A stretch of 64,000 nucleotides of DNA from positions 5,329,178 to 5,393,177 of the forward strand of contig NZ_CP024081.1 in the NCBI RefSeq assembly GCF_003033885.1. The letters run 5' to 3'. Under the pieces are notes generated by a model. That model was given only the letters and a program-made list of their open reading frames with translations. It was not told where the DNA came from and ran no database searches. A program made the position numbers and the translations under genes. This document shows positions 1 through 64,000 of this stretch, one piece after another; the first letter of the stretch is position 1; the number at the start of each line of letters is the position of its first letter. The DNA comes from Pseudomonas rhizophila (GTDB lineage Bacteria > Pseudomonadota > Gammaproteobacteria > Pseudomonadales > Pseudomonadaceae).

Positions 1-453
1 GGGGTGGATGTGCTGTGCTTTGGCGGGACGAAAAACGGCATGGCGGTGGGTGAAGCGATCCTGTTCTTCAACCACGACCTGGCAGAAGACTTCGACTATC
101 GCTGCAAACAGGCCGGGCAGTTGGCCTCGAAGATGCGCTTTCTCTCGGCGCCCTGGGTCGGCCTGCTGCAAAACGACGCCTGGCTCAAGCACGCCCGGCA
201 CGCCAACCACTGCGCCCAACTGCTGGCGCAACTGGTGAGCGACATCCCAGGCGTGGAACTCATGTTCCCGGTCCAGGCCAACGGCGTATTCCTGCAACTC
301 TCGGAACCGGCCATCGCCGCGCTGACCGCCAAGGGCTGGCGCTTCTACACCTTCATCGGCAAGGGCGGCGCGCGGTTCATGTGCTCGTGGGACACCGAAG
401 AAGCGCGAGTGCGGGAATTGGCGGTGGATATTCGGGAAGTGATGGCGGGCTAG
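1..453 (+). CDS. ltaE: Low-specificity L-threonine aldolase, C-terminal part
   Basis: Pyridoxal-phosphate enzyme that cleaves L-threonine and allo-threonine to glycine and acetaldehyde. Only the C-terminal 150 residues are present; the reading frame is open to the left edge. The first visible residues contain FGGTKNGMAVGEA, the PLP-lysine loop of this family (Lys of GTKNG), followed by the typical C-terminal small domain. It stops with TAG at 453. In pseudomonads this gene sits beside gbcAB, where it links threonine to the glycine pool fed by betaine demethylation. The 3' side is followed by a REP-like hairpin and then the convergent end of gbcB. The identification is firm; the missing part is simply outside the window. 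Confidence 0.9.
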   Translation, partial: GVDVLCFGGTKNGMAVGEAILFFNHDLAEDFDYRCKQAGQLASKMRFLSAPWVGLLQNDAWLKHARHANHCAQLLAQLVSDIPGVELMFPVQANGVFLQLSEPAIAALTAKGWRFYTFIGKGGARFMCSWDTEEARVRELAVDIREVMAG

Positions 454-499
454 AAAAACCGAACCCATGCCCGTCATACCCCTGTGGTGAGAGGGGCTC

Positions 500-543
500 A
501 CAGTGGGAACAAAGCCTTGCTCCCACTGGCTTTGTTCCCACAG
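500..543. repeat. REP-like hairpin
   Basis: Two opposed copies of a core resembling gggaacaaagc flank a short loop between the convergent ends of the aldolase gene and gbcB. The core differs from the main REPIN family of this window. It may serve as a bidirectional transcription end, but there is no clear U-run. Confidence 0.6.
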
Positions 544-573
544 AAGGTGCTCATCGCTACTTGGATGGACTGA

Positions 574-1674
574 TCAGAACTCGATCCGCACATCCCCCTT
601 CGGCACGCTGCAGCACGACAGGATGTAACCTTCGGCCTCGTCGTCTTCGGTGATGCCGCCGTTGTGGTCCATCTCCACTTCCCCGCCCAGTTTCAAAACC
701 TTGCAGGTGCCGCAGATGCCCATACCGCAGGCCTTGGGAATCATCATGCCGAGCTTGGCGGCGGCGGCGTGGACGGTTTCTCCCGGCCCCACGCGAATAC
801 TCTTGCCAGAGGCGGTGAACTCCACCAGATGCAGGTCCGCCACATCGACTTCCGGGGCGTCCGCAGCCTGTTCGGCCTGTTCCACCGCGTCGGCGCGGGC
901 TTCCGGTGGCGTGGCGCCGAAGGACTCCTCGTGGTAACGCGTCATGTCGAAGCCAGCGGCTTCCAGCAGGCGCTTGACCGCGTTCATGTAGGGCGTCGGG
1001 CCACAGCAAAACACTTCGCGCTCCAGGAAGTCCGGCGCCATCAGCTCCAGCATCTTGTGGTTCAGATAGCCGCGATACCCGGCCCAAGGCTCGCCCAGCC
1101 CATGTTTTTCGCAGATCAGGTGCAGGTTGAAGTTATCGATCCGCGACGCCATGTGTTCCAGCTCGCGGTGATAGATGATGTCCTTGGGCGAGCGGGCGCT
1201 GTGGATAAACACCATGTCGACGTTGGCATTGGTGTCGTAGTACCAGCGCGCCATGGACATCACCGGCGTGATGCCGACACCGCCACTGAGGTAAAGCACC
1301 TTGGGGTTGGAGAAGTCGATGGCATTGAACAGGCCGACCGGCCCGTGCACCGCCAGCTCCTGGCCTTCGTGCAGGGTGTCGTGCAGCCAGTTGGAAACCT
1401 TGCCCCCCGGTACGCGCTTGATGGTCACCGAAAAACTGTAGGGCACCGACGGCGAGCTGGAGATGGTGTAGGAGCGCATGATCGGCTGACCTTCGATTTC
1501 AAGCTCCAGGGTGACGAATTGCCCCGGCTTGAAAAAGAACAGAATCGGCTGATCAGCCATGAAACAAAAGGTGCGCACATCCCAGGTTTCCTGGATGACT
1601 TTGACGCAACGGACAATGTGACGACCATTGGCCCAGGTCTGGGTGGTTACCGGGTTCAGGAAGCTGTTGGACAT
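574..1674 (-). CDS. gbcB: Glycine betaine demethylase reductase subunit GbcB
   Basis: Reductase that passes electrons from NAD(P)H to the Rieske oxygenase GbcA, which converts glycine betaine to dimethylglycine and formaldehyde. The 366-residue protein has an FAD-binding ferredoxin-reductase domain (RSYTISSS), an NAD-binding domain (GGVGITPVMSM, then CCGPTPYM) and a C-terminal plant-type 2Fe-2S domain with Cys316, Cys321, Cys324 and Cys354 or 355 in a CX4CX2C...C pattern. I chose the ATG at 1674 because GGAG lies six bases upstream and the protein then begins MSNSFLNP as in GbcB homologues; an upstream in-frame start at 1740 lacks this support. It is divergent from gbcA across a 282-bp regulatory region, so the two subunits are probably co-induced by GbdR. 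Confidence 0.94.
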   Translation of the reverse strand: MSNSFLNPVTTQTWANGRHIVRCVKVIQETWDVRTFCFMADQPILFFFKPGQFVTLELEIEGQPIMRSYTISSSPSVPYSFSVTIKRVPGGKVSNWLHDTLHEGQELAVHGPVGLFNAIDFSNPKVLYLSGGVGITPVMSMARWYYDTNANVDMVFIHSARSPKDIIYHRELEHMASRIDNFNLHLICEKHGLGEPWAGYRGYLNHKMLELMAPDFLEREVFCCGPTPYMNAVKRLLEAAGFDMTRYHEESFGATPPEARADAVEQAEQAADAPEVDVADLHLVEFTASGKSIRVGPGETVHAAAAKLGMMIPKACGMGICGTCKVLKLGGEVEMDHNGGITEDDEAEGYILSCCSVPKGDVRIEF

Positions 1675-1956
1675 GCTGATCTCCACGGCCGACTGTCGGC
1701 CTCTTATGAGGCGATTCTGCGTATAGCGCGAATCGCCCATTTACCTATCTGCGACATTCACATGCTTACCGCGACCAGCCCCCAACGACCGGACCTTGCG
1801 CGTCGGGAACAGATTGGGCCATGTCGCCCATGGATAAGGTTCGCCCCCTGCGCGGCCCCACACTCGCCCCAACAGATAAATAATATTTTCTGCCTTGCGT
1901 AGCACATTTGATTAGCCACTTTCGCCGGCCACGTAGAGGGCCATGAGGATAAAACG
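1675..1956. promoter_or_regulatory. Divergent gbcB-gbcA promoter region
   Basis: This 282-bp region separates the divergent subunits of betaine demethylase. It holds two GCGAC pentamers 20 bp apart (1751 and 1771), a layout suited to an AraC-family activator such as GbdR, known to activate these genes in P. aeruginosa. A further AT-rich stretch near 1877-1890 could be part of a promoter. The operator assignment is inferred from the repeat spacing and from gene context. Confidence 0.5.
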
Positions 1957-3252
1957 ATGGACGTCACCGCAACCCTGAGCCTGGGCGATCCGCTGGAAGC
2001 CGCACGCAAGGCCACCGCGCAAATGCTGCAGGAACGCGAGCGCACTTTCTCGCTGCCGCAGCCGTTCTACTCCGATGAGCGCCTGTTTGATATCGACATG
2101 CAGGAAATCTTCCAGAAGGAATGGTTGATCGCCGGCATGACCTGCGAAATTCCGACCAAGGGCAACTACCTGACCCTGCAGGTTGGCAAGAACCCGATCA
2201 TCGTGATTCGCGGCGCCGACGGCGTGGTGCATGCGTTCCACAACGTCTGCCGGCACCGGGGCTCGCGGCTGTGCACCAGCGACAAGGGCAAGGTCGCCAA
2301 GCTGGTCTGCCATTACCACCAGTGGACCTACGAGCTGGACGGTCGCCTATTGTTCGCCGGCACCGAAATGGGCGCCGATTTCGACATGAACCAGTACGGC
2401 TTGAAGCCAGTGAACGTGAAGACCGCCGGTGGCTACATCTTCATCAGCCTGGCGGAGAACCCACCGGCCATCGACGACTTCCTGGCGACCTTGACCCATT
2501 ACATGGAACCCTATGACATGGAAAACACCAAGGTGGCGGTGCAAACCACCTTGATGGAAAAGGCCAACTGGAAGCTGGTGCTGGAAAACAACCGCGAGTG
2601 CTACCACTGCGGCGGCGCGCACCCGGAACTGCTCAAGACCCTGCTGGAATGGGACGACGTCACCGACCCACGGGCCGACCAGGCATTCAAGGACCATGTA
2701 GCGGCCTCCGCCGCAGCCTGGGAAGCCGAGAAAATCCCTTACGCCCACGCCAGTTTCGGCCTGCGCAACCGTATCGTGCGCATGCCGCTGCTCAAGGGCA
2801 CCGTGTCGATGACCATGGACGGCAAGCAGGGCTGCGCCAAACTGATGGGCCGCATCAAGAACCCGGACCTGGGCTCGATGCGTATCCTGCACCTGCCCCA
2901 CTCGTGGAACCACTGCATGGGCGACCACATCATCGTGTTCACTGTGTGGCCGATCAGCGCCCAGGAGACCATGGTCACCACCAAGTGGATCGTACACAAG
3001 GACGCGGTCGAAGGCGTGGACTACGACGTGGCACGCATGCGCCAGGTCTGGGACGCCACCAACGACCAGGACCGTCGCCTGGCCGAAGAAAACCAGCGCG
3101 GCATCAACTCCACCGCCTACCAGCCAGGCCCGTACTCCAAGACTTATGAGTTCGGCGTGGTGAACTTCGTCGACTGGTACAGCGAGCGCATGCTCAACAA
3201 CCTGGGGGCGGAACCTGCGCCGTACCTCAAGGGCGTTCCGGTCCAGGGCTGA
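1957..3252 (+). CDS. gbcA: Glycine betaine demethylase oxygenase subunit GbcA
   Basis: Rieske non-haem iron oxygenase that removes the first methyl group of glycine betaine, giving dimethylglycine. The 431-residue protein has the Rieske 2Fe-2S motif with Cys98, His100, Cys118 and His121 (CRH ... CHYH) and the mononuclear iron site in NRECYHCGGAHP (His217, His222). The ATG at 1957 follows a GAGG ribosome-binding site. Length and motifs match the GbcA family. It is divergent from gbcB, and its 3' end meets a REPIN and the convergent metallophosphoesterase gene. Confidence 0.95.
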   Translation: MDVTATLSLGDPLEAARKATAQMLQERERTFSLPQPFYSDERLFDIDMQEIFQKEWLIAGMTCEIPTKGNYLTLQVGKNPIIVIRGADGVVHAFHNVCRHRGSRLCTSDKGKVAKLVCHYHQWTYELDGRLLFAGTEMGADFDMNQYGLKPVNVKTAGGYIFISLAENPPAIDDFLATLTHYMEPYDMENTKVAVQTTLMEKANWKLVLENNRECYHCGGAHPELLKTLLEWDDVTDPRADQAFKDHVAASAAAWEAEKIPYAHASFGLRNRIVRMPLLKGTVSMTMDGKQGCAKLMGRIKNPDLGSMRILHLPHSWNHCMGDHIIVFTVWPISAQETMVTTKWIVHKDAVEGVDYDVARMRQVWDATNDQDRRLAEENQRGINSTAYQPGPYSKTYEFGVVNFVDWYSERMLNNLGAEPAPYLKGVPVQG

Positions 3253-3262
3253 CAGCAAAAGC

Positions 3263-3338
3263 ATCGCGAGCAGGCTCGCTCCCACAAAGGATCTTTGGCG
3301 CACCGAAGATCAAATGTGGGAGCGAGCCTGCTCGCGAT
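3263..3338. repeat. REPIN (GAGCAGGCTC-type)
   Basis: Two inverted 24-bp arms (atcgcgagcaggctcgctcc type) enclose a short loop between the convergent ends of gbcA and the metallophosphoesterase gene. This is the commonest repeat of the window, with about sixteen copies. Confidence 0.93.
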
Positions 3339-3359
3339 AGCGGCCTCACATTCACCCGA

Positions 3360-4604
3360 TTACTGTGAAGACCACCGCACCGACCCATCCTCCCCATAAA
3401 ACGTCTCGACAATCTCCTCCCCCACCAGCCGCACCTTCACATACCCGTTCAACACCCGTTCCGGGTACGCCTCATCCCCCGCCAGTTGCGTTTCCGACCA
3501 CAACACCCCGGCATGTCCGTTCAACTCGCTGGTGGTGCCGTAGGGAATCGCTCCGTGCCCGGCACAGCGTGCGTGCAGCCCGCCTTGGGGCGCGTAGCAG
3601 ATGCCATTGTGCAGATGCCCCCAATACCAGTAGTCCGGCTCACGCCCCAGTGCATCGCAGACCGGTTGGTAAAGCGCGGTCTTGTGGTGCCCGGAAATAT
3701 CGAAGCCCTGGTGATGACTGAGCACCATCAGCTTTTTGCGCTTGGGCAGGTTTTTCATCCAGTCGATCTGTTGCGCGTTGAGGGTGCCATCCATGTACAG
3801 ATTCATCGCGTCCGAGGCGTAGGCACTGTCGAGGCCGACCACCAGCCAATCGTCGTTGTACAGGGCAAAGTAACTGGTGCCCTGTTGCACCGGGAAACGC
3901 TTGGCCAGCTCCTTGAAATAACCGTGGGCGCCGCTGTACATCTCGTGGTTGGAATTGAGCGTGAACGAGCCGTGCTTGCCCTGGGGCCAGCCGACCATGT
4001 CGACGTCCTCCTGGGAATGGGTGCCGGCGTAATACACATCGCCCAGATGGATGGTGAAGTCGGCCTCGGCCAGTTGCATCTGATTGGCGACAGCCACGGC
4101 CGGAGCATGACTGTCGAACGGTCCGGTGCCCCAGTCGCCGGCAATCGCCAACACCACGTCGCTGTCCATTTTCACCAGCGCCGGGTTAGTGGCGAACGGC
4201 GCGTGATGGCGCAGGTTCTCGATCCACTTGAGCAACGCCTCACTCCACAACAGGTCGAGCAACTCCCATTTGCGGCAACCGAGCAAGGTGCCGTCCTTGA
4301 GCACGCGGGTCGGCAGCTCGTCCTCGGTTTGCGGCAAGGCGCTGGCATTGCCAATCTTCAGGATCGAAAGACCGTGGGCCAGCTCCCACGGCACGGCCGG
4401 TTCGTCATCCGGCAGGTCGCCGTGATCGATGACGTGCCGGGCCTGATCGTGGCCACGCTGGAGCAGCTTGACGATGGCCTCGAACTCTTCGGGCTCCAGG
4501 TCGTTGACGAGTTTTTTCCAGGACATCTCCAGCCGCGTGACCAACCCGTGCAGGCGGACTTTGACCTTGTCGAACTCATGTTCCCAATGGTGCAGTAATG
4601 ACAT
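3360..4604 (-). CDS. Metallophosphoesterase family protein
   Basis: Predicted calcineurin-like phosphoesterase of 414 residues; substrate unknown. The two-metal signature is visible as GDWGTG, HLGDVYYAG, NSNHEM, SHHQ and WGHLHNG, in the expected order. The roughly 150 residues before the first motif are family-specific and have no recognised domain. No signal peptide is seen, so it is probably cytoplasmic. The start has GAAGGAG upstream. It is the last gene of a leftward operon, only 27 bp after the dihaem cytochrome gene, which itself follows the GMC oxidoreductase/hydrolase fusion. That arrangement suggests a shared task on an unknown, perhaps phosphorylated or lipid-like, compound. The phosphoesterase fold is secure; any pathway role is inference. 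Confidence 0.85.
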   Translation of the reverse strand: MSLLHHWEHEFDKVKVRLHGLVTRLEMSWKKLVNDLEPEEFEAIVKLLQRGHDQARHVIDHGDLPDDEPAVPWELAHGLSILKIGNASALPQTEDELPTRVLKDGTLLGCRKWELLDLLWSEALLKWIENLRHHAPFATNPALVKMDSDVVLAIAGDWGTGPFDSHAPAVAVANQMQLAEADFTIHLGDVYYAGTHSQEDVDMVGWPQGKHGSFTLNSNHEMYSGAHGYFKELAKRFPVQQGTSYFALYNDDWLVVGLDSAYASDAMNLYMDGTLNAQQIDWMKNLPKRKKLMVLSHHQGFDISGHHKTALYQPVCDALGREPDYWYWGHLHNGICYAPQGGLHARCAGHGAIPYGTTSELNGHAGVLWSETQLAGDEAYPERVLNGYVKVRLVGEEIVETFYGEDGSVRWSSQ

Positions 4605-4631
4605 GTGAACGCTCCTTCGCAGTGCCCTGGG

Positions 4632-6500
4632 CTACAGGGTTTTCATGAATTCGATCAGGGCCCGTTTGTCGACATCCGACAACTGCGTGCCATACAGGTG
4701 GCCGCCGTTGTGGTTGCCTTCCAGGCGGGTGTCGTATTTGAAATCCGCCGACGCCTTCATCTGCGCGCCGCTGGTGATGAAGCCGACCTTCTCCTGGTCG
4801 TAGATATCGGAGCCGGTGTAGAACACTTGCGGCCGCAACTCGGGCGGTTGCAACAAGTCCCACAGGGTCGGCACCGAGCCGTTGTGCAGGTACGGCGCCC
4901 TTAGCCAGATGCCGTCGGTGGGGGTGTTGCTGTAGCTCTGGGTCTTGCGGTACGCGCCGAAGTCGAACGGCGGTTTCTTGAAGCCGTGGAACGCCGTCAC
5001 CAGCCCGACGGTGAAGGAGTTCAGGCGATGGGGATCGGTGCCCAACTGGTCGATGTTGGTAGTGACCTGTCCTGTGTCGGCACGGCCGAAGTCGTGGCAA
5101 GCGGCACAGTTCTGCTCCCAGATCGGTTTGCCCTGGGCGACTTTCGCCTGGTCCAGGGCGAACGGCCACGCCGGCGCCTTGTGGCCCAGCAGCCAATTGG
5201 TCACCCGGTTGAAACTCGGCGGCAGCACCGATTGCGGTGTCGCGCCCACGGCCATGGCCGCCGCGTAGTTGCGTTCGTGAATCTTGTTGTTATTGCCGTC
5301 CCAATGCAGATACATCGACTCACGGGGTTTCTGGTTCCAGACCTGCGGCAAGTCCACGGTGCCGATGGTGGAGTCATCCGGGAAGCCGAACACCACCATT
5401 TTGGTCGGGTTGAAGGTATCGGTCCGCCCCGGACCTTGGGCCGGGCGCAGTTTCTGCCAGGCGTAGGCCTGCTTCTGCTTGAGTAGCCCACTCTTGGCCA
5501 TCGGGATGATCAGGTAACGGTTGTACAGTTTTTCGAAAAAGCCCAGCTGGAACTTGCTGTTGATCGCCGCCATGACCGCATCTGGGGTGAATTTCGGGTC
5601 GCTGGCACAATCGTAGGCAAACCACTGGAAGGCCTGCAGTTGCAGGGTGTTGGCCGGCGCGCTGGCGACCGGAACCGCTACGTCACTGGCATTGGCCCGG
5701 TACGAGCCGGTGTGGCACAGCGCGCAGTTCGGCTCCACGGTGGGGTAGCCCAGTTGCCGCTTGGCCATGCCGATCGGCAGGTCGTTGCCGTTCTCGTAGA
5801 GAAACCCGAACACCTCGTAACCGCCGGGCTTGGGCAGTTTTTCCGGGCACATCTGCGGCAGCACGGCGAACAGGTAATAAGGGATCCGCGCTTCGATGCC
5901 CAGGCCGATGGCGGCGTATTTGTAGTGGTCCTCGTCGGAAGCGAAGTCTGGCTGGGGCACCTCTCGTATCATCTGGTACCAGGTCTGGTAGCCGATGAAA
6001 CCCAGCAGCAATACCACCACCAGCGTGCCGACCTTGAAACCATGACTGTGCCAGCGCCGCGCCCAGCCGGCGCGCCACTCCCGCCAACCGGCGCAGAGCA
6101 AGGCCAGTGGACGATGGGCCACCGGGCTGCCCAGGTACAGCAGCACGCCCAGAATCAGGAACATGCTCAAGTCGCCCATCAACATCGGCACGAACAACTG
6201 GCCCTGGTTGTTGGTGTTGATCAGGTAGATCCAGAACACCACCGCCACCAGCCGCGACAGCACGCACAACCACGAATGCACCACGAAACGCGGCGCGTTG
6301 AACCCCGAGGGCATGTAGAACAGGCTGATCCCCACCAGCAACATGCCGGTGTTTTCCAGCCAGGGATCGGACAGCACGGGCGGCAGGCCAAGCATGGACG
6401 TCAGCAACGCCGGCGCGAACAGCGCCGGAATCGCGAAGACCATGTTCATCACAATGCCCACCCAGATGATGCGTTGGAACCAACGGATGTAAGTGTTCAT
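4632..6500 (-). CDS. Membrane-anchored dihaem cytochrome c
   Basis: A 622-residue protein with about five hydrophobic segments in the first 175 residues, then a long presumably periplasmic part with two haem c sites, CALCH (Cys259-His263) and CAACH (Cys465-His469). The distal part carries RAPYLHNGSVPTL, common in bacterial dihaem electron-transfer proteins and peroxidase-like cytochromes. The start is the ATG at 6500 (MNTYIRW), preceded by an AAGGA-rich stretch; a longer N-terminus reaching 6578 runs back into the REPIN and is rejected. It lies between the GMC fusion gene upstream and the metallophosphoesterase downstream. The likely role is to take electrons from a dehydrogenase, possibly the GMC partner, into the respiratory chain. 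That partnership is inferred from gene order. Confidence 0.85.
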   Translation of the reverse strand: MNTYIRWFQRIIWVGIVMNMVFAIPALFAPALLTSMLGLPPVLSDPWLENTGMLLVGISLFYMPSGFNAPRFVVHSWLCVLSRLVAVVFWIYLINTNNQGQLFVPMLMGDLSMFLILGVLLYLGSPVAHRPLALLCAGWREWRAGWARRWHSHGFKVGTLVVVLLLGFIGYQTWYQMIREVPQPDFASDEDHYKYAAIGLGIEARIPYYLFAVLPQMCPEKLPKPGGYEVFGFLYENGNDLPIGMAKRQLGYPTVEPNCALCHTGSYRANASDVAVPVASAPANTLQLQAFQWFAYDCASDPKFTPDAVMAAINSKFQLGFFEKLYNRYLIIPMAKSGLLKQKQAYAWQKLRPAQGPGRTDTFNPTKMVVFGFPDDSTIGTVDLPQVWNQKPRESMYLHWDGNNNKIHERNYAAAMAVGATPQSVLPPSFNRVTNWLLGHKAPAWPFALDQAKVAQGKPIWEQNCAACHDFGRADTGQVTTNIDQLGTDPHRLNSFTVGLVTAFHGFKKPPFDFGAYRKTQSYSNTPTDGIWLRAPYLHNGSVPTLWDLLQPPELRPQVFYTGSDIYDQEKVGFITSGAQMKASADFKYDTRLEGNHNGGHLYGTQLSDVDKRALIEFMKTL

Positions 6501-6553
6501 GGCATCCTTTTTCCTTATTCCTGACTCACGAGATGCAGCGTCCAGACGATCGC

Positions 6554-6645
6554 ATCGCGAGCGGGCTCGCTCCCACATTGAACGGTGTGGGCCACCGAAC
6601 CTGCGTACGGCACAAACCCCGTGTGGGAGCGAGCCTGCTCGCGAT
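6554..6645. repeat. REPIN inside accessory operon
   Basis: Paired REP arms (the left arm has gagcgggctc in place of gagcaggctc) lie between the GMC fusion gene and the cytochrome gene, inside what looks like one transcript. Such intra-operon hairpins can stabilise upstream mRNA. Confidence 0.92.
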
Positions 6646-6656
6646 GCGATCTAGAA

Positions 6657-9600
6657 CTAGCCCAGCGCCGTCTTCTCCAGGTGTTCGAGGATGATCGGGT
6701 ACACATCCACCACCGCGTCCTTGCCAAAAATGCAGTCGATGTGGCCGTAGCCCGGCACTTCGTGACGGCTGAACAGTTGCGGGCCGTGCATATCGCACAG
6801 TCGCTCGTAGGTCTTGAGGGTGCTTTGAGGGAGGTAGCACTGGTTCTCGGCGCCGCTGATGAAGCAGATCGGCAATTTCAACCGATCGAAATGCGGCATG
6901 TAGACGTCGTTGCCCTTGAAGTCCACCAGGTGCCCCTTGCGCACGATCAGCGCCAGGTGCTCGAAGGTCTGGATGTTCGACTCACCGAACAATTCATGCA
7001 GGTTGTCGTGCAGGGTTTCGTTGAGGGTGTCGTGGCGGTACAGCGATGCATACATGAACGTGATGCGGTGGCAGACCGGGTTGGTGCAATAGCCCTGGGC
7101 CTCGATCCGGGCATAACCGTTGAGAGCCTTGTCGTAGAGTTTGTTGAACCAGCTTTCCTTGGTGTCGGCGTAGGCCGTGAGGGACTTGATGCCGATGGCA
7201 TCGAGCATCCCCGGCAAATGCAAACCGGCCTTCAGTCCGGTGGCGGTGGCAACCACCGTGTCGGCGGCAATCTGTGAGCAGACCACCGAGCGAACCCCTT
7301 GCAGCCCCGCCAGCATCGACATGAAGAACGTCGTCGCACCGTAGCAATGCACCACACATTGCACGTCACGGGCCAACGTGGCTTGCTGGATCTGCTCGAT
7401 AGCAGCCTTGAAGTCGTACTGAGCCACCTGGTCGCCGTTCCATTCATGCTTGCTGGCCGGCAGCAGGATGCTCACCCGCAAGTCCAGCAACCAAACGTCG
7501 TACTCGTGCTTGCACAGGTACTCCAGCAGGTTGGTCTGGATGGTGTCGGTGGAGAAAATATTCGACCCCACCCCCAGGCCATGCACCAGCATCACCGGGC
7601 CTTTGCTGCCCGCTTGATAGCGAGTCAGGCGTAGCTCGACGTTGTCCTCGGTCTGGAAGAAATGCACGGTCGGCGCCGGTGCGTCCAGCGGCCGCTTGCT
7701 GCGAGGCGGCGCGTCCGGATTGAAGTACACATCGCCAGCGAACACCCCGCCGTAGCTCTCCCACAAAATGCCGGCGAAGAACTTGCCGAAGCGGGCCAAC
7801 GCTTCCACTCGCTCACGCTCGTTACGTGCGTTGAGCACTTTCATGGTGGTCATCTGCTTGGCGAAGTCGGCCGGCAGAATGTGCATCACCCCCGAGCCGA
7901 TGACCTCGCCGCTCTTGTCCGGCCCGCGATACAGCGTGACATAGAGCGTGCTGGTGTCGTGCCAGATGTTCAGCACCCCGTTGTCCTCGGGCACGGTCTT
8001 GAAGGCGCTGAAGTAATAATCGCTGCCATCCTCGGCGGTCAGTTTCATGTCGTAGTTCATGTGCCGCACATCCACCTGTTCCTGGTATTGCTCGAACAGG
8101 TTGAATACTCCGTTGCTGGCGACCAGCGGCTTGGGCGAAAGCATCGGCGCATCCAGCGTACCCACCAGGGTGGCGGCGTGTTCCGGTTCCTTGATCAGGC
8201 GATTGAGATCGGCGGCAGTGATGGTCAGGGTGAATTCGATGGGCGAGTTATCGGCTTTGCCGCGCTTGGCCGCGGCTTCGTAAAGCGAAAGATCAGTGCC
8301 CTGAGGCTGGGTGAAGGCTGTGGAAAAGTAGCCCTTCATGGTTTCAGTGAACTGCACGCCAAGGGTCGGCGCCGCCACCGGTTTGCGCGGGGCCGAAGGC
8401 AGGGTGTAGTCGATGATCCAGCCACGATCGGCCGCCAGCAGCCCCATGTTGCGCTCGCTCACCGCCGAGATGGTCAACAACGGGTTCACCGCCAGGGAAG
8501 TCGGGATCACCGCACCGTCCGTCACGTACAGACCGGGATAGACATCCGTCCCGCTGGCACCACTGAATACCTGGCCCTTGTGGTTGACCACGCCTTGCGT
8601 CGCGTCTTCCCCCATCACGCAGCCGCCCAAGGGATGGACCGAAACGATGCTGTGCTTGAGCAGCTTGGTCCAGATCGGATTCTCGACCCAGATCCCGCCC
8701 AACGCCTTGGTGCTCTGGTGCAAACGCTCATTGCCCAGGGTCACGTTTTCCTGCTCGCCGACGCCGGGCCAGTCGATGCGCAGCTGGTCCTTGTTGTCGA
8801 GCACCATGCGCCCCTTGCCGTTGTCGTGACTCATGATCAGGTAGGTCTGCATGTTATGCAGCGCGCCATAGTACGGGCCGCGCAGAAAGCTCTCGGCTTC
8901 CCGGGCCTTGTACTTGAGGCTGGCACCCAGGCCCGTGTCGGTGGGCACGCCGATCATCCCGGCGAACGCCGCCATGCTCGGCACCATGGGCCGACCGAGT
9001 GCGCCGGGGATCGAGCCTTCCTCGATGACCATGCGGCTGCGCCAGTCACCCTCGGTACGCATGTCGATGATCGAGGTGATGCACGGTCCCACCGGCTCCA
9101 GCTCCTTGGCCGAGTGGGCGCCGAAACCGATACCGTTGATGGTCTGGTCGCAGTTGTGGCCAAACCCGAGGATGTCGCCGTTGCCGCTCATGTTCTCGCC
9201 CAGTTGACTGGACATCGACAGGCCTTTGTCCCGGGAACGCAGCATGATCTCGGTAGAGCCCAGGGTGCCGGCGGACACCACCACGATGTCGGCGCGCACG
9301 AACAGGGTTGGCGCCGAGAACAACTCGCGACCGCTGTCCAGGTACTGGAAATGCACGATCCAGCCGTCGCCGTCGCGCTCCAGGTGCCGCACCTGGGCCT
9401 GACAGAAAATCTCCGCACCATGGTTCCAGGCATCCGGCAGGTAATTCATCAGCGTGGTGTTCTTGGCCTTGTTGTTACAGCCCGAGACGCAATCCCCACA
9501 GCCGTTGCACGGCAACTGCTCGACGCCGACGTGGTTGAGGTTGTTGGGCAACTTGTCGAATGTCACGTTGATGGGCGGTTTGTAGAAATGTGCGTCCTGC

Positions 9601-10109
9601 TTGAGATAACTCGCCGACTTGCGGTTGGCGTCGAGTTTGGGCAGGTTCGGCGACGCATCTGGGTAAGGGTTGGGCTTGAGCATTTCCCGAGCCCGCGCAT
9701 AACCGTCCTTGAGCAGCGTGTCGCAATGGTCACGCACCGCCTGCGGCCAGCGCGAGTCCTCGAACACACCGGGCTCCGGCTCCAGCGAAACGTTGGCGTT
9801 GATCAGCGAAGTGCCGCCCAGGCCGCAACCGACCACCACGTTCTGCTGGGCGTTGACGTGCAGGTCGAACAGTCCGGTGCGCGACCCGATGTGACCGTCC
9901 GGGTCATGCACCTGCAACTCTTCGGTGGCCGCAAGCATGGTGTTGGGGTATTCGCCGGGCTGGATCTCCCGGCCCCGCTCCAGCAGACAAACCTTGCGCC
10001 CAGCCCGGGACAGGCGTGACGCAGCAATGCCACCGCCGTAGCCGGAACCAATGACGATAACGTCGTAATGCTCCTTGATTTCGCTAATGGGGGTCGAGAT
10101 CCGTGTCAT
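6657..10109 (-). CDS. GMC oxidoreductase fused to alpha/beta hydrolase
   Basis: A 1150-residue fusion. The N-terminal part is a cholesterol-oxidase-like GMC flavoenzyme: FAD Rossmann motif VIGSGYGGGIAASR near residue 20 and the C-terminal SVHPLGGCVMG and VNPLLTISA signatures. A ferredoxin-like CxxCxxCxxxC motif (Cys201, 204, 207, 211) lies inside this domain. A middle region of about 250 residues has no domain I recognise. The C-terminal 320 residues form an alpha/beta hydrolase (VMLVHGLG oxyanion region, VHCYGA nucleophile elbow, GYGHID catalytic His). The elbow has Cys where Ser is usual. I start at the ATG at 10109, with GAGG eight bases upstream, rather than the TTG two codons earlier. 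It heads the operon with the dihaem cytochrome and phosphoesterase. Substrate unknown; a sterol, lactone or ester is plausible. Similar fusions are annotated in other proteobacteria. Confidence 0.88.
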   Translation of the reverse strand: MTRISTPISEIKEHYDVIVIGSGYGGGIAASRLSRAGRKVCLLERGREIQPGEYPNTMLAATEELQVHDPDGHIGSRTGLFDLHVNAQQNVVVGCGLGGTSLINANVSLEPEPGVFEDSRWPQAVRDHCDTLLKDGYARAREMLKPNPYPDASPNLPKLDANRKSASYLKQDAHFYKPPINVTFDKLPNNLNHVGVEQLPCNGCGDCVSGCNNKAKNTTLMNYLPDAWNHGAEIFCQAQVRHLERDGDGWIVHFQYLDSGRELFSAPTLFVRADIVVVSAGTLGSTEIMLRSRDKGLSMSSQLGENMSGNGDILGFGHNCDQTINGIGFGAHSAKELEPVGPCITSIIDMRTEGDWRSRMVIEEGSIPGALGRPMVPSMAAFAGMIGVPTDTGLGASLKYKAREAESFLRGPYYGALHNMQTYLIMSHDNGKGRMVLDNKDQLRIDWPGVGEQENVTLGNERLHQSTKALGGIWVENPIWTKLLKHSIVSVHPLGGCVMGEDATQGVVNHKGQVFSGASGTDVYPGLYVTDGAVIPTSLAVNPLLTISAVSERNMGLLAADRGWIIDYTLPSAPRKPVAAPTLGVQFTETMKGYFSTAFTQPQGTDLSLYEAAAKRGKADNSPIEFTLTITAADLNRLIKEPEHAATLVGTLDAPMLSPKPLVASNGVFNLFEQYQEQVDVRHMNYDMKLTAEDGSDYYFSAFKTVPEDNGVLNIWHDTSTLYVTLYRGPDKSGEVIGSGVMHILPADFAKQMTTMKVLNARNERERVEALARFGKFFAGILWESYGGVFAGDVYFNPDAPPRSKRPLDAPAPTVHFFQTEDNVELRLTRYQAGSKGPVMLVHGLGVGSNIFSTDTIQTNLLEYLCKHEYDVWLLDLRVSILLPASKHEWNGDQVAQYDFKAAIEQIQQATLARDVQCVVHCYGATTFFMSMLAGLQGVRSVVCSQIAADTVVATATGLKAGLHLPGMLDAIGIKSLTAYADTKESWFNKLYDKALNGYARIEAQGYCTNPVCHRITFMYASLYRHDTLNETLHDNLHELFGESNIQTFEHLALIVRKGHLVDFKGNDVYMPHFDRLKLPICFISGAENQCYLPQSTLKTYERLCDMHGPQLFSRHEVPGYGHIDCIFGKDAVVDVYPIILEHLEKTALG

Positions 10110-10249
10110 GTTCAAGTCCTCTCAGGCAGATGGGGCAACTCTGCGGTTGCCTGCAAATCGACAGGCGCACGAACGCCTGGCCACTATCCCGTACGGGTTG
10201 GAGCGGCAGTCAACGGTGTTACAGGGGAAACTCAGGGCTCAACGAGGCG

Positions 10250-10384
10250 CTATAGACGCGCACGCTGATTGGTGGCACGACGACGTCTGCGTTTGGGTAA
10301 CCGGGTGGGAGGGGTCGGAGTACAGGTCGGAGTACAGGTCGCAGCCGAGATCGGGTACCAGCAGGGGGGCTTGCTATCCATCAT
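10250..10384 (-). CDS. Possible small basic protein (44 aa)
   Basis: A 44-residue open frame starting MMDSKPPCWYP, with GGGAG about six bases before the ATG at 10384. It contains two tandem four-residue units (TCTP, TCTP), encoded by a 12-bp direct repeat that keeps the frame, and ends in a strongly basic stretch with five consecutive arginines. No family recognised. It sits just upstream of the GMC fusion gene on the same strand. The good ribosome-binding site and frame-preserving repeat favour it being real, but the length makes this uncertain. Confidence 0.3.
   Translation of the reverse strand: MMDSKPPCWYPISAATCTPTCTPTPPTRLPKRRRRRATNQRARL
10313..10341. repeat. 12-bp tandem repeat
   Basis: Two full copies and a partial third copy of ggtcggagtaca lie in tandem inside the possible 44-residue reading frame. 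A unit length divisible by three leaves that frame intact. Confidence 0.8.
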
Positions 10385-10403
10385 GCGTTCTCCCTGAACC
10401 AGA

Positions 10404-11082
10404 TGTGGATAAAGTGGCGGTGTCCTTGTGCCATGAGTGAAGACAGCTGCCAGGGCCACGTCAAGGTGGATCCTTAGAACTGTATGAAATTTGATCTATA
10501 GCGTCTGGGCCTATACCCGCCGTGGCTCTTACGCTTTCGCAAACAAGTTATCCACATGTCCACCCACAGCTAATGGGGACAAGTGCGTCATTGCGACTGA
10601 TTTTTTTAAGTAAAAGCTAAAGAAAAACCGTGACTTATGAACAAAGAGCGTTTCCTTTCCATATAGGTCAAAAACTGATCAACCACCTGAAAGCCTTGTC
10701 TAGCGTGGCTTCTGGAGGAGAGCGAACACCTTATCCACAGAAGCGCCAACAGTGTTTGGGGGTAATTCTGACGGTTCTGTGGAAAACCGCGACTATGGCC
10801 GGTAAATCGAGGTTTTAGCGGAATTTTTCGGATAAAAATGATGAATTGATCATTTTATGATCAACCCCATGAAAGCCCCGTTCCGTATGGCCTGTAGAGG
10901 GTAGCGAACATCTTATCCACAGAAGCGCCAACAGAGATTGGGGGCAAGTAGCGTCCTGCGCTCACGCTTATTCACAAACAAAATCGAGGAAAAACCGTGA
11001 GTTAGGCTGGTTGTTTTTTAAGCGCAGGCTTGGGGAGCTTGATCTGCGTGGGGTGTGGCGAGGGGCGAACAGGTTATCCACA
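10404..11082. other. DnaA-box cluster in a periodic non-coding array
   Basis: This gene-free stretch holds perfect 9-mer DnaA boxes TTATCCACA at 10548, 10731, 10913 and 11074 (plus strand) and 10404 (minus strand), plus consensus variants TTTTCCACA (minus, 10778) and TTATTCACA (10968). The plus-strand boxes lie 183, 182 and 161 bp apart because each is embedded in a degenerate repeated unit sharing ttatccacagaagcgcc, a gaaaaaccgtga block and a gcgaaca block before the box. An AT-rich segment with the palindrome ttgatcattttatgatcaa lies at 10845-10863. A sixth perfect box lies at 11978 in a displaced copy. This resembles DnaA-binding loci such as E. coli datA. It is not beside dnaA or rpmH, so I do not call it oriC. 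Function is inferred only from the motif. Confidence 0.6.
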
Positions 11083-11213
11083 GAGGCGCGCACAGGGATT
11101 GTGGGTAAACCTCAGCCCCTTGTGGGAGCGAGCCTGCTCGCGATAAGGCCATGCCAGTCAACATGGAGGTGAATGGAAGACCGCTATCGCGAGCAGGCTC
11201 GCTCCCACAAGGG
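11009..11213. repeat. Direct duplicate, left copy (DnaA box plus REPIN)
   Basis: About 200 bp here recur at 11916-12116 on the other side of the acetyltransferase gene. From the DnaA box at 11074 to the end of the REPIN (11121-11209) the two copies are nearly identical, including the REPIN loop. It continues the upstream DnaA-box array. Confidence 0.88.
11121..11209. repeat. REPIN
   Basis: Paired arms in opposite orientation, tgtgggagcgagcctgctcg and its complement, around a loop shared almost exactly with the REPIN at 12024. Confidence 0.93.
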
Positions 11214-11237
11214 TGTCTGGTGAGGCCGTCGTAATGG

Positions 11238-11804
11238 TTAAGGCCGATGCATCAAATACGCCTCCCCCGTCACCCGAATCAGCGGATGCGGGACGACCTG
11301 GCAGGTTTTGACGATGCCAAAACCGTGGCGCTCATAAAAGCGCCGGGCGCCGGTGTTCGCTGCGTAGTCGATCAAACTGAGGCCTTTGAGCGCCAGTTGA
11401 TCGGCACGTTGTTGCGCTCGCTCGAGAAAGCGCACGCCGAGCCCCTTGTTACGCCACCCTTCATGCAGGGCCAGGCTCGATATATAGAGGGTATCGGGGA
11501 CTTCCATGTCGGCGTAGGGCGCCAGGATCGGATCAGTGACGGGAGTCGCCAGCGGATCCTCACGCGTCACGTAACAATGCATCATGCCGATGACCTGTCC
11601 GCCGGCTTCTGCAATAAGGCAGTTCTGGTAGGAAAAATCGACATCCTCACGGGCATAGCGAGCAGCCCCTACCTCCAGCAGATCCTGCCCGGGCTCCGCC
11701 AGCTGGCTCCAGATGTAATCCGACGCGCCCTCTGAGGAAATCCGGAACAGACGAGCGATCTCCCGTGTATCCGTGGGCAACGCCGGACGAAATTCAACTT
11801 CCAT
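11238..11804 (-). CDS. GNAT family N-acetyltransferase
   Basis: Predicted acetyl-CoA-dependent N-acetyltransferase of 188 residues, substrate unknown. The acetyl-CoA-binding segment is seen as SLALHEGWRNKGLGVRFLER, followed by a C-terminal NTGARRFYERHGF, typical of the GNAT fold. I start at the ATG at 11804 because GGAG lies eight bases before it; the upstream TTG at 11828 has no ribosome-binding site. The gene stands alone and is bracketed by two near-identical 200-bp repeats (11009-11213 and 11916-12116), so it may have been captured within, or dropped into, the repeat array. Confidence 0.87.
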   Translation of the reverse strand: MEVEFRPALPTDTREIARLFRISSEGASDYIWSQLAEPGQDLLEVGAARYAREDVDFSYQNCLIAEAGGQVIGMMHCYVTREDPLATPVTDPILAPYADMEVPDTLYISSLALHEGWRNKGLGVRFLERAQQRADQLALKGLSLIDYAANTGARRFYERHGFGIVKTCQVVPHPLIRVTGEAYLMHRP

Positions 11805-11915
11805 TGATGTGGCTCCATTAGCTATCAAACAGCTTTTTTTAGGCGCAGGTTTGAGTCACGACAACATGCCAGGGCAGCGGTTTTATGGCTGGATGTTGCA
11901 GCGGGGCAGATTGGA

Positions 11916-12116
11916 CGTTTTTTGAGCGAAGGCTTGAAAGGCCTGATTTGCGCGGTGTCTGGATAGGATCGAACAGGTTATCCACAGAGGCGCGCACAGG
12001 GATTGTGGGTAAACCTCAGCCCTTGTGGGAGAGAGCCTGCTCGCGATGGGGCCATGTCAGTCAACCTGGAGGTGAATGGAAGACCGCTATCGCGAGCAGG
12101 CTCGCTCCCACAAGGG
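11916..12116. repeat. Direct duplicate, right copy (DnaA box plus REPIN)
   Basis: Second copy of the 11009-11213 segment. It contains the DnaA box TTATCCACA at 11978-11986 and the REPIN at 12024-12112. Divergence rises toward the 5' end, so only the inner 140 bp is nearly identical. Confidence 0.88.
12024..12112. repeat. REPIN
   Basis: Paired REP arms; the left arm has one change (gggagagagcc). Loop nearly identical to that of the REPIN at 11121. Confidence 0.93.
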
Positions 12117-12133
12117 ACAAGGTGAGCCTGGAT

Positions 12134-12904
12134 TTAACGAACCACCCCTTCCTCAATCAGCAGCTTGAGAATCGCCTCGGCGCCCGCCTCCGGGCTCACG
12201 CCTTTGAGCACCTGCCCACCTCCGCCGCTGGCCTTGGCCGTGGCGGCTTTCATGCGGTCGGCGCCGCTCTTGGCCTTGATCACTTTCAGGCGTTTGGGCC
12301 GTGGTTTGGCCGGTTGCAGGGTCGCCACCGCCAACAGGGCGTCGTCGATCACCTCGACTTCTTCAGCGTGCAACGCCCCGCGTCGGGCCGGGCCGTAGGC
12401 GCTTTGCCGGGGTTTGGGGGCCGCGTTATCCACCGTGGCGAGGAACGGCAGGCGCACTTTGAGACGTCGCCGCTGGCCGCGGGGCAAGGCTTGCAGCACC
12501 AAGGCTACGCCACTGTCGATGGATTCGACCTGGGCCAACCCCACCACCAGCGGCCAGCCGAGATTTTCTGCCAGCAGGAACGGCAACATGCCGGAACCCT
12601 CGCCGGTTTCCGCCTGACTGCCGGTGAGCACCACTTGGGCTCCCGCGTCACGCAGATAGTCGGTCAGGGCCGGCAGTGCGTCGGCGCCTGCGGGGTTATC
12701 CAGTACGTAGAGTTCGTCCAGACCCATGCCCAGATAGGCGCGCAGGGCCGGTTCAGCCACGTCGCCTGCGTGCAGCACTTGCAGGTCGTTGCCAGCCAGT
12801 TGCAGGCCCAGTTCCACGGCCCGCGCATCCTGCTCGGCGCGCCGGGGCCGACCGGAAGTGGGGTGGGCGCCGATGGACACCAGGCTGATCACTTGAGTAC
12901 TCAT
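12134..12904 (-). CDS. etfB: Electron transfer flavoprotein beta subunit
   Basis: Beta subunit of a dedicated electron-transfer flavoprotein thought to accept electrons from dimethylglycine demethylation (DgcAB). The 256-residue protein has the ETF beta fold, with GSQAETGEGSGMLPFLLAE in the nucleotide-binding region. The ATG at 12904 is preceded by AAGGA at seven bases. It is the last gene of the leftward operon, 15 bp after etfA. The pair differs from the housekeeping EtfAB and is known to be conserved beside dgcB in pseudomonads. Confidence 0.88.
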   Translation of the reverse strand: MSTQVISLVSIGAHPTSGRPRRAEQDARAVELGLQLAGNDLQVLHAGDVAEPALRAYLGMGLDELYVLDNPAGADALPALTDYLRDAGAQVVLTGSQAETGEGSGMLPFLLAENLGWPLVVGLAQVESIDSGVALVLQALPRGQRRRLKVRLPFLATVDNAAPKPRQSAYGPARRGALHAEEVEVIDDALLAVATLQPAKPRPKRLKVIKAKSGADRMKAATAKASGGGGQVLKGVSPEAGAEAILKLLIEEGVVR

Positions 12905-12919
12905 GGTTGAATCCTTAGC

Positions 12920-14140
12920 TTAAGCCGCATCGCGCTTGGCTTCGTTGCGGTACGCCTCTACCGCCGCGATCAAGGCCTGGAGAATCGCCGCGCTGTCGCC
13001 AATCACCGACAGGTCTGCCCGTTTGATCATGTCGCAGCCCGGATCGAGGTTGATCGCCACCACCTTGTCGCAGGCGCCGATGCCCTGCAGGTGCTGGATA
13101 GCCCCGGAAATCCCCACCGCGACGTAGACCCGCGCCGTAACCCAGGTGCCGGACGCGCCAACCTGGCGATCCCGCGCCATGAAGCCATCGTCCACCGCTA
13201 CCCGCGAAGCACCCTCGGTGGCGCCCAGGGCCGCAGCGGTCTGGTGGAACAGCGCCCAGTCCTTGACCCCGTTGCCGCCGGAAAAAATGAATTCGGCTTC
13301 GGCCATCGGAATCGCGCCCGGGTCCACCGCCACCGCGCCCAGGTCTTCGATGCGCGACAAGCTGCGGGCCACGCCTGTGGATAACTCCACCGGCAAGGCT
13401 TCGTGGCGGGTTTCGCTGACCGGTTCGGCGCATTCGGCCGCGGCCAGGATCAACCGCGCCAAAGGCCGCGCCAGGTCTTGCAGGCCGGCACCGGCCCGAC
13501 CGATGCACTCCTCACCCTTGACCTGCCAGACCCGCGTGGCCGGGCGCTCGCCCAGGGCTGCGGCAAACCGCCGGCCCAGTTCGCCGCCACCGGTGCGGCT
13601 GTCAGGCAGCAGCCAATGGCGTGGGTTGAATTGGTTATCCACAGCCCGCAGGCCCTGGACTCGCTGTTCCGGTGCATAACCGCTGAACGCATCGCCTTCC
13701 AATACCAGCAAGCGGTCGACACCGGCCGTGGCAAAGGTGCTTTCCTTGTGCTCACCGAAGACCACTGCCAGCACCGCGCCGCCGGTACCGGCCAATTGAT
13801 GGGCCAGGCCCAGCAGATCGCGGTCGTGACTGCTGAGACGACCGCCCACCATGTCCGGCACCACGCAGATATAAAACGCCGGTTGCGGCACCTGATGCAG
13901 CGGCAATTGCACTTCAGTTGCCGCAGTGCGCTTGGTCGCGCCGCCCTGCTGGGCGCCGCTGCGGTCGATACGCTTGATGCCGTTGGGGCCGATGAATCCG
14001 ACACCATGAACGTTCTTGCGGATGACACCGTTGGGACCCATCCAGCTGTGCTGGACCGGTTGCATGGCCGCGTGCAGTGGGTGCAGGCGGTTACGGGCGA
14101 TCCACTCGGCGCGAGGGTCGCGGCGGATGATGTCGCTCAT
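12920..14140 (-). CDS. etfA: Electron transfer flavoprotein alpha subunit
   Basis: Alpha subunit of the catabolism-linked ETF, with FAD bound in the C-terminal half. The 406-residue chain is longer than a housekeeping EtfA of about 310 because of an N-terminal extension rich in basic residues. The C-terminal part shows the FAD-binding pattern (VAVDDGFMARDRQVGASG, then VAINLDPGCDMIKRADLSVIGD). Start and upstream stop overlap as TAATG with dgcB, and GGAGGTGC lies just before the ATG, indicating translational coupling. Two perfect DnaA-box 9-mers (13376 and 13635) fall inside the coding sequence; their meaning is unknown. Confidence 0.9.
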   Translation of the reverse strand: MSDIIRRDPRAEWIARNRLHPLHAAMQPVQHSWMGPNGVIRKNVHGVGFIGPNGIKRIDRSGAQQGGATKRTAATEVQLPLHQVPQPAFYICVVPDMVGGRLSSHDRDLLGLAHQLAGTGGAVLAVVFGEHKESTFATAGVDRLLVLEGDAFSGYAPEQRVQGLRAVDNQFNPRHWLLPDSRTGGGELGRRFAAALGERPATRVWQVKGEECIGRAGAGLQDLARPLARLILAAAECAEPVSETRHEALPVELSTGVARSLSRIEDLGAVAVDPGAIPMAEAEFIFSGGNGVKDWALFHQTAAALGATEGASRVAVDDGFMARDRQVGASGTWVTARVYVAVGISGAIQHLQGIGACDKVVAINLDPGCDMIKRADLSVIGDSAAILQALIAAVEAYRNEAKRDAA

Positions 14141-16104
14141 TAATGCACCTCCGCAGGTTCACGTTTGGCCGGAGCCGCTGGTTTGTTCGCAACCGCGTCT
14201 TCGAGCAGAGCGTCGGCCACCAGTTCAGCGATGTCCTTGATCATCGGGCGTGGCTCAACCACACCCTCAAGCATCGCGGTGCACTGTGGACAACCCACTG
14301 CCACCAGTTCGGCGCCGGTTTCGCGGATGTCTTCCATGCGCATATCGGGGATACGCTGCTTGCCCGGAATGTCAGTGATCGGCGCGCCGCCGCCACCGCC
14401 GCAGCAACGGGAGCGGAAACCGGAACGCTGCATCTCCTTGATCTCGATGCCCAGCGCACGCAGCACCTGGCGTGGCGCCTCGTATTCGCCGTTGTAACGG
14501 CCCAGGTAGCAGGGGTCGTGATAGGTCACGCTGTCGCCCTTGTGCTGGCCGAGGTTCAGGGCGCCGGCCTCGATGACTTCTGCCAGGTAAGTGCTGTGGT
14601 GCTGCACCCGGTAGTTGCCATCGAAGGCGCCGTATTCGTTTTTCAGTACGTGGAAGCTGTGGGGGTCGCAGGTGACGATCCGGTTGAAGCTGTATTTGCC
14701 CAGGGTCTGGATGTTGCGCTTGGCCAACAGCTGGAAGGTCGCTTCATCACCCAGGCGCCGGGCCACATCGCCGCTGTCGCGCTCTTCGAGACCGAGCACG
14801 GCAAAGTCGATGTTCGCCGCCTTGAGGACTTTGACGAAGGCGCGCAAGGTGCGCTGGTTGCGCATGTCGAAGGCACCGTCGCCGACCCAGAACAGCACGT
14901 CGGTGGACTTCACCTCGCTGAGCAGGTTCAGGTTCAGGTCCGCCGCCCAGTTCATCCGCCCGCCCGGGGCGAAGCCGCCAGGGTTGTCGGTGGCGATGAG
15001 ATTTTCCAGTACTTCAGCGCCCTTGTTCGGCGTGGCGCCTTTCTCCAGGGTCAGGTGACGACGCATGTCGACGATGGCATCGACGTGCTCGATCATCATC
15101 GGGCATTCCTCAACGCACGCCCGGCAAGTGGTGCAGGACCACAGCGTCTCGGCGTCCACTAGGCCGTTGACGATTGGCTGGTGTGGATTGCCGCTGTGTT
15201 CGCCCACCGGTTTACCCCTGCCGTCAAGGGATGGGTAGGGGCTGCCGGCGAATTTCGCATCGGTGCCGCCGGCCAGGCCGACGACCATGTCCTGGATGAG
15301 TTTTTTCGGGTTCAGCGGCTGGCCGGCGGCAAAGGCCGGGCACGCGGCTTCGCACTTGCCGCACTGCACGCAAGCGTCGAAACCGAGCAACTGGTTCCAG
15401 GTGAAATCCTTGGGTTTCTCAACGCCCAACGGTGCCGCGGGGTCGTTCAGGTCCAAAGGTTTGAGACCGGTTGAGCGGCCGCCACCAAAGCGTTCGGCGC
15501 GGCGGTGCCAGGCCAGGTGCAGGGCCCCGGCAAAGGCATGTTTCATCGGCCCACCCCAGGTCATGCCGAAGAACATTTCCGACACACCCCAAAGCACGCC
15601 CAGGCCCAACAGCGCCACCAACACCCAGCCCCCGAAGTCGGCCGGCAAGATCCCGGCGACCGGCAAGGTCACCAGGAAAAAACTGATGGAAAACGCAAAC
15701 AGGCTCTTGGGCAAGCGCATCCACGGGCCTTTGGACAGCCGTGACGGTGGATTGCGACGACGCAGGGCAATGAAGATCGCGCCGCTGAACATCAGCAGCG
15801 TGGCGAACAGCAAGGCATAGCCCAGAATGCGGTTCTGCAGGCCGAAACCATGCACCAGAATCGCCAGCAGCGCCGCCAGGACAAATCCGCCCGCTGTGGC
15901 GACGTGGGTGTTGGCGATGTATTTGTCCCGCGCCACCACATGGTGCAAATCTACCATGTAGCGCTTGGGCATGGCGAAAAGGCCACCGATCAGGTCGACC
16001 TTGGACGGTCGCCCCCGGCGCCACATGTTCACCCGCCGCAAAGCGCCAAGGACCGCAAGGCCCAGGGCAGCGAACAGCAGGATGGGAAGAAGGGTGTTCA
16101 GCAT
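14140..16104 (-). CDS. dgcB: Dimethylglycine catabolism Fe-S protein DgcB
   Basis: Membrane-bound iron-sulfur protein needed with DgcA to convert dimethylglycine to sarcosine. The 654 residues start with several transmembrane helices within the first 190, followed by two 4Fe-4S motifs (CVQCGKCEAACP and CTTCRACVEECP), then two CCG-type domains (DPCYLGRYN, RCCGGGGG, VGCPQC). This architecture resembles heterodisulfide-reductase-type subunits that pass electrons to quinone. The start at 16104 has GGGAG at seven bases. A REPIN separates it from dgcA upstream; etfA overlaps its stop by one base. Confidence 0.93.
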   Translation of the reverse strand: MLNTLLPILLFAALGLAVLGALRRVNMWRRGRPSKVDLIGGLFAMPKRYMVDLHHVVARDKYIANTHVATAGGFVLAALLAILVHGFGLQNRILGYALLFATLLMFSGAIFIALRRRNPPSRLSKGPWMRLPKSLFAFSISFFLVTLPVAGILPADFGGWVLVALLGLGVLWGVSEMFFGMTWGGPMKHAFAGALHLAWHRRAERFGGGRSTGLKPLDLNDPAAPLGVEKPKDFTWNQLLGFDACVQCGKCEAACPAFAAGQPLNPKKLIQDMVVGLAGGTDAKFAGSPYPSLDGRGKPVGEHSGNPHQPIVNGLVDAETLWSCTTCRACVEECPMMIEHVDAIVDMRRHLTLEKGATPNKGAEVLENLIATDNPGGFAPGGRMNWAADLNLNLLSEVKSTDVLFWVGDGAFDMRNQRTLRAFVKVLKAANIDFAVLGLEERDSGDVARRLGDEATFQLLAKRNIQTLGKYSFNRIVTCDPHSFHVLKNEYGAFDGNYRVQHHSTYLAEVIEAGALNLGQHKGDSVTYHDPCYLGRYNGEYEAPRQVLRALGIEIKEMQRSGFRSRCCGGGGGAPITDIPGKQRIPDMRMEDIRETGAELVAVGCPQCTAMLEGVVEPRPMIKDIAELVADALLEDAVANKPAAPAKREPAEVH

Positions 16105-16159
16105 GGTGAAGCTCCCAAAGACCTCAGGTCTTGCAGGTCGAGATGCCTTACTCGGTTCC

Positions 16160-16247
16160 TGTGGGAGCGAGCCTGCTCGCGATTCAGGCGCCGCGGTGCC
16201 TCAGGCAGACCGCGTTATCGTTCATCGCGAGCAGGCTCGCTCCCACA
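16160..16247. repeat. REPIN between dgcA and dgcB
   Basis: Paired REP arms inside the dgc operon, in the 160-bp gap between dgcA and dgcB. It could act as an mRNA stability element that sets different levels of the two products. Confidence 0.93.
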
Positions 16248-16264
16248 GGGCTATGTGCAAGCCG

Positions 16265-18325
16265 TTAGAAATCCTTGCACAACCGCAGCGCGTCGTAGAT
16301 GGCGGCGTGGGTATTACGCTGCGCTACGCAATCACCGATGCGGAACAGCAGGTAACCATCGCCGCTCTGCTCCAGGCACGGTTGGGGCTTGATCGCGAAC
16401 AAGGCTTCGACGTCGATCTGGCCCTTGTTGCGCGAACCTTCCTTGAGCGCGTAGTAGATTTCTTCATCCGGCCGCACGCCGTTTTCCACCACCACCTGAT
16501 CCACCACGCGCTCTTCCTTGGCACCGGTGTATTCGTTCTCCAGCACCGCCACCAGCTTGTCGCCTTCGCGGTAGACCTTCTCCAGCATCATGTCCCCGGT
16601 CATGATCACTTCCTTGGGGTACATGCTGCGGTAGTAAGTGGGGAACGAAGTCCCGCCAATGGCCACGCCCGGCTTGATGTCGTCGGTAACGATTTCGACC
16701 TGGCTGCCCTTGTCGGCGAGGAAGTCGGCCACCGACATGCCGGTGAATTCACAAATGGTGTCGTAGACCAGTACGTTCTTACCCGGTGCAACCTTGCCAT
16801 CGAGCACGTCCCAGCTGCTGACCACCAGCCCTTCGGCGGCGCCCCAGTGTTCGTTCTGCTCGAGGAATGGATGCCCGCCGACGGCCAGCACCACCACATC
16901 CGGACGCAGGTCCATGATGGTCGCCGCGTCCGCCGCCACGCCCAGGCGCAGGTCGACTTTCAGCCGGGCCAGTTCCAGCTGGAACCAGCGGGTAATGCCG
17001 GCGATCTGGTCCCGTTGCGGGGCTTTCGAAGCGGTGGTGATCTGCCCGCCAATGAATTCCTTTTTCTCGAACAGGGTCACGTCGTGGCCACGTTCGGCGG
17101 CCACACGCGCCGCTTCCATCCCGGCCGGGCCGGCACCGACGACGACCACTTTGCGCTTGGGCCCGGTGGATTTTTCGATGATGTGCGGCACGCCCATGTA
17201 TTCACGGGAGGTTGCAGCGTTCTGGATGCACAGCACATCCAGGCCCTGGTACTGGCGGTCGATGCAGTAGTTGGCGCCGACGCACTGCTTGATCTGGTCG
17301 ATCTGGCCCATCTTGATCTTGGCGATCAGGTGCGGGTCGGCGATGTGGGCACGGGTCATACCGACCATGTCGACGTAACCGCCCTCGAGGATCCGCGTGG
17401 CCTGGTTCGGGTCCTTGATGTTCTGCGCGTGCAGCACCGGAACCTTGACCACTTCCTTGATACCGGCGGCCAGGTGCAGGAACGGCTCCGGTGGATAACT
17501 CATGTTCGGGATAACGTTGGCCAGGGTGTTATGGGTGTCGCAACCCGAGCCCACAACACCGATGAAATCCAGCATGCCGGTGTCGTCGTAGTACTTGGCG
17601 ATCTGCTTCATGTCCTCGTGGGACAGGCCGTCCGGGTGGAACTCATCACCGCAGATGCGCATGCCCACGCAGAAGTCGTCGCCCACTTCGGCGCGTACGG
17701 CTTTGAGCACCTCCAGGCCGAACTTCATCCGCCCCTCGAAGCTGCCGCCCCATTCGTCGGTACGCTTGTTGACCCGTGGGCTCCAGAACTGGTCGATCAT
17801 GTGCTGGTGCACGGCGGACAGCTCAACGCCGTCCAGGCCACCGGCCTTGGCACGCCGTGCCGCCTGGGCGTAGTTACCGATCACCCGCCAGATTTCTTCC
17901 GGCTCGATGGTCTTGCAGGTCGCACGGTGCACCGGCTCGCGCACGCCGGACGGCGACATCAGGGTCGGCCAGTTGAAGCCGTCCCAGCGCGAGCGACGCC
18001 CCATGTGGGTAATCTGGATCATGATCTTGGCGCCATGCTTGTGCATGGCGTCGGCCAGGTTCTGGAAGTGCGGGATGATGCGGTCGGTGGACAGGTTCAC
18101 CGAGCTCCACCATTCCTGCGGGCTGTCGATGGCAACCACCGACGATCCACCACAGATCGCCAGGCCGATGCCGCCCTTGGCCTTCTCTTCGTAATACTTC
18201 ACGTACCGGTCGGTGGTCATGCCGCCGTCAGTGGCGTAGACCTCGGCGTGAGCGGTGCTGAGCACGCGGTTGCGGATGGTCAGTTTGCCGATCTGGATCG
18301 GCTGGAACATTGCTTCAAAAGCCAT
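16265..18325 (-). CDS. dgcA: Dimethylglycine demethylase flavoprotein DgcA
   Basis: Old-Yellow-Enzyme-type flavoprotein that demethylates dimethylglycine to sarcosine. The 686 residues comprise an FMN TIM barrel (about 1-370), a cluster-binding loop and a C-terminal pyridine-nucleotide-disulfide-type FAD domain (VVVVGAGPAGMEAARVAAERG near 393). The architecture is that of trimethylamine dehydrogenase. In the iron-sulfur loop I see Cys348, Cys354 and Cys366, but Ala351 where trimethylamine dehydrogenase has the second Cys (CVGANYC against CIGCNVC), so the cluster may be atypical. The ATG at 18325 has GAGG at eight bases. It lies 15 bp after the DUF5943 gene and upstream of dgcB; GbdR is the expected activator. 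Confidence 0.93.
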   Translation of the reverse strand: MAFEAMFQPIQIGKLTIRNRVLSTAHAEVYATDGGMTTDRYVKYYEEKAKGGIGLAICGGSSVVAIDSPQEWWSSVNLSTDRIIPHFQNLADAMHKHGAKIMIQITHMGRRSRWDGFNWPTLMSPSGVREPVHRATCKTIEPEEIWRVIGNYAQAARRAKAGGLDGVELSAVHQHMIDQFWSPRVNKRTDEWGGSFEGRMKFGLEVLKAVRAEVGDDFCVGMRICGDEFHPDGLSHEDMKQIAKYYDDTGMLDFIGVVGSGCDTHNTLANVIPNMSYPPEPFLHLAAGIKEVVKVPVLHAQNIKDPNQATRILEGGYVDMVGMTRAHIADPHLIAKIKMGQIDQIKQCVGANYCIDRQYQGLDVLCIQNAATSREYMGVPHIIEKSTGPKRKVVVVGAGPAGMEAARVAAERGHDVTLFEKKEFIGGQITTASKAPQRDQIAGITRWFQLELARLKVDLRLGVAADAATIMDLRPDVVVLAVGGHPFLEQNEHWGAAEGLVVSSWDVLDGKVAPGKNVLVYDTICEFTGMSVADFLADKGSQVEIVTDDIKPGVAIGGTSFPTYYRSMYPKEVIMTGDMMLEKVYREGDKLVAVLENEYTGAKEERVVDQVVVENGVRPDEEIYYALKEGSRNKGQIDVEALFAIKPQPCLEQSGDGYLLFRIGDCVAQRNTHAAIYDALRLCKDF

Positions 18326-18340
18326 GGCGCGATCCTCGAC

Positions 18341-18871
18341 TTACAACGGCTTGACGATGAACAGGCCGTCGTCGTGGCCTTCTTCGGAACCGCCGTAGAC
18401 CTGCTCGGCCACGGTGCGGATCGAACTGCCACGGGCGGCGAGAATCTGGTCCATGGCACCAGCAAACCAGCCGGTGAACATGTAGTCGACCTTGCGTCCG
18501 ACCTTGCCGTACACGTAGACGAACGCCGAGTGTTCCAGCTTGACGCTGGCGGTGCCTTTATCCAGGTCGATGTCCTGGATCTTGAACAGGCCCCAACCGC
18601 GCTGGGACAGACGCTTCATGTAATGCTCAAACACCGCGACGCCTTCCAGGCCATGGCATTCGGCTTCTTTTTCACACCAGTGCCAGGCGGATTTGTAGCC
18701 GGCCTTGTAGAGAATCTCGGCGTAGGCGTCGGCGCCCAGCACTTCTTCGATGCCCATGTGGTTATTGACGAAAAAGTGCCGCGGCACGTAGAGCATCGGC
18801 AGGGCATCAGAGGTCCAGACACCGGTTTCACTGTCGACTTCGATAGGCAATTGAGGGGCGATTTTGGCCAT
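18341..18871 (-). CDS. DUF5943-type conserved protein of the dgc operon
   Basis: A 176-residue soluble protein with no signal peptide or membrane segment. I recognise it as the conserved protein of unknown function that precedes dgcA in pseudomonads (DUF5943 group, PA5397-like); its fold may relate to small-ligand-binding V4R-type domains, but that is a guess. GGAG lies ten bases before the ATG at 18871. It sits 15 bp before dgcA and 78 bp after the dipeptidase gene. That gap holds a perfect 8-bp stem-loop (cctgcggc/gccgcagg, 18902-18924) without a U-run, perhaps an mRNA-processing signal. Its position argues for a role in dimethylglycine demethylation, such as cofactor loading or assembly. 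Confidence 0.8.
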   Translation of the reverse strand: MAKIAPQLPIEVDSETGVWTSDALPMLYVPRHFFVNNHMGIEEVLGADAYAEILYKAGYKSAWHWCEKEAECHGLEGVAVFEHYMKRLSQRGWGLFKIQDIDLDKGTASVKLEHSAFVYVYGKVGRKVDYMFTGWFAGAMDQILAARGSSIRTVAEQVYGGSEEGHDDGLFIVKPL

Positions 18872-18949
18872 GGAAACTTAACTCCGAAAATTCGTGGTAT
18901 GCCTGCGGCGCTAATGGCCGCAGGTTAAGGATTCAGTGATGCGGCGGCT

Positions 18950-19927
18950 TTATTCGCCCCAGACGTCTTTCAGGACGTTGACCCAGTTCTCGCCCATGAT
19001 CTTGCGCACCACCCGCTCTGGATGGCCGCGCTTGAGCAGCGTCTCGGTGAGGTTCGGGAACTCGCCCACGGTGCGGATGCCCAGGGGGTTGATGATCTTG
19101 CCGAAGCTGGTCAGCCGACGGGCATAGCCTTTGTCGTGGGTCAGCATTTCGAAGAAATCCTGACCGTGACCCTGAGTGAAATCGGTGCCGATGCCGATGG
19201 CGTCCTCACCGACGATGTTCATGGTGTATTCGATGGCCTCGGCGTAGTCGTCGATGGTCGAATCGATGCCCTTGGCCAGGAACGGCGCAAACATGGTCAC
19301 GCCGACAAAACCGCCGTGGTCGGCGATGAACTTCAGCTCTTCATCGGATTTGTTGCGCGGGTGCTCCTTCAGGCCCGAGGGCAGGCAGTGGGAGTAGCAG
19401 ACCGGTTTCTTCGATTCGAGGATGACCTCTTCGGAGGTCTTGGAGCCGACGTGGGACAGGTCGCACATGATGCCGACCCGATTCATCTCGGCGACGATTT
19501 CACGACCGAAGCCCGACAGGCCGCCGTCACGCTCGTAGCAGCCGGTGCCCACCAGGTTCTGGGTGTTGTAGCACATCTGCACCACGCCAACGCCGAGCTG
19601 CTTGAAGATCTCGACGTAGCCAAGCTGGTCTTCGAAAGCGTGGGCGTTCTGGAAGCCAAAGATGATGCCGGTCTTGCCTTGAGCCTTGGCGCGCTGGATA
19701 TCGGCGGTGGTTTTCACCGGGATCACCAGATCGCTGTTTTCGCGGATCAGTTTCTGGCTGGCCACAATATTGTTGATGGTGGCCTGAAAACCTTCCCACA
19801 CCGACACCGTGCAGTTGGCGGCAGTCAGGCCGCCCTTGCGCATGTCTTCGAACAGGTCACGGTTCCACTTGGCAATGATCAGCCCGTCGATAACGATGCT
19901 GTCGGCGTGCAATTCGGCTGGGCTCAT
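18950..19927 (-). CDS. Membrane-dipeptidase-type (M19) peptidase
   Basis: A 325-residue zinc-dependent dipeptidase-family protein (renal dipeptidase-like, MEROPS M19). Family features seen: an early DGL segment, a central GFQNAHAFEDQLGYVEIF region, CDLSHVG and YSHCLPSG metal-binding stretches, and GIGTDFTQG. No signal peptide, so cytoplasmic. I start at MSPAELHA (ATG at 19927), with AAGGGG upstream; the extension to 20062 has no support. It is the first gene of the leftward operon DUF5943-dgcA-dgcB-etfAB and is a conserved neighbour of this pathway (PA5396-like). Its natural substrate in betaine metabolism is unknown. Confidence 0.88.
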   Translation of the reverse strand: MSPAELHADSIVIDGLIIAKWNRDLFEDMRKGGLTAANCTVSVWEGFQATINNIVASQKLIRENSDLVIPVKTTADIQRAKAQGKTGIIFGFQNAHAFEDQLGYVEIFKQLGVGVVQMCYNTQNLVGTGCYERDGGLSGFGREIVAEMNRVGIMCDLSHVGSKTSEEVILESKKPVCYSHCLPSGLKEHPRNKSDEELKFIADHGGFVGVTMFAPFLAKGIDSTIDDYAEAIEYTMNIVGEDAIGIGTDFTQGHGQDFFEMLTHDKGYARRLTSFGKIINPLGIRTVGEFPNLTETLLKRGHPERVVRKIMGENWVNVLKDVWGE

Positions 19928-20162
19928 CAGGCAGTCCCCTTTTGTCAGCGATTCATGCGCCGAATCGTGTGCCGGCGCTTTGGGGCCAGCATATGCCTCG
20001 GTGCATTGGCGACCGGGTGCAAAAACGACAGGGGAATTGCCGAAAGCGTCAATCCACGACAAAGGGCTATGAGCGGGCCACCCTACCCGTCTGTTCTTTA
20101 CCCGAGGCTTACGCCAGAATCCGCCGCATCACTGGTTTTCACTGGACTCGAGCGGCAACGCA

Positions 20163-20564
20163 ATGAAATCAATCATCCTGGCTTTGGCCCTGATCAGCAC
20201 CGTCGCCCACGCGACCGAAGACACCGAACACAACCCCTGCGACGCCGTGGAAAACGACGTCCAGACCCTGGCCTGCTCGGCCTACGGCAAAGCCGCCGCC
20301 GAACAACTGCTCGCCGACAACCTGCAGAGCCTCAACGAACGCCTGCAAACCCTCTACGCCGACAACAAGGCCCAGCTCAACGACATCACCAGCAAAATCA
20401 GAGTTGCCCAGCAACTGTGGCAAAAACAACGCGATGCCGACTGCGCCATCGCCGCCTTCCCGGCCAAACCCGGCAGCGAAGCCTACAAAATCGCCGAAAA
20501 CGACTGCATGGCCCAGGTGAGTGATGACCGGTCGGAGTTCTTGGAGTCGATTGGGCAGGAATAA
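20163..20564 (+). CDS. LprI-family (DUF1311) secreted protein
   Basis: A 133-residue protein with an N-terminal signal peptide (about residues 1-17, ending AHA) and four conserved cysteines (near 26, 37, 97 and 117), the pattern of the DUF1311/LprI group, some members of which inhibit lysozyme. It is expected in the periplasm. The ribosome-binding site before the ATG at 20163 is weak. It is divergent from the dipeptidase gene across 235 bp and lies next to the decayed toxin-antitoxin locus. The family call is good; activity is not shown. Confidence 0.78.
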   Translation: MKSIILALALISTVAHATEDTEHNPCDAVENDVQTLACSAYGKAAAEQLLADNLQSLNERLQTLYADNKAQLNDITSKIRVAQQLWQKQRDADCAIAAFPAKPGSEAYKIAENDCMAQVSDDRSEFLESIGQE

Positions 20565-20618
20565 AGGGCCGTTTACGGAGCAATATTCAGACACCGTTCA
20601 TACGTTGGCCCTAGAGAA

Positions 20619-20660
20619 AATATAAGTCAGGATTAGCAAATCTTATAAAAGACTTATATT
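20619..20660. promoter_or_regulatory. Inverted repeat, likely toxin-antitoxin operator
   Basis: Perfect 10-bp inverted arms aatataagtc (20619-20628) and gacttatatt (20651-20660) lie directly before the toxin-remnant start. The AT-rich arms and position fit an operator bound by the XRE antitoxin for autoregulation. Confidence 0.65.
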
Positions 20661-20665
20661 CCTCC

Positions 20666-20806
20666 ATGAACACTATTCACTGGACCAGAAAGGCCGTTAA
20701 GCAGCTTCTGAAAATGCACTCTATGCATCAGGCCCAGGTTCGGGACGGGGCGATCAAGGTCGTCAGCATTCAAGAGGTCAAGAAACGCGATGAACGTACC
20801 TACTGA
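20666..20806 (+). pseudogene. RelE/ParE-family toxin gene with internal in-frame deletion
   Basis: A 46-codon frame that joins the start of a RelE-type toxin (MNTIHWTRKAVKQLLKM) directly to its end (VVSIQEVKKRDERTY). Intact relatives are about 80-95 residues, so the central 35-50 residues, including the catalytic core strands, are missing while the frame stays open. It is too short for the 300-bp ORF cut-off. It overlaps the antitoxin start by 17 bp, the usual coupled layout. An inert remnant is the simplest reading. It might still express a peptide that binds the antitoxin. Confidence 0.82.
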
Positions 20807-21116
20807 TATTCAGATCATAAACGACGCAAACGGGAATCCTGCATTCGTGGTCATTCCGTATGCCCAATACGTTGCGCAAAAAAAAATGGAACCCGATCTG
20901 ATTCCCCATGAAGTCGTCAGCCGCATTGTCGACGGCGCCACGCCCATCCGTGCATGGCGCGAACATCTGAACTTGACCCAGGATGAGGTCGCCAGGCGCC
21001 TGGGTATTTCTCAACCGGCGTTTGCCCAGCAGGAATCAGTCGCCAAACCTCGCCGGGCAACTCGCGAAAAAATTGCCGCCGCCTTTGGTATCCATGCCGA
21101 TCAGTTGGAGCTGTAA
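20790..21116 (+). CDS. XRE-family antitoxin
   Basis: A 108-residue protein. The N-terminal 45 residues (PTDIQIINDANGNPAFVVIP) resemble the toxin-binding arm of this group. A C-terminal helix-turn-helix spans about residues 56-100 (LTQDEVARRLGISQPAFAQQE). It is partner of the deleted RelE toxin, whose last codons it overlaps. It looks intact and may still repress through the inverted repeat at 20619-20660 or neutralise related toxins elsewhere. Confidence 0.85.
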   Translation: MNVPTDIQIINDANGNPAFVVIPYAQYVAQKKMEPDLIPHEVVSRIVDGATPIRAWREHLNLTQDEVARRLGISQPAFAQQESVAKPRRATREKIAAAFGIHADQLEL

Positions 21117-21148
21117 GCTGCACGCCACTATCGAGCAAAGGAATTCAC

Positions 21149-21565
21149 ATGAAAATCTGCGGCATCGAAATCAAAGGCAGCGAAGCGATCATTGCCGTTG
21201 CCTCGCTGGATCCACAGGCGTTGAGTCACGTCGCGCTGAATACCAAGAAAATCGCCCTGGACGATGATGACGAGGCCGCCAACGTCAAGGCGTTCGCCGC
21301 CCAGGTCCGGGCGTTCGTGGTGGATAACGGTATCGACCGCATCGCCATCAAGAAGCGCAGCAAGAAAGGCGAGTTCGCTGGCGGGCCGACCACGTTCAAG
21401 ATCGAAGGGGTTTTCCAGTTGCTTGAGGGTTGTGAGGTGACGCTGCTGTCGCCGCAGACCATCAATGCGCAGAACAAGAAACACGACTTCGCATTGCCCG
21501 CGACGCTGAACAAGTATCAGCATGAGGCTTATAAGGCGGCGTGTTCGGCGTTGGTGAAGAAGTAA
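21149..21565 (+). CDS. DUF3010 family protein
   Basis: A 138-residue soluble protein beginning MKICGIEIKGSEAIIAV, characteristic of DUF3010, a small conserved family of unknown function in gamma-proteobacteria. AAGGA lies at a good distance from the ATG at 21149. It follows the antitoxin by 32 bp on the same strand but is probably an independent gene. No catalytic motif can be named. Confidence 0.85.
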   Translation: MKICGIEIKGSEAIIAVASLDPQALSHVALNTKKIALDDDDEAANVKAFAAQVRAFVVDNGIDRIAIKKRSKKGEFAGGPTTFKIEGVFQLLEGCEVTLLSPQTINAQNKKHDFALPATLNKYQHEAYKAACSALVKK

Positions 21566-21582
21566 GCCTCTTTCAGCCAAAC

Positions 21583-21604
21583 ACTGCACTTGCGGCAGTT
21601 TTTT
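21583..21604 (+). terminator. Probable rho-independent terminator
   Basis: A short hairpin (actgc/gcagt, seven-base loop) followed by six Ts lies 18 bp after the DUF3010 stop. The stem is only five pairs, so strength is uncertain. Confidence 0.5.
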
Positions 21605-21605
21605 G

Positions 21606-21692
21606 TGTGGGAGCAAGGCTTGCCCGCGATACAGGCGCCTCGCTCTCCCATGCACCACGCCGCTTTCGTCGCGGGCAAGCCTTGCTCCCACA
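21606..21692. repeat. REPIN, variant core
   Basis: Paired arms of the gggagcaaggcttgcccgcg type, a second REP family also present at 44125. It lies between the convergent DUF3010 and cdhR genes. Confidence 0.9.
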
Positions 21693-21832
21693 GAGGTCCG
21701 AACGAGCTTGTCGCGATTGGAGCCGGTGAACATGGCGTTGCCCCCCTGCCTCGGTGGTCAACGCATGCTTTGATACTCAATTATGGCGACAGGTGTAATT
21801 TAGTCGCGAACATAATTGAGTATAAAAGCCTG

Positions 21833-22792
21833 TCAAACCACCTCCCGCCCATCCCCTTGGCGCCGCCGATCTTCCCGCGGGCACCGTTCAAACCTCGCCC
21901 GATAACTGCGGGTGAAGTACGACGGTGACTCGAAACCGCAGGCGATGCTCACTTCCAGCACACTCATGTCGGTCTGGCGCAACAGTTGCCGGGCCTTTTC
22001 CAGGCGCAGGCGCAGGTAGAAGTTGCTGGGAGTGTCGTTCAGGTGCAGGCGGAACAGGCGTTCGAGCTGGCGGCGGGTGACGTTGATGGATTCGGCCAGG
22101 GCCAAGGTGCTCAGGGGCGGCTCGCTGTGGGTTTCCATCTCGCCGATGACGTGCACCAGCTTCTTGTTGCGAATGCCATAGCGGCTGGCAATTTCCATGC
22201 GCTGGTGGTCTTTGCGCGGACGGATGCGGCCGAGCACGAATTGTTCGCTGACCTCAATCGCCAGTTGCGGGCCATGGGCCTGGCCGATCAGGTCCAGCAT
22301 CAGGTCGATGGACGCAGTGCCGCCGGCGCAGGTGATGCGCCGGCGGTCAATTTCGAACAGTTCCTGGGTCACACTCAGCTGTGGATAAGATTCCTTGAAC
22401 GCCTCGATCGCTTCCCAGTGCAGGGTTACGCGATGGCCTTCCAGCAGCCCCGCCTCAGCCAGGACCACACTGCCGGTGTCGATGCCGCCCAGGGTGACGC
22501 CCTCGTTGTCCAGCCGATGCAGCCAGCGCTCCAACGCCGGGGTCACGAACTTGAGCGGTTCGAACCCCGCCACCACCCAGAGGGTCGCGCCTTTCTTCAA
22601 TGGCTCCAACGCGGCATCGGCGTTGACCGACATGCCATTGCTTGCCAGCACCGCCCCGCCATCGGCGCTCAACACATGCCAACGGTACAACTCACCGCGA
22701 AAGCGGTTGGCGACCCGCAACGGTTCGATGGCCGAAATGAAACCGATGGCCGAAAAACCCGGCATCAACAAGAAGTAGAAATCCTGGGACAT
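21833..22792 (-). CDS. cdhR: Carnitine-responsive AraC-type regulator CdhR
   Basis: Transcription activator of 319 residues: an N-terminal DJ-1/PfpI (glutamine amidotransferase-like) ligand domain (about 1-180) and a C-terminal AraC helix-turn-helix (VTRRQLERLFR, then ACGFESPSYFTRSYRARF). It is divergent from caiX and the carnitine genes, the arrangement of CdhR in P. aeruginosa, where it activates carnitine degradation. The start is MSQDFYFLL, ATG at 22792. A much longer open frame upstream (to 23920) is the antisense of caiX and is rejected. The other paralogue in this window, GbdR, has a similar layout; context separates the two. Confidence 0.9.
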   Translation of the reverse strand: MSQDFYFLLMPGFSAIGFISAIEPLRVANRFRGELYRWHVLSADGGAVLASNGMSVNADAALEPLKKGATLWVVAGFEPLKFVTPALERWLHRLDNEGVTLGGIDTGSVVLAEAGLLEGHRVTLHWEAIEAFKESYPQLSVTQELFEIDRRRITCAGGTASIDLMLDLIGQAHGPQLAIEVSEQFVLGRIRPRKDHQRMEIASRYGIRNKKLVHVIGEMETHSEPPLSTLALAESINVTRRQLERLFRLHLNDTPSNFYLRLRLEKARQLLRQTDMSVLEVSIACGFESPSYFTRSYRARFERCPREDRRRQGDGREVV

Positions 22793-22840
22793 GTAGCGCA
22801 CTCGGTTGGCGGGTAGCGTGCGCTCCTTGATACGCCACAG

Positions 22841-22866
22841 GTCGCTGCAGTGCAAGAGCGAGTCGC
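22841..22866. promoter_or_regulatory. Phased GTCGC direct repeat, candidate regulator site
   Basis: GTCGC at 22841 and 22862, exactly 21 bp apart (GCGAC on the minus strand), lies in the cdhR-caiX divergent promoter. Two helical turns is the usual phasing for an AraC-type activator; CdhR or GbdR is the likely binder. Confidence 0.45.
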
Positions 22867-22960
22867 CGCTGTGCGTTTTGCCGGCGGACTGGCTGCGTAA
22901 CTTGGCATCACCGGCGCGCAGATGCCGGAACCCATAACAAAGACTGCCGAGGAACCCGAC

Positions 22961-23905
22961 ATGAAACGACTGATCAGCTCCTGCGTTCTTGCACTCAGCA
23001 CCACCACCTTCCTGAGTTCCGCTGCGATGGCAGCCGATCCCGCCGCGTGCCAGAACGTGCGCCTGGGTGTAGTCAACTGGACCGATGTCATCGCCACCAG
23101 CGCCATGACCCAAGTGTTGCTCGACGGCCTCGGCTACAAGACCAAACAGACCAGCGCCTCCCAGCAAATCATTTTCGCCGGCATCCGCGACCAGCGCCTG
23201 GACATGTTCCTGGGCTATTGGAACCCACTGATGACCCAGACCATCACCCCGTTCGTCGAGGCCAAACAGGTCAAGGTCCTGGAACAACCCAGCCTCAAGG
23301 ACGCCCGCGCCACCCTGGCCGTGCCGACTTATCTGGCCGACAAAGGGCTGAAGACTTTCGCCGACATCGCCAAATTCGAAAAAGAGTTGGGCGGCAAGAT
23401 CTACGGCATCGAACCCGGTTCCGGCGCCAACACCCAGATCAAGGCGATGATCGCCAAGAACCAGTTCGGCCTGGGCAAATTCCAACTGGTGGAATCCAGC
23501 GAAGCCGGCATGCTCGCCGCCGTGGACCGCGCCGTGCGGCGCAAGGAAGCCGTGGTGTTCTTCGGCTGGGCGCCGCACCCGATGAACGTCAACGTGCAAA
23601 TGACCTACCTCACCGGCAGCGAAGACGCCCTCGGCCCGAACGAAGGCATGGCCACCGTATGGACCGTCACCGCGCCAGACTACGCGCAAAAATGCCCGAA
23701 CGTCAGCCGTCTGCTGAGCAACCTGACGTTCACCGCCGAAGACGAGAGCCGGATGATGCAGCCATTGCTGGATCACAAGGACCCGCTCGAATCGGCCAAG
23801 CAATGGCTCAAGGATAATCCGCAAGACAAGCAACGCTGGCTCGAAGGCGTCACCACCTTCGATGGCAAGCCTGCCGCCGACAACCTGAAACTGACCAGCA
23901 ACTGA
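22961..23905 (+). CDS. caiX: Carnitine ABC transporter substrate-binding protein CaiX
   Basis: Periplasmic binding protein of the OpuAC/ProX type, 314 residues, with a signal peptide ending in SSAAMA. In P. aeruginosa CaiX delivers carnitine to the shared CbcWV core transporter, encoded here about 10 kb downstream. It is clearly homologous to CbcX in this window (shared YGIEPG, ESSEAGML and HPMN stretches). I start at MKRLISS (ATG at 22961) with a GAGG ribosome-binding site; an earlier in-frame start gives an N-terminus without signal-peptide character. It is the first gene of the carnitine operon. Confidence 0.92.
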   Translation: MKRLISSCVLALSTTTFLSSAAMAADPAACQNVRLGVVNWTDVIATSAMTQVLLDGLGYKTKQTSASQQIIFAGIRDQRLDMFLGYWNPLMTQTITPFVEAKQVKVLEQPSLKDARATLAVPTYLADKGLKTFADIAKFEKELGGKIYGIEPGSGANTQIKAMIAKNQFGLGKFQLVESSEAGMLAAVDRAVRRKEAVVFFGWAPHPMNVNVQMTYLTGSEDALGPNEGMATVWTVTAPDYAQKCPNVSRLLSNLTFTAEDESRMMQPLLDHKDPLESAKQWLKDNPQDKQRWLEGVTTFDGKPAADNLKLTSN

Positions 23906-23977
23906 ACAAACGCCATCCATCTGCGCAGCGCCAATCGGCTGCGCAGTGACTCATCACGCCTGTAAGGAACCTGCACC

Positions 23978-24865
23978 ATGAACCACGACGTCATCATCAC
24001 CTGCGCACTCACCGGTGCTGGCGACACGACCGCCAAAAGCCCACACGTGCCGGTCACCCCGAAACAGATCGCCGCGGCTGCCGTCGAGGCCGCCAAGGCC
24101 GGCGCCACGGTGGTCCACTGCCACGTTCGCGATCCGCAGACCGGCAAGTTCAGCCGTGACGTGGCGTTGTACCGCGAAGTGATGGAGCGCATCCGAGAGG
24201 CGGACGTGGACATCATCGTCAACCTCACCGCCGGCATGGGCGGCGATCTGGAGATCGGCGGCGGCGAAAATCCCATGGAGTTCGGCCCCAATACCGACCT
24301 GGTGGGCCCGCTGACCCGCCTGGCCCACGTCGAGGAGTTGCTGCCGGAAATCTGCACTCTGGATTGCGGCACTCTGAACTTCGGCGACGGCGACACCATT
24401 TATGTTTCCACCCCGGCGCAACTGCGGGCCGGGGCCAAGCGCATCACCGAACTGGGGGTCAAGGCCGAGCTGGAGATCTTCGACACCGGCCACCTGTGGT
24501 TCGCCAAGCAGATGATCAAGGAAGGCCTGTTGGACAACCCGCTGTTCCAGCTTTGCCTGGGCATCCCGTGGGGAGCGCCGGCCGACACCACCACCATGAA
24601 AGCCATGGTCGACAACTTGCCGGCGGACGCGGTGTGGGCCGGCTTCGGCATCGGCCGCATGCAAATGCCGATGGCCGCCCAGGCCGTGCTGCTGGGGGGC
24701 AACGTGCGGGTCGGCCTGGAAGACAACCTGTGGCTGGACAAAGGCGTGCTCGCCACCAATGGCCAACTGGTGGAGCGCGCCAGCGAAATCCTCAGCCGCC
24801 TCGGCGCGCGCGTGCTCACCCCGGCCGAGGGGCGCAAGAAGATGGGGCTGACCACCCGCGGCTAA
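23978..24865 (+). CDS. cdhC: 3-dehydrocarnitine cleavage enzyme (BKACE family)
   Basis: A 295-residue beta-keto acid cleavage enzyme (DUF849/BKACE). Expected reaction: 3-dehydrocarnitine plus acetyl-CoA to betainyl-CoA plus acetoacetate. The zinc-binding HCHVRD motif and the N-terminal ITCALTGAG are typical. AAGGA lies before the ATG at 23978. It follows caiX by 72 bp and precedes cdhA, with a REPIN between them. Context in the carnitine operon makes the substrate assignment strong. Confidence 0.92.
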
Positions 24866-24895
24866 ACCCAACCGACACCTTCCCCTGTGGGAGCG

Positions 24896-24975
24896 AGCCT
24901 GCTCGCGATAGCGGTGAAACAGGCGACTGATGTGCCGACTGACACAGCGCCATCGCGAGCAGGCTCGCTCCCACA
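24896..24975. repeat. REPIN between cdhC and cdhA
   Basis: Paired REP arms inside the carnitine operon. Confidence 0.93.
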
Positions 24976-25007
24976 TTTAGATCAGCGAACCCTTTCAGGA
25001 AATCACC

Positions 25008-25973
25008 ATGAGCTTTATCACCGACATCAAGACCTTCGCCGCCCTGGGCAGCGGTGTTATCGGCAGCGGCTGGGTCAGTCGCGCCCTCGCCCATGGCCTG
25101 GACGTCGTGGCCTGGGACCCGGCGCCGGGTGCCGAGGCAGCGCTGCGCAAACGCGTGGCCAACGCTTGGGGCGCACTGGAGAAACAAGGCCTGGCACCCG
25201 GTGCCTCCCAGGATCGGCTGCGCTTTGTCGCGACCATCGAAGAATGCGTGCGCGACGCCGATTTCATCCAGGAAAGCGCCCCCGAGCGCCTGGAGCTGAA
25301 GCTCGAGCTGCACGGCCAGATCAGCGCCGCCGCCAAGCCCAATGCGCTGATTGGTTCCAGCACATCGGGACTGCTGCCAAGCGAGTTCTATGAAGGTTCC
25401 ACCCACCCGGAACGCTGCGTGGTCGGGCACCCGTTCAACCCGGTCTACCTGCTGCCGCTGGTGGAAGTCGTCGGCGGCAAAAACACCGCGCCCGAAGCGG
25501 TGCAAGCGGCGATGAAAGTCTACGAATCCCTCGGCATGCGCCCACTGCATGTACGCAAGGAAGTGCCCGGTTTCATTGCCGACCGGTTGCTCGAAGCGCT
25601 CTGGCGCGAAGCCCTGCACCTGGTCAACGACGGTGTGGCTACCACCGGCGAAATCGACGATGCCATCCGTTTTGGCGCCGGCTTGCGCTGGTCGTTCATG
25701 GGCACGTTCCTGACTTACACACTGGCCGGTGGCGATGCCGGAATGCGCCATTTCATGGCTCAATTCGGCCCTGCGTTGCAGTTGCCGTGGACCTACCTGC
25801 CGGCGCCGGAGCTGACCGACAAGCTGATCGACGATGTGGTGGACGGCACGAGCGAGCAACTGGGCAGCCGCAGCATCTCGGCCCTGGAGCGCTATCGTGA
25901 TGATTGCCTGCTGGCAGTGCTGGAAGCGGTGAAGACCACCAAAGAAAAGCATGGGATGGCCTTCAGCGAGTAA
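25008..25973 (+). CDS. cdhA: L-carnitine dehydrogenase
   Basis: NAD-dependent oxidation of L-carnitine to 3-dehydrocarnitine. The 321-residue protein belongs to the 3-hydroxyacyl-CoA dehydrogenase family, with the NAD site [15 protein letters not shown] near residue 12 and the conserved [14 protein letters not shown] segment. AGGA lies before the ATG at 25008. It is flanked by REPINs on both sides and lies between cdhC and the thioesterase cdhB. Confidence 0.94.
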
Positions 25974-26005
25974 ACCTTGGCTTTTGGATCAGCAGGTCTG
26001 GCCCC

Positions 26006-26096
26006 ATCGCGAGCAGGCTCGCTCCCACAGGATTTGAGGTGTGAATGCGATCTGTCTCACCCAGAAGTTCATTGTGGGAGCGAGCCTGCTCGCGAT
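26006..26096. repeat. REPIN between cdhA and cdhB
   Basis: Paired REP arms, the second REPIN inside the carnitine operon. Confidence 0.93.
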
Positions 26097-26135
26097 AACG
26101 CCAGCCCAGTCACCACAACTGTCGGAACCAGAAAC

Positions 26136-26612
26136 ATGCCCACCCTCACCACCTACCAAACCCGCATCCTCCCCGAATGGGTCGATTACAACGGCCATCT
26201 GCGCGATGCCTATTACCTGTTGATCTTCAGCTACGCGACCGACGCACTGATGGATCACCTGGGCATGGACAGCCAGAACCGCGAAGCCAGCGGCCACTCG
26301 CTGTTCACCCTCGAACTGCACTTGAACTACCTGCACGAAGTGAAGCTCGACGCCCAGGTCGAGGTGCGTACACAGATCATCGGCCACGACGCCAAACGCC
26401 TGCATCTCTACCACAGCCTGCACCTGGTCGGCGGCGATAAGGAACTGGCCGGCAACGAGCAGATGCTGCTGCACGTCGACCTGGCCGGCCCGCGCTCGGC
26501 GCCCTTCACGGAACAGACCCTGGGCAAGCTCAAAGCCCTGCTCACGGAGCAATCCGACCTGTCGCCGCCGGCCTATATCGGCCGGGTCATCGCATTGCCG
26601 CCGGCCCGATAA
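26136..26612 (+). CDS. cdhB: Betainyl-CoA thioesterase
   Basis: A 158-residue hot-dog-fold thioesterase. In the carnitine pathway it hydrolyses betainyl-CoA to glycine betaine. The 4-hydroxybenzoyl-CoA thioesterase-type segment WVDYNGHLRDAYY is present near the start. I start at MPTLTTYQ (ATG at 26136) with GGAA upstream; the 53 extra residues of the longer frame are translated REPIN. It is followed 20 bp later by the gamma-butyrobetaine dioxygenase. Confidence 0.9.
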   Translation: MPTLTTYQTRILPEWVDYNGHLRDAYYLLIFSYATDALMDHLGMDSQNREASGHSLFTLELHLNYLHEVKLDAQVEVRTQIIGHDAKRLHLYHSLHLVGGDKELAGNEQMLLHVDLAGPRSAPFTEQTLGKLKALLTEQSDLSPPAYIGRVIALPPAR

Positions 26613-26632
26613 AACCCGAACAGGAGATCGCC

Positions 26633-27796
26633 ATGAACACCGCCGCCGCTTTTGCCGACTTCCGTCGTTACCCCCTGATCTGTGCATTGACCGCAGTGAC
26701 GCCCTTGACCGACCGGGTGCAGGTCACCTGGGCCGACGGTCGGATCAGCCCCTTCCATCATCAGTGGCTGCGGGACAACTGCCCCTGCCCGCAATGCGTC
26801 TACACCGTGACCCGCGAGCAGGTGCTGGAAATCGTCGATGTACCTGAAGACCTGGCCCCCGGCGCGACCCGCCTCGACAGTGAAGGCTGCCTGTGCGTGG
26901 ATTGGCAGGACGGCCACCAAAGCCGTTTCGACCCAGGCTGGCTGCGTGCCCATGCCTACGATGATCAGTCCAGGGCTGAACGCCTGGCGAGCAAGCCCAA
27001 GCGCCAGCTCTGGCGGCACGATCTGCAACTGCCGGTGTTCGATTACCAGGCACTGATGGACGACACCGATACGTTGTTGCAATGGTTGCTGGCGGTGCGC
27101 GACATCGGCCTGACCCAGGTGCGCGGCGTACCCACCGAACCCGGCTCGCTGAAACTGATCGCCCAGCAGATTTCGTTCATCCGCCAGAGCAACTTCGGCG
27201 TGCTGTTCAACGTGCAATCCAAGGCCGATGCCGACAGTAACGCCTACACCGCTTTCAACCTGCCACTGCACAGCGACCTGCCCACCCGGGAGCTGCAACC
27301 AGGATTACAGTTTCTGCATTGCCTGGTGAATGACGCCGACGGCGGCGAGAGCCTATTTGTCGACGGTTTCGCCATCGCCGAGGCGCTGCGCCAGGAAGAC
27401 CCCGAGGCCTTTGCCGCGCTGTGTGAAATCCCGGTGGAGTTTCGCAACAAGGACCGCCACAGTGATTACCGCTGCCTGGCGCCCATTATCGCGCTGGATG
27501 CCCTGGGACAGGTCTCGGAGATCCGCATGGCGAACTTTCTGCGCGGGCCGTTCGACACCTCGGTCGAGCAGATGCCCAGGCTCTACCGTGCCTACCGCCG
27601 CTTCATAGCGCTGACTCGCGAGCCGCAGTTCCGCCTGATGCAAAGGCTTGAACCCGGCCAACTGTGGTGTTTCGACAACCGCCGTACCCTGCACGCCCGC
27701 AATGCCTTCGACCCGGCCACCGGAGCTCGACATTTCCAAGGGTGCTATGTGGATCGCGATGAGTTGCTGTCGAAGATTCTGGTGTTGCAACGGTAG
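26633..27796 (+). CDS. Gamma-butyrobetaine dioxygenase
   Basis: 2-oxoglutarate- and Fe(II)-dependent hydroxylase that makes L-carnitine from gamma-butyrobetaine. The 387 residues have an N-terminal zinc-binding domain (LRDNCPCPQCVY) and a TauD/TfdA catalytic domain with the HSD of the iron triad (PLHSDLPTRELQPG) and the distal His in RRTLHARNAF. AGGAG precedes the ATG at 26633. As last gene of the carnitine operon it lets the cell feed gamma-butyrobetaine into cdhA-cdhC-cdhB and so into betaine. The residues fit this enzyme better than a general taurine dioxygenase. Confidence 0.9.
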   Translation: MNTAAAFADFRRYPLICALTAVTPLTDRVQVTWADGRISPFHHQWLRDNCPCPQCVYTVTREQVLEIVDVPEDLAPGATRLDSEGCLCVDWQDGHQSRFDPGWLRAHAYDDQSRAERLASKPKRQLWRHDLQLPVFDYQALMDDTDTLLQWLLAVRDIGLTQVRGVPTEPGSLKLIAQQISFIRQSNFGVLFNVQSKADADSNAYTAFNLPLHSDLPTRELQPGLQFLHCLVNDADGGESLFVDGFAIAEALRQEDPEAFAALCEIPVEFRNKDRHSDYRCLAPIIALDALGQVSEIRMANFLRGPFDTSVEQMPRLYRAYRRFIALTREPQFRLMQRLEPGQLWCFDNRRTLHARNAFDPATGARHFQGCYVDRDELLSKILVLQR

Positions 27797-27811
27797 ACCG
27801 CGTCATCGTTC

Positions 27812-27884
27812 ATCGCGAGCAGGCTCGCTCCCACAGACCTTGTGCACGACACAGAGTCCCTGTGGGAGCGAGCCTGCTCGCGAT
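27812..27884. repeat. REPIN
   Basis: Paired REP arms after the gamma-butyrobetaine dioxygenase gene. Confidence 0.93.
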
Positions 27885-27927
27885 AGCGGTCTGTCCGACA
27901 CCCCATCACCCTCTGATTCACCCAGGC

Positions 27928-27963
27928 AAAAAAATCCCCGATCAAGCCGTGACTGGATCGGGG
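27928..27963 (-). terminator. Strong minus-strand rho-independent terminator
   Basis: A perfect 8-bp stem (ccccgatc at 27936-27943 and gatcgggg at 27956-27963) is followed, reading leftward, by a run of Ts (27928-27934). No annotated minus-strand gene ends just before it: gbdR ends 570 bp away, on the far side of a plus-strand gene. It may end a long gbdR transcript or an unannotated small RNA. Confidence 0.75.
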
Positions 27964-28175
27964 CAGTTGCGTTACTGGAGGAGCTGTTGCGCGAGGGTGA
28001 CCAAACCGTCGTGATTCAGCTTGGGGCCAGTGTGCCCAGTCCAGGCCTGGGCAAGTTAGCCGAAAACGACGCCCCCATAGTCATTCATGACATCGCGACC
28101 ATTTGCCCTTGCCGCCGCTTCGGCCGGCTACCAGAATCGAGTCACGACCCCAATCCCTGAACAAGGAAAAGCGTC
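27964..28175. other. Unassigned 210-bp stretch, possible gene remnant or sRNA
   Basis: This gap shows codon-like composition in more than one frame (for example LLEELLREGDQTVVIQLG on the plus strand) but no start, ribosome-binding site or full-length product. With the orphan terminator at 27928 it could be a small minus-strand RNA, or a decayed gene. I cannot choose between these. Confidence 0.3.
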
Positions 28176-28439
28176 ATGATGTACGCCGATTTGATCGACC
28201 AGGAAGACCTGCTGGGCCAGCTCAAGGCCCTGGGGCTGCAAATACCCAGCGGCTCCACCGCCGAACAGGCCTGCGAGTGTGCGGTGCGCGGGCTGGACAC
28301 GGCCCGCGCCAATGAACTGCGCAAGATGGTCAAGGACATGTACATCAGCGGCGCCACCATCCTGCCCGCCGTGCGTCGGGCGATTGATCTGCAGCTGCTG
28401 CCGGCTTTGGCGGAGTATCAGAAAAACCAGAACGTCTGA
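28176..28439 (+). CDS. Conserved hypothetical protein (87 aa)
   Basis: An 87-residue, probably cytoplasmic and helical protein that begins MMYADLIDQEDLLGQL; AAGGA stands before the paired ATG codons. I do not recognise a domain. A small conserved protein in this position, between the carnitine genes and gbdR, appears to be a regular part of the locus in pseudomonads, which hints at a role in quaternary-amine metabolism. REPINs lie on either side. Confidence 0.7.
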   Translation: MMYADLIDQEDLLGQLKALGLQIPSGSTAEQACECAVRGLDTARANELRKMVKDMYISGATILPAVRRAIDLQLLPALAEYQKNQNV

Positions 28440-28446
28440 AAAACCT

Positions 28447-28519
28447 ATCGCGAGCAGGCTCGCTCCCACAGTGATTCGGTGTCGATCACAGAACCTGTGG
28501 GAGCGAGCCTGCTCGCGAT
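28447..28519. repeat. REPIN
   Basis: Paired REP arms between the convergent 87-residue gene and gbdR. Confidence 0.93.
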
Positions 28520-28535
28520 TGACGGCGCCTCGGTC

Positions 28536-29639
28536 TTAGAGCCTCACACTGGCAAACGTCGACTCATTACGTGCCTGGCTCAACGCTGACAACGGGCCAG
28601 ACAATGGCGACAGCACCAGCGCCTGTGGCAGCGGCATCATCGCTACCTGCTGCGCGGTGTTGGAGCCGACGCGCTCGTCGCGCGGTGGAATGCCGAAGTA
28701 TTCGCGGTAGCACTTGGAGAAGTGCGGCGTGGAGACGAAACCGCACACCGACGCCACTTCGATGATCGACATCGGCGTCTGCTTGAGCAGTTGCCGCGCC
28801 CGGATCAGCCGCAGCTTGAGGTAATAGCGCGACGGCGAGCAATGCAGGTATTTCTGGAACAAGCGCTCCAACTGGCGCCGGGAGACGGCGACGTACACCG
28901 CCAGTTCGTCCAGGTCGATCGGCTCTTCGAGATTGGCTTCCATCAGCGCGACGATTTCCTGCAACTTCGGCTGATTGGTGCCCAGCATGTGCTTGAGTGG
29001 CACGCGCTGGTGATCCTGCTCGTTGCGAATGCGCTCATAGACAAACATTTCGGAGATCGCTGCCGACAACTCGCGGCCGTGATCGCGGCTGATCAGGTGC
29101 AGCATCATGTCCAGTGGCGCGGTGCCGCCGGAACTGGTGAAGCGGTTGCGGTCGAGGGTGAACAGACGGGTGCTCATCGATACCCGCGGAAAGGCTTCCT
29201 GCATTGCCGCCAGACATTCCCAGTGCACACTGCAATCGAAGCCATCCAGCAGACCCGCGCAGGCCAAGGCCCAACTGCCGGTGCAGACCGCGCCGAGGCG
29301 CCGGGACTGACGGGCCTGGCTCTGCAGCCATGACACGTGTTCACGGGTGACGGTGCGCTGAATGCCCACGCCGCCACACACAATGACGGTGTCGATGGGC
29401 GGCGCTTTGTGCATGGCCGCGTCCGGCGTGATTTGCAAGCCATCACTGGCCCAGACCTGGCCGCCATCAACAGTGAGGGTGGTCCAGCGATACAGCTCAC
29501 GACCGGACAGCTGGTTGGCCATGCGCAGCGGCTCCACCGCGGACGCCAGGGAAATGAGCGTGAAATTGTCCAGCAGCAAAAAGCCGATGGATTGAGGCGC
29601 ACGGTTCTGGGGTTGGGCCCCTGAGTTGGACGTCGTCAT
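28536..29639 (-). CDS. gbdR: Glycine betaine-responsive AraC-type regulator GbdR
   Basis: Transcription activator of 367 residues that senses glycine betaine and dimethylglycine and, in P. aeruginosa, switches on gbc, dgc, cbc and related genes. It has an N-terminal DJ-1/PfpI-type ligand domain (about 15-200, with GAVCTGSWALACAGLLDG) and an AraC DNA-binding domain (VSRRQLERLFQKYL, then VCGFVSTPHFSKCYREYFG), ending in a 45-residue low-complexity tail. GGAG lies eight bases before the ATG at 29639. It lies between the carnitine module and sdaB, its conserved position. Confidence 0.93.
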   Translation of the reverse strand: MTTSNSGAQPQNRAPQSIGFLLLDNFTLISLASAVEPLRMANQLSGRELYRWTTLTVDGGQVWASDGLQITPDAAMHKAPPIDTVIVCGGVGIQRTVTREHVSWLQSQARQSRRLGAVCTGSWALACAGLLDGFDCSVHWECLAAMQEAFPRVSMSTRLFTLDRNRFTSSGGTAPLDMMLHLISRDHGRELSAAISEMFVYERIRNEQDHQRVPLKHMLGTNQPKLQEIVALMEANLEEPIDLDELAVYVAVSRRQLERLFQKYLHCSPSRYYLKLRLIRARQLLKQTPMSIIEVASVCGFVSTPHFSKCYREYFGIPPRDERVGSNTAQQVAMMPLPQALVLSPLSGPLSALSQARNESTFASVRL

Positions 29640-30086
29640 CGCGGTATCTCCTCACACAAAGCAAGTGATGGCCTCAGGCGGAGGCTCTTTTTATTGGTTG
29701 TTGCCCTCGGTCTCTACGCAAGAGACGGGCTTTGCATCGATAGAGCAATTGCCATGCCTAAATTGAATGCGTGTTCAATAAATCCTGAAAACGACATTGC
29801 GGCCAGTCTAAATAAGGCACGCAATGAGTGTGGGTTATAGGTGCCATCAGGGGCGGCAGGCACCCGCCACCGTTGGCCGTGAGCAGAACGGTAGCACTTG
29901 TGGGAACTGGGCTGCGCCACCTGCGCAACCGGTATCACCACAGGTGCGAATGACGAACGGTCGAGGGACGAACAGCGGTGGGTCCGACAAACGGTGTCAT
30001 GTCTGTTTGCGACGCGCTAAAAGGTGGCGCGTTTGTGGATCGGTGGGCATTTTGTGAGCGATATGCGATCGCCTCGGGCGAGGCGA
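29640..30086. other. Non-coding gap upstream of gbdR
   Basis: No credible gene in these 447 bp. A small plus-oriented hairpin with T-run (gcctc/gaggc, 29671-29695) lies just ahead of the gbdR start and would be in its leader on the minus strand. A 9-bp stem (30067-30088) without a U-run overlaps the sdaB stop and may be a weak end signal. Confidence 0.4.
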
Positions 30087-31463
30087 TCAGCACTCCACCG
30101 CACTGACCGCCAGTCCACCGCGCGATGTCTCTTTATATTTGTCATGCATGTCGGCGCCGGTATCGCGCATGGTGCGGATCACCCGGTCCAGAGAGATGAA
30201 GTGCTGGCCGTCTCCGCGCAGCGCCATCTGCGCGGCGTTGATGGCTTTCACCGCGGCTATCGCGTTGCGCTCGATACACGGCACCTGTACCAGGCCGCCC
30301 ACCGGATCGCAGGTCAGGCCAAGGTTGTGCTCCAGGCCGATTTCCGCCGCGTTGCACAGTTGCTCAGGCGTCGCACCGAGGATCTCCGCCAGGCCGGCCG
30401 CCGCCATGGCGCAGGCCGAGCCCACCTCTCCTTGGCAACCGACTTCGGCACCGGAGATAGAGGCGTTCTTTTTACACAGGATGCCCACCGCCGCCGCGCC
30501 GAGGAAGTAATCCACGACGTTGGCATCGGTGACCGCTTCGCTGAATTTCATGAAGTAATGCAGCACCGCCGGAATGATCCCCGCCGCACCATTGGTCGGG
30601 GCCGTGACCATGCGCCCACCGGCGGCGTTTTCTTCATTGACCGCCAGGGCGAACAGGTTGACCCATTCCATGGCGCTGAGAGTCGAGCCGATGACATTGG
30701 GCTTGTTCAGCTCTTGCAGGCTGCGGTGCAGCTTGGCCGCTCGCCGGCGCACATTCAAACCGCCGGGCAAGATGCCCTCATGCTTGAGACCCTGCTCGAC
30801 GCAATCCTGCATCGCCCGCCAGAGTTTCATCAGGCCGCTGCGGATCTCCTCCTCCGAGCGCCAGACCTTTTCGTTGGCCATCATGAGCTCGGCCACCCGA
30901 AGGTTGTGGGTGCTACACAACTGGAGCAGTTCTTCGGCACTGGAAAAATCGTAAGGCAGTTCAGTGACGTCCAGATCCACCACGCCGCTGGACGCCTGGG
31001 CCTGATCGACGACGAAGCCACCGCCGACTGAATAATAGGTGTCGCGGTGCAACTCGCCGTGGTCACCCTCGGCCACCAGCGTCATCGCGTTGGGGTGGAA
31101 CGGCAGGTTTTCGTCGAGCAGGCGCATATCCCGGGACCAGACGAAAGGCACCGGCAGGCGACCGTCCAGCAGCAGGGTCTGGGTTTGGCGCAACAACTCG
31201 ATGCGCGGGCCAATCTGCGACGGATCGATCGCGTCTGGCCACTCGCCCATCAAACCCATGATGACCGCGTTGTCACTGCCATGGCCGATGCCTGTTGCTG
31301 ACAACGAGCCGAACAGCTGCACCTCGACCCGACGCACATCGCGCAGCAACGACTTCGCGCGCATCGCTTCAACGAACAGCGCTGCAGCGCGCATGGGCCC
31401 CACGGTGTGGGAACTGGACGGGCCGATACCAATTTTGAACAGGTCGAACACGCTGATTGCCAT
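30087..31463 (-). CDS. sdaB: L-serine dehydratase
   Basis: Iron-sulfur L-serine ammonia-lyase (serine to pyruvate and ammonia), single-chain type, 458 residues. Family features: the N-terminal [19 protein letters not shown] substrate loop, the [16 protein letters not shown] cysteine segment and the [12 protein letters not shown] segment that supply cluster ligands. I start at [10 protein letters not shown] (ATG at 31463) with GGAGG nine bases upstream. In this locus it drains serine formed from betaine-derived glycine and formaldehyde units. Confidence 0.94.
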
Positions 31464-31885
31464 TGCCGAGAACCTCCAGAACAGGCACATCCGGGCGCAG
31501 GAGCGCCCGGTGGCGGAGCTGCTACGCTCAACGCCGGGATGCCCGCATCATCCGGCTTTTGCCAGGGCGTTCGACGTCTGACACCGACGCAATCATGCCC
31601 ACCGACGTCGCCCGCCCTTTGCCCCGGTTTTACGACGTTTTTTGCGTATCAGAGGCCAGCCAAGGGTGAAAAAAATCTGTAAACGACGTCACTGACACTG
31701 GATGCGACCCTCCCTGTACTGGATACGACGCACCCTGTAGGCGACAGATTTGCACTGGTACATGATCGGTTACGGCTCGTTTGCAAGGCCGCGTGTCGAA
31801 GAGTGCCCACGCGCCACCAACCGCAACCCCAATAAGCGCGGTGGTCCTGACCGGACACCGCCGATAAAACACCAGGAGTCCACCC
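31464..31885. promoter_or_regulatory. Divergent sdaB-cbcX regulatory region
   Basis: This 422-bp gap has no gene. At 31698-31739 two 21-bp direct repeats stand head to tail, sharing ctgga, gcgac or acgac, and ccctgta. They put GCGAC at 31704 and ACGAC at 31725, with another GCGAC at 31741. The 21-bp phasing fits an AraC-type dimer, most likely GbdR acting on cbcX. Confidence 0.55.
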
Positions 31886-32833
31886 ATGAAAGGTTCCACG
31901 CCGTTGTTGTTGGCCGCCATGCTGAGTCTTCCGATGCTGGCCAACGCTGCTGAACCCGCGCAGTGCAGCACCGTCAACTTCTCCGATGTCGGCTGGACCG
32001 ACATCACCGTGACCACCGCCACCACCAGCGTGGTACTTGAGGCCCTGGGCTACAAAACCAAGACCACCATGATTTCCGTACCGGTGACCTACAAGTCCCT
32101 GGCCGACGGCAAGAACATGGATGTGTTCCTCGGCAACTGGATGCCGACGATGGAAAACGACATCAAGGCCTACCGCGAAGCCGGCACCGTGGATACGGTG
32201 CGGGCCAACCTGGAGAACGCCAAGTACACCCTGGCGGTGCCCGAAGAGCTCTATAACAAAGGGCTGAAGGATTTCGCCGACATCGCCAAGTTCAAGAAGG
32301 AACTGGACGGCAAGATCTACGGCATCGAACCGGGTAACGACGGCAACCGCCTGATCCAGAGCATGATCGACAAGAATGCCTTCGGCCTGAAGGACGCCGG
32401 CTTCAAGATCGTCGAGTCCAGCGAAGCCGGCATGTTGTCACAGGTCGATCGCGCCGAGCGCCGCAGCACCGCCGTGGTGTTCCTGGGCTGGGAACCCCAT
32501 CCGATGAACACCCGCTTCAAAATGAAGTACCTCACCGGTGGTGACGAGTACTTCGGTCCGAATTTCGGCCAGGCAACCATCTACACCAATACCCGCAAAG
32601 GCTACGTCCAGGAATGCAGCAACGTAGGTCAGTTGTTGAAAAACCTGACCTTCACCCTGGACATGGAAAGCACGCTGATGGGCAACGTGCTTGACGACAA
32701 GATGAAGCCTGACGCAGCCGCCAAGGCCTGGCTGAAGAAAAACCCACAGGTACTCGATACCTGGCTCGCTGGCGTGACCACCATTGACGGTAAACCCGGC
32801 CTGGAAGCCGTGAAAGCCAAGCTTGCGCAGTAA
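31886..32833 (+). CDS. cbcX: Choline ABC transporter substrate-binding protein
   Basis: Periplasmic choline-binding protein of the OpuAC/ChoX type, 315 residues, signal peptide ending in LANA. It delivers choline to the CbcWV core. Shares YGIEPGNDGNR, ESSEAGML and EPHPMN with CaiX. AGGAG lies before the ATG at 31886. It is the first gene of cbcXWV and likely GbdR-controlled through the upstream 21-bp repeats. Confidence 0.93.
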   Translation: MKGSTPLLLAAMLSLPMLANAAEPAQCSTVNFSDVGWTDITVTTATTSVVLEALGYKTKTTMISVPVTYKSLADGKNMDVFLGNWMPTMENDIKAYREAGTVDTVRANLENAKYTLAVPEELYNKGLKDFADIAKFKKELDGKIYGIEPGNDGNRLIQSMIDKNAFGLKDAGFKIVESSEAGMLSQVDRAERRSTAVVFLGWEPHPMNTRFKMKYLTGGDEYFGPNFGQATIYTNTRKGYVQECSNVGQLLKNLTFTLDMESTLMGNVLDDKMKPDAAAKAWLKKNPQVLDTWLAGVTTIDGKPGLEAVKAKLAQ

Positions 32834-32899
32834 TGCTTTTATGCCGGGCGGGTTCGCTCGTCCGGGCTGTTTATTCCTTGCATGCGGATGTTCACTACC

Positions 32900-33745
32900 A
32901 TGCTGATTGATCAGAAAATACCCTTGGGCCAGTACATTGCGGGCTTTGTCGACTGGTTGACGCAACACGGCGCCAACACATTCGATGCCATCGCCTTGTC
33001 ACTGGAAACGATGATTCACGGCGTGACGTTTGCGCTGACCTGGTTCAACCCGCTTGTCTTGATCGGCCTCATCGCTCTACTGGCGCATTTTATCCAGCGC
33101 AAGTGGGGCCTGACGGTCTTCGTTATCGCAGCCTTTCTGCTTATCCTGAACCTGGGTTACTGGCAGGAAACCATGGAAACCCTGGCCCAGGTGCTGTTCG
33201 CGACCCTGGTCTGTGTCTTGATCGGCGTGCCGCTGGGCATTGTTGCCGCGCACAAGCCGCTGTTCTACACCATGATGCGTCCGGTGCTCGATCTGATGCA
33301 GACCGTACCGACCTTCGTTTACCTCATTCCTACCCTGACCCTTTTCGGGCTGGGTGTGGTCCCCGGTCTGATCTCGACGGTGGTGTTCGCGATTGCCGCG
33401 CCCATCCGCTTGACCTACCTGGGTATCCGCGACGTTCCGGACGAACTGATGGACGCCGGCAAAGCCTTCGGCTGCTCCCGTCGCCAACTGCTGTCCCGTA
33501 TCGAACTGCCCCATGCGATGCCCAGCATCGCGGCCGGTATCACCCAATGCATCATGCTGTCGTTGTCGATGGTGGTCATCGCCGCGCTGGTGGGTGCCGA
33601 CGGCCTGGGCAAACCCGTGGTCAACGCACTGAACACCGCTGATATCGCCCTGGGCTTCGAAGCAGGCCTGGCGATCGTATTGCTGGCAATCATGCTCGAC
33701 CGAATCTGCAAGCAACCCGACGCCAAAGTAGGGGGTGACGCATGA
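32900..33745 (+). CDS. cbcW: Choline/betaine/carnitine ABC transporter permease
   Basis: Inner-membrane permease of a quaternary-amine ABC importer, 281 residues with about six to seven hydrophobic segments and the EAA-type loop near PDELMDAGKAFGCSRRQLL. I start at MLIDQKIPLG (ATG at 32900), where the family usually begins; six more residues are possible from 32882. No good ribosome-binding site is seen for either. Its stop overlaps the cbcV start by four bases. Confidence 0.92.
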   Translation: MLIDQKIPLGQYIAGFVDWLTQHGANTFDAIALSLETMIHGVTFALTWFNPLVLIGLIALLAHFIQRKWGLTVFVIAAFLLILNLGYWQETMETLAQVLFATLVCVLIGVPLGIVAAHKPLFYTMMRPVLDLMQTVPTFVYLIPTLTLFGLGVVPGLISTVVFAIAAPIRLTYLGIRDVPDELMDAGKAFGCSRRQLLSRIELPHAMPSIAAGITQCIMLSLSMVVIAALVGADGLGKPVVNALNTADIALGFEAGLAIVLLAIMLDRICKQPDAKVGGDA

Positions 33746-34920
33746 GCATAATCCGCTTCGAAGAGGTCGACGTGATCTTCTCCAAAGATCCACGTGAAGC
33801 CCTCAAGCTGCTCGACCAAGGCATGACACGCAACGAAATCCTGAAGAAAACCGGGCAAATCGTCGGTGTGGAAAAAGCCAGCCTGGACATTGAAAAAGGC
33901 GAAATCTGCGTACTGATGGGGCTTTCCGGCTCCGGTAAATCCAGCCTGCTGCGTTGCATCAACGGCTTGAACACCGTCAGTCGCGGGAAGTTGTTCGTCG
34001 AGCATGAAGGCCGGCAGATCGACATCGCCTCCTGCAGCCCGGCCGAACTGAAGATGATGCGCACCAAGCGCATTGCCATGGTGTTCCAGAAGTTCGCCCT
34101 GATGCCCTGGCTGACGGTGCGCGAAAACATCAGCTTCGGCCTGGAAATGCAGGGCCGGCCGGAAAAGGAACGCAAGAAGCTGGTGGATGAAAAACTTGAG
34201 CTGGTGGGCCTGACCCAGTGGCGCAACAAGAAACCGGACGAGTTGTCCGGCGGCATGCAGCAACGGGTCGGTCTGGCCCGCGCCCTGGCGATGGACGCCG
34301 ATATCCTGCTGATGGACGAACCTTTCTCGGCCCTCGACCCACTGATCCGCCAGGGCTTGCAGGACGAATTGCTGGAATTGCAACGCAAACTGAGCAAGAC
34401 CATCGTGTTCGTCAGCCATGACCTGGACGAAGCCTTGAAGCTGGGCAGCCGGATCGCGATCATGAAAGACGGCCGGATCATCCAGTACAGCAAGCCGGAA
34501 GAAATCGTGCTGAACCCGGCCGACGATTACGTGCGCACCTTCGTCGCCCACACCAACCCGCTCAACGTGCTCTGTGGCCGCAGCCTGATGCGCACCCTGG
34601 ACAACTGCAAGCGCATCAACGGTTCGGTGTGCCTGGATCCGGGCGGCGACTCCTGGCTCGATCTGGCCGAAGGCAACACCATCAAGGGCGCTCGCCAGAA
34701 CGGAGCGGTGCTGGACCTGCAAAACTGGGCCCCGGGCCAAGCCGTCGAAGGCCTGGGCCGTCGTCCGACCCTGGTGGACTCCAACATCGGCATGCGCGAC
34801 GCGCTGCAGATTCGCTACCAGACCGGCAACAAGCTGGTACTTCACGATAACCAGCAGGTCGTCGGGATTCTTGGCGACAGTGAGCTGTACCACGCACTGC
34901 TCGGCAAAAACCTGGGCTAA
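33742..34920 (+). CDS. cbcV: Choline/betaine/carnitine ABC transporter ATPase
   Basis: ATP-binding subunit of 392 residues. Walker A GLSGSGKSS, Q-loop MVFQKFALMPW, signature LSGGMQQRVGLARAL, Walker B DILLMDEPFSALD and switch His in FVSHDLDEA are all present. A C-terminal regulatory segment of about 120 residues follows. ATGA overlap with cbcW couples translation. A clear terminator follows at 34931. Confidence 0.94.
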   Translation: MSIIRFEEVDVIFSKDPREALKLLDQGMTRNEILKKTGQIVGVEKASLDIEKGEICVLMGLSGSGKSSLLRCINGLNTVSRGKLFVEHEGRQIDIASCSPAELKMMRTKRIAMVFQKFALMPWLTVRENISFGLEMQGRPEKERKKLVDEKLELVGLTQWRNKKPDELSGGMQQRVGLARALAMDADILLMDEPFSALDPLIRQGLQDELLELQRKLSKTIVFVSHDLDEALKLGSRIAIMKDGRIIQYSKPEEIVLNPADDYVRTFVAHTNPLNVLCGRSLMRTLDNCKRINGSVCLDPGGDSWLDLAEGNTIKGARQNGAVLDLQNWAPGQAVEGLGRRPTLVDSNIGMRDALQIRYQTGNKLVLHDNQQVVGILGDSELYHALLGKNLG

Positions 34921-34930
34921 GCGAAACCGA

Positions 34931-34961
34931 AAAAACGCCGCGAGACGATCGCGGCGTTTTT
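34931..34961 (+). terminator. Rho-independent terminator of cbcXWV
   Basis: Twelve-base arms (aaaaacgccgcg and cgcggcgttttt) around a seven-base loop begin 10 bp after the cbcV stop and end in a T-run. Confidence 0.9.
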
Positions 34962-35010
34962 GTTTGGGTGATTCTGAACTGCTGACCAGACTGACTTGGA
35001 ATGCAAATAC

Positions 35011-35143
35011 TGTGGCGAGGGGATTTATCCCCGTTGGGCTGCGAAGCAGCCCCAGAGCTAGGCGTCTCGGTGTATCAGACGGAATGAGTTCGCGGCTTTT
35101 AGGGCTGCTGCGCAGCCCAACGGGGATAAATCCCCTCGCCACA
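35011..35143. repeat. Long inverted element, GTGGCGAGGGG family
   Basis: Arms of the type tgtggcgaggggatttatcc and its complement, with inner ctgcgaagcagccc stems, enclose a variable loop. Four members occur in the window (35011, 37556, 42494, 57035). It is distinct from the shorter REPINs. Confidence 0.88.
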
Positions 35144-35262
35144 ACAGCATTCCAGCTATCAAGCGCATTTGGCCTACATGCCAACCGACGAGTGTTATAA
35201 AGACATCCCCAAAAGTCCTCGCCCCGGCAAATAGCGACGACTTGTCATAGAACTTATTTTTG

Positions 35263-35282
35263 TTGATTGAACGTTCAATCAA
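35263..35282. promoter_or_regulatory. BetI operator palindrome
   Basis: Perfect 20-bp palindrome ttgattgaacgttcaatcaa, 70 bp before betI. It matches the ATTGAACGTTCAAT-type BetI sites of pseudomonads; BetI is relieved from it by choline. Confidence 0.85.
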
Positions 35283-35352
35283 AACAAAATAGACTGGCCT
35301 TCATTCCGATAGACAACACTCATCCATCGGATGGCCTAAGGAGATGTACCAG

Positions 35353-35973
35353 ATGCCCAAGGTCGGTATGCAACCCATCCGCCGCCAGCAATTGATCGAA
35401 GCCACTATGCAAGCGGTCGATCAGGTCGGGATGGGGGACGCCAGCATTGCGCTGATCGCCCGTTTGGCCGGTGTCTCCAACGGCATCATCAGCCACTACT
35501 TCAAGGACAAGAATGGCCTGATCGCGGCCACGGCCCAGTACCTGATGAGTGTCCTGAGCGAGAACGTCACTGCACGCCGTCAGGCGCTGGAGGACCCAAG
35601 CCCAAGGGCTCACCTGCAGGTGATCATCGAAGGCAACTTCGACGCCAGCCAGGTCAATGGCCCGGCAATGAAAACCTGGTTGGCCTTTTGGGCCACCAGC
35701 ATGCACCACCCGTCTTTGCACAGGTTGCAGCGGATCAACGATCACCGTCTGTATTCCAACCTGTGTTGCCAGTTCCGCCGCGTGTTGCCCCTCGATGAGG
35801 CACGTAGCGCGGCACGGGGCCTGGCCGCGTTGATTGACGGTTTGTGGCTGCGCGGGGCGCTGTCGGGAGACGCGTTCGATACCGCCCAGGCGCACCGGAT
35901 CGCTTACGAATACATGGATTTCCAATTGGCCAAGGCAGGGGTAACAGAGCACACAGAACCGCTCGGCTCCTGA
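35353..35973 (+). CDS. betI: Choline-responsive TetR repressor BetI
   Basis: TetR-family repressor of the betIBA operon, 206 residues. The N-terminal helix-turn-helix ([23 protein letters not shown]) is followed by an all-helical ligand domain. I start at [11 protein letters not shown] (ATG at 35353), which has AAGGAG nine bases upstream; the ATG at 35344 is too close to that site. The 20-bp palindrome upstream is its likely operator. Confidence 0.95.
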
Positions 35974-36053
35974 ACCGCCACCGAACCGCGTAGTCAGCTG
36001 TAGACGACACGCCCCGGTGGTCAGCCAACCACTCATGCACTTGCGAGGACTTT

Positions 36054-37526
36054 ATGGCCCGTTTCGAACTGCAAAAACTCTACATCGATGGCGCGTACAG
36101 CGATGCCAGCGGCGACGCCACTTTCGAAGCCATCAACCCGGCCAACGGTGAAGTACTCGCCCAGGTGCAGCGGGCCACCAAAGAAGACGTCGAGCGCGCC
36201 GTGGTCAGCGCCGAAAAAGGCCAGAAAGTCTGGGCCGCCATGACCGCCATGCAGCGTTCACGCATCCTGCGCCGCGCCGTAGAGATCCTGCGCGAGCGCA
36301 ACGATGAGTTGGCCGCCCTGGAAACCCTCGACACTGGCAAAGCCTATTCCGAAACCCGCTACGTCGACATCGTCACCGGCGCCGACGTGCTGGAATACTA
36401 CGCCGGCCTGGTGCCCGCCATCGAAGGCGAGCAGGTGCCGCTGCGCACCACTTCGTTTGTCTACACCCGTCGCGAACCCCTGGGCGTGGTGGCCGGCATC
36501 GGCGCGTGGAACTACCCGATCCAGATCGCGTTGTGGAAATCGGCACCGGCCCTGGCCGCTGGCAACGCGATGATCTTCAAGCCGAGCGAAGTCACCTCGC
36601 TGACCACCCTGAAACTGGCCGAGATCTACACCGAAGCCGGCGTTCCAGCGGGGGTGTTCAACGTGCTGACGGGCAGCGGCCGTGAAGTCGGCACCTGGCT
36701 GACCGAGCACCCGCGCATCGAGAAAATCTCGTTCACCGGCGGCACCGACACCGGCAAGAAAGTCATGGCCAGCGCCTCGAGCTCGTCGCTCAAGGACGTG
36801 ACCATGGAACTGGGCGGCAAGTCACCGCTGATCATCTTCGACGACGCCGACCTGGATCGTGCTGCCGACACCGCGATGATGGCCAACTTCTACAGCTCCG
36901 GCCAGGTCTGCACCAACGGCACCCGGGTGTTCGTGCCGAGCCATCTCAAGGCAGCTTTCGAAGCCAAGATCGCCGAGCGCGTAGCGCGCATTCGCATCGG
37001 CAACCCAGAAGATGAAAACACCAACTTCGGGCCGCTGGTCAGCTTCGCCCACATGGAAAGCGTGTTGGGCTACATCGAGAAAGGCAAGGCCGAGGGCGCG
37101 CGCCTGCTGTGCGGCGGCGGTCGTTTGACTGAAGGCGAATTGGCCAAGGGCGCGTTCGTCGCCCCGACCGTATTCACCGATTGCACCGACGAGATGACCA
37201 TCGTGCGCGAAGAAATCTTTGGTCCGGTGATGAGCATCCTCACCTATGAAACCGAAGAAGAAGTGATCCGCCGCGCCAACGACACCGACTTCGGCCTGGC
37301 CGCCGGCGTCGTGACCCGCGACCTGAACCGCGCGCACCGCGTGATTCATCAGCTCGAAGCCGGCATCTGCTGGATCAACGCCTGGGGCGAATCGGCCGCC
37401 GAAATGCCGGTCGGCGGTTACAAGCAATCGGGCGTGGGCCGGGAGAACGGCATCAGTTCGCTGAACAACTTCACCCGTATCAAATCGGTACAGGTCGAAC
37501 TGGGCGATTACGCGTCGGTGTTCTGA
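36054..37526 (+). CDS. betB: Betaine aldehyde dehydrogenase
   Basis: Oxidises betaine aldehyde to glycine betaine with NAD(P). The 490 residues carry the ALDH signatures MELGGKSP (active-site Glu) and SSGQVCTNG (catalytic Cys), and the C-terminal [19 protein letters not shown] lies before the ATG at 36054, 80 bp after betI. A 131-bp inverted element separates it from betA. Confidence 0.96.
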
Positions 37527-37555
37527 TCTGACATGAGGCCTTGAGTGAACGCCGT

Positions 37556-37686
37556 TGTGGCGAGGGGATTTATCCCCGTGGGGCTGCGTAGCAGCCCCCT
37601 CCCCAAGGCCCCCCATTCTTCAGACAAACCCAGTCGCTGATTTACGACTGCTGCGCAGCCGAACGGGGATAAATCCCCTCGCCACA
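37556..37686. repeat. Long inverted element between betB and betA
   Basis: Member of the GTGGCGAGGGG family inside the bet operon. Possible mRNA-level uncoupling of betA from betIB. Confidence 0.88.
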
Positions 37687-37745
37687 GGTTGCGCGGCGTC
37701 AAGGCAATCGCGACCTGACCCCAATTCAAAAAGAGGGTGCATTTC

Positions 37746-39449
37746 ATGTCCCAAGAATTCGATTACATCATCATCGGTGCCGGTTCGGCCGGTAACACCC
37801 TGGCCACCCGCCTGACCGAAGACGAAGGCGTCACCGTCCTGCTGCTCGAAGCCGGTGGGCCGGACTATCGCCTGGATTTCCGCACGCAAATGCCCGCCGC
37901 CCTGGCGTTCCCGCTGCAGGGTCGTCGCTACAACTGGGCCTACGAGACCGACCCGGAGCCGCACATGAATGGCCGTCGCATGGAATGCGGTCGCGGCAAG
38001 GGCCTGGGTGGGTCTTCGCTGATCAACGGTATGTGCTACATCCGCGGCAACGCCCTGGACTACGACAATTGGGCCAAGCTGCCGGGCCTGGAAGACTGGG
38101 CCTACCTGGACTGCCTGCCGTATTTTCGCAAAGCCGAAACCCGCGACATCGGCCCGAACGACTACCACGGTGGTGACGGCCCGGTCAGCGTGACCACACC
38201 CAAGGCCGGCAACAACCCGCTGTTCCATGCCATGGTCGAAGCCGGCGTTCAGGCCGGTTACCCGCGCACCGAAGACCTCAACGGTTATCAGCAGGAAGGT
38301 TTCGGCCCGATGGACCGTACCGTCACGCCCAATGGTCGTCGCGCCAGCACCGCGCGCGGTTACCTGGACGTGGCCAAGAAGCGCTCGACACTGACCATCG
38401 TCACCCATGCCCTGACCGACAAGATCGTGTTCGAAGGCAAACGTGCGGTCGGCGTGCGTTATCTGGTGGGCGCTGCTGAAGAGCGCGTCGAAGCCCGCGC
38501 CCGCAAGGAAGTATTGCTCTGCTCCGGCGCCATCGCCTCGCCGCAGATTTTGCAACGCTCCGGCGTCGGCCCGGCCAAACTGCTGGAAAGCCTCGACATC
38601 CCGGTGGTCCATGACCTGCCAGGCGTGGGTGAAAACCTCCAGGACCACCTGGAGCTGTACCTGCAATACGCCTGCACCCAGCCGGTTTCGCTGTACCCGT
38701 CGCTGCTCTGGTACAACCAGCCGGCCATCGGTGCCGAATGGCTGTTCAACGGCACCGGCATCGGCGCCAGCAACCAGTTCGAAGCCGGCGGTTTCATCCG
38801 CACCCGCCCGGACTTCGATTGGCCGAACATCCAGTATCACTTCCTGCCGGTGGCGATTAACTACAACGGCAGCAACGGCGTGAAGGAACACGGTTTCCAG
38901 GCACACATGGGCTCCATGCGTTCGCCAAGCCGTGGCCGGATCCAGGCCAAGTCCAAGGATCCGCGCCAGCACCCGAGCATCCTGTTCAACTACATGGCCA
39001 CCGAGCAGGACTGGCAGGAGTTTCGCGACGGCATCCGCCTGACCCGCGAGATCATGCAGCAGCCGGCGCTCGACCCGTTCCGCGGTCGCGAAATCAGTCC
39101 GGGCATCGAGGTGCAGACTGACGAGCAGTTGGACCAGTTCATCCGCGAGCACGCCGAAACCGCTTTCCATCCGTCCTGCTCGTGCAAGATGGGCACCGAC
39201 GACATGGCGGTGGTGGACGGCGAAGGCCGCGTCCATGGCATGCAAGGGCTGCGCGTGGTCGATGCCTCAATCATGCCGATCATCACCACCGGCAACCTGA
39301 ATGCGCCAACGATCATGATCGCCGAGAAAATCGCCGACAAGATCCGTGGCCGCCAGCCACTGCCACGTAGCACCGCGCCGTACTACGTGGCCGGCGACGC
39401 GCCGGTGCGCGGCAAGCCAATGCGTGAAGTCGGGCCTCTGGCACAGTAA
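37746..39449 (+). CDS. betA: Choline dehydrogenase
   Basis: Membrane-associated FAD-dependent GMC dehydrogenase that oxidises choline to betaine aldehyde. The 567-residue protein has the FAD site [28 protein letters not shown] and [17 protein letters not shown] signatures, and the active-site His in [11 protein letters not shown] start at MSQEFDYII (ATG at 37746), with GAGGG eight bases upstream. Last gene of betIBA. Confidence 0.96.
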
Positions 39450-39463
39450 AGCATTACACCGCT

Positions 39464-39556
39464 ATCGCGAGCAGGCTCGCTCCCACAGTGGATCTGCGGC
39501 GGACACAGATCTTGTGCCCGACAACCGTCAACTGTGGGAGCGAGCCTGCTCGCGAT
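39464..39556. repeat. REPIN
   Basis: Paired REP arms just after betA; no other terminator is seen there. Confidence 0.93.
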
Positions 39557-39680
39557 GGCGTCCGGCCTGACACTCCATATTCCCATCTGCCTTGATCCCT
39601 CCCCCGCCCAGGCCTAATCTAGAGCCGTCGCGTCAATGCGCCGCACCTCGCTGCACCGCCACTCCAGACAAGGAGGTTCC

Positions 39681-41123
39681 ATGTTCGATGTCCACCCCCA
39701 GCTCAAGCAGCGGTTTGCTGCCTTGCGCACGGGCGCTGAGTTCTTTTCCCTGCGCTACGTGCGCGAGTCCGGCCAGCATCTGTCGGTGCGCAAGAACATT
39801 GCCGAACCGCCCAGCCTGGGCCGTGACGAAGGGGCGATGCTGACCGTGCGGGTCGACGGTGTCGAGGCCTATGCGGCCACCAACGACCTGTCCCAGGCCG
39901 GCCTGCAAGCGGCGCTGGAGCGGGCCGAGCAACAAGCCCGCCGGCTCAAGCCACACGCCCTGCTCGACTTGCGCGAGCAGGCGGTCTCCAGCGACCGCGC
40001 CGACTACTTCTCGCCTCACTTCGACCAGGCGTTCCCGTCCCTCAACGACTGCTATCAGTTACTGGGCGACGAATCCGCCGCGGTGCCCAAGGATGAGCGC
40101 CTGGTGAACTGGCAGGTCAGCATCGGCCTGACCCAGGTCGAGCAGATCTACCTCAATAACGCCGGCGCCGAACTGCGCCAGGCCCAACGCTTTGTTTATC
40201 CGGCCCTGGACGTCACCGCCTTCGACGGTAACGACAGCCAGACCCGCACCCTGGGCCGTGAGAACTTCGGCCAGCAAGGCGGCTTCGATGTCATCCGCCG
40301 CTGCGGCCTGATCGGTGCCGCACCAAAGATCGCCGACCAGGCCCTGCAATTGCTCCTGGCGCCGAACACCCCGCAAGGCCCCCGTGACCTGCTGTTGATG
40401 CCTGACCAGATGATGCTGCAGATCCATGAGTCCATCGGTCACCCGTTGGAACTGGACCGCATCCTGGGAGACGAGCGCAATTACGCCGGCACCAGTTTCG
40501 TCACGACCGGCGACTTCGGGCATCTGCAATACGGCTCCCAGCTATTGAACGTGACCTTCGACCCGAACGTTCCCGAAGAGCTGGCCAGCTACAGCCATGA
40601 TGACGACGGCACCGCCGCCAGCAAAGAATTTCTGATTCGTGAAGGGCTGTTGCTGCGCCCCCTGGGTGGTGCGCTGTCGCAATTTCGCGCAGGCCTGAGC
40701 GGGGTCGCCAACAGCCGCGCCTGTGGCTGGAATCGCCCGCCCATCGACCGCATGGCGAACCTGAACATCGAGCCCGGCGACCAATCGTTGGAGCAACTGA
40801 TCCAGGGCATCGAACACGGCGTGCTGATGCGCACCAACCGCTCCTGGTCCATCGACGATGCCCGCAACAAATTCCAGTTCGGTTGCGAGTGGGGCCAATT
40901 GATCGAAAACGGCGAGCTCAAGGGCGTGGTGAAAAACCCCAACTACCGAGGCATTTCCGCGCAATTCTGGAAAAGCCTGCGGGCGGTGGGCGATGCCAGT
41001 ACCGCCCAGGTCCTGGGCACGCCAAATTGTGGCAAGGGCGAACCGAACCAGGTCATCCGCGTCGGCCATGCCTCGCCGGCGTGCGTGTTCAGCAATGTCG
41101 CAGTGTTTGGGGGAGATGCCTGA
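39681..41123 (+). CDS. TldD-like metalloprotease subunit
   Basis: Predicted zinc metalloprotease subunit of a TldD/PmbA (TldE) heterodimer, 480 residues. The HExxxH motif is seen as HESIGH (His249, Glu250, His254), with a C-terminal Cys in ACVFSN as possible third ligand. A perfect AAGGAGG ribosome-binding site precedes the ATG at 39681; 15 extra residues of the longer frame are rejected. It overlaps the next gene as TGATG. Known TldD/E pairs mature peptides such as microcin B17 or degrade unfolded antitoxins. It seems a paralogue of the housekeeping pair. I see no peptide precursor next to it. Confidence 0.88.
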   Translation: MFDVHPQLKQRFAALRTGAEFFSLRYVRESGQHLSVRKNIAEPPSLGRDEGAMLTVRVDGVEAYAATNDLSQAGLQAALERAEQQARRLKPHALLDLREQAVSSDRADYFSPHFDQAFPSLNDCYQLLGDESAAVPKDERLVNWQVSIGLTQVEQIYLNNAGAELRQAQRFVYPALDVTAFDGNDSQTRTLGRENFGQQGGFDVIRRCGLIGAAPKIADQALQLLLAPNTPQGPRDLLLMPDQMMLQIHESIGHPLELDRILGDERNYAGTSFVTTGDFGHLQYGSQLLNVTFDPNVPEELASYSHDDDGTAASKEFLIREGLLLRPLGGALSQFRAGLSGVANSRACGWNRPPIDRMANLNIEPGDQSLEQLIQGIEHGVLMRTNRSWSIDDARNKFQFGCEWGQLIENGELKGVVKNPNYRGISAQFWKSLRAVGDASTAQVLGTPNCGKGEPNQVIRVGHASPACVFSNVAVFGGDA

Positions 41124-42475
41124 TGAGCACCGGCAATATGAGCACCGGCAACAATCAGGCCGAGGCCTTCAAGGCGCTGGTGGACTGGCTGCGCAATGCA
41201 CTGCGCGAAGCCGAGCAGTTCACCCTCGGCTACGCCGCCGAATCCTCTGCTTTTGTGCGTTTCAACCATGGCAAGGTCCGTCAGGCCGGGCAGGTGCAGC
41301 AGGCCAGCGTCAGCTTCAAACTGATCAACGACGGGCGCCACGCCGACTTGCAGATCACCTTGTCCGGCGAAGTCGAAACCGACCTGCAACGCCTGGCCGA
41401 AGGTCTGCAACAGTTGCGCGAAACCCTGCCGCTGCTGCCGCCCGATCCGTACCTGCTGCTCAACCACAATCACTGGCAGAGCCACAACGTGCAGGACCAT
41501 CCACTGCCGGACACCGACCAGGCCGTGGCCGAAATCACCCGCGCCGCCGACGGTCTGGATTTGGTCGGTTTCTATGCCGCCGGCCCCATCAGCCGGGGCT
41601 TTGCCAGTTCTTCGGGGGCGTTCGGCTGGCATCAGGCCAACAGCTTCAACTTCGATTTCAGCCTGTTCCATGAAAACGGCCAGGCGGTAAAAGCCAGCTA
41701 CGCCGGGCACGAATGGAGCAGCGAAGGCTTTGCCAGGCGCTTTGAACAGGCCCGCGAGCAGTTGGCGTTTTTGGGCCGCCCCTTGCGCACCCTGCCGCCC
41801 GGTGAATACCGCGCCTACCTGGCACCAGCGGCGATGGAAGAAATCATGGGCATGCTCAGCTGGGGCGGGTTTTCGGCCCGGGCGATTGCCAGCAAGCAAA
41901 GTCCGTTGCAGAAGTTCTACGCGAACGAAGCAAGCTTGAGCCCCGACGTATGGCTCAGTGAGCAGGTCAGCGGCTCTTTGAGCCCGGCGTTTTCCGACGA
42001 AGGTTATCCGCGCGATGACTTGGGCCTGATCGTCAAAGGCATGGCCGGTGCACAGTTGATCAACTCCCGCAGCGCCGCCGAGCACGGCCTGAACGCCAAC
42101 GGCGCCAGCAGCTACGAATACCCCACGGCGCTGGTGATGAACGAAGGCCAGCTCGAGCAGCAAGACATCCTCGAGCACCTTGGCACCGGGCTGTACATCA
42201 GCAACCTCTGGTACCTGAACTACTCGGACCAACCGGCCGCGCGCATGACCGGCATGACCCGCTTCGCCACGTTCTGGGTCGAGAACGGCCAGATCGTCGC
42301 GCCGGTCAGCACCATGCGTTTCGACGACAGCGTCTACAGCCTGCTCGGCTCGCAACTCGAAGGCCTGACCCGGGAGCGGGAACTGCTGCTCTCGGCCAGC
42401 ACCTACAGCCAGCGGGCCACGGCTTCGATGCTGTTGCCGGGGGCACTGGTCAAGCGCTTGACCTTGACGTTGTAG
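41123..42475 (+). CDS. PmbA/TldE-like partner subunit
   Basis: A 450-residue member of the TldD/PmbA superfamily without a metal-binding HExxxH, so probably the non-catalytic partner of the preceding subunit. The start (MSTGNMSTGNNQ) contains a duplicated MSTGN, so initiation could be at either Met. One-base overlap (TGATG) with the upstream gene indicates tight co-translation and a heterodimer. Confidence 0.87.
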   Translation: MSTGNMSTGNNQAEAFKALVDWLRNALREAEQFTLGYAAESSAFVRFNHGKVRQAGQVQQASVSFKLINDGRHADLQITLSGEVETDLQRLAEGLQQLRETLPLLPPDPYLLLNHNHWQSHNVQDHPLPDTDQAVAEITRAADGLDLVGFYAAGPISRGFASSSGAFGWHQANSFNFDFSLFHENGQAVKASYAGHEWSSEGFARRFEQAREQLAFLGRPLRTLPPGEYRAYLAPAAMEEIMGMLSWGGFSARAIASKQSPLQKFYANEASLSPDVWLSEQVSGSLSPAFSDEGYPRDDLGLIVKGMAGAQLINSRSAAEHGLNANGASSYEYPTALVMNEGQLEQQDILEHLGTGLYISNLWYLNYSDQPAARMTGMTRFATFWVENGQIVAPVSTMRFDDSVYSLLGSQLEGLTRERELLLSASTYSQRATASMLLPGALVKRLTLTL

Positions 42476-42493
42476 CCAACCAAACACAGGACC

Positions 42494-42624
42494 TGTGGCG
42501 AGGGGATTTATCCCCGCTGGGTTGCGAAGCGACCCCCAAAGGGTAAATGCGTTCTGCCTGACTCACCGAGGCGACAGTTCTGGGGCTGCTTCGCAGCCCA
42601 GCGGGGATAAATCCCCTCGCCACA
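42494..42624. repeat. Long inverted element, GTGGCGAGGGG family
   Basis: Member of the same family as 35011 and 37556, here between the PmbA-like gene and the MFS gene. Confidence 0.88.
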
Positions 42625-42668
42625 ACAGCGGCATCTGTTCCTGATCAACACTCCGTACAAGAGGTCCC

Positions 42669-44096
42669 ATGCCCAACCGCGCACCGCTCGACGCTGTCAC
42701 CGCCCGCTGGCTTCCTTGGGTCGTGGCGATTGCCTTCTTCATGCAGTCCCTGGACGGGACCATCCTCAACACCGCCCTGCCCGCCATGGCCAGCGACCTG
42801 GCGGAAAACCCGCTGCGCATGCAGGGCGTGATCATTGCCTACATGCTCACCGTGGCGCTGCTGATCCCGGCCTCTGGCTGGATCGCCGACCGCTTCGGGA
42901 CCAAGAAGATTTTCTTCGGCGCGATCCTGCTGTTCAGTTTCGGCTCGTTGCTCTGCGCCTTGTCCAATTCGTTGTCCATGCTGATCGGCGCCCGGGTGAT
43001 CCAGGGTCTGGGCGGCGCGCTGATGCTGCCGGTGGGCCGGTTGGTCGTGCTGCGGGCCTACCCACGCTCGGAACTGGTGCGGATCATGGGTTTCATCACC
43101 ATTCCCGGCCTGCTCGGCCCGCTGATCGGGCCGACCATGGGCGGCTGGATGGTGGAGTACCTGACCTGGCACTGGATCTTCATCATCAACCTGCCGGTGG
43201 GCGTGCTGGGTTGCTACGCGGTGTGGAAATTCATCCCGGACCTGCGCGGCAGCGAGCGTACCCGGTTCGATGGCCTGGGATTTTTGCTGTTTGGCGCGGC
43301 CATGGTGCTGATCACCATCGCCATGGAAGGCCTCGGTGAACTGCACCTGCCGCACTTGCGCGTGATGTTGCTGCTGTTCGGCGGCATGGCCTGCCTGGCC
43401 GCTTATTGGCTACGGGCCGGGCACATCGAAAACCCGCTGTTCGCACCCTCGCTGTTCAAGACCCGGACCTTCGCCGTGGGGATTCTCGGCAATCTGTTCG
43501 CGCGCCTGGGCAGCGGCGCCCTGCCGTTCCTGGTGCCGTTGCTGCTGCAAGTGGCCCTGGGCTATTCACCGTCCCAGGCCGGGATGAGCATGTTACCTCT
43601 GGCCGCGGCGGCGATGGTCGCCAAGTCCGTGGCCCGGCCGTTGATCGAGCGCTTCGGCTACCGCAGCGTATTGACCGCCAATACCCTGGCCCTGGGCCTG
43701 ATGCTGGCGAGCATGGGCCTGGTCAGCGAACAGACGCCGTACTGGCTGCTGCTGGCGCAACTGGCGGTGCTGGGGGCGATCAACTCGTTGCAGTTCACCG
43801 CGATGAACACCGTGACCCTGATTGACCTGGACGACGCCAGCGCCAGCAGCGGCAACAGCCTGCTGTCGGTGGTGGCGCAACTGTCCCTGAGCCTGGGCGT
43901 AGCCTGTGCTGGTGCGCTGCTCGGCGGCTTTACCGCCCAGGTCGGCAACGACGGGGTGGACACCGTGCTTGGCGCGTTCCAGTTGACGTTCCTGACGGTG
44001 GGCATCATGGCGATGCTGGCGGCGACGATTTTTTCGCAGCTGTCGAAAGAGGATGGGCGGCGGGCCAAGCGGCCGGATGAGCATATCGAGCACTGA
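42669..44096 (+). CDS. mdtD: MFS multidrug transporter, DHA2 (MdtD-like)
   Basis: Proton-driven drug efflux pump of 475 residues with about 13-14 hydrophobic segments. The DHA2 motifs are visible: SLDGTILNTALPAM in helix 1, the motif-A loop GWIADRFGTKKIF and the antiporter motif GLLGPLIGPTMGGWM. The best family match is MdtD, hence the symbol, with modest certainty. It appears to be a single gene; substrates are unknown. Confidence 0.82.
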   Translation: MPNRAPLDAVTARWLPWVVAIAFFMQSLDGTILNTALPAMASDLAENPLRMQGVIIAYMLTVALLIPASGWIADRFGTKKIFFGAILLFSFGSLLCALSNSLSMLIGARVIQGLGGALMLPVGRLVVLRAYPRSELVRIMGFITIPGLLGPLIGPTMGGWMVEYLTWHWIFIINLPVGVLGCYAVWKFIPDLRGSERTRFDGLGFLLFGAAMVLITIAMEGLGELHLPHLRVMLLLFGGMACLAAYWLRAGHIENPLFAPSLFKTRTFAVGILGNLFARLGSGALPFLVPLLLQVALGYSPSQAGMSMLPLAAAAMVAKSVARPLIERFGYRSVLTANTLALGLMLASMGLVSEQTPYWLLLAQLAVLGAINSLQFTAMNTVTLIDLDDASASSGNSLLSVVAQLSLSLGVACAGALLGGFTAQVGNDGVDTVLGAFQLTFLTVGIMAMLAATIFSQLSKEDGRRAKRPDEHIEH

Positions 44097-44124
44097 CTAA
44101 GAGGCGTCGTGGCTTGGCGCTTTT

Positions 44125-44212
44125 TGTGGGAGCAAGGCTTGCCCGCGATACAGGCGACTCGGTTTCCTGAAATAGCGCGCCACCTTCGTCGCGAGCAAGC
44201 TTTGCTCCCACA
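44125..44212. repeat. REPIN, variant core
   Basis: Arms of the gggagcaaggcttgcccgcg type, as at 21606; the right arm is slightly diverged. Confidence 0.88.
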
Positions 44213-44346
44213 GTTCCAGAGCCCCACAGTTTCTGGATCCACCAGCCCCCAACACAAGCGTGGCCCTCACAGCTCGTCCAGAACTTTCGAGAAAAGTGGC
44301 ACGAGGCTGCTACACTGCGCGACATTTTGTTTTGCAGGCCAGTCCC

Positions 44347-45732
<1,386 letters not shown>

Positions 45733-45750
45733 CTCCAACAGAGATCAAAC

Positions 45751-45840
45751 TGTGGGAGCGAGCCTGCTCGCGATGACGGACTGTCAGACAACATCAATGT
45801 TGAATGTACCGGCCTCATCGCGAGCAGGCTCGCTCCCACA
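45751..45840. repeat. REPIN, near-twin of the one at 47093
   Basis: Paired REP arms. The loop is almost identical (about two changes) to that of the REPIN at 47093 on the other side of the flavoprotein gene. Confidence 0.93.
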
Positions 45841-45875
45841 ATGGGTTTTGTGGTGACATTTAGAGGGACACCGTT

Positions 45876-47054
45876 TTGCGCTCTACCGAAGTCGTGATCA
45901 TTGGCGCTGGCGCCGCGGGGTTGATGTGCGCGCTGACCGCCGCAGGGCGCGGACGGCAGGTGATGTTGCTGGACCACGCCAACAAAGCCGGCAAGAAAAT
46001 CCTCATGTCCGGCGGTGGGCGCTGCAATTTCACCAACATGTACAGCGAACCGGGCAATTTCCTCTCGCAGAACCCGCATTTCTGCAAGTCGGCCCTGGCC
46101 CGTTACACCCAGTGGGATTTCATCGCCCTGGTGGCCAAGCACGGCGTGCCCTATCACGAGAAAAAACTCGGCCAGTTGTTCTGTGATAACAAGTCCAGCG
46201 ACATCCTCGGCCTGCTGCTGGACGAATGCGACCAGGCCGGTGTCAACCTGCACCTGGACACCTCGATCGAGCGCATCGAGAAAACCGAGAGCGGCTACCT
46301 GCTGCAAACCACCCTCGGGGCCATCACCTGCCAATCCTTGGTGATTGCCACGGGCGGGCTGTCGATCCCGACGCTGGGCGCGACCGGTTTCGGTTACCAG
46401 GTGGCCAAACAGTTCGGCCACCGACTGCTGCCCACCCGCGCTGGGCTGGTACCGTTCACCATCACCGACCAGCTCAAGGCGTTGTGCACCGAACTTTCAG
46501 GCACTTCAGTGGATTGCCTGGTGAGCTGCAACGAGCAGAGTTTTCGCGAGAACATCCTGTTCACCCACCGCGGCCTCAGCGGCCCGGCGATCCTGCAGAT
46601 TTCCTCGTTCTGGGAACCGGGTGACACGGTGCAGATCAACCTGCTGCCGGACCACGACGTGCCGAGCTGGCTGCAACAGCAACAGGCCGAACGCCCCAAC
46701 AGCGAACTGAAAACCCTGCTGGGCGAATTGTTCACCAAAAAGATGGCCACCCTGCTGGCCGACACTTGGTTCGTCTCCAAACCCATGAAGCAATACACCC
46801 ACGCCGAACTGGCAGACATTGCCGAGAAACTGTCGAGCTGGAATGTCGTCCCGGCCGGCACCGAAGGCTACCGCACCGCCGAAGTGACCCTGGGCGGTGT
46901 CGATACGCGGGAAGTCTCGTCCAAGACCATGGAATCACTGAAAAGCCCGGGCCTGTATTTCATTGGCGAAGTACTGGACGTCACCGGGCACCTGGGCGGG
47001 TTCAACTTCCAATGGGCCTGGGCGTCGGGGTATGCGGCTGCGCAATACGTCTGA
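45876..47054 (+). CDS. HI0933/YhiN-family flavoprotein
   Basis: A 392-residue predicted NAD(P)/FAD-dependent oxidoreductase of the HI0933 (YhiN) family, function unknown. FAD site VVIIGAGAAGLMCAL at the start, then MSGGGRCNFTN, and VTGHLGGFNFQWAWASGYAA at the end, all typical. The only suitable start is a TTG at 45876, preceded by GAGGG. It is bracketed by two near-identical REPINs. Confidence 0.88.
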   Translation: MRSTEVVIIGAGAAGLMCALTAAGRGRQVMLLDHANKAGKKILMSGGGRCNFTNMYSEPGNFLSQNPHFCKSALARYTQWDFIALVAKHGVPYHEKKLGQLFCDNKSSDILGLLLDECDQAGVNLHLDTSIERIEKTESGYLLQTTLGAITCQSLVIATGGLSIPTLGATGFGYQVAKQFGHRLLPTRAGLVPFTITDQLKALCTELSGTSVDCLVSCNEQSFRENILFTHRGLSGPAILQISSFWEPGDTVQINLLPDHDVPSWLQQQQAERPNSELKTLLGELFTKKMATLLADTWFVSKPMKQYTHAELADIAEKLSSWNVVPAGTEGYRTAEVTLGGVDTREVSSKTMESLKSPGLYFIGEVLDVTGHLGGFNFQWAWASGYAAAQYV

Positions 47055-47092
47055 TTGAAGGGATGCATTGAATCCAATGGGGATGATGATCC

Positions 47093-47181
47093 TGTGGGAG
47101 CGAGCCTGCTCGCGATGGCGGACTATCAGACAACATCAATGTTGAATGTACCGGCCTCATCGCGAGCAGGCTCGCTCCCAC
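47093..47181. repeat. REPIN, near-twin of the one at 45751
   Basis: Paired REP arms with the same loop sequence as the REPIN at 45751, pointing to recent copying. Confidence 0.93.
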
Positions 47182-47297
47182 TGGGGTTTGCTGGAGCATC
47201 CCGGAACACTTTTTGCTGCCGGATGTGATCGCCGCCATTGCGTCGGCGTCATTACTGCCTCAATTTAGCGTCATTGCCCGTCAGGCCCGTGCACTTC

Positions 47298-49481
47298 ATG
47301 TCATCGACCTCGTTTAGTCAGTCTCTGCGTCGCCTTTGGGCGTTGGATAAATTCAGTTATAGCGTGCGGGTGTTCATCGCCCTGACCGGCAGCATGGCGC
47401 TGTGTTGGTATCTGGATGAGATGGCGCTGTTGATCCCGCTGTTCCTGGGCATCATCGCCAGCGCCCTGGCCGAGACCGATGACAGCTGGCAGGGCCGCCT
47501 CAACGCGCTGGCCGTGACGCTGGTGTGCTTCACCATCGCAGCGCTGTCGGTGGAATTGCTGTTCCCTTATCCGGTTCTGTTCATCGTTGCCCTGGCGCTG
47601 GCGAGTTTCGCCCTGACTATGCTCGGTGCGCTGGGCGAGCGCTATGGCGCGATTGCCTCGGCCACGTTGATTCTCTCGGTCTACACCATGATCGGCGTAG
47701 ACCAGCGCGGTGGCGCGGTCACCGATTTCTGGCACGAACCTTTGCTGCTGGTGGCCGGTGCGGCTTGGTACGGCCTGCTCTCGGTGCTGTGGCAGGCGCT
47801 GTTTTCCAACCAGCCGGTGCAGCAAAGCCTGGCGCGGCTGTTCCGCGAGCTGGGACGCTATCTGAAGCTCAAATCATCGCTCTTCGAGCCGATCCGTCAA
47901 CTGGACGTCGAAGCCCGACGCCTGGAACTGGCCCAGCAGAACGGCCGGGTCGTCGCCGCGCTTAACGCGGCGAAGGAAATCATCCTGCACCGCGTAGGCA
48001 ATGGGCGACCAGGCTCGAAGGTCAGCCGCTACCTGAAGCTGTACTTCCTCGCCCAGGATATCCACGAGCGCGCCAGCTCTTCCCACTACCCCTACAACGC
48101 ACTGGCCGAGGCGTTCTTTCACAGCGACGTGCTGTTCCGCTGCCAACGCCTGCTGCGCCAGCAAGGTAAAGCCTGCCAAGCGTTGGCCGAGTCGATCCAA
48201 CTGCGCCAGCCATTCGTCTATGACGCCAGCTTCGCCGAGGCGCTGAATGACCTGCATGCCTCCCTCGAACACCTGCGGATTCAGAGCAACCCGGCCTGGC
48301 GCGGATTGCTGCGTTCGCTACGGGCCTTGTCGGCGAACCTTGGCACCATGGACCGCCTGCTCAGCGACGCGAGCAACCCCGACGCCCTGGCCGACGCCAC
48401 CGATAGCAGCCTGCTGGATCGCTCGCCGCGCAACCTGAAGGACGTCTGGGTCCGCTTGCGCACACAGCTCACGCCCACCTCGCTGCTGTTCCGGCATGCC
48501 CTGCGCCTGCCCCTGGCGCTGAGTGTGGGTTATGCCATGGTGCATCTGATCCACCCGTCCCAAGGCTACTGGATCATTCTCACCACGCTGTTCGTGTGCC
48601 AACCCAACTACGGCGCCACCCGGCGCAAGCTCGGCCAACGGATCATCGGCACCGCCATCGGCCTGACGGTGGCCTGGGCGCTGTTCGATCTGTTTCCCAA
48701 CCCGCTGGTGCAATCGTCTTTCGCCATCGCCGCCGGGGTGGTGTTCTTTACCAACCGCACGACCCGCTACACCCTGGCGACTGCCGCGATCACGATCATG
48801 GTGCTGTTCTGCTTCAACCAGGTGGGCGACGGCTATGGACTGCTGCTGCCACGCCTGTTCGATACGCTGCTGGGCAGCCTGATCGCCGGCCTTGCGGTAT
48901 TCCTGTTCCTGCCGGACTGGCAAGGCCGCCGGTTGAACAAGGTGCTGGCCAACACGCTGACCTGCAACAGCATTTACCTGCGCCAGATCATGCAGCAATA
49001 CGCCGCCGGCAAAAGCGATGACCTTGCCTATCGCCTGGCCCGACGCAACGCCCACAACGCCGACGCCGCATTGTCCACCACCTTGGCAAACATGCTGATG
49101 GAGCCGGGGCATTTCCGTAAGGAAGCCGATGTCGGGTTCCGCTTCCTGGTGCTGTCCCACACCCTGCTCAGCTACTTGTCAGGTCTGGGCGCCCATCGGG
49201 ACACCGCATTGCCTGCAGACGTGCGCGAACACCTGATCGACGGCGCAGGGGTGAAACTGGCCGCGAGCATCGACGAAATTGCCCAGGGCCTGGCGAGCAA
49301 ACAACCGATAGCGGTCCAAAGCGACGAGGAAGAAGCCTTGGCCAGTGAGCTTGAGCAGATGCCCGATGAAATCGACGAGGGTCAGCGACTGGTGCAGACG
49401 CAACTGGGGTTGATCTGCCGTCAGTTGGGGCCGCTGCGCACGTTGGCGGCGCATCTGGTCAAGGATACTAGCGAGGCTTGA
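47298..49481 (+). CDS. yccS: YccS-type inner-membrane FUSC protein
   Basis: A 727-residue inner-membrane protein of the YccS/YhfK (FUSC, aromatic acid exporter-like) group. Two hydrophobic bundles (about residues 20-160 and 395-545) flank and precede cytoplasmic domains; the second bundle contains GYWIILTTLFVCQPNYGATR, diagnostic for the group. I start at MSSTSFSQ (ATG at 47298). Transport substrate is unknown. Confidence 0.88.
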   Translation: MSSTSFSQSLRRLWALDKFSYSVRVFIALTGSMALCWYLDEMALLIPLFLGIIASALAETDDSWQGRLNALAVTLVCFTIAALSVELLFPYPVLFIVALALASFALTMLGALGERYGAIASATLILSVYTMIGVDQRGGAVTDFWHEPLLLVAGAAWYGLLSVLWQALFSNQPVQQSLARLFRELGRYLKLKSSLFEPIRQLDVEARRLELAQQNGRVVAALNAAKEIILHRVGNGRPGSKVSRYLKLYFLAQDIHERASSSHYPYNALAEAFFHSDVLFRCQRLLRQQGKACQALAESIQLRQPFVYDASFAEALNDLHASLEHLRIQSNPAWRGLLRSLRALSANLGTMDRLLSDASNPDALADATDSSLLDRSPRNLKDVWVRLRTQLTPTSLLFRHALRLPLALSVGYAMVHLIHPSQGYWIILTTLFVCQPNYGATRRKLGQRIIGTAIGLTVAWALFDLFPNPLVQSSFAIAAGVVFFTNRTTRYTLATAAITIMVLFCFNQVGDGYGLLLPRLFDTLLGSLIAGLAVFLFLPDWQGRRLNKVLANTLTCNSIYLRQIMQQYAAGKSDDLAYRLARRNAHNADAALSTTLANMLMEPGHFRKEADVGFRFLVLSHTLLSYLSGLGAHRDTALPADVREHLIDGAGVKLAASIDEIAQGLASKQPIAVQSDEEEALASELEQMPDEIDEGQRLVQTQLGLICRQLGPLRTLAAHLVKDTSEA

Positions 49482-49506
49482 GGAGTATGGTGCTCGCACC
49501 ACAGCC

Positions 49507-49599
49507 ATCGCGAGCGGGCTCGCTCCCACAGTGGACCTCAGCCGTACAAAATTTAAGTGTCCGCTCTAGATCAACTGTGGGAGCGAGCCTGCTCGCGAT
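49507..49599. repeat. REPIN
   Basis: Paired REP arms between the convergent yccS and binding-protein genes. Confidence 0.93.
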
Positions 49600-49623
49600 G
49601 GCGCCAGTCCAGGCACCGCAAGA

Positions 49624-50361
49624 TCACATCCCGTGCGCCTTCAATAACCGCGCATAACTACCATCGGCCTTCATCGCCGCAATCTCCCGATCGAATCCCG
49701 CGACAATCTGCTCGTGCTGCGGGTTCTTCAGGCTGACCAGGATGTGCAGGCTGTTTTCACTCAGTGGCTTGGGCATGAACTCCACGGCGTTGCGCACCTT
49801 GGCCGACTCACGAGACAAGTAATAACGGGCGACGAACTCATCTTCCAGGGTCAGCTTCACCCGACCGGCAGCGAGCATGCGCACGGCCATTGCAAAGTTA
49901 TGCACAGGGACTTTCTGCAATTGCTGATCCTCATCGAACGCCTTGGAGTAGGCGTATCCGCGGACCACGGCGATGGGATAGGCATGCAGCTGCTGCAAGT
50001 TCTCGTACTGGATGGGTGCGTCCTTGCGCTTGATGAAGCGCACGCGGTTGAGCAGGTACTCAGCCGAGAAACGGCCCACATGGGTACGTTCTTCGCTGTA
50101 CCAGGCATTGATCAGCACGTCATAGCGCCCCTCACCGATGCCCAGCATCGCCCGGGCCCAAGGCACCTGCTCAAAGTCACTGGCATAACCGGCTCGCGCC
50201 AGAGCGGTACTGACGATATCGGTCGCCAGGCCACCATTGACCAGCGTGGTGTCGGTAAAGGGTGGCCAGCCATCTGCCACCAGACGCAACTTTTGCGCGC
50301 AGGCGTTGTGGCTCAGCAACAGCAACCCGACCAAAGCAAGAGCTCGATGCAATCGCGGCAT
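49624..50361 (-). CDS. Periplasmic amino-acid-type binding protein
   Basis: A 245-residue solute-binding protein (SBP family 3, PAAT-like). Signal peptide ending in HNACA, then LRLVADGWPPFTD and GLATDIVSTALARAGY, typical of this fold. I start at MPRLHRAL (ATG at 50361), eight bases after AAGGA; upstream TTG and ATG codons are worse. No permease or ATPase gene adjoins it, so it may be an orphan binding or sensing protein. Confidence 0.83.
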   Translation of the reverse strand: MPRLHRALALVGLLLLSHNACAQKLRLVADGWPPFTDTTLVNGGLATDIVSTALARAGYASDFEQVPWARAMLGIGEGRYDVLINAWYSEERTHVGRFSAEYLLNRVRFIKRKDAPIQYENLQQLHAYPIAVVRGYAYSKAFDEDQQLQKVPVHNFAMAVRMLAAGRVKLTLEDEFVARYYLSRESAKVRNAVEFMPKPLSENSLHILVSLKNPQHEQIVAGFDREIAAMKADGSYARLLKAHGM

Positions 50362-50622
50362 GCCAAACATCCTTGACGGGTTCAAAGCCCGGTTTGTTTT
50401 TAGCCGAATCTCAAGAGATGTCGTCAGACATCCGGTCCTAACATTAGCTCAGTGGAACCGCTGCGCAGCGTTGAATCGAAGATTACACAAAGAAGGCCAC
50501 GCCGCGACAATTCGATGATGGCATTTTGGCCTTTGTCACAGATTTTTACAGTTGTCCAAGAAAGAGACTTCCGCAGCCAGCCCGCTTAATATCGGCATCA
50601 GGTTCTTCAGGAAATTCAAAAA

Positions 50623-51075
50623 ATGGATATCGACTGGGTCTGCAAACATCACAGTGACCTGAGCAAGGAACAGCTGTACGCCATCCTCAAATTGCGCGCC
50701 GAAGTATTCGTCGTGGAGCAGAATTGCCCCTACCTGGACGTCGACGGCCTGGACCTGGAGGGCGACACCTGCCACCTGATGGCCTGGCAGGACAATCGTC
50801 TGGTGGCTTACCTTCGCTTGCTCGATCCGCACTCGCAAAACAGTGACGTGGTCATCGGGCGCGTGGTCATCGCCCCCCAAGCACGGGGACAGGGGCTGGG
50901 CCACAAACTGATGGAACAGGGTCTCAAGCAGGCCGAGAAGCACTGGCCCGGTACATCGATCTCACTGTCGGCACAGGCGCATCTGCAGGGGTATTACTCG
51001 CGGTATGGGTTTGGAGTGGTGGGTATCGAGTACATGGAAGACGGGATTCCACACATTGGCATGCACCGGCCTTGA
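50623..51075 (+). CDS. elaA: ElaA-type GNAT acetyltransferase
   Basis: A 150-residue GNAT protein of the ElaA group, function unknown. The segment FVVEQNCPYLDVDGLDLEGD is characteristic of ElaA, and VVIAPQARGQGLGHKLMEQG binds acetyl-CoA. AGGA precedes the ATG at 50623 by about ten bases. Confidence 0.88.
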   Translation: MDIDWVCKHHSDLSKEQLYAILKLRAEVFVVEQNCPYLDVDGLDLEGDTCHLMAWQDNRLVAYLRLLDPHSQNSDVVIGRVVIAPQARGQGLGHKLMEQGLKQAEKHWPGTSISLSAQAHLQGYYSRYGFGVVGIEYMEDGIPHIGMHRP

Positions 51076-51083
51076 TGCCCTCT

Positions 51084-51101
51084 TCGCGAGCAGGCTCGCG
51101 A
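51084..51101. repeat. Collapsed REP palindrome
   Basis: The 18-bp near-perfect palindrome tcgcgagcaggctcgcga, a shortened REP, lies between the convergent elaA and winged-helix genes. Confidence 0.8.
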
Positions 51102-51128
51102 TAACGCCTCCCCAGAAGCCGCCAATGT

Positions 51129-51425
51129 TCAGGGATACTCCAACACCGCTTTAATGCGCGGCAAATTCCCCTCGATCCAGCGCCGATCAATCGCCCCCCA
51201 ATCACGGATCCGATAATGCCCGGCATGGTTACGGGCGCCCTCTAGCTGCTCGAATTCACACACGATATCCAGGTCCGCCAGCGCTGCCACGGTGTCCTGG
51301 GCGGTGCGTCGCGGCATGCCGGTGACTTCGGTGAGCGAGGGAATGTTGCTGGCCACGCCGCTATCAATCAGGTAAGCCACATACAAACGACGATAGAAGC
51401 TGCTTTTGGTCTTGCTGACGTCCAT
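51129..51425 (-). CDS. Winged helix-turn-helix protein
   Basis: A 98-residue small DNA-binding protein; helix-turn-helix around residues 28-52 (PSLTEVTGMPRRTAQDTVAAL). AAGGA lies eight bases before the ATG at 51425. It starts 4 bp after the YgjP-like gene, so the two are co-transcribed. Target genes are unknown. Confidence 0.8.
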   Translation of the reverse strand: MDVSKTKSSFYRRLYVAYLIDSGVASNIPSLTEVTGMPRRTAQDTVAALADLDIVCEFEQLEGARNHAGHYRIRDWGAIDRRWIEGNLPRIKAVLEYP

Positions 51426-51429
51426 TCGG

Positions 51430-51933
51430 TCATTCCTTGGGGGGTTGCAGATCGCGCCAGGTCAGGTACACCCGCAAGTCGAATTCCAACTGGTGATACC
51501 CCGGCAGCATGTGCTCGCAGAGTTGGTAGAACGCTTTGTTGTGGTCCGACTCCTTGAAGTGGGCCAGTTCGTGCACCACGATCATTTTCAAAAACTCAGG
51601 TGCCGCGTCCTTGAACAGCGCAGCGATACGAATTTCTTTCTTGGCCTTGAGCTTGCCGCCCTGCACCCGTGAAATGGCAGTGTGCAAGCCCAGGGCGCGG
51701 TGAGTCAGGTCCAGACGATTGTCGAACAGCACCTTGTCGATAGCGGGCGCGTTACGCAGGTATTGTTGCTTGAGATCCAGCGCATAACCGTACAGGGCCT
51801 TGTCGCTCTGGACCGAATGCCGGTCGGGATAGCGCTGCTGCAAGTAGTCGCCCAGCCGATCCTGGGCAATCAGTTGCTGCACTTGGGCTTGCAGGGCGGC
51901 GGGGTAAGCCTGGAGGTATTTGAGCGCGATCAT
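51430..51933 (-). CDS. YgjP-like zinc metallopeptidase
   Basis: A 167-residue protein of the YgjP/M48-like group, with zinc motif HELAH followed by FKESDHNKAF, which supplies a third His. I start at MIALKYLQ (ATG at 51933), where similar proteins begin; the ribosome-binding site is weak and a longer N-terminus is possible. It lies between the GGDEF-EAL gene and the winged-helix gene on the same strand. Confidence 0.82.
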   Translation of the reverse strand: MIALKYLQAYPAALQAQVQQLIAQDRLGDYLQQRYPDRHSVQSDKALYGYALDLKQQYLRNAPAIDKVLFDNRLDLTHRALGLHTAISRVQGGKLKAKKEIRIAALFKDAAPEFLKMIVVHELAHFKESDHNKAFYQLCEHMLPGYHQLEFDLRVYLTWRDLQPPKE

Positions 51934-51973
51934 CGGCGGCAACACAGTCACAAAAGCCGCCAGTGTAGCGAAT

Positions 51974-54097
51974 TCAGACCTGCATCGCGCTCCAGTCAAA
52001 TGGCCGGGCAAAGGCATCGGTGTCTTCGGCCATCAAGGGCCGCGCTACCAGGAACCCCTGCACATATTCGCAGCCGTGGGCCTTGAGCCACTTATATTGC
52101 TCAGGCGTCTCTACGCCCTCGGCGATCACCCGCAACCCCAATTGCTTGCACAAATCGATGACCGACGCCGCCAGTGCCGCATCCCGGGGCGAATCCGGCA
52201 GACGGGCGATCAGGTGTCGATCAAGCTTGAGGGTATCGAGTTCCAGGTCGCGCAGGTGCGCCAGCGAGCAAGGCCCGGAACCGAAATCATCCAACGCCAC
52301 TCGCACCCCGAGGTTATGCAGCAACCGCAGTTGTTTATGGGTTTCGTCGGGGTTGCGCATCAGTGCATCTTCAGTCACCTCGACCTCAAGTTGCCGCGGT
52401 TTGAGGGCATGTCGCTCCAGGACCTGGCGCAATTCGGTCACCAGATTGGGCAAACCGAACTGGGTGCTGCTCAGGCTCACCCCCAGTACCAGATCATCAG
52501 CGAACAAGCGCTCCCAGACTTTACGCTGGGCCGCGCTGCGATGATAAATCCAGCTCCCCAGCCGACTGATCAACCGGGCCTCTTCCAGTAATGGCAGGAA
52601 CAACCCCGGCGGCACATCACCGACGCTGGGGTGCTGCCAGCGCAACAGCGCCTCGAAGCCACGGATGCGCCCGTCGCCCACCCCCACCTGGGGCTGGTAG
52701 ACCATATTGAAATCGCGGTTTTCGATGGCCGAGCGCACACTTTCTTCGAGCATCAGCCGTGAACGGGCTCGACCGTTCATTTCGTGATCGTAAAACCGGT
52801 ATTGCTGACGGCCAGCGCGCTTGGCCTCGTACATGGCGATGTCGGACGCGCGCAGCAGACCGTCGAGATTGGCGCCGCAGTCGGGGTAGGTCGCGATGCC
52901 GATGCTGGCCCCCAGCGCTACATCCATGCCCTCGATCTGTTGGCAGATAGACACTCGTTCGATGAGTTTCTCGGCAATCTTGGCCGCTTGCTCGGGCACT
53001 TCCAGATCCAGCAGGGCGGTGAACTCATCGCCGCCCAGACGCGCCAGAATGTCGAACGGGCGCAGGCACGCCTTCAGTTGTTCCGACACCCAGCGCAACA
53101 CGCGATCACCGGCATCATGGCCCAACGAATCATTGACCCGTTTGAAGCCATCAAGATCCAGGTACAGCAGCACCCAGTTGCTTTCCAGCCGCTCGCTGCG
53201 CATCAGCAGGTTTTCGGCTGTCTGATAAAACCCCCTGCGGTTGAGCAGACCGGTCAGCGGGTCAGTGACGGCCTGGTATTCGAGTTGCTGGTGCAAGTGA
53301 CGCACCACCGACATGTCTTGAAGCGTTACCACCATGGCCTTCTGCTCCGCAGGCAGGGGCGCACAAGACAAGGCCACCGACACCTGCTGGCCGGGCGCGG
53401 TGCGCAAGACCGCATCGTGCAGGCGCCAGGTCTGCCCCCGGCAGTAGGCGACATGGATATCGGAGCCGGCCCACTCGGGGATGTGGGGTTTTTGCAGGAA
53501 ATCCAGGAGCGGCATTCCCTGCAACTGCTCGGCGGTGGCATTAAGCAGGCGACAGGTAGACGGATTGGCGAAGCGAATACACCCGCTTTCGTCCACCACG
53601 AGGATGCCTTCGGCGGCGTTATCCAGCACCGAGGCGTTGAAAGCCCTGGCGGCTTCCAGATCCTGGCTCAGGCGCTGCAAGGCCCGGCGATTGCGCTGGT
53701 GTTCGAGCAGGGCATGAACCTTGGGCTTGAGAATCTGCGGATCGAATGGTTTGAACAGGTAATCCACGGCGCCGCTGGCGTAGCCCTTGATCACCGCATC
53801 CTGGGATTGCTCGTTAGCGGTCAGGAAAATGATCGGGGTCAGCCGTGTCCGCTGGCTGCCGCGCATCAGACGCGCCACTTCAAAACCGTCCATGTCGGGC
53901 ATCTGCACATCCAGCAGGACCAGATCGATGTCATGTTCGAGTAGAAGGTTAAGGGCTTCGACACCCGAGGACGCGGTCATCACCTTCCAGTCCTGACGCT
54001 GCAACAACGCTCGCATGCTGAGCAGGTTTTCAGGGTAATCATCAACTATCAAAAGGACGGAACTGTCTTCGCCAAGCGGTGGTTGCACGCATTCCAT
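51974..54097 (-). CDS. REC-PAS-GGDEF-EAL cyclic-di-GMP protein
   Basis: A 707-residue cytoplasmic signalling protein. Order of domains: receiver (VLLIVDD, phospho-Asp in LVLLDVQMPDMDGFE, Lys in FKPF), a PAS domain (about 155-280), GGDEF with intact ARLGGDEFTALL, and EAL with intact GFEALLRW, EVTEDALMR, DDFGSG and AEGVETPEQ. Both catalytic domains look competent, so it could make and break c-di-GMP, gated by phosphorylation of the receiver. I prefer the ATG at 54097 (MECVQPP) to the GTG at 54121. No cognate kinase gene adjoins it. Confidence 0.92.
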   Translation of the reverse strand: MECVQPPLGEDSSVLLIVDDYPENLLSMRALLQRQDWKVMTASSGVEALNLLLEHDIDLVLLDVQMPDMDGFEVARLMRGSQRTRLTPIIFLTANEQSQDAVIKGYASGAVDYLFKPFDPQILKPKVHALLEHQRNRRALQRLSQDLEAARAFNASVLDNAAEGILVVDESGCIRFANPSTCRLLNATAEQLQGMPLLDFLQKPHIPEWAGSDIHVAYCRGQTWRLHDAVLRTAPGQQVSVALSCAPLPAEQKAMVVTLQDMSVVRHLHQQLEYQAVTDPLTGLLNRRGFYQTAENLLMRSERLESNWVLLYLDLDGFKRVNDSLGHDAGDRVLRWVSEQLKACLRPFDILARLGGDEFTALLDLEVPEQAAKIAEKLIERVSICQQIEGMDVALGASIGIATYPDCGANLDGLLRASDIAMYEAKRAGRQQYRFYDHEMNGRARSRLMLEESVRSAIENRDFNMVYQPQVGVGDGRIRGFEALLRWQHPSVGDVPPGLFLPLLEEARLISRLGSWIYHRSAAQRKVWERLFADDLVLGVSLSSTQFGLPNLVTELRQVLERHALKPRQLEVEVTEDALMRNPDETHKQLRLLHNLGVRVALDDFGSGPCSLAHLRDLELDTLKLDRHLIARLPDSPRDAALAASVIDLCKQLGLRVIAEGVETPEQYKWLKAHGCEYVQGFLVARPLMAEDTDAFARPFDWSAMQV

Positions 54098-54231
54098 GCT
54101 GCTTCTCTTATCGGGCGTCACGTCCGTCTTGCCGTAGCAAGGCGGACAAATACTGTGATCTCACTCTAGACCGTGATTCTGAAAAGCAGTAGGTGTCATC
54201 CCGCCATCATCCAGACAAAGCCCAAAATAGC

Positions 54232-54300
54232 CGACTAACGGTCACCCACCTCGGGCACAAAACCTGCAATGACACCTTCGACGGACAATTGACGTCAATC
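54232..54300 (+). promoter_or_regulatory. Conserved upstream blocks of lyase unit 1
   Basis: Block cgactaacgg (54232) and block gacggacaattgacgtcaa, with TTGACG at 54289. The two blocks are exactly 57 bp apart, as in units 2 and 3. TTGACG resembles a -35 hexamer; no -10 is convincing. Confidence 0.6.
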
Positions 54301-54416
54301 ATCCGCTGGGCGGTCATTAAAAAATTTCTCCCTGCGTGATTAACACGCCCAAAAGCTTGAGCTAGAGCCTCTGGCTGGGCGTTCAGCATTTTCACTCCGT
54401 TACGTAGGATCCGACC

Positions 54417-55082
54417 ATGATTGATCTCGCCACCTGGAACCTGAGCATCCCCGAAGGCAGCCCACCAACGACCATCGAAACCTCTCAACTGGTGCAGGGG
54501 TTCCAGAACCAATATTTCCACGCCGACTCCGGTACGGTGTTTTTCTGGGCACCGGTCACCGGCGCCAAGACTGCCAACGCGATTTACCCACGCAGCGAAC
54601 TGCGGGAAACCTATAGCAACGGTACCCAGCGCAACTGGTTGTACTCAGCGGCTGATAACAAGCTGGCCGCCACGCTGACCGTCAACCAAGTCCCCAGCAC
54701 TGGCAAGCTCGTCATTGGTCAGATCCACGCCAAAGACAGCACCAGCCCCATGGTGAAACTGGAGTACCAGTACAAAACCTACAGCTCCACCGGCAACATC
54801 GTCGCCAAAGTGCGCATGCGTCCCGACGACGAATCGGGCCAGGTCATCACCATCGCCACAGGCATAAAGCTCAATCAGTCCTTCTCTTACCTGATCCACC
54901 TAAGCCCCGCCGGTGTCCTGACCATCAATGGTGCGGGTTACCAGTGGAGCTCCCCCATCAGCTCCACTTGGAGCGACAAGCCGCTGTACTTCAAGGCGGG
55001 CGTGTACGTGCAGGACAACACCGGTTATCCCACCGAAGGCGGGACCGTGACGTTCAGCCTGCTGGATATCGATCACATCTAG
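54417..55082 (+). CDS. PL7 alginate lyase, tandem copy 1
   Basis: A 221-residue polysaccharide lyase family 7 protein, expected to cleave alginate by beta-elimination. The family's three conserved segments are present: RSELRE, QIH (GQIHAKD) and YFKAGVYVQ. The protein starts directly with MIDLATWNLSIPEGSP, with no signal peptide, as in the 223-residue PA1167 type, so localisation is open. The ATG at 54417 follows GGAT rather than a strong ribosome-binding site. First of three tandem copies, each carrying its own duplicated upstream region. Copies 1 and 2 resemble each other more than copy 3. Confidence 0.9.
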   Translation: MIDLATWNLSIPEGSPPTTIETSQLVQGFQNQYFHADSGTVFFWAPVTGAKTANAIYPRSELRETYSNGTQRNWLYSAADNKLAATLTVNQVPSTGKLVIGQIHAKDSTSPMVKLEYQYKTYSSTGNIVAKVRMRPDDESGQVITIATGIKLNQSFSYLIHLSPAGVLTINGAGYQWSSPISSTWSDKPLYFKAGVYVQDNTGYPTEGGTVTFSLLDIDHI

Positions 55083-55172
55083 ACGCTTTGCATGGCGCCA
55101 TGGCAGCAACGCAGCGCTGCCCACCCTGGCGACCCCATCAATGCGAAATAGTTCAGGGCAAATTCGAACTGC

Positions 55173-55240
55173 CGACTAACGGTTCCCCATCCAGGCACAG
55201 ATGCTGCAAAAGATCCATTCGACGGACAATTGACGTCAAA
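55173..55240 (+). promoter_or_regulatory. Conserved upstream blocks of lyase unit 2
   Basis: cgactaacgg at 55173 and TTGACG at 55230, again 57 bp apart, 127 bp before the ATG of copy 2. Confidence 0.6.
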
Positions 55241-55361
55241 CATCCGCCGGATGGTTATCCAAAAAACTCCTTCCTGCGTGATCAACACACCCCAAATGCT
55301 TGGAGTAGAGCCTCCCGCTTTGGTCCTCAGCACTTTTACGCCCGTTACGCAGGATCCGACC

Positions 55362-56033
55362 ATGATCGATCTCAGCACTTGGAACTTGAGCATCCCCGAA
55401 GGCAGCCCCGCCATCACCATCGAAACACCGCGGCTAGCCCAGGGCTTCAAGGACGACTATTTCCACTCCGACACCGGCACGCTGTTCTTCTGGGCGCCGG
55501 TGACCGGCACCAAGACTGCAAACGCCATTTACCCGCGCAGCGAACTGCGGGAAACCTACAGCGACGGCACCCTTCGCAACTGGCTCTACTCAGCGGCAGA
55601 CAACAAGCTGCGCGCCACCTTGACCGTCAACCAGGTGCCCAGCACCGGCAAGATCGTGATCGGCCAGATCCACGCCAAAGACAGCACCCGGCCCATGGTG
55701 AAACTGGAATACCAATACAAGGCCTACAGCTCCACCGGCAACATCGTCGCGAAGGTCCGACTGCGCCCCGACGACGAATCGGGCCAGGTCATCACCATCG
55801 CCACGGGCGTGCAACTTGATCGCAGGTTTTCCTACCAGATTCACCTCAGTCCGAAGGGCGCGCTGGGCATCAGCGCGGCGGGTTACAACTGGAGAACCAC
55901 GGTAAGCCCGGACTGGAAGGACAAGCCGTTGTATTTCAAAGCCGGCGTCTACGTGCAGGACAACACCGGCTACACCACTGAAGGTGGAAAAGTGACGTTC
56001 AGCATGCTGGAAATTCATCACACCGTTCTATAA
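55362..56033 (+). CDS. PL7 alginate lyase, tandem copy 2
   Basis: A 223-residue PL7 lyase with RSELRE, GQIHAKD and YFKAGVYVQ intact. I start at MIDLSTWNLSIPEG (ATG at 55362) by alignment with copies 1 and 3; the 44 extra upstream residues are the translated leader. All three catalytic segments are kept, so it is probably active. Differences from copy 1 cluster in surface-type positions near the C-terminal half (for example KGALGISAAGYNW). Confidence 0.9.
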   Translation: MIDLSTWNLSIPEGSPAITIETPRLAQGFKDDYFHSDTGTLFFWAPVTGTKTANAIYPRSELRETYSDGTLRNWLYSAADNKLRATLTVNQVPSTGKIVIGQIHAKDSTRPMVKLEYQYKAYSSTGNIVAKVRLRPDDESGQVITIATGVQLDRRFSYQIHLSPKGALGISAAGYNWRTTVSPDWKDKPLYFKAGVYVQDNTGYTTEGGKVTFSMLEIHHTVL

Positions 56034-56139
56034 GCGTATTTCCCCTGGCATACCGCAGCATGGACGCTGCTCCCTGCGAACGTGACCCACATCGACGCCG
56101 ATGCCATAGCGCCATCGTTCAAAAAAAATTCGAATTGCC

Positions 56140-56208
56140 CGACTAACGGTCGTCGTCCTCGGGCACCAAAGCGGCAAACACCACTCTGACGGACAGTTGA
56201 CGCCAACC
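56140..56208 (+). promoter_or_regulatory. Conserved upstream blocks of lyase unit 3
   Basis: cgactaacgg at 56140 and TTGACG at 56197, the same 57-bp spacing, 127 bp before the ATG of copy 3. The second block has one change (gacggacagttgacgcc). Confidence 0.6.
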
Positions 56209-56328
56209 CCCCGCCGGAAGGATATGAAAATTCGATCCCCCCGCGTTTCTCGGGACGCGTCATAAAGCGCTGGCTAGAGCCTCCGGCTGGATCTTGCAAC
56301 ATATTCATTCCGTAGAAAGGGCCCGCAC

Positions 56329-56997
56329 ATGGTCGATCTTGCAACCTGGAACTTGAGCATCCCCGAGGGAAGCCCACCCAAAACCATCGAAACCCCTCGA
56401 CTGGTGGACGGTTTCAAGAACAAATACTTCAACTCTGAAGGCAGCACGGTGTATTTCTGGTCACCGGTCACCGGCACCAAGACTGAAAACGCGATCTACC
56501 CGCGCAGCGAATTGCGCGAGACCTACAAAAACGGCACCTTGCGCAACTGGCTATACCCCGACGCCGACAACAAATTGAGTGCGACCCTGGTGGTCAACCA
56601 GGTACCCAGCACCGGCAAGATCGTGATCGGTCAGATTCATGCCAAGGACAGCAGCAAACCCATGGTGAAGCTGGAATACCAGTACAAGGACGACAGCAAG
56701 ACCGGCAACATCGTCGCCAAAGTGCGCATGCGCCCCGATGACGACGAGGGCCGGGTCATCACCGTCGCCTCGGGTGTAAAACTCAATCAGTCTTTCTCTT
56801 ATCGGCTCCATCTTGATCGTACCGGCGACCTGGGTATCACCGCGGCGGGTCGTAGCTGGTACACCACCATGAGCGCCAAATGGAAGGTCAAGCCGCTGTA
56901 TTTCAAGGCTGGCGTGTATGTGCAGGACAATACGGGCTACACCAGCGAAGGAGGGAAAGTGACGTTCAGCAAGCTGGATATCGATCACAACACCTGA
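56329..56997 (+). CDS. PL7 alginate lyase, tandem copy 3
   Basis: A 222-residue PL7 lyase; RSELRE, GQIHAKD and YFKAGVYVQ are present. It is the most diverged copy (WLYPDADNKL, EYQYKDDSKTGN) and has a better ribosome-binding site (AGAAAGGG). No signal peptide. A GTGGCGAGGGG-family repeat follows it. Confidence 0.9.
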   Translation: MVDLATWNLSIPEGSPPKTIETPRLVDGFKNKYFNSEGSTVYFWSPVTGTKTENAIYPRSELRETYKNGTLRNWLYPDADNKLSATLVVNQVPSTGKIVIGQIHAKDSSKPMVKLEYQYKDDSKTGNIVAKVRMRPDDDEGRVITVASGVKLNQSFSYRLHLDRTGDLGITAAGRSWYTTMSAKWKVKPLYFKAGVYVQDNTGYTSEGGKVTFSKLDIDHNT

Positions 56998-57034
56998 GAT
57001 TTTCAGCTCCGAAAATCTCGTAGGAATTTACCTT

Positions 57035-57154
57035 TGTGGCGAGGGGATTTATCCCCGCTGGGCTGCGCAGCAGCCCCCTCCTTTCGTCAGACCAACCGCA
57101 TGCGCCGGTTTTGCAGCGGCTGCGCGCCCGAGCGGGAGCAAGCTCCCTCGCCAC
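57035..57154. repeat. Chimaeric GTGGCGAGGGG element
   Basis: The left arm matches the family at 35011, but the right arm reads agcgggagcaagctccctcg, so it looks like a recombinant or partly replaced copy. Confidence 0.75.
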
Positions 57155-57324
57155 GTGGGCGCGGTGCGTCCTACAGGTCGATTTTGGGCTCGAAAATCTC
57201 CTCTATAGTTCGGGCTCGTCTGCTGGCTTTGGTCAGCGGGGCACGGGTTTCGCAGCCCACTGACAGAACAGAGACTTTGCACCGTCAAATGAAAATTCAG
57301 GCAAACTCGCCTGCGTTCATTTTA

Positions 57325-57405
57325 TGGCGGTTGCGCGCGGGAGACCTTCGGGTCTGCCGGGTTTGGTCTCTATCTCGGTCTGCGAACCCGCGCGCAACTG
57401 CCACC
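57325..57405 (+). ncRNA. Strongly folded RNA leader of the DUF6124 gene
   Basis: An outer stem of about 17 pairs (57325-57341 with 57387-57403, one G-U or mismatch) closes on an inner hairpin agacc-ttcg-ggtct with a UUCG tetraloop. Two further ggtct copies (near 57366 and 57377) could compete for agacc, allowing alternative folds. It ends 58 bp before the start codon of the DUF6124 gene. Candidate structured leader; ligand or mechanism unknown. Confidence 0.6.
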
Positions 57406-57462
57406 CATTTGTTTCGCAGCAAGAAGGTGGCAATTAATTTTTATTAATAGAGCCCAAACCTT

Positions 57463-57747
57463 ATGACGACGACTCAATCACTCAGCCGCTTCACCCCGCT
57501 CACTCCAATCGCCACCACCCAACCCATCCTGTTCATCGACAGCACTGCCCCACTGACTGAACTCCACGCCTGCGCCAGTGAACGCCTGCACGCTACCCTT
57601 GATTACCTGTCGCTCATGGCCTGCGCCACCCTGCGCGATTCGGCCGCCAGCGACCTCAATACCCTCACCAATGTCGCCCGGATCCTGGTTCAGGATGTCA
57701 CCGATGTGTTTGGCGTCATTGAACAACGCGGCCTCGAAGACCAATAA
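57463..57747 (+). CDS. DUF6124-type small protein
   Basis: A 94-residue protein of the DUF6124/DUF3077-like group common in pseudomonads, function unknown. The first half is low-complexity and Thr/Pro-rich (MTTTQSLSRFTPLTPIATTQ); the second half is predicted helical (LHATLDYLSLMACATLRDSA). No signal peptide or membrane segment. The ribosome-binding site is poor, so the strong leader fold upstream may control translation. Confidence 0.72.
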   Translation: MTTTQSLSRFTPLTPIATTQPILFIDSTAPLTELHACASERLHATLDYLSLMACATLRDSAASDLNTLTNVARILVQDVTDVFGVIEQRGLEDQ

Positions 57748-57773
57748 AGCCCTCCCGGCGGGAGATGATCCCC

Positions 57774-57797
57774 TGTGGGAGCGAGCTTGCTCGCGAT
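57774..57797. repeat. Half REPIN (single REP arm)
   Basis: Single arm tgtgggagcgagcttgctcg with no partner. The giant inverted repeat starts 50 bp later, where the partner arm would be expected, so the second arm may have been lost on arrival of that element. Confidence 0.8.
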
Positions 57798-57847
57798 AGC
57801 GCTGGGTCAGCAGCATGGATGGCGACTGACACAGCGCTATCAGGATC

Positions 57848-58597
57848 TGTGTGTATATCCATTTCTTTGGTAACGGCTACTTAGGGTTCCGCCCTTACGG
57901 CGGGTCACTTTTGAAGAGCGCAAAAGTAACCAAAACGCTCCTGCCCCACCACTCGGTGCCTCGCCTAGGCTCGGCATGCCCGAACGCAGGCATTGCTCCG
58001 TGGGCCCGCCGCGAAGGGCCATCCATGGCCCAGCGCGGCTACCTCGGCATCCATGCCGAGGTGCCCACTACGCAACATCTGCGTTCGGCCAGCGTGGTTA
58101 ACGGGGCGCCGAGATCAACGTCCACCGCGAGGCGGCCTTATAGCCGACCTGTTTCTCCCGGTAGTACTCCGATCCAATTGTGGGAGCGAGCCTGCTCGCG
58201 ATGACGACAGCACATTCAACATCTTCATCGACTATGACACTGCCTTCGCGAGCAAGCCCGCTCCCACAGGAGAAACGCGATCTCCCTAAACAAGGCCGGC
58301 TATCAGGCCGCCTCGCTTTTGATTTTGATCTATGGGCCCCGTTAACCACGCTGGCCGAACGTAGGTATTGTGGAGTGGGCATCCCGGCATGGATGCCGGG
58401 ATAGCCGCGCTGGGCCATGGATGGCCCTTCGCGGCGGGCCCACGGAGCAATGCCTGCGTTCGGGCATGCCGAGCCTAGGCGAGGCACCGAGTGGTGGGGC
58501 AAGACCTTTTGGTTACTTTTGGGGCGTTTGCCAAAAGTGACCCGCCGTAAGGGCGGAACCATAAGCAGCCGTTACCCAAAAAACGGATATACACACA
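57848..58597. repeat. Giant imperfect inverted repeat with REPIN at its centre
   Basis: Left arm 57848-58154 and right arm 58288-58597 are inverted copies of about 307-310 bp with scattered mismatches; the tips match as tgtgtgtatatcc and ggatatacacaca. The arms contain smaller palindromes (tcggcatccatgccga, gggccatccatggcccag). Open frames inside are low-quality and differ between arms, so I call none a gene. No transposase and no clear target-site duplication. It resembles long intergenic palindromes found repeatedly in Pseudomonas genomes. Confidence 0.85.
58179..58268. repeat. REPIN in the centre of the giant inverted repeat
   Basis: Paired REP arms, the right arm diverged (gcgagcaagcccgctccc), in the 133-bp spacer between the large arms. 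Confidence 0.88.
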
Positions 58598-58612
58598 AAT
58601 CCCACACATAAA

Positions 58613-58636
58613 AAAACCCGCATCACTGCGGGTTTT
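58613..58636 (-). terminator. Rho-independent terminator of fba
   Basis: Ten-base arms (aaaacccgca and tgcgggtttt) around a four-base loop, 24 bp after the fba stop, with a T-run on the minus strand. Confidence 0.9.
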
Positions 58637-58659
58637 CTCACAACCACAACGCTGAAGCC

Positions 58660-59724
58660 TTAGTTAACCTTAGCGTTCAACTCACCCTTCAAATACCGCT
58701 GATACATCGCTTCCAAAGAGATCGGCTTGATCTTCGAAGCATTACCCGCAGTACCGAAAGCTTCGTAACGCGCAATACACACATCACGCATCGCCGTCAC
58801 GGTCGCACCGAAGAACTTACGCGGATCAAATTCGCTCGGATTGGTCGCCATCAAACGACGCATGGCACCGGTAGAGGCCAGGCGCAGGTCGGTGTCGATG
58901 TTGACCTTGCGCACGCCGTACTTGATACCTTCGACGATTTCTTCAACCGGCACGCCGTAGGTTTCTTTGATGTCGCCGCCGTACTGGTTGATGATCGCCA
59001 GCCACTCTTGCGGAACCGAGGAAGAACCGTGCATCACCAGGTGAGTGTTGGGGATGCGTTTGTGGATTTCCTTGATGCGGTCAATGGCCAGCACGTCGCC
59101 GGTAGGCGGCTTGGTGAACTTGTAGGCGCCGTGGCTGGTGCCGATGGCGATGGCCAGGGCGTCGACCTGGGTCTTCTTGACGAAGTCCGCGGCTTCTTCC
59201 GGGTCGGTCAGCATCTGGCTGTGGTCCAGCACGCCCTCGGCGCCGATGCCGTCTTCTTCACCGGCCATGCCGGTTTCCAGCGAGCCCAGGCAACCCAGTT
59301 CGCCTTCCACCGACACGCCGCAGGCATGGGCCATGGCGACGGTCTGTTGGGTGACACGCACGTTGTATTCGTAGTCGGTCGGGGTCTTGCCGTCTTCGCC
59401 CAGGGAGCCATCCATCATGACCGAGCTGAAGCCCAGTTGGATGGAGCGCTGGCAGACGTCAGGGCTGGTGCCGTGGTCCTGGTGCATGCACACCGGGATG
59501 TGCGGGAATTCTTCGATGGCAGCCAGGATCAGGTGACGCAGGAATGGCGCGCCGGCGTATTTGCGGGCGCCGGCCGAAGCCTGGACGATCACCGGGGAGT
59601 CAGTCTTGTCAGCGGCTTCCATGATGGCGCGCATCTGCTCAAGGTTGTTGACGTTAAAGGCTGGGACGCCGTAGCCGAACTCGGCTGCGTGGTCCAGCAT
59701 CTGACGCATGCTGATAAGTGCCAT
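58660..59724 (-). CDS. fba: Class II fructose-bisphosphate aldolase
   Basis: Zinc-dependent aldolase that joins or splits fructose 1,6-bisphosphate and triose phosphates. The 354 residues are of the Calvin-cycle subtype: FNVNNLEQM near the start, zinc ligand in MHQDHGTSP and the glycine-rich GSSSVPQEW loop. GGAGAG precedes the ATG at 59724. It is the distal gene of the tkt-epd-pgk-fba cluster. Confidence 0.96.
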
Positions 59725-59863
59725 TAGTGTGTCTCTCCCGGTCGAGGGTCGTTAATCGTGCCAGCCTGCCGGAGCGGCGGCGGCTATTCAAGTCATTGCA
59801 GGTCGGGGGTGGGTCCGCCCTGTGTGTTCGGTGAAACAAAATCTCGAAACTATAAGAGGCCCC

Positions 59864-59953
59864 TGTGGGAGCGAGCCTGCTCGCGATGAGGGCCCGACAG
59901 TCAACATCACTGATGCCTGATACATCGCTATCGCGAGCAGGCTCGCTCCCACA
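59864..59953. repeat. REPIN
   Basis: Paired REP arms between the MliC gene and fba, inside the glycolytic cluster. Confidence 0.93.
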
Positions 59954-59969
59954 TTGGATCTCTATTGAA

Positions 59970-60305
59970 TCAGTCAGCCTTGCAGCCCCGGCCAATCAAG
60001 TCATTGGTGGCGACCCAGTAAACCAGGCCTTCCTCACCTTTGACGTGAAACGCCAGCATGTCGTCGCTGTACAGCGTACCCGATGCGCCCGGCTCTTCCT
60101 TCAGGTGATAGACCTGCTCGGCACCGCCGAGGCGAACGTCGACTTCCTTGCGGGTGTCATCGGTATAGCGCCACAGCACCTTGGCCTGACTGTCACAGGT
60201 CCAGGTTGTCCAGCCCTCTACGACAGGCTCGGACGAACGAAACCGATCCAGCTGCGCACAACCGGCCAGCATTGCCAGCGCCACAACGGCGATAAAGCCT
60301 TTCAT
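59970..60305 (-). CDS. MliC-type lysozyme inhibitor lipoprotein
   Basis: A 111-residue outer-membrane lipoprotein: signal peptide with lipobox LAGC (Cys16), then a MliC-like domain (WTCDSQAKVLWRY, LYSDDMLAFHVKGEEGLVYW). Known relatives block C-type lysozyme in the periplasm. It lies between pgk and fba on their strand with the other small lipoprotein. Confidence 0.82.
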   Translation of the reverse strand: MKGFIAVVALAMLAGCAQLDRFRSSEPVVEGWTTWTCDSQAKVLWRYTDDTRKEVDVRLGGAEQVYHLKEEPGASGTLYSDDMLAFHVKGEEGLVYWVATNDLIGRGCKAD

Positions 60306-60362
60306 CCGTGTTCCTCGACTGACGACCCGTGCCGCCAGCCATGAGTTAAAGAGTCTGACCCG

Positions 60363-60587
60363 TCAAGGACAACCATGTTCCTTGGCCGGGTTTTGCGTCT
60401 CATATTTATCCAGGCCATCCGGCCCCGAACGCTTGTTCAGCACCGGATTGGTCTCGGCCTGCCAGTCGGCCTGGTAACAGCCGCCTTCAGGCGTTGGCGT
60501 CCCGGTTTCCGGAGCCGTGGCCTTTGGGCTGCTCGAACAGGCCACTAACAGCGTCGTCGTCAACAGCAACGTGAACGTCTTGACCAT
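60363..60587 (-). CDS. Small lipoprotein (74 aa)
   Basis: A 74-residue protein with a signal peptide and lipobox LVAC (Cys17), followed by a Pro/Thr-rich stretch and GGCYQADWQAETNPVL. AAGGAG lies seven bases before the ATG at 60587. It is shorter than a longer open frame in the same register, whose N-terminus is shadow of pgk. No family recognised beyond conserved lipoprotein; it follows pgk closely. Confidence 0.72.
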   Translation of the reverse strand: MVKTFTLLLTTTLLVACSSSPKATAPETGTPTPEGGCYQADWQAETNPVLNKRSGPDGLDKYETQNPAKEHGCP

Positions 60588-60618
60588 CACAACACTCCTT
60601 TGCCTGGTCAACGAAACC

Positions 60619-61782
60619 TCAGGCCTTGGCCCGGCTTTCCAGGACTTCCACGGCTGGCAGTACTTTGCCTTCGACGAATTCGAGGAACGCACCGCCGCCG
60701 GTAGAAATGTAGGAGATCTGCTCGGCCACGCCATATTTATCGATCGCCGCCAGGGTGTCGCCGCCGCCAGCGATGGAGAAAGCGTCACTCTCGGCGATGG
60801 CCTGGGCCAGCACTTTGGTGCCGTTGCCAAACTGGTCGAACTCGAACACGCCGACCGGACCGTTCCACAGGATAGTCTTGGAAGATTTCAACAGTTCGGC
60901 GAAATTGGCTGCGGTTTGCGGGCCAATGTCGAGGATCATGTCGTCTTCGGCCACGTCAGCGATCAGCTTGACGGTGGCGGTGGCGCCTTCGGCAAATTCC
61001 TTGGCAACCACCACGTCCACCGGCAACGGCACGCTGACCTTGGCGGCGATTTCCCGGGCGGTGTCCAGCAGGTCCGGCTCGTACAGGGATTTGCCGACCG
61101 GGTGACCGGCCGCAGCAAGGAAGGTGTTGGCAATGCCGCCGCCGACGATCAACTGGTTGCACACCTGGCTCAGGCTGTTAAGCACGTCGAGCTTGGTGGA
61201 GACCTTGGAGCCGGCAACAATGGCAGCCATCGGCTGGGCCGGGGAGCCCAGGGCCTTGCCCAGTGCGTCCAGTTCGGCGGCCAGCAGCGGGCCAGCAGCG
61301 GCCACTTTGGCGAACTTCGCCACGCCGTGGGTCGAACCCTCGGCGCGGTGGGCGGTGCCGAACGCGTCCATCACAAACACGTCGCACAGGGCTGCATACT
61401 GCTTGGCCAGTTCGTCAGCGTTCTTTTTCTCGCCTTTATTGAAGCGCACGTTTTCGAACAGCACGACATCGCCGGCCTTCACGTCCACACCGCCCAGGTA
61501 GTCAGCCACCAGCGGTACGTCGCGGCCCAAGGCTTTGCTCAGGTAATCGGCGACCGGCTTGAGGCTGTTTTCCGCCGAGAACTCGCCTTCGGTCGGACGG
61601 CCCAGGTGGGAGCAGACCATCACGGCCGCGCCTTTTTCCAGGGCCAGCTTGATGGTCGGCAGCGAAGCCAGGATACGCGCGTCGCTGGTGACAACACCGT
61701 CCTTGACGGGGACGTTGAGGTCTTCGCGGATCAGTACGCGCTTACCTTGCAGATCGAGGTCGGACATCTTCAACACGGTCAT
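60619..61782 (-). CDS. pgk: Phosphoglycerate kinase
   Basis: Transfers phosphate between 1,3-bisphosphoglycerate and ADP. The 387 residues have the signature [16 protein letters not shown] at the start and the C-terminal [16 protein letters not shown] start at MTVLKMSDL (ATG at 61782); three upstream residues are possible. It follows epd by 24 bp. Confidence 0.96.
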
Positions 61783-61806
61783 GGGTCGCAATTCCTGGGT
61801 AACTGT

Positions 61807-62862
61807 TTAGAGAGCAGGTTTTTTAGAAGCGGTTTGCAGGTAATGCTCGGCAACGTCCAGCATTCGGTTGGCAAACCCCCATTCGTTGTCGAACCAAGCC
61901 AGGATGTTCACAAGCCGTGGCCCGGAAACCCGGGTCTGGCTGGCATCGACGATGGCCGAATGTGGGTCATGGTTAAAATCACAGCTGGCATGGGGCAACT
62001 CGGTGTAAGCCAGAAGGCCTTTGAGCGGACCGCTGGTGGCGGCTTCGCGCAAGATCCGGTTGACCTCGGTGGCGTCGGTATCGCTCACGGTCTGCATCGT
62101 AATGTCGAGGCAGGACACGTTGACCGTCGGCACCCGCACGGCTTTGGCCTGAATTCGCCCCGCAAGTTCCGGCAGCAGCCGTTCAATGCCGCGCGCCAGA
62201 CCAGTGGACACCGGAATCACCGACTGGAACGCCGAACGGGTCCGCCGCAAGTCTTCATGGTGATAGGCGTCGATCACAGGTTGATCGTTCATCGCCGAGT
62301 GAATGGTGGTGATCGACACGTATTCCAGGCCAATGGCCTGGTCCAGCAGGCGCAATAGCGGCACGCCGCAGTTGGTGGTGCAGGACGCGTTGGACACCAA
62401 CAGCTCGTCGCCGCTCAGGCAATCCTGGTTCACGCCGTAGACAATGGTCGCGTCGACATCCGCTTCGCTGGCCATCGGCTGGGAGAACAACACCCGCGGA
62501 GCGCCGGCCGCGATGAAGCGCTGGCCATCTTCACGGGTGTTGTAGGCGCCCGAGCATTCAAGCACCAGGTCGACACCCAAGGATGCCCAATCGATACCTT
62601 CGGGAGTGGCACTGCGCAGGACTTTCACGCAATCGCCATTAATGTGCAGACAATCGCCCTCGACCCGCACCTCGCCCGGAAACCGGCCGTGGGTGGAGTC
62701 AAAGCGTGTCAGGTATTCGATGCTGGCCATGTCGGCCAGATCGTTGATCGCCACAATCTCGAACCCGGCCCTGGCCCCTCGCTCGAACAACGCACGCAAG
62801 ACGCAACGACCAATCCGGCCGTAGCCGTTGAGTGCAACTTTGTAGGGACGCGGTTGGGGCAT
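61807..62862 (-). CDS. epd: Erythrose-4-phosphate dehydrogenase
   Basis: GAPDH-like enzyme that oxidises erythrose 4-phosphate to 4-phosphoerythronate, the first step to pyridoxal phosphate. The 351 residues show VALNGYGRIGRCVLRALFERG and the catalytic SNASCTTNC. Position between tkt and pgk is the classical one for epd. I start at MPQPRPYKV (ATG at 62862); ten extra residues are possible. Confidence 0.93.
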   Translation of the reverse strand: MPQPRPYKVALNGYGRIGRCVLRALFERGARAGFEIVAINDLADMASIEYLTRFDSTHGRFPGEVRVEGDCLHINGDCVKVLRSATPEGIDWASLGVDLVLECSGAYNTREDGQRFIAAGAPRVLFSQPMASEADVDATIVYGVNQDCLSGDELLVSNASCTTNCGVPLLRLLDQAIGLEYVSITTIHSAMNDQPVIDAYHHEDLRRTRSAFQSVIPVSTGLARGIERLLPELAGRIQAKAVRVPTVNVSCLDITMQTVSDTDATEVNRILREAATSGPLKGLLAYTELPHASCDFNHDPHSAIVDASQTRVSGPRLVNILAWFDNEWGFANRMLDVAEHYLQTASKKPAL

Positions 62863-62916
62863 GGGGTTCTCTGACTTGGGTGAATCCATCAAGGCAGCGT
62901 TGCCTGAGCCATCGCC

Positions 62917-62981
62917 ATCGCGAGCAAGCTCGCTCCCACAGGGTCGGTGGAGATCCTTGTGGGAGCGAGCTTGCTCGCGAT
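62917..62981. repeat. REPIN between tkt and epd
   Basis: Paired REP arms of the gagcaagctcgctcc subtype inside the tkt-epd-pgk cluster. Confidence 0.92.
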
Positions 62982-63010
62982 GGCGTCAGCCCGGACGACG
63001 CGACTTCGGA

Positions 63011-64000
63011 TCAGTCTTCCAACAGCTCTTCAGCCTGACCCAGGATGTTTTCCAGGGTAAAGCCGAACTCCTCGAACAACGCCGGCGCAGGCGCCGATTC
63101 GCCGTAGGTGGTCATGCCGATCACACGACCTTCCAGGCCGACGTACTTGTACCAGTAATCGGCGTGAGCGGCTTCGATGGCAATCCGGGCGCTGACTTGC
63201 AACGGCAATACCGCTTGCTTATAGCCGGCGTCCTGGGCATCGAACACGCTGGTGCACGGCATGGACACCACACGTACGTTGCGGCCCTGCGCGGTTAGTT
63301 TGTCGTAGGCCTGGACGGCCAGGCCGACTTCGGAGCCGGTGGCGATCAGGATCAGTTCAGGCTCGCCAATGCAGTCCTTGAGCACGTAGCCACCGCGGGT
63401 GATGTCGCCGATCTGGTCGGCATCGCGGTTCTGGTGCTGCAGGTTCTGGCGGGAGAAGATCAGCGCCGATGGACCGTCGTTACGCTCGATGGCGTATTTC
63501 CAGGCCACTGCCGATTCCACGGCGTCACATGGGCGCCAGGTGTCCAGGTTCGGCGTGCAGCGCAGGCTTGCCAGTTGCTCGATCGGCTGGTGAGTCGGGC
63601 CGTCTTCGCCCAGGCCGATGGAGTCGTGGGTGAACACATAAAGCACGCGCTTCTTCATCAGGGCCGACATGCGCACTGCGTTGCGGGCGTATTCCATGAA
63701 CATCAGGAAGGTAGCGCCGTAAGGCACCAGGCCGCCGTGCAGAGCCACACCGTTCATGATCGCGCTCATGCCGAACTCACGAACACCGTAGTACATGTAG
63801 TTGCCGCTGGCATCTTCGGCGCTGACGCCTTTGCAGCCCTTCCACAAGGTCAGGTTGGAACCGGCCAGGTCGGCCGAACCGCCGAGCAGCTCCGGCAGCA
63901 GCGGGCCAAAAGCGTTGAGGGTGTTCTGGCTGGCCTTGCGGCTGGCAATGGTTTCGCCTTTGGCGGCGACTTCCGCGATGTAAGCCGAGGCTTTTTCAGC
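63011..64000 (-). CDS. tktA: Transketolase, C-terminal half
   Basis: Thiamine-diphosphate enzyme of the pentose phosphate pathway. The C-terminal 329 residues are in the window and the frame is open to the right edge. Seen: [19 protein letters not shown] (the pyrimidine-binding and substrate region), [14 protein letters not shown], and C-terminal [19 protein letters not shown]. Upstream gene of epd-pgk-fba. Confidence 0.95.

Follow-up and report, generated by a model that had tools for sequence, protein, structure and literature searches.

A window of 64,000 nucleotides of the Pseudomonas rhizophila chromosome was analyzed, corresponding to positions 5329178-5393177 of the genome contig (genome of 5.95 Mb, single contig). 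Within it lies an array of DnaA boxes, units 1-4 of which are placed upstream of a GMC-oxidoreductase-like gene (6657-10115, minus strand); etfB and an ETF-alpha gene, both on the minus strand, are further neighbors. An earlier note, made from the window alone, described the cluster as mostly gene-free. This description holds with one refinement, as a single GNAT gene of 188 aa (11238-11804, minus strand) is found inside the array region. The four identified neighbor genes are metabolic or acetyltransferase genes. The GC content is 55% in 10120-12139, compared with 61% over the whole window. With dnaA at genome position 5814646, the box at 10548 is 475 kb from that gene.

All six perfect copies of the 9-mer TTATCCACA listed in the earlier note were recovered at the same places and on the same strands (10404, minus; 10548, 10731, 10913, 11074, and 11978, plus), together with its two consensus variants, TTTTCCACA at 10778 (minus) and TTATTCACA at 10968 (plus). 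The perfect boxes it had placed outside the cluster (13376, minus; 13635, plus; 22380, minus) are also present, and one more, at 1200 (minus), had been missed. The note expected fewer than one such 9-mer by chance per 64 kb, and the excess is confirmed: the window holds 10 perfect boxes, against 0.13 expected from 100 dinucleotide shuffles, none of which reached 10. Genome-wide, 117 perfect boxes were counted, compared with 15 occurrences of the reversed pattern. Single boxes are therefore not rare in this genome, and what distinguishes the locus is the tandem arrangement of its composite modules. The perfect boxes are skewed toward the origin, with 61 of the 117 at most 500 kb from dnaA; on the left arm, the interval 1.0-2.5 Mb from dnaA contains none.

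In a search of the window with R2, a 104-column sequence model built from 52 modules, only five units were found, and the isolated boxes at 1200, 10404, 13376, 13635, and 22380 are not modules. The lone perfect box at 10404..10412 (minus strand) lies 144 bp before unit 1; of the 73 aligned arrays, which include that of the window, 31 have such a box at 144-148 bp. As the note had proposed, the boxes at 13376 and 13635 fall in etfA, i.e., in an open reading frame with ETF-alpha domains. These two boxes are 259 bp apart, and both are kept in 75 of the 80 named loci introduced below, which may reflect codon conservation only.

Five of the six reported boxes belong to composite modules of about 100 bp. 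In this layout, TTATCCACA (box III) stands forward at position 0, a weak box II stands forward at +12, and an inverted box I stands at +26. In units 2-5, a Fis-type site is located at -65, and a spacer of about 50 bp separates it from the DnaA core. Box I matches the consensus at 6-8 of 9 positions in all five units, and box II at only 4-6 of 9. The near-regular intervals that had been reported are borne out at 183, 182, and 161 bp.

All five units lie on the plus strand. Unit 1 (10481..10583; 39.7 bits with R2) comprises box III at 10548-10556, a box II-like element, CCACCCACA, at 10560-10568, and the inverted box I, TGGGGACAA, at 10574-10582; its Fis-type site is weak (8/13 at -65, 11/13 at -66). 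Unit 2 (10666..10766; 73.7 bits) carries the Fis-type site GGTCAAAAACTGATC at 10666-10680 (12/13), followed by boxes III (10731-10739), II (10743-10751), and inverted I (10757-10765). An extra inverted DnaA-like box, the variant TTTTCCACA at 10778..10786 (minus strand), lies downstream of unit 2, and this place (+47, unit 2) has a mean match of 7.54/9 over 68 arrays. Unit 3 (10846..10948), with 81.1 bits, has the Fis-type site GATCATTTTATGATC at 10848-10862 (13/13) and boxes III, II, and inverted I at 10913-10921, 10925-10933, and 10939-10947, respectively. In unit 4 (11008..11109; 65.5 bits), the Fis-type site GGTTGTTTTTTAAGC at 11009-11023 (12/13) precedes box III (11074-11082), box II (11086-11094), and the inverted box I, TGTGGGTAA, at 11100-11108. 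Unit 5 (11911..12013; 66.0 bits) is a local duplicate of unit 4, with a Fis-type site at 11913-11927 (11/13) and boxes III, II, and inverted I at 11978-11986, 11990-11998, and 12004-12012. The two copies, represented by the boxes at 11978 and 11074, are 85% identical over 111 nt and 904 bp apart.

Other repeated elements accompany the units. An inverted repeat without assigned strand adjoins unit 4 outside the module (11117..11213), and a second copy, 95% identical to the first, adjoins unit 5 (12020..12116, likewise without strand); we take both to be REP-like. Unit 4 and its REP-like neighbor (11008-11213) are duplicated as 11911-12116, so that the copies flank the GNAT gene on both sides. 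The sequence GAAAAACCGTGA[CG]TTA occurs between units at 10622-10637 and 10989-11004 and recurs in many other arrays; it was matched to no recognized site.

The conservation of the array was examined through an EtfB search, in which 369 relatives were confirmed; the best 80 of the 369, all labelled Pseudomonas, were kept as named loci. Four perfect boxes at spacings of 181-184, 180-193, and 149-161 are present in 67 of the 80, and three boxes in five more. The full box pattern is missing from the other eight (L033, L040, L041, L047, L057, L073, L088, and L095), the first four of which are cut by contig ends. A looser module test accepted box III at 8/9 or better, box I at 5 or better, and a Fis match of at least 9 within one base of -65. 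By this test, four successive modules at distances of 140-200 bp are found in 72/80 named Pseudomonas loci, a figure that rises to 74/80 when the Fis condition is dropped. The failures comprise the four loci cut by contig ends (three with no module, one with two), L057 with two non-adjacent modules, and L045, L061, and L096 with runs of three.

Spacings between neighboring units cluster at 149-151, 159-161, 171-172, 180-184, and 192-193; a single spacing is 247. Their helical phasing has a resultant of 0.96 at a period of 10.6 bp; since common descent accounts for many of these values, the independent steps are few. The distance from the array to etfB varies between species from about 0.1 to more than 4 kb, while the layout of the array is constant. 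The spacers have diverged, but the positions of box, partner box, and Fis-type site are kept. Irrespective of synteny, a strict three-box pattern was found in 80 of 149 genomes of the genus and not in the remaining 69, and the control gave 0 matches. Among the findings that the earlier note had named as speaking against its reading were non-conservation among close strains and a chance occurrence of the 9-mer in a mobile repeat. Boxes and spacing are kept among relatives, and neither of these two findings was made. In 30 genomes picked for an array far along contig C1, a selection from such genomes, the median distance from array to dnaA is 554 kb; 28 of the 30 fall at 381-649 kb, and the others at 755 and 1116 kb. 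For contigs that start with dnaA, these distances derive from genome sizes rounded to 0.1 Mb, which limits their accuracy to about 50 kb. Seven of the 30 assemblies consist of two or three contigs.

The geometry of the module was scanned over 68 arrays (67 named loci and the window), covering 298 combinations of offset and strand. The top second DnaA-like match is the inverted one at +26, with a mean of 6.75/9; the next reaches 4.67, and all combinations average 2.28 (SD 0.78). The forward match at +12 ranks fourth of 298 (4.50), mainly owing to unit 1 (5.97); units 2-4 have a poor box II, at about 4/9. Across all 117 perfect boxes in the genome, +26 inverted is again the most frequent second relation, with 11 sites at 6/9 or better. 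When the array is left out, -12 forward comes first (7 sites) and +26 inverted second (6 sites), which correspond to the III-II and III-I relations in DARS.

Over the same 68 arrays, the Fis consensus at -65 is matched at 12.1, 11.9, and 11.5 of 13 positions in units 2, 3, and 4, and at 7.1 in unit 1, and six shuffled consensuses peak at no more than 8.99, compared with 10.64 for the real one. Since R2 was trained with the Fis site, Fis sites in R2-found loci are partly selected; tests free of this selection are provided by all genome boxes, by the EtfB-found named loci, and by loci found with R1, a 56-column core model without Fis columns. In the genome, a Fis match of at least 11/13 at -65 accompanies 9 of the 117 boxes, against a mean of 0.07 per offset. 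These nine are four array units and boxes at 528.7, 642.9, 643.1, 5297.8, and 5297.9 kb. Among 610 perfect boxes in the named loci, a Fis match of this strength stands at -65 in 219 and at -66 in 45, and the next offset accounts for 3; all 219 boxes with Fis at -65 carry a box I of at least 6. In the R1-found loci, Fis matches of at least 10 stand at -65 in 27 of 36 boxes, the 36 including non-module boxes. A Fis homolog is encoded in the genome (E 9.3e-25). In the array scan, no IHF consensus was found at a fixed place (best mean 5.5/9), and the Anr consensus gave no fixed-place signal approaching that of Fis.

Columns 25-51 of the module (e.g., 10870-10896) form a dyad-symmetric segment, centered about 30 bp before box III and containing an invariant C and G. 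Its pairing amounts to 55.9% of cells in register, compared with at most 45.5% when slid. Covariation showed no excess (60 cells vs. 59.6 in shuffles); thus, no RNA is claimed, and the dyad is perhaps a site for a third protein.

According to the R2 genome search, there are 11 modules at four loci: five in the window and two each at 528, 643, and 5298 kb. All modules have E values of at most 2.1e-9, and the next match stands at 0.0039. At a threshold of E <=1e-4, R1 matched 99 of 198 family genomes in 10 of 19 genera, and R2 matched 118 of 244 genomes in a draw from the order, 97 of 274 from the class, and 36 of 200 from the phylum. The phylum draw served as a control: of its 36 matching genomes, 16 belong to other classes, with a best E of 2.2e-7 and many partial matches. 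In view of this background, E values near 1e-5 are not taken as proof for hits beyond the family. Strong hits extend to other genera and families, and weak ones beyond the family include noise.

In 28 distant loci (L209-L236, some near-identical), the +12 box has a mean match of 8.25/9 and the +26 box one of 8.0/9; box II is perfect in many distant modules. Fis matches of at least 10 occur at -66 in 17 of these loci and at -65 in 12, two groups that may overlap and for which R2 selects. An oriC-type origin of the distant hits was considered and rejected: in a scan of ten loci, one flanking gene each, the genes were priA (twice), aroE, truC, an SDR gene, transporters, and others, with neither dnaA nor mnmG among them. 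In L219 and L220, from two other families, the modules precede a priA-like gene, at a distance of at most about 150 bp.

The core of the module can be set beside the DnaA-reactivating sequences of Escherichia coli. Counted from box III, DARS1 of MG1655 reads TAATACACA-TGG-TTATCCACA-GGAAT-AGTGGATAA, and DARS2 reads TCTTACACC-ATG-TTATCCACA-GAAAG-CTGGGATAA. The order, orientation, and spacing of the boxes (0/+12/+26) are identical in both sites and in the array. In agreement with this reading, equal spacing at both DARS sites and a box I opposite to II and III are described in the literature (PMC5742627). R3, a core model built from 28 module-core sequences with no E. coli among them, was run on four E. 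coli stretches (196 kb) chosen for DARS1, DARS2, datA, and oriC with dnaA. It placed DARS1 first (22.5 bits) and DARS2 second (16.2 bits), followed by the other strand of DARS1 (14.0), datA (13.8), and the right edge of oriC (13.0). In the P. rhizophila genome, all five array units are among the 12 best R3 matches. R2 detected DARS1 in register on E. coli at 15.0 bits, just below a partial site of 15.4 bits near the dnaA gene of P. rhizophila, and reported no match at DARS2.

Two cores of the E. coli type, likewise detected with R3, also occur in P. rhizophila itself, at 1394473-1394502 and 1424897-1424928 (L026 and L028). The two are separated by 30 kb and lie on the other arm, at distances of about 1.53 and 1.56 Mb from dnaA. 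Box II is perfect in both, box I in the second only, and a Fis-like match of 10/13 stands at -66. They are candidates for the true DARS counterparts of this genome.

The best reading of these features is that the array would control the state or supply of DnaA. The earlier suggestion of a datA- or DARS-like locus gains support from the DARS core geometry, the Fis-type site in four of five units, and the conserved boxes and spacing. With moderate confidence, we interpret the locus as a tandem DARS-like array with a reactivating role; judged by the core geometry, DnaA would be reactivated, not inactivated or simply titrated. Among known functions, the closest is the ADP-to-ATP exchange on DnaA at DARS. 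As the array shares the layout of the E. coli DnaA-recharging sites and is conserved in many related species, it is probably a switch that helps to time chromosome copying. On account of its strong box III, weak box II, lack of a fixed IHF consensus, and datA-like near-origin place, it is called a DARS-like variant and not a plain DARS.

Geometry, Fis-type site, and phasing point to an ordered DnaA-Fis complex. In such a complex, DnaA would anchor at the strong box III and pair with DnaA bound to the weaker, inverted box I. Fis would introduce a bend at about -58, and units on one helix face would cooperate. Most likely, ADP would leave DnaA faster in this assembly, and ATP-DnaA would thus be regenerated when Fis is abundant, i.e., during fast growth, thereby promoting timely initiation. 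Early in the cycle, the copies near oriC would contribute extra dosage.

A datA-like role, in which DnaA gathers on the same-facing strong boxes and has its ATP hydrolyzed or is titrated, with extra copies soon after initiation holding initiation back, is the main alternative but rather doubtful. It would fit the near-origin place (475 kb, against about 467 kb for E. coli datA), the same orientation of the five box III elements (four 161-183 bp apart, the fifth 904 bp on), and the 61 of 117 genome boxes close to dnaA. An origin-ward skew of DnaA boxes has been tied to titration in a 2025 E. coli study (PMC12371093). However, the inverted box I at +26, at 6/9 or better in 5/5 units, is not a feature of datA, a fixed IHF consensus was not found in the array, and R3 ranks datA below both DARS sites. 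The helical phasing and the dyad with its invariant C and G, which suggest an ordered complex, could also be explained by a site at which DnaA and Fis, together with a protein bound at the dyad near -30, organize the ori region with no direct role in the nucleotide cycle. This is improbable, as the core resembles DARS sites, whose action is on DnaA, and nothing independent points to folding.

Still less probable is a regulatory region for a flanking gene, or a small-RNA array. DnaA is a known transcription factor (PMC8203912), and the GMC-oxidoreductase-like gene has units 1-4 on its upstream side, but the layout stays constant across the varying distances to etfB, distant modules adjoin unrelated genes, and the array shows no sigma-70-like promoter, no Rfam family at gathering score, and no covariation in the dyad. 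Terminator-like sites at the array number one, compared with 1.9 in shuffles. It is very hard to maintain that the units are a mobile repeat bearing the 9-mer by chance; unit 5 and its REP-like neighbor are indeed a local duplication, but the 11 modules occupy only four loci with a sharp gap in E (2.1e-9 to 0.0039), the named loci share the place near etfB and the spacing, and the box, partner box, and Fis positions outlasted the divergence of the spacers. A second replication origin, for which DnaA boxes with AT-rich stretches could be cited, has an equally slight chance: the four identified neighbor genes are metabolic or acetyltransferase genes, and the box cluster expected of oriC is found at dnaA, itself without a module.

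In Pseudomonas putida, the dnaA promoter is reported to hold 12 DnaA boxes (PMC8203912). Among the open-licence matches listed, no title or abstract opening mentioned datA- or DARS-like loci in Pseudomonas. DnaA-box clusters away from oriC are described as repressing untimely initiation in Bacillus subtilis and Streptomyces coelicolor (PMC5742627). The array likewise consists of boxes away from oriC. We know of no box trio or Fis site in the clusters of those two species.

With datA, the array has in common a near-origin place (about 467 kb from oriC for datA, 475 kb from dnaA for the array) and several DnaA boxes facing one way. In datA, the essential boxes are described as all facing the same way and as having an IHF site between them (PMC5742627), whereas the strong boxes of the array each have an inverted partner and, in four of five units, a Fis-type site. 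The array also differs from DARS. The strong box is III in the array and II in E. coli DARS; box II is of consensus strength in DARS1 and DARS2, but reaches 4-6/9 in the array. A Fis-like match is found on the box III side in both DARS2 and the array, with the best match at -163 in the former and at -65 in four of five units of the latter. DARS2 has IHF sites, whereas the array has no fixed IHF consensus. DARS2 is reported to need IHF as well as Fis and to be less effective when the Fis or IHF sites are shifted by 5 bp (PMC4245941). Unlike DARS1 and DARS2, the array has four to five tandem copies, and it lies 475 kb from dnaA, compared with about 956 kb from oriC for DARS2.

The DARS2 core is described as conserved among gammaproteobacteria related to E. 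coli (PMC4245941), and the present results suggest that DARS-type cores are spread more widely than that. Initiation timing outside the enterobacteria is poorly known, and the modules offer a short, conserved set of sites in Pseudomonas that can be deleted one at a time or jointly. The 11 modules at four loci carry built-in predictions concerning Fis dependence, helical phasing, and the recharging or draining of ATP-DnaA. To our knowledge, the Pseudomonadaceae lineage is free of SeqA and Dam. As a tentative proposal, the Fis-coupled DnaA module, with its Fis-type site at -65/-66 and its DARS-type trio, may be ancient in gammaproteobacteria, with E. coli DARS as one form derived from it, and the Pseudomonadaceae may have multiplied it into helically phased tandem arrays near oriC that combine a DARS core with the place of datA. 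If true, one set of loci in the Pseudomonadaceae does what E. coli spreads over separate sites.
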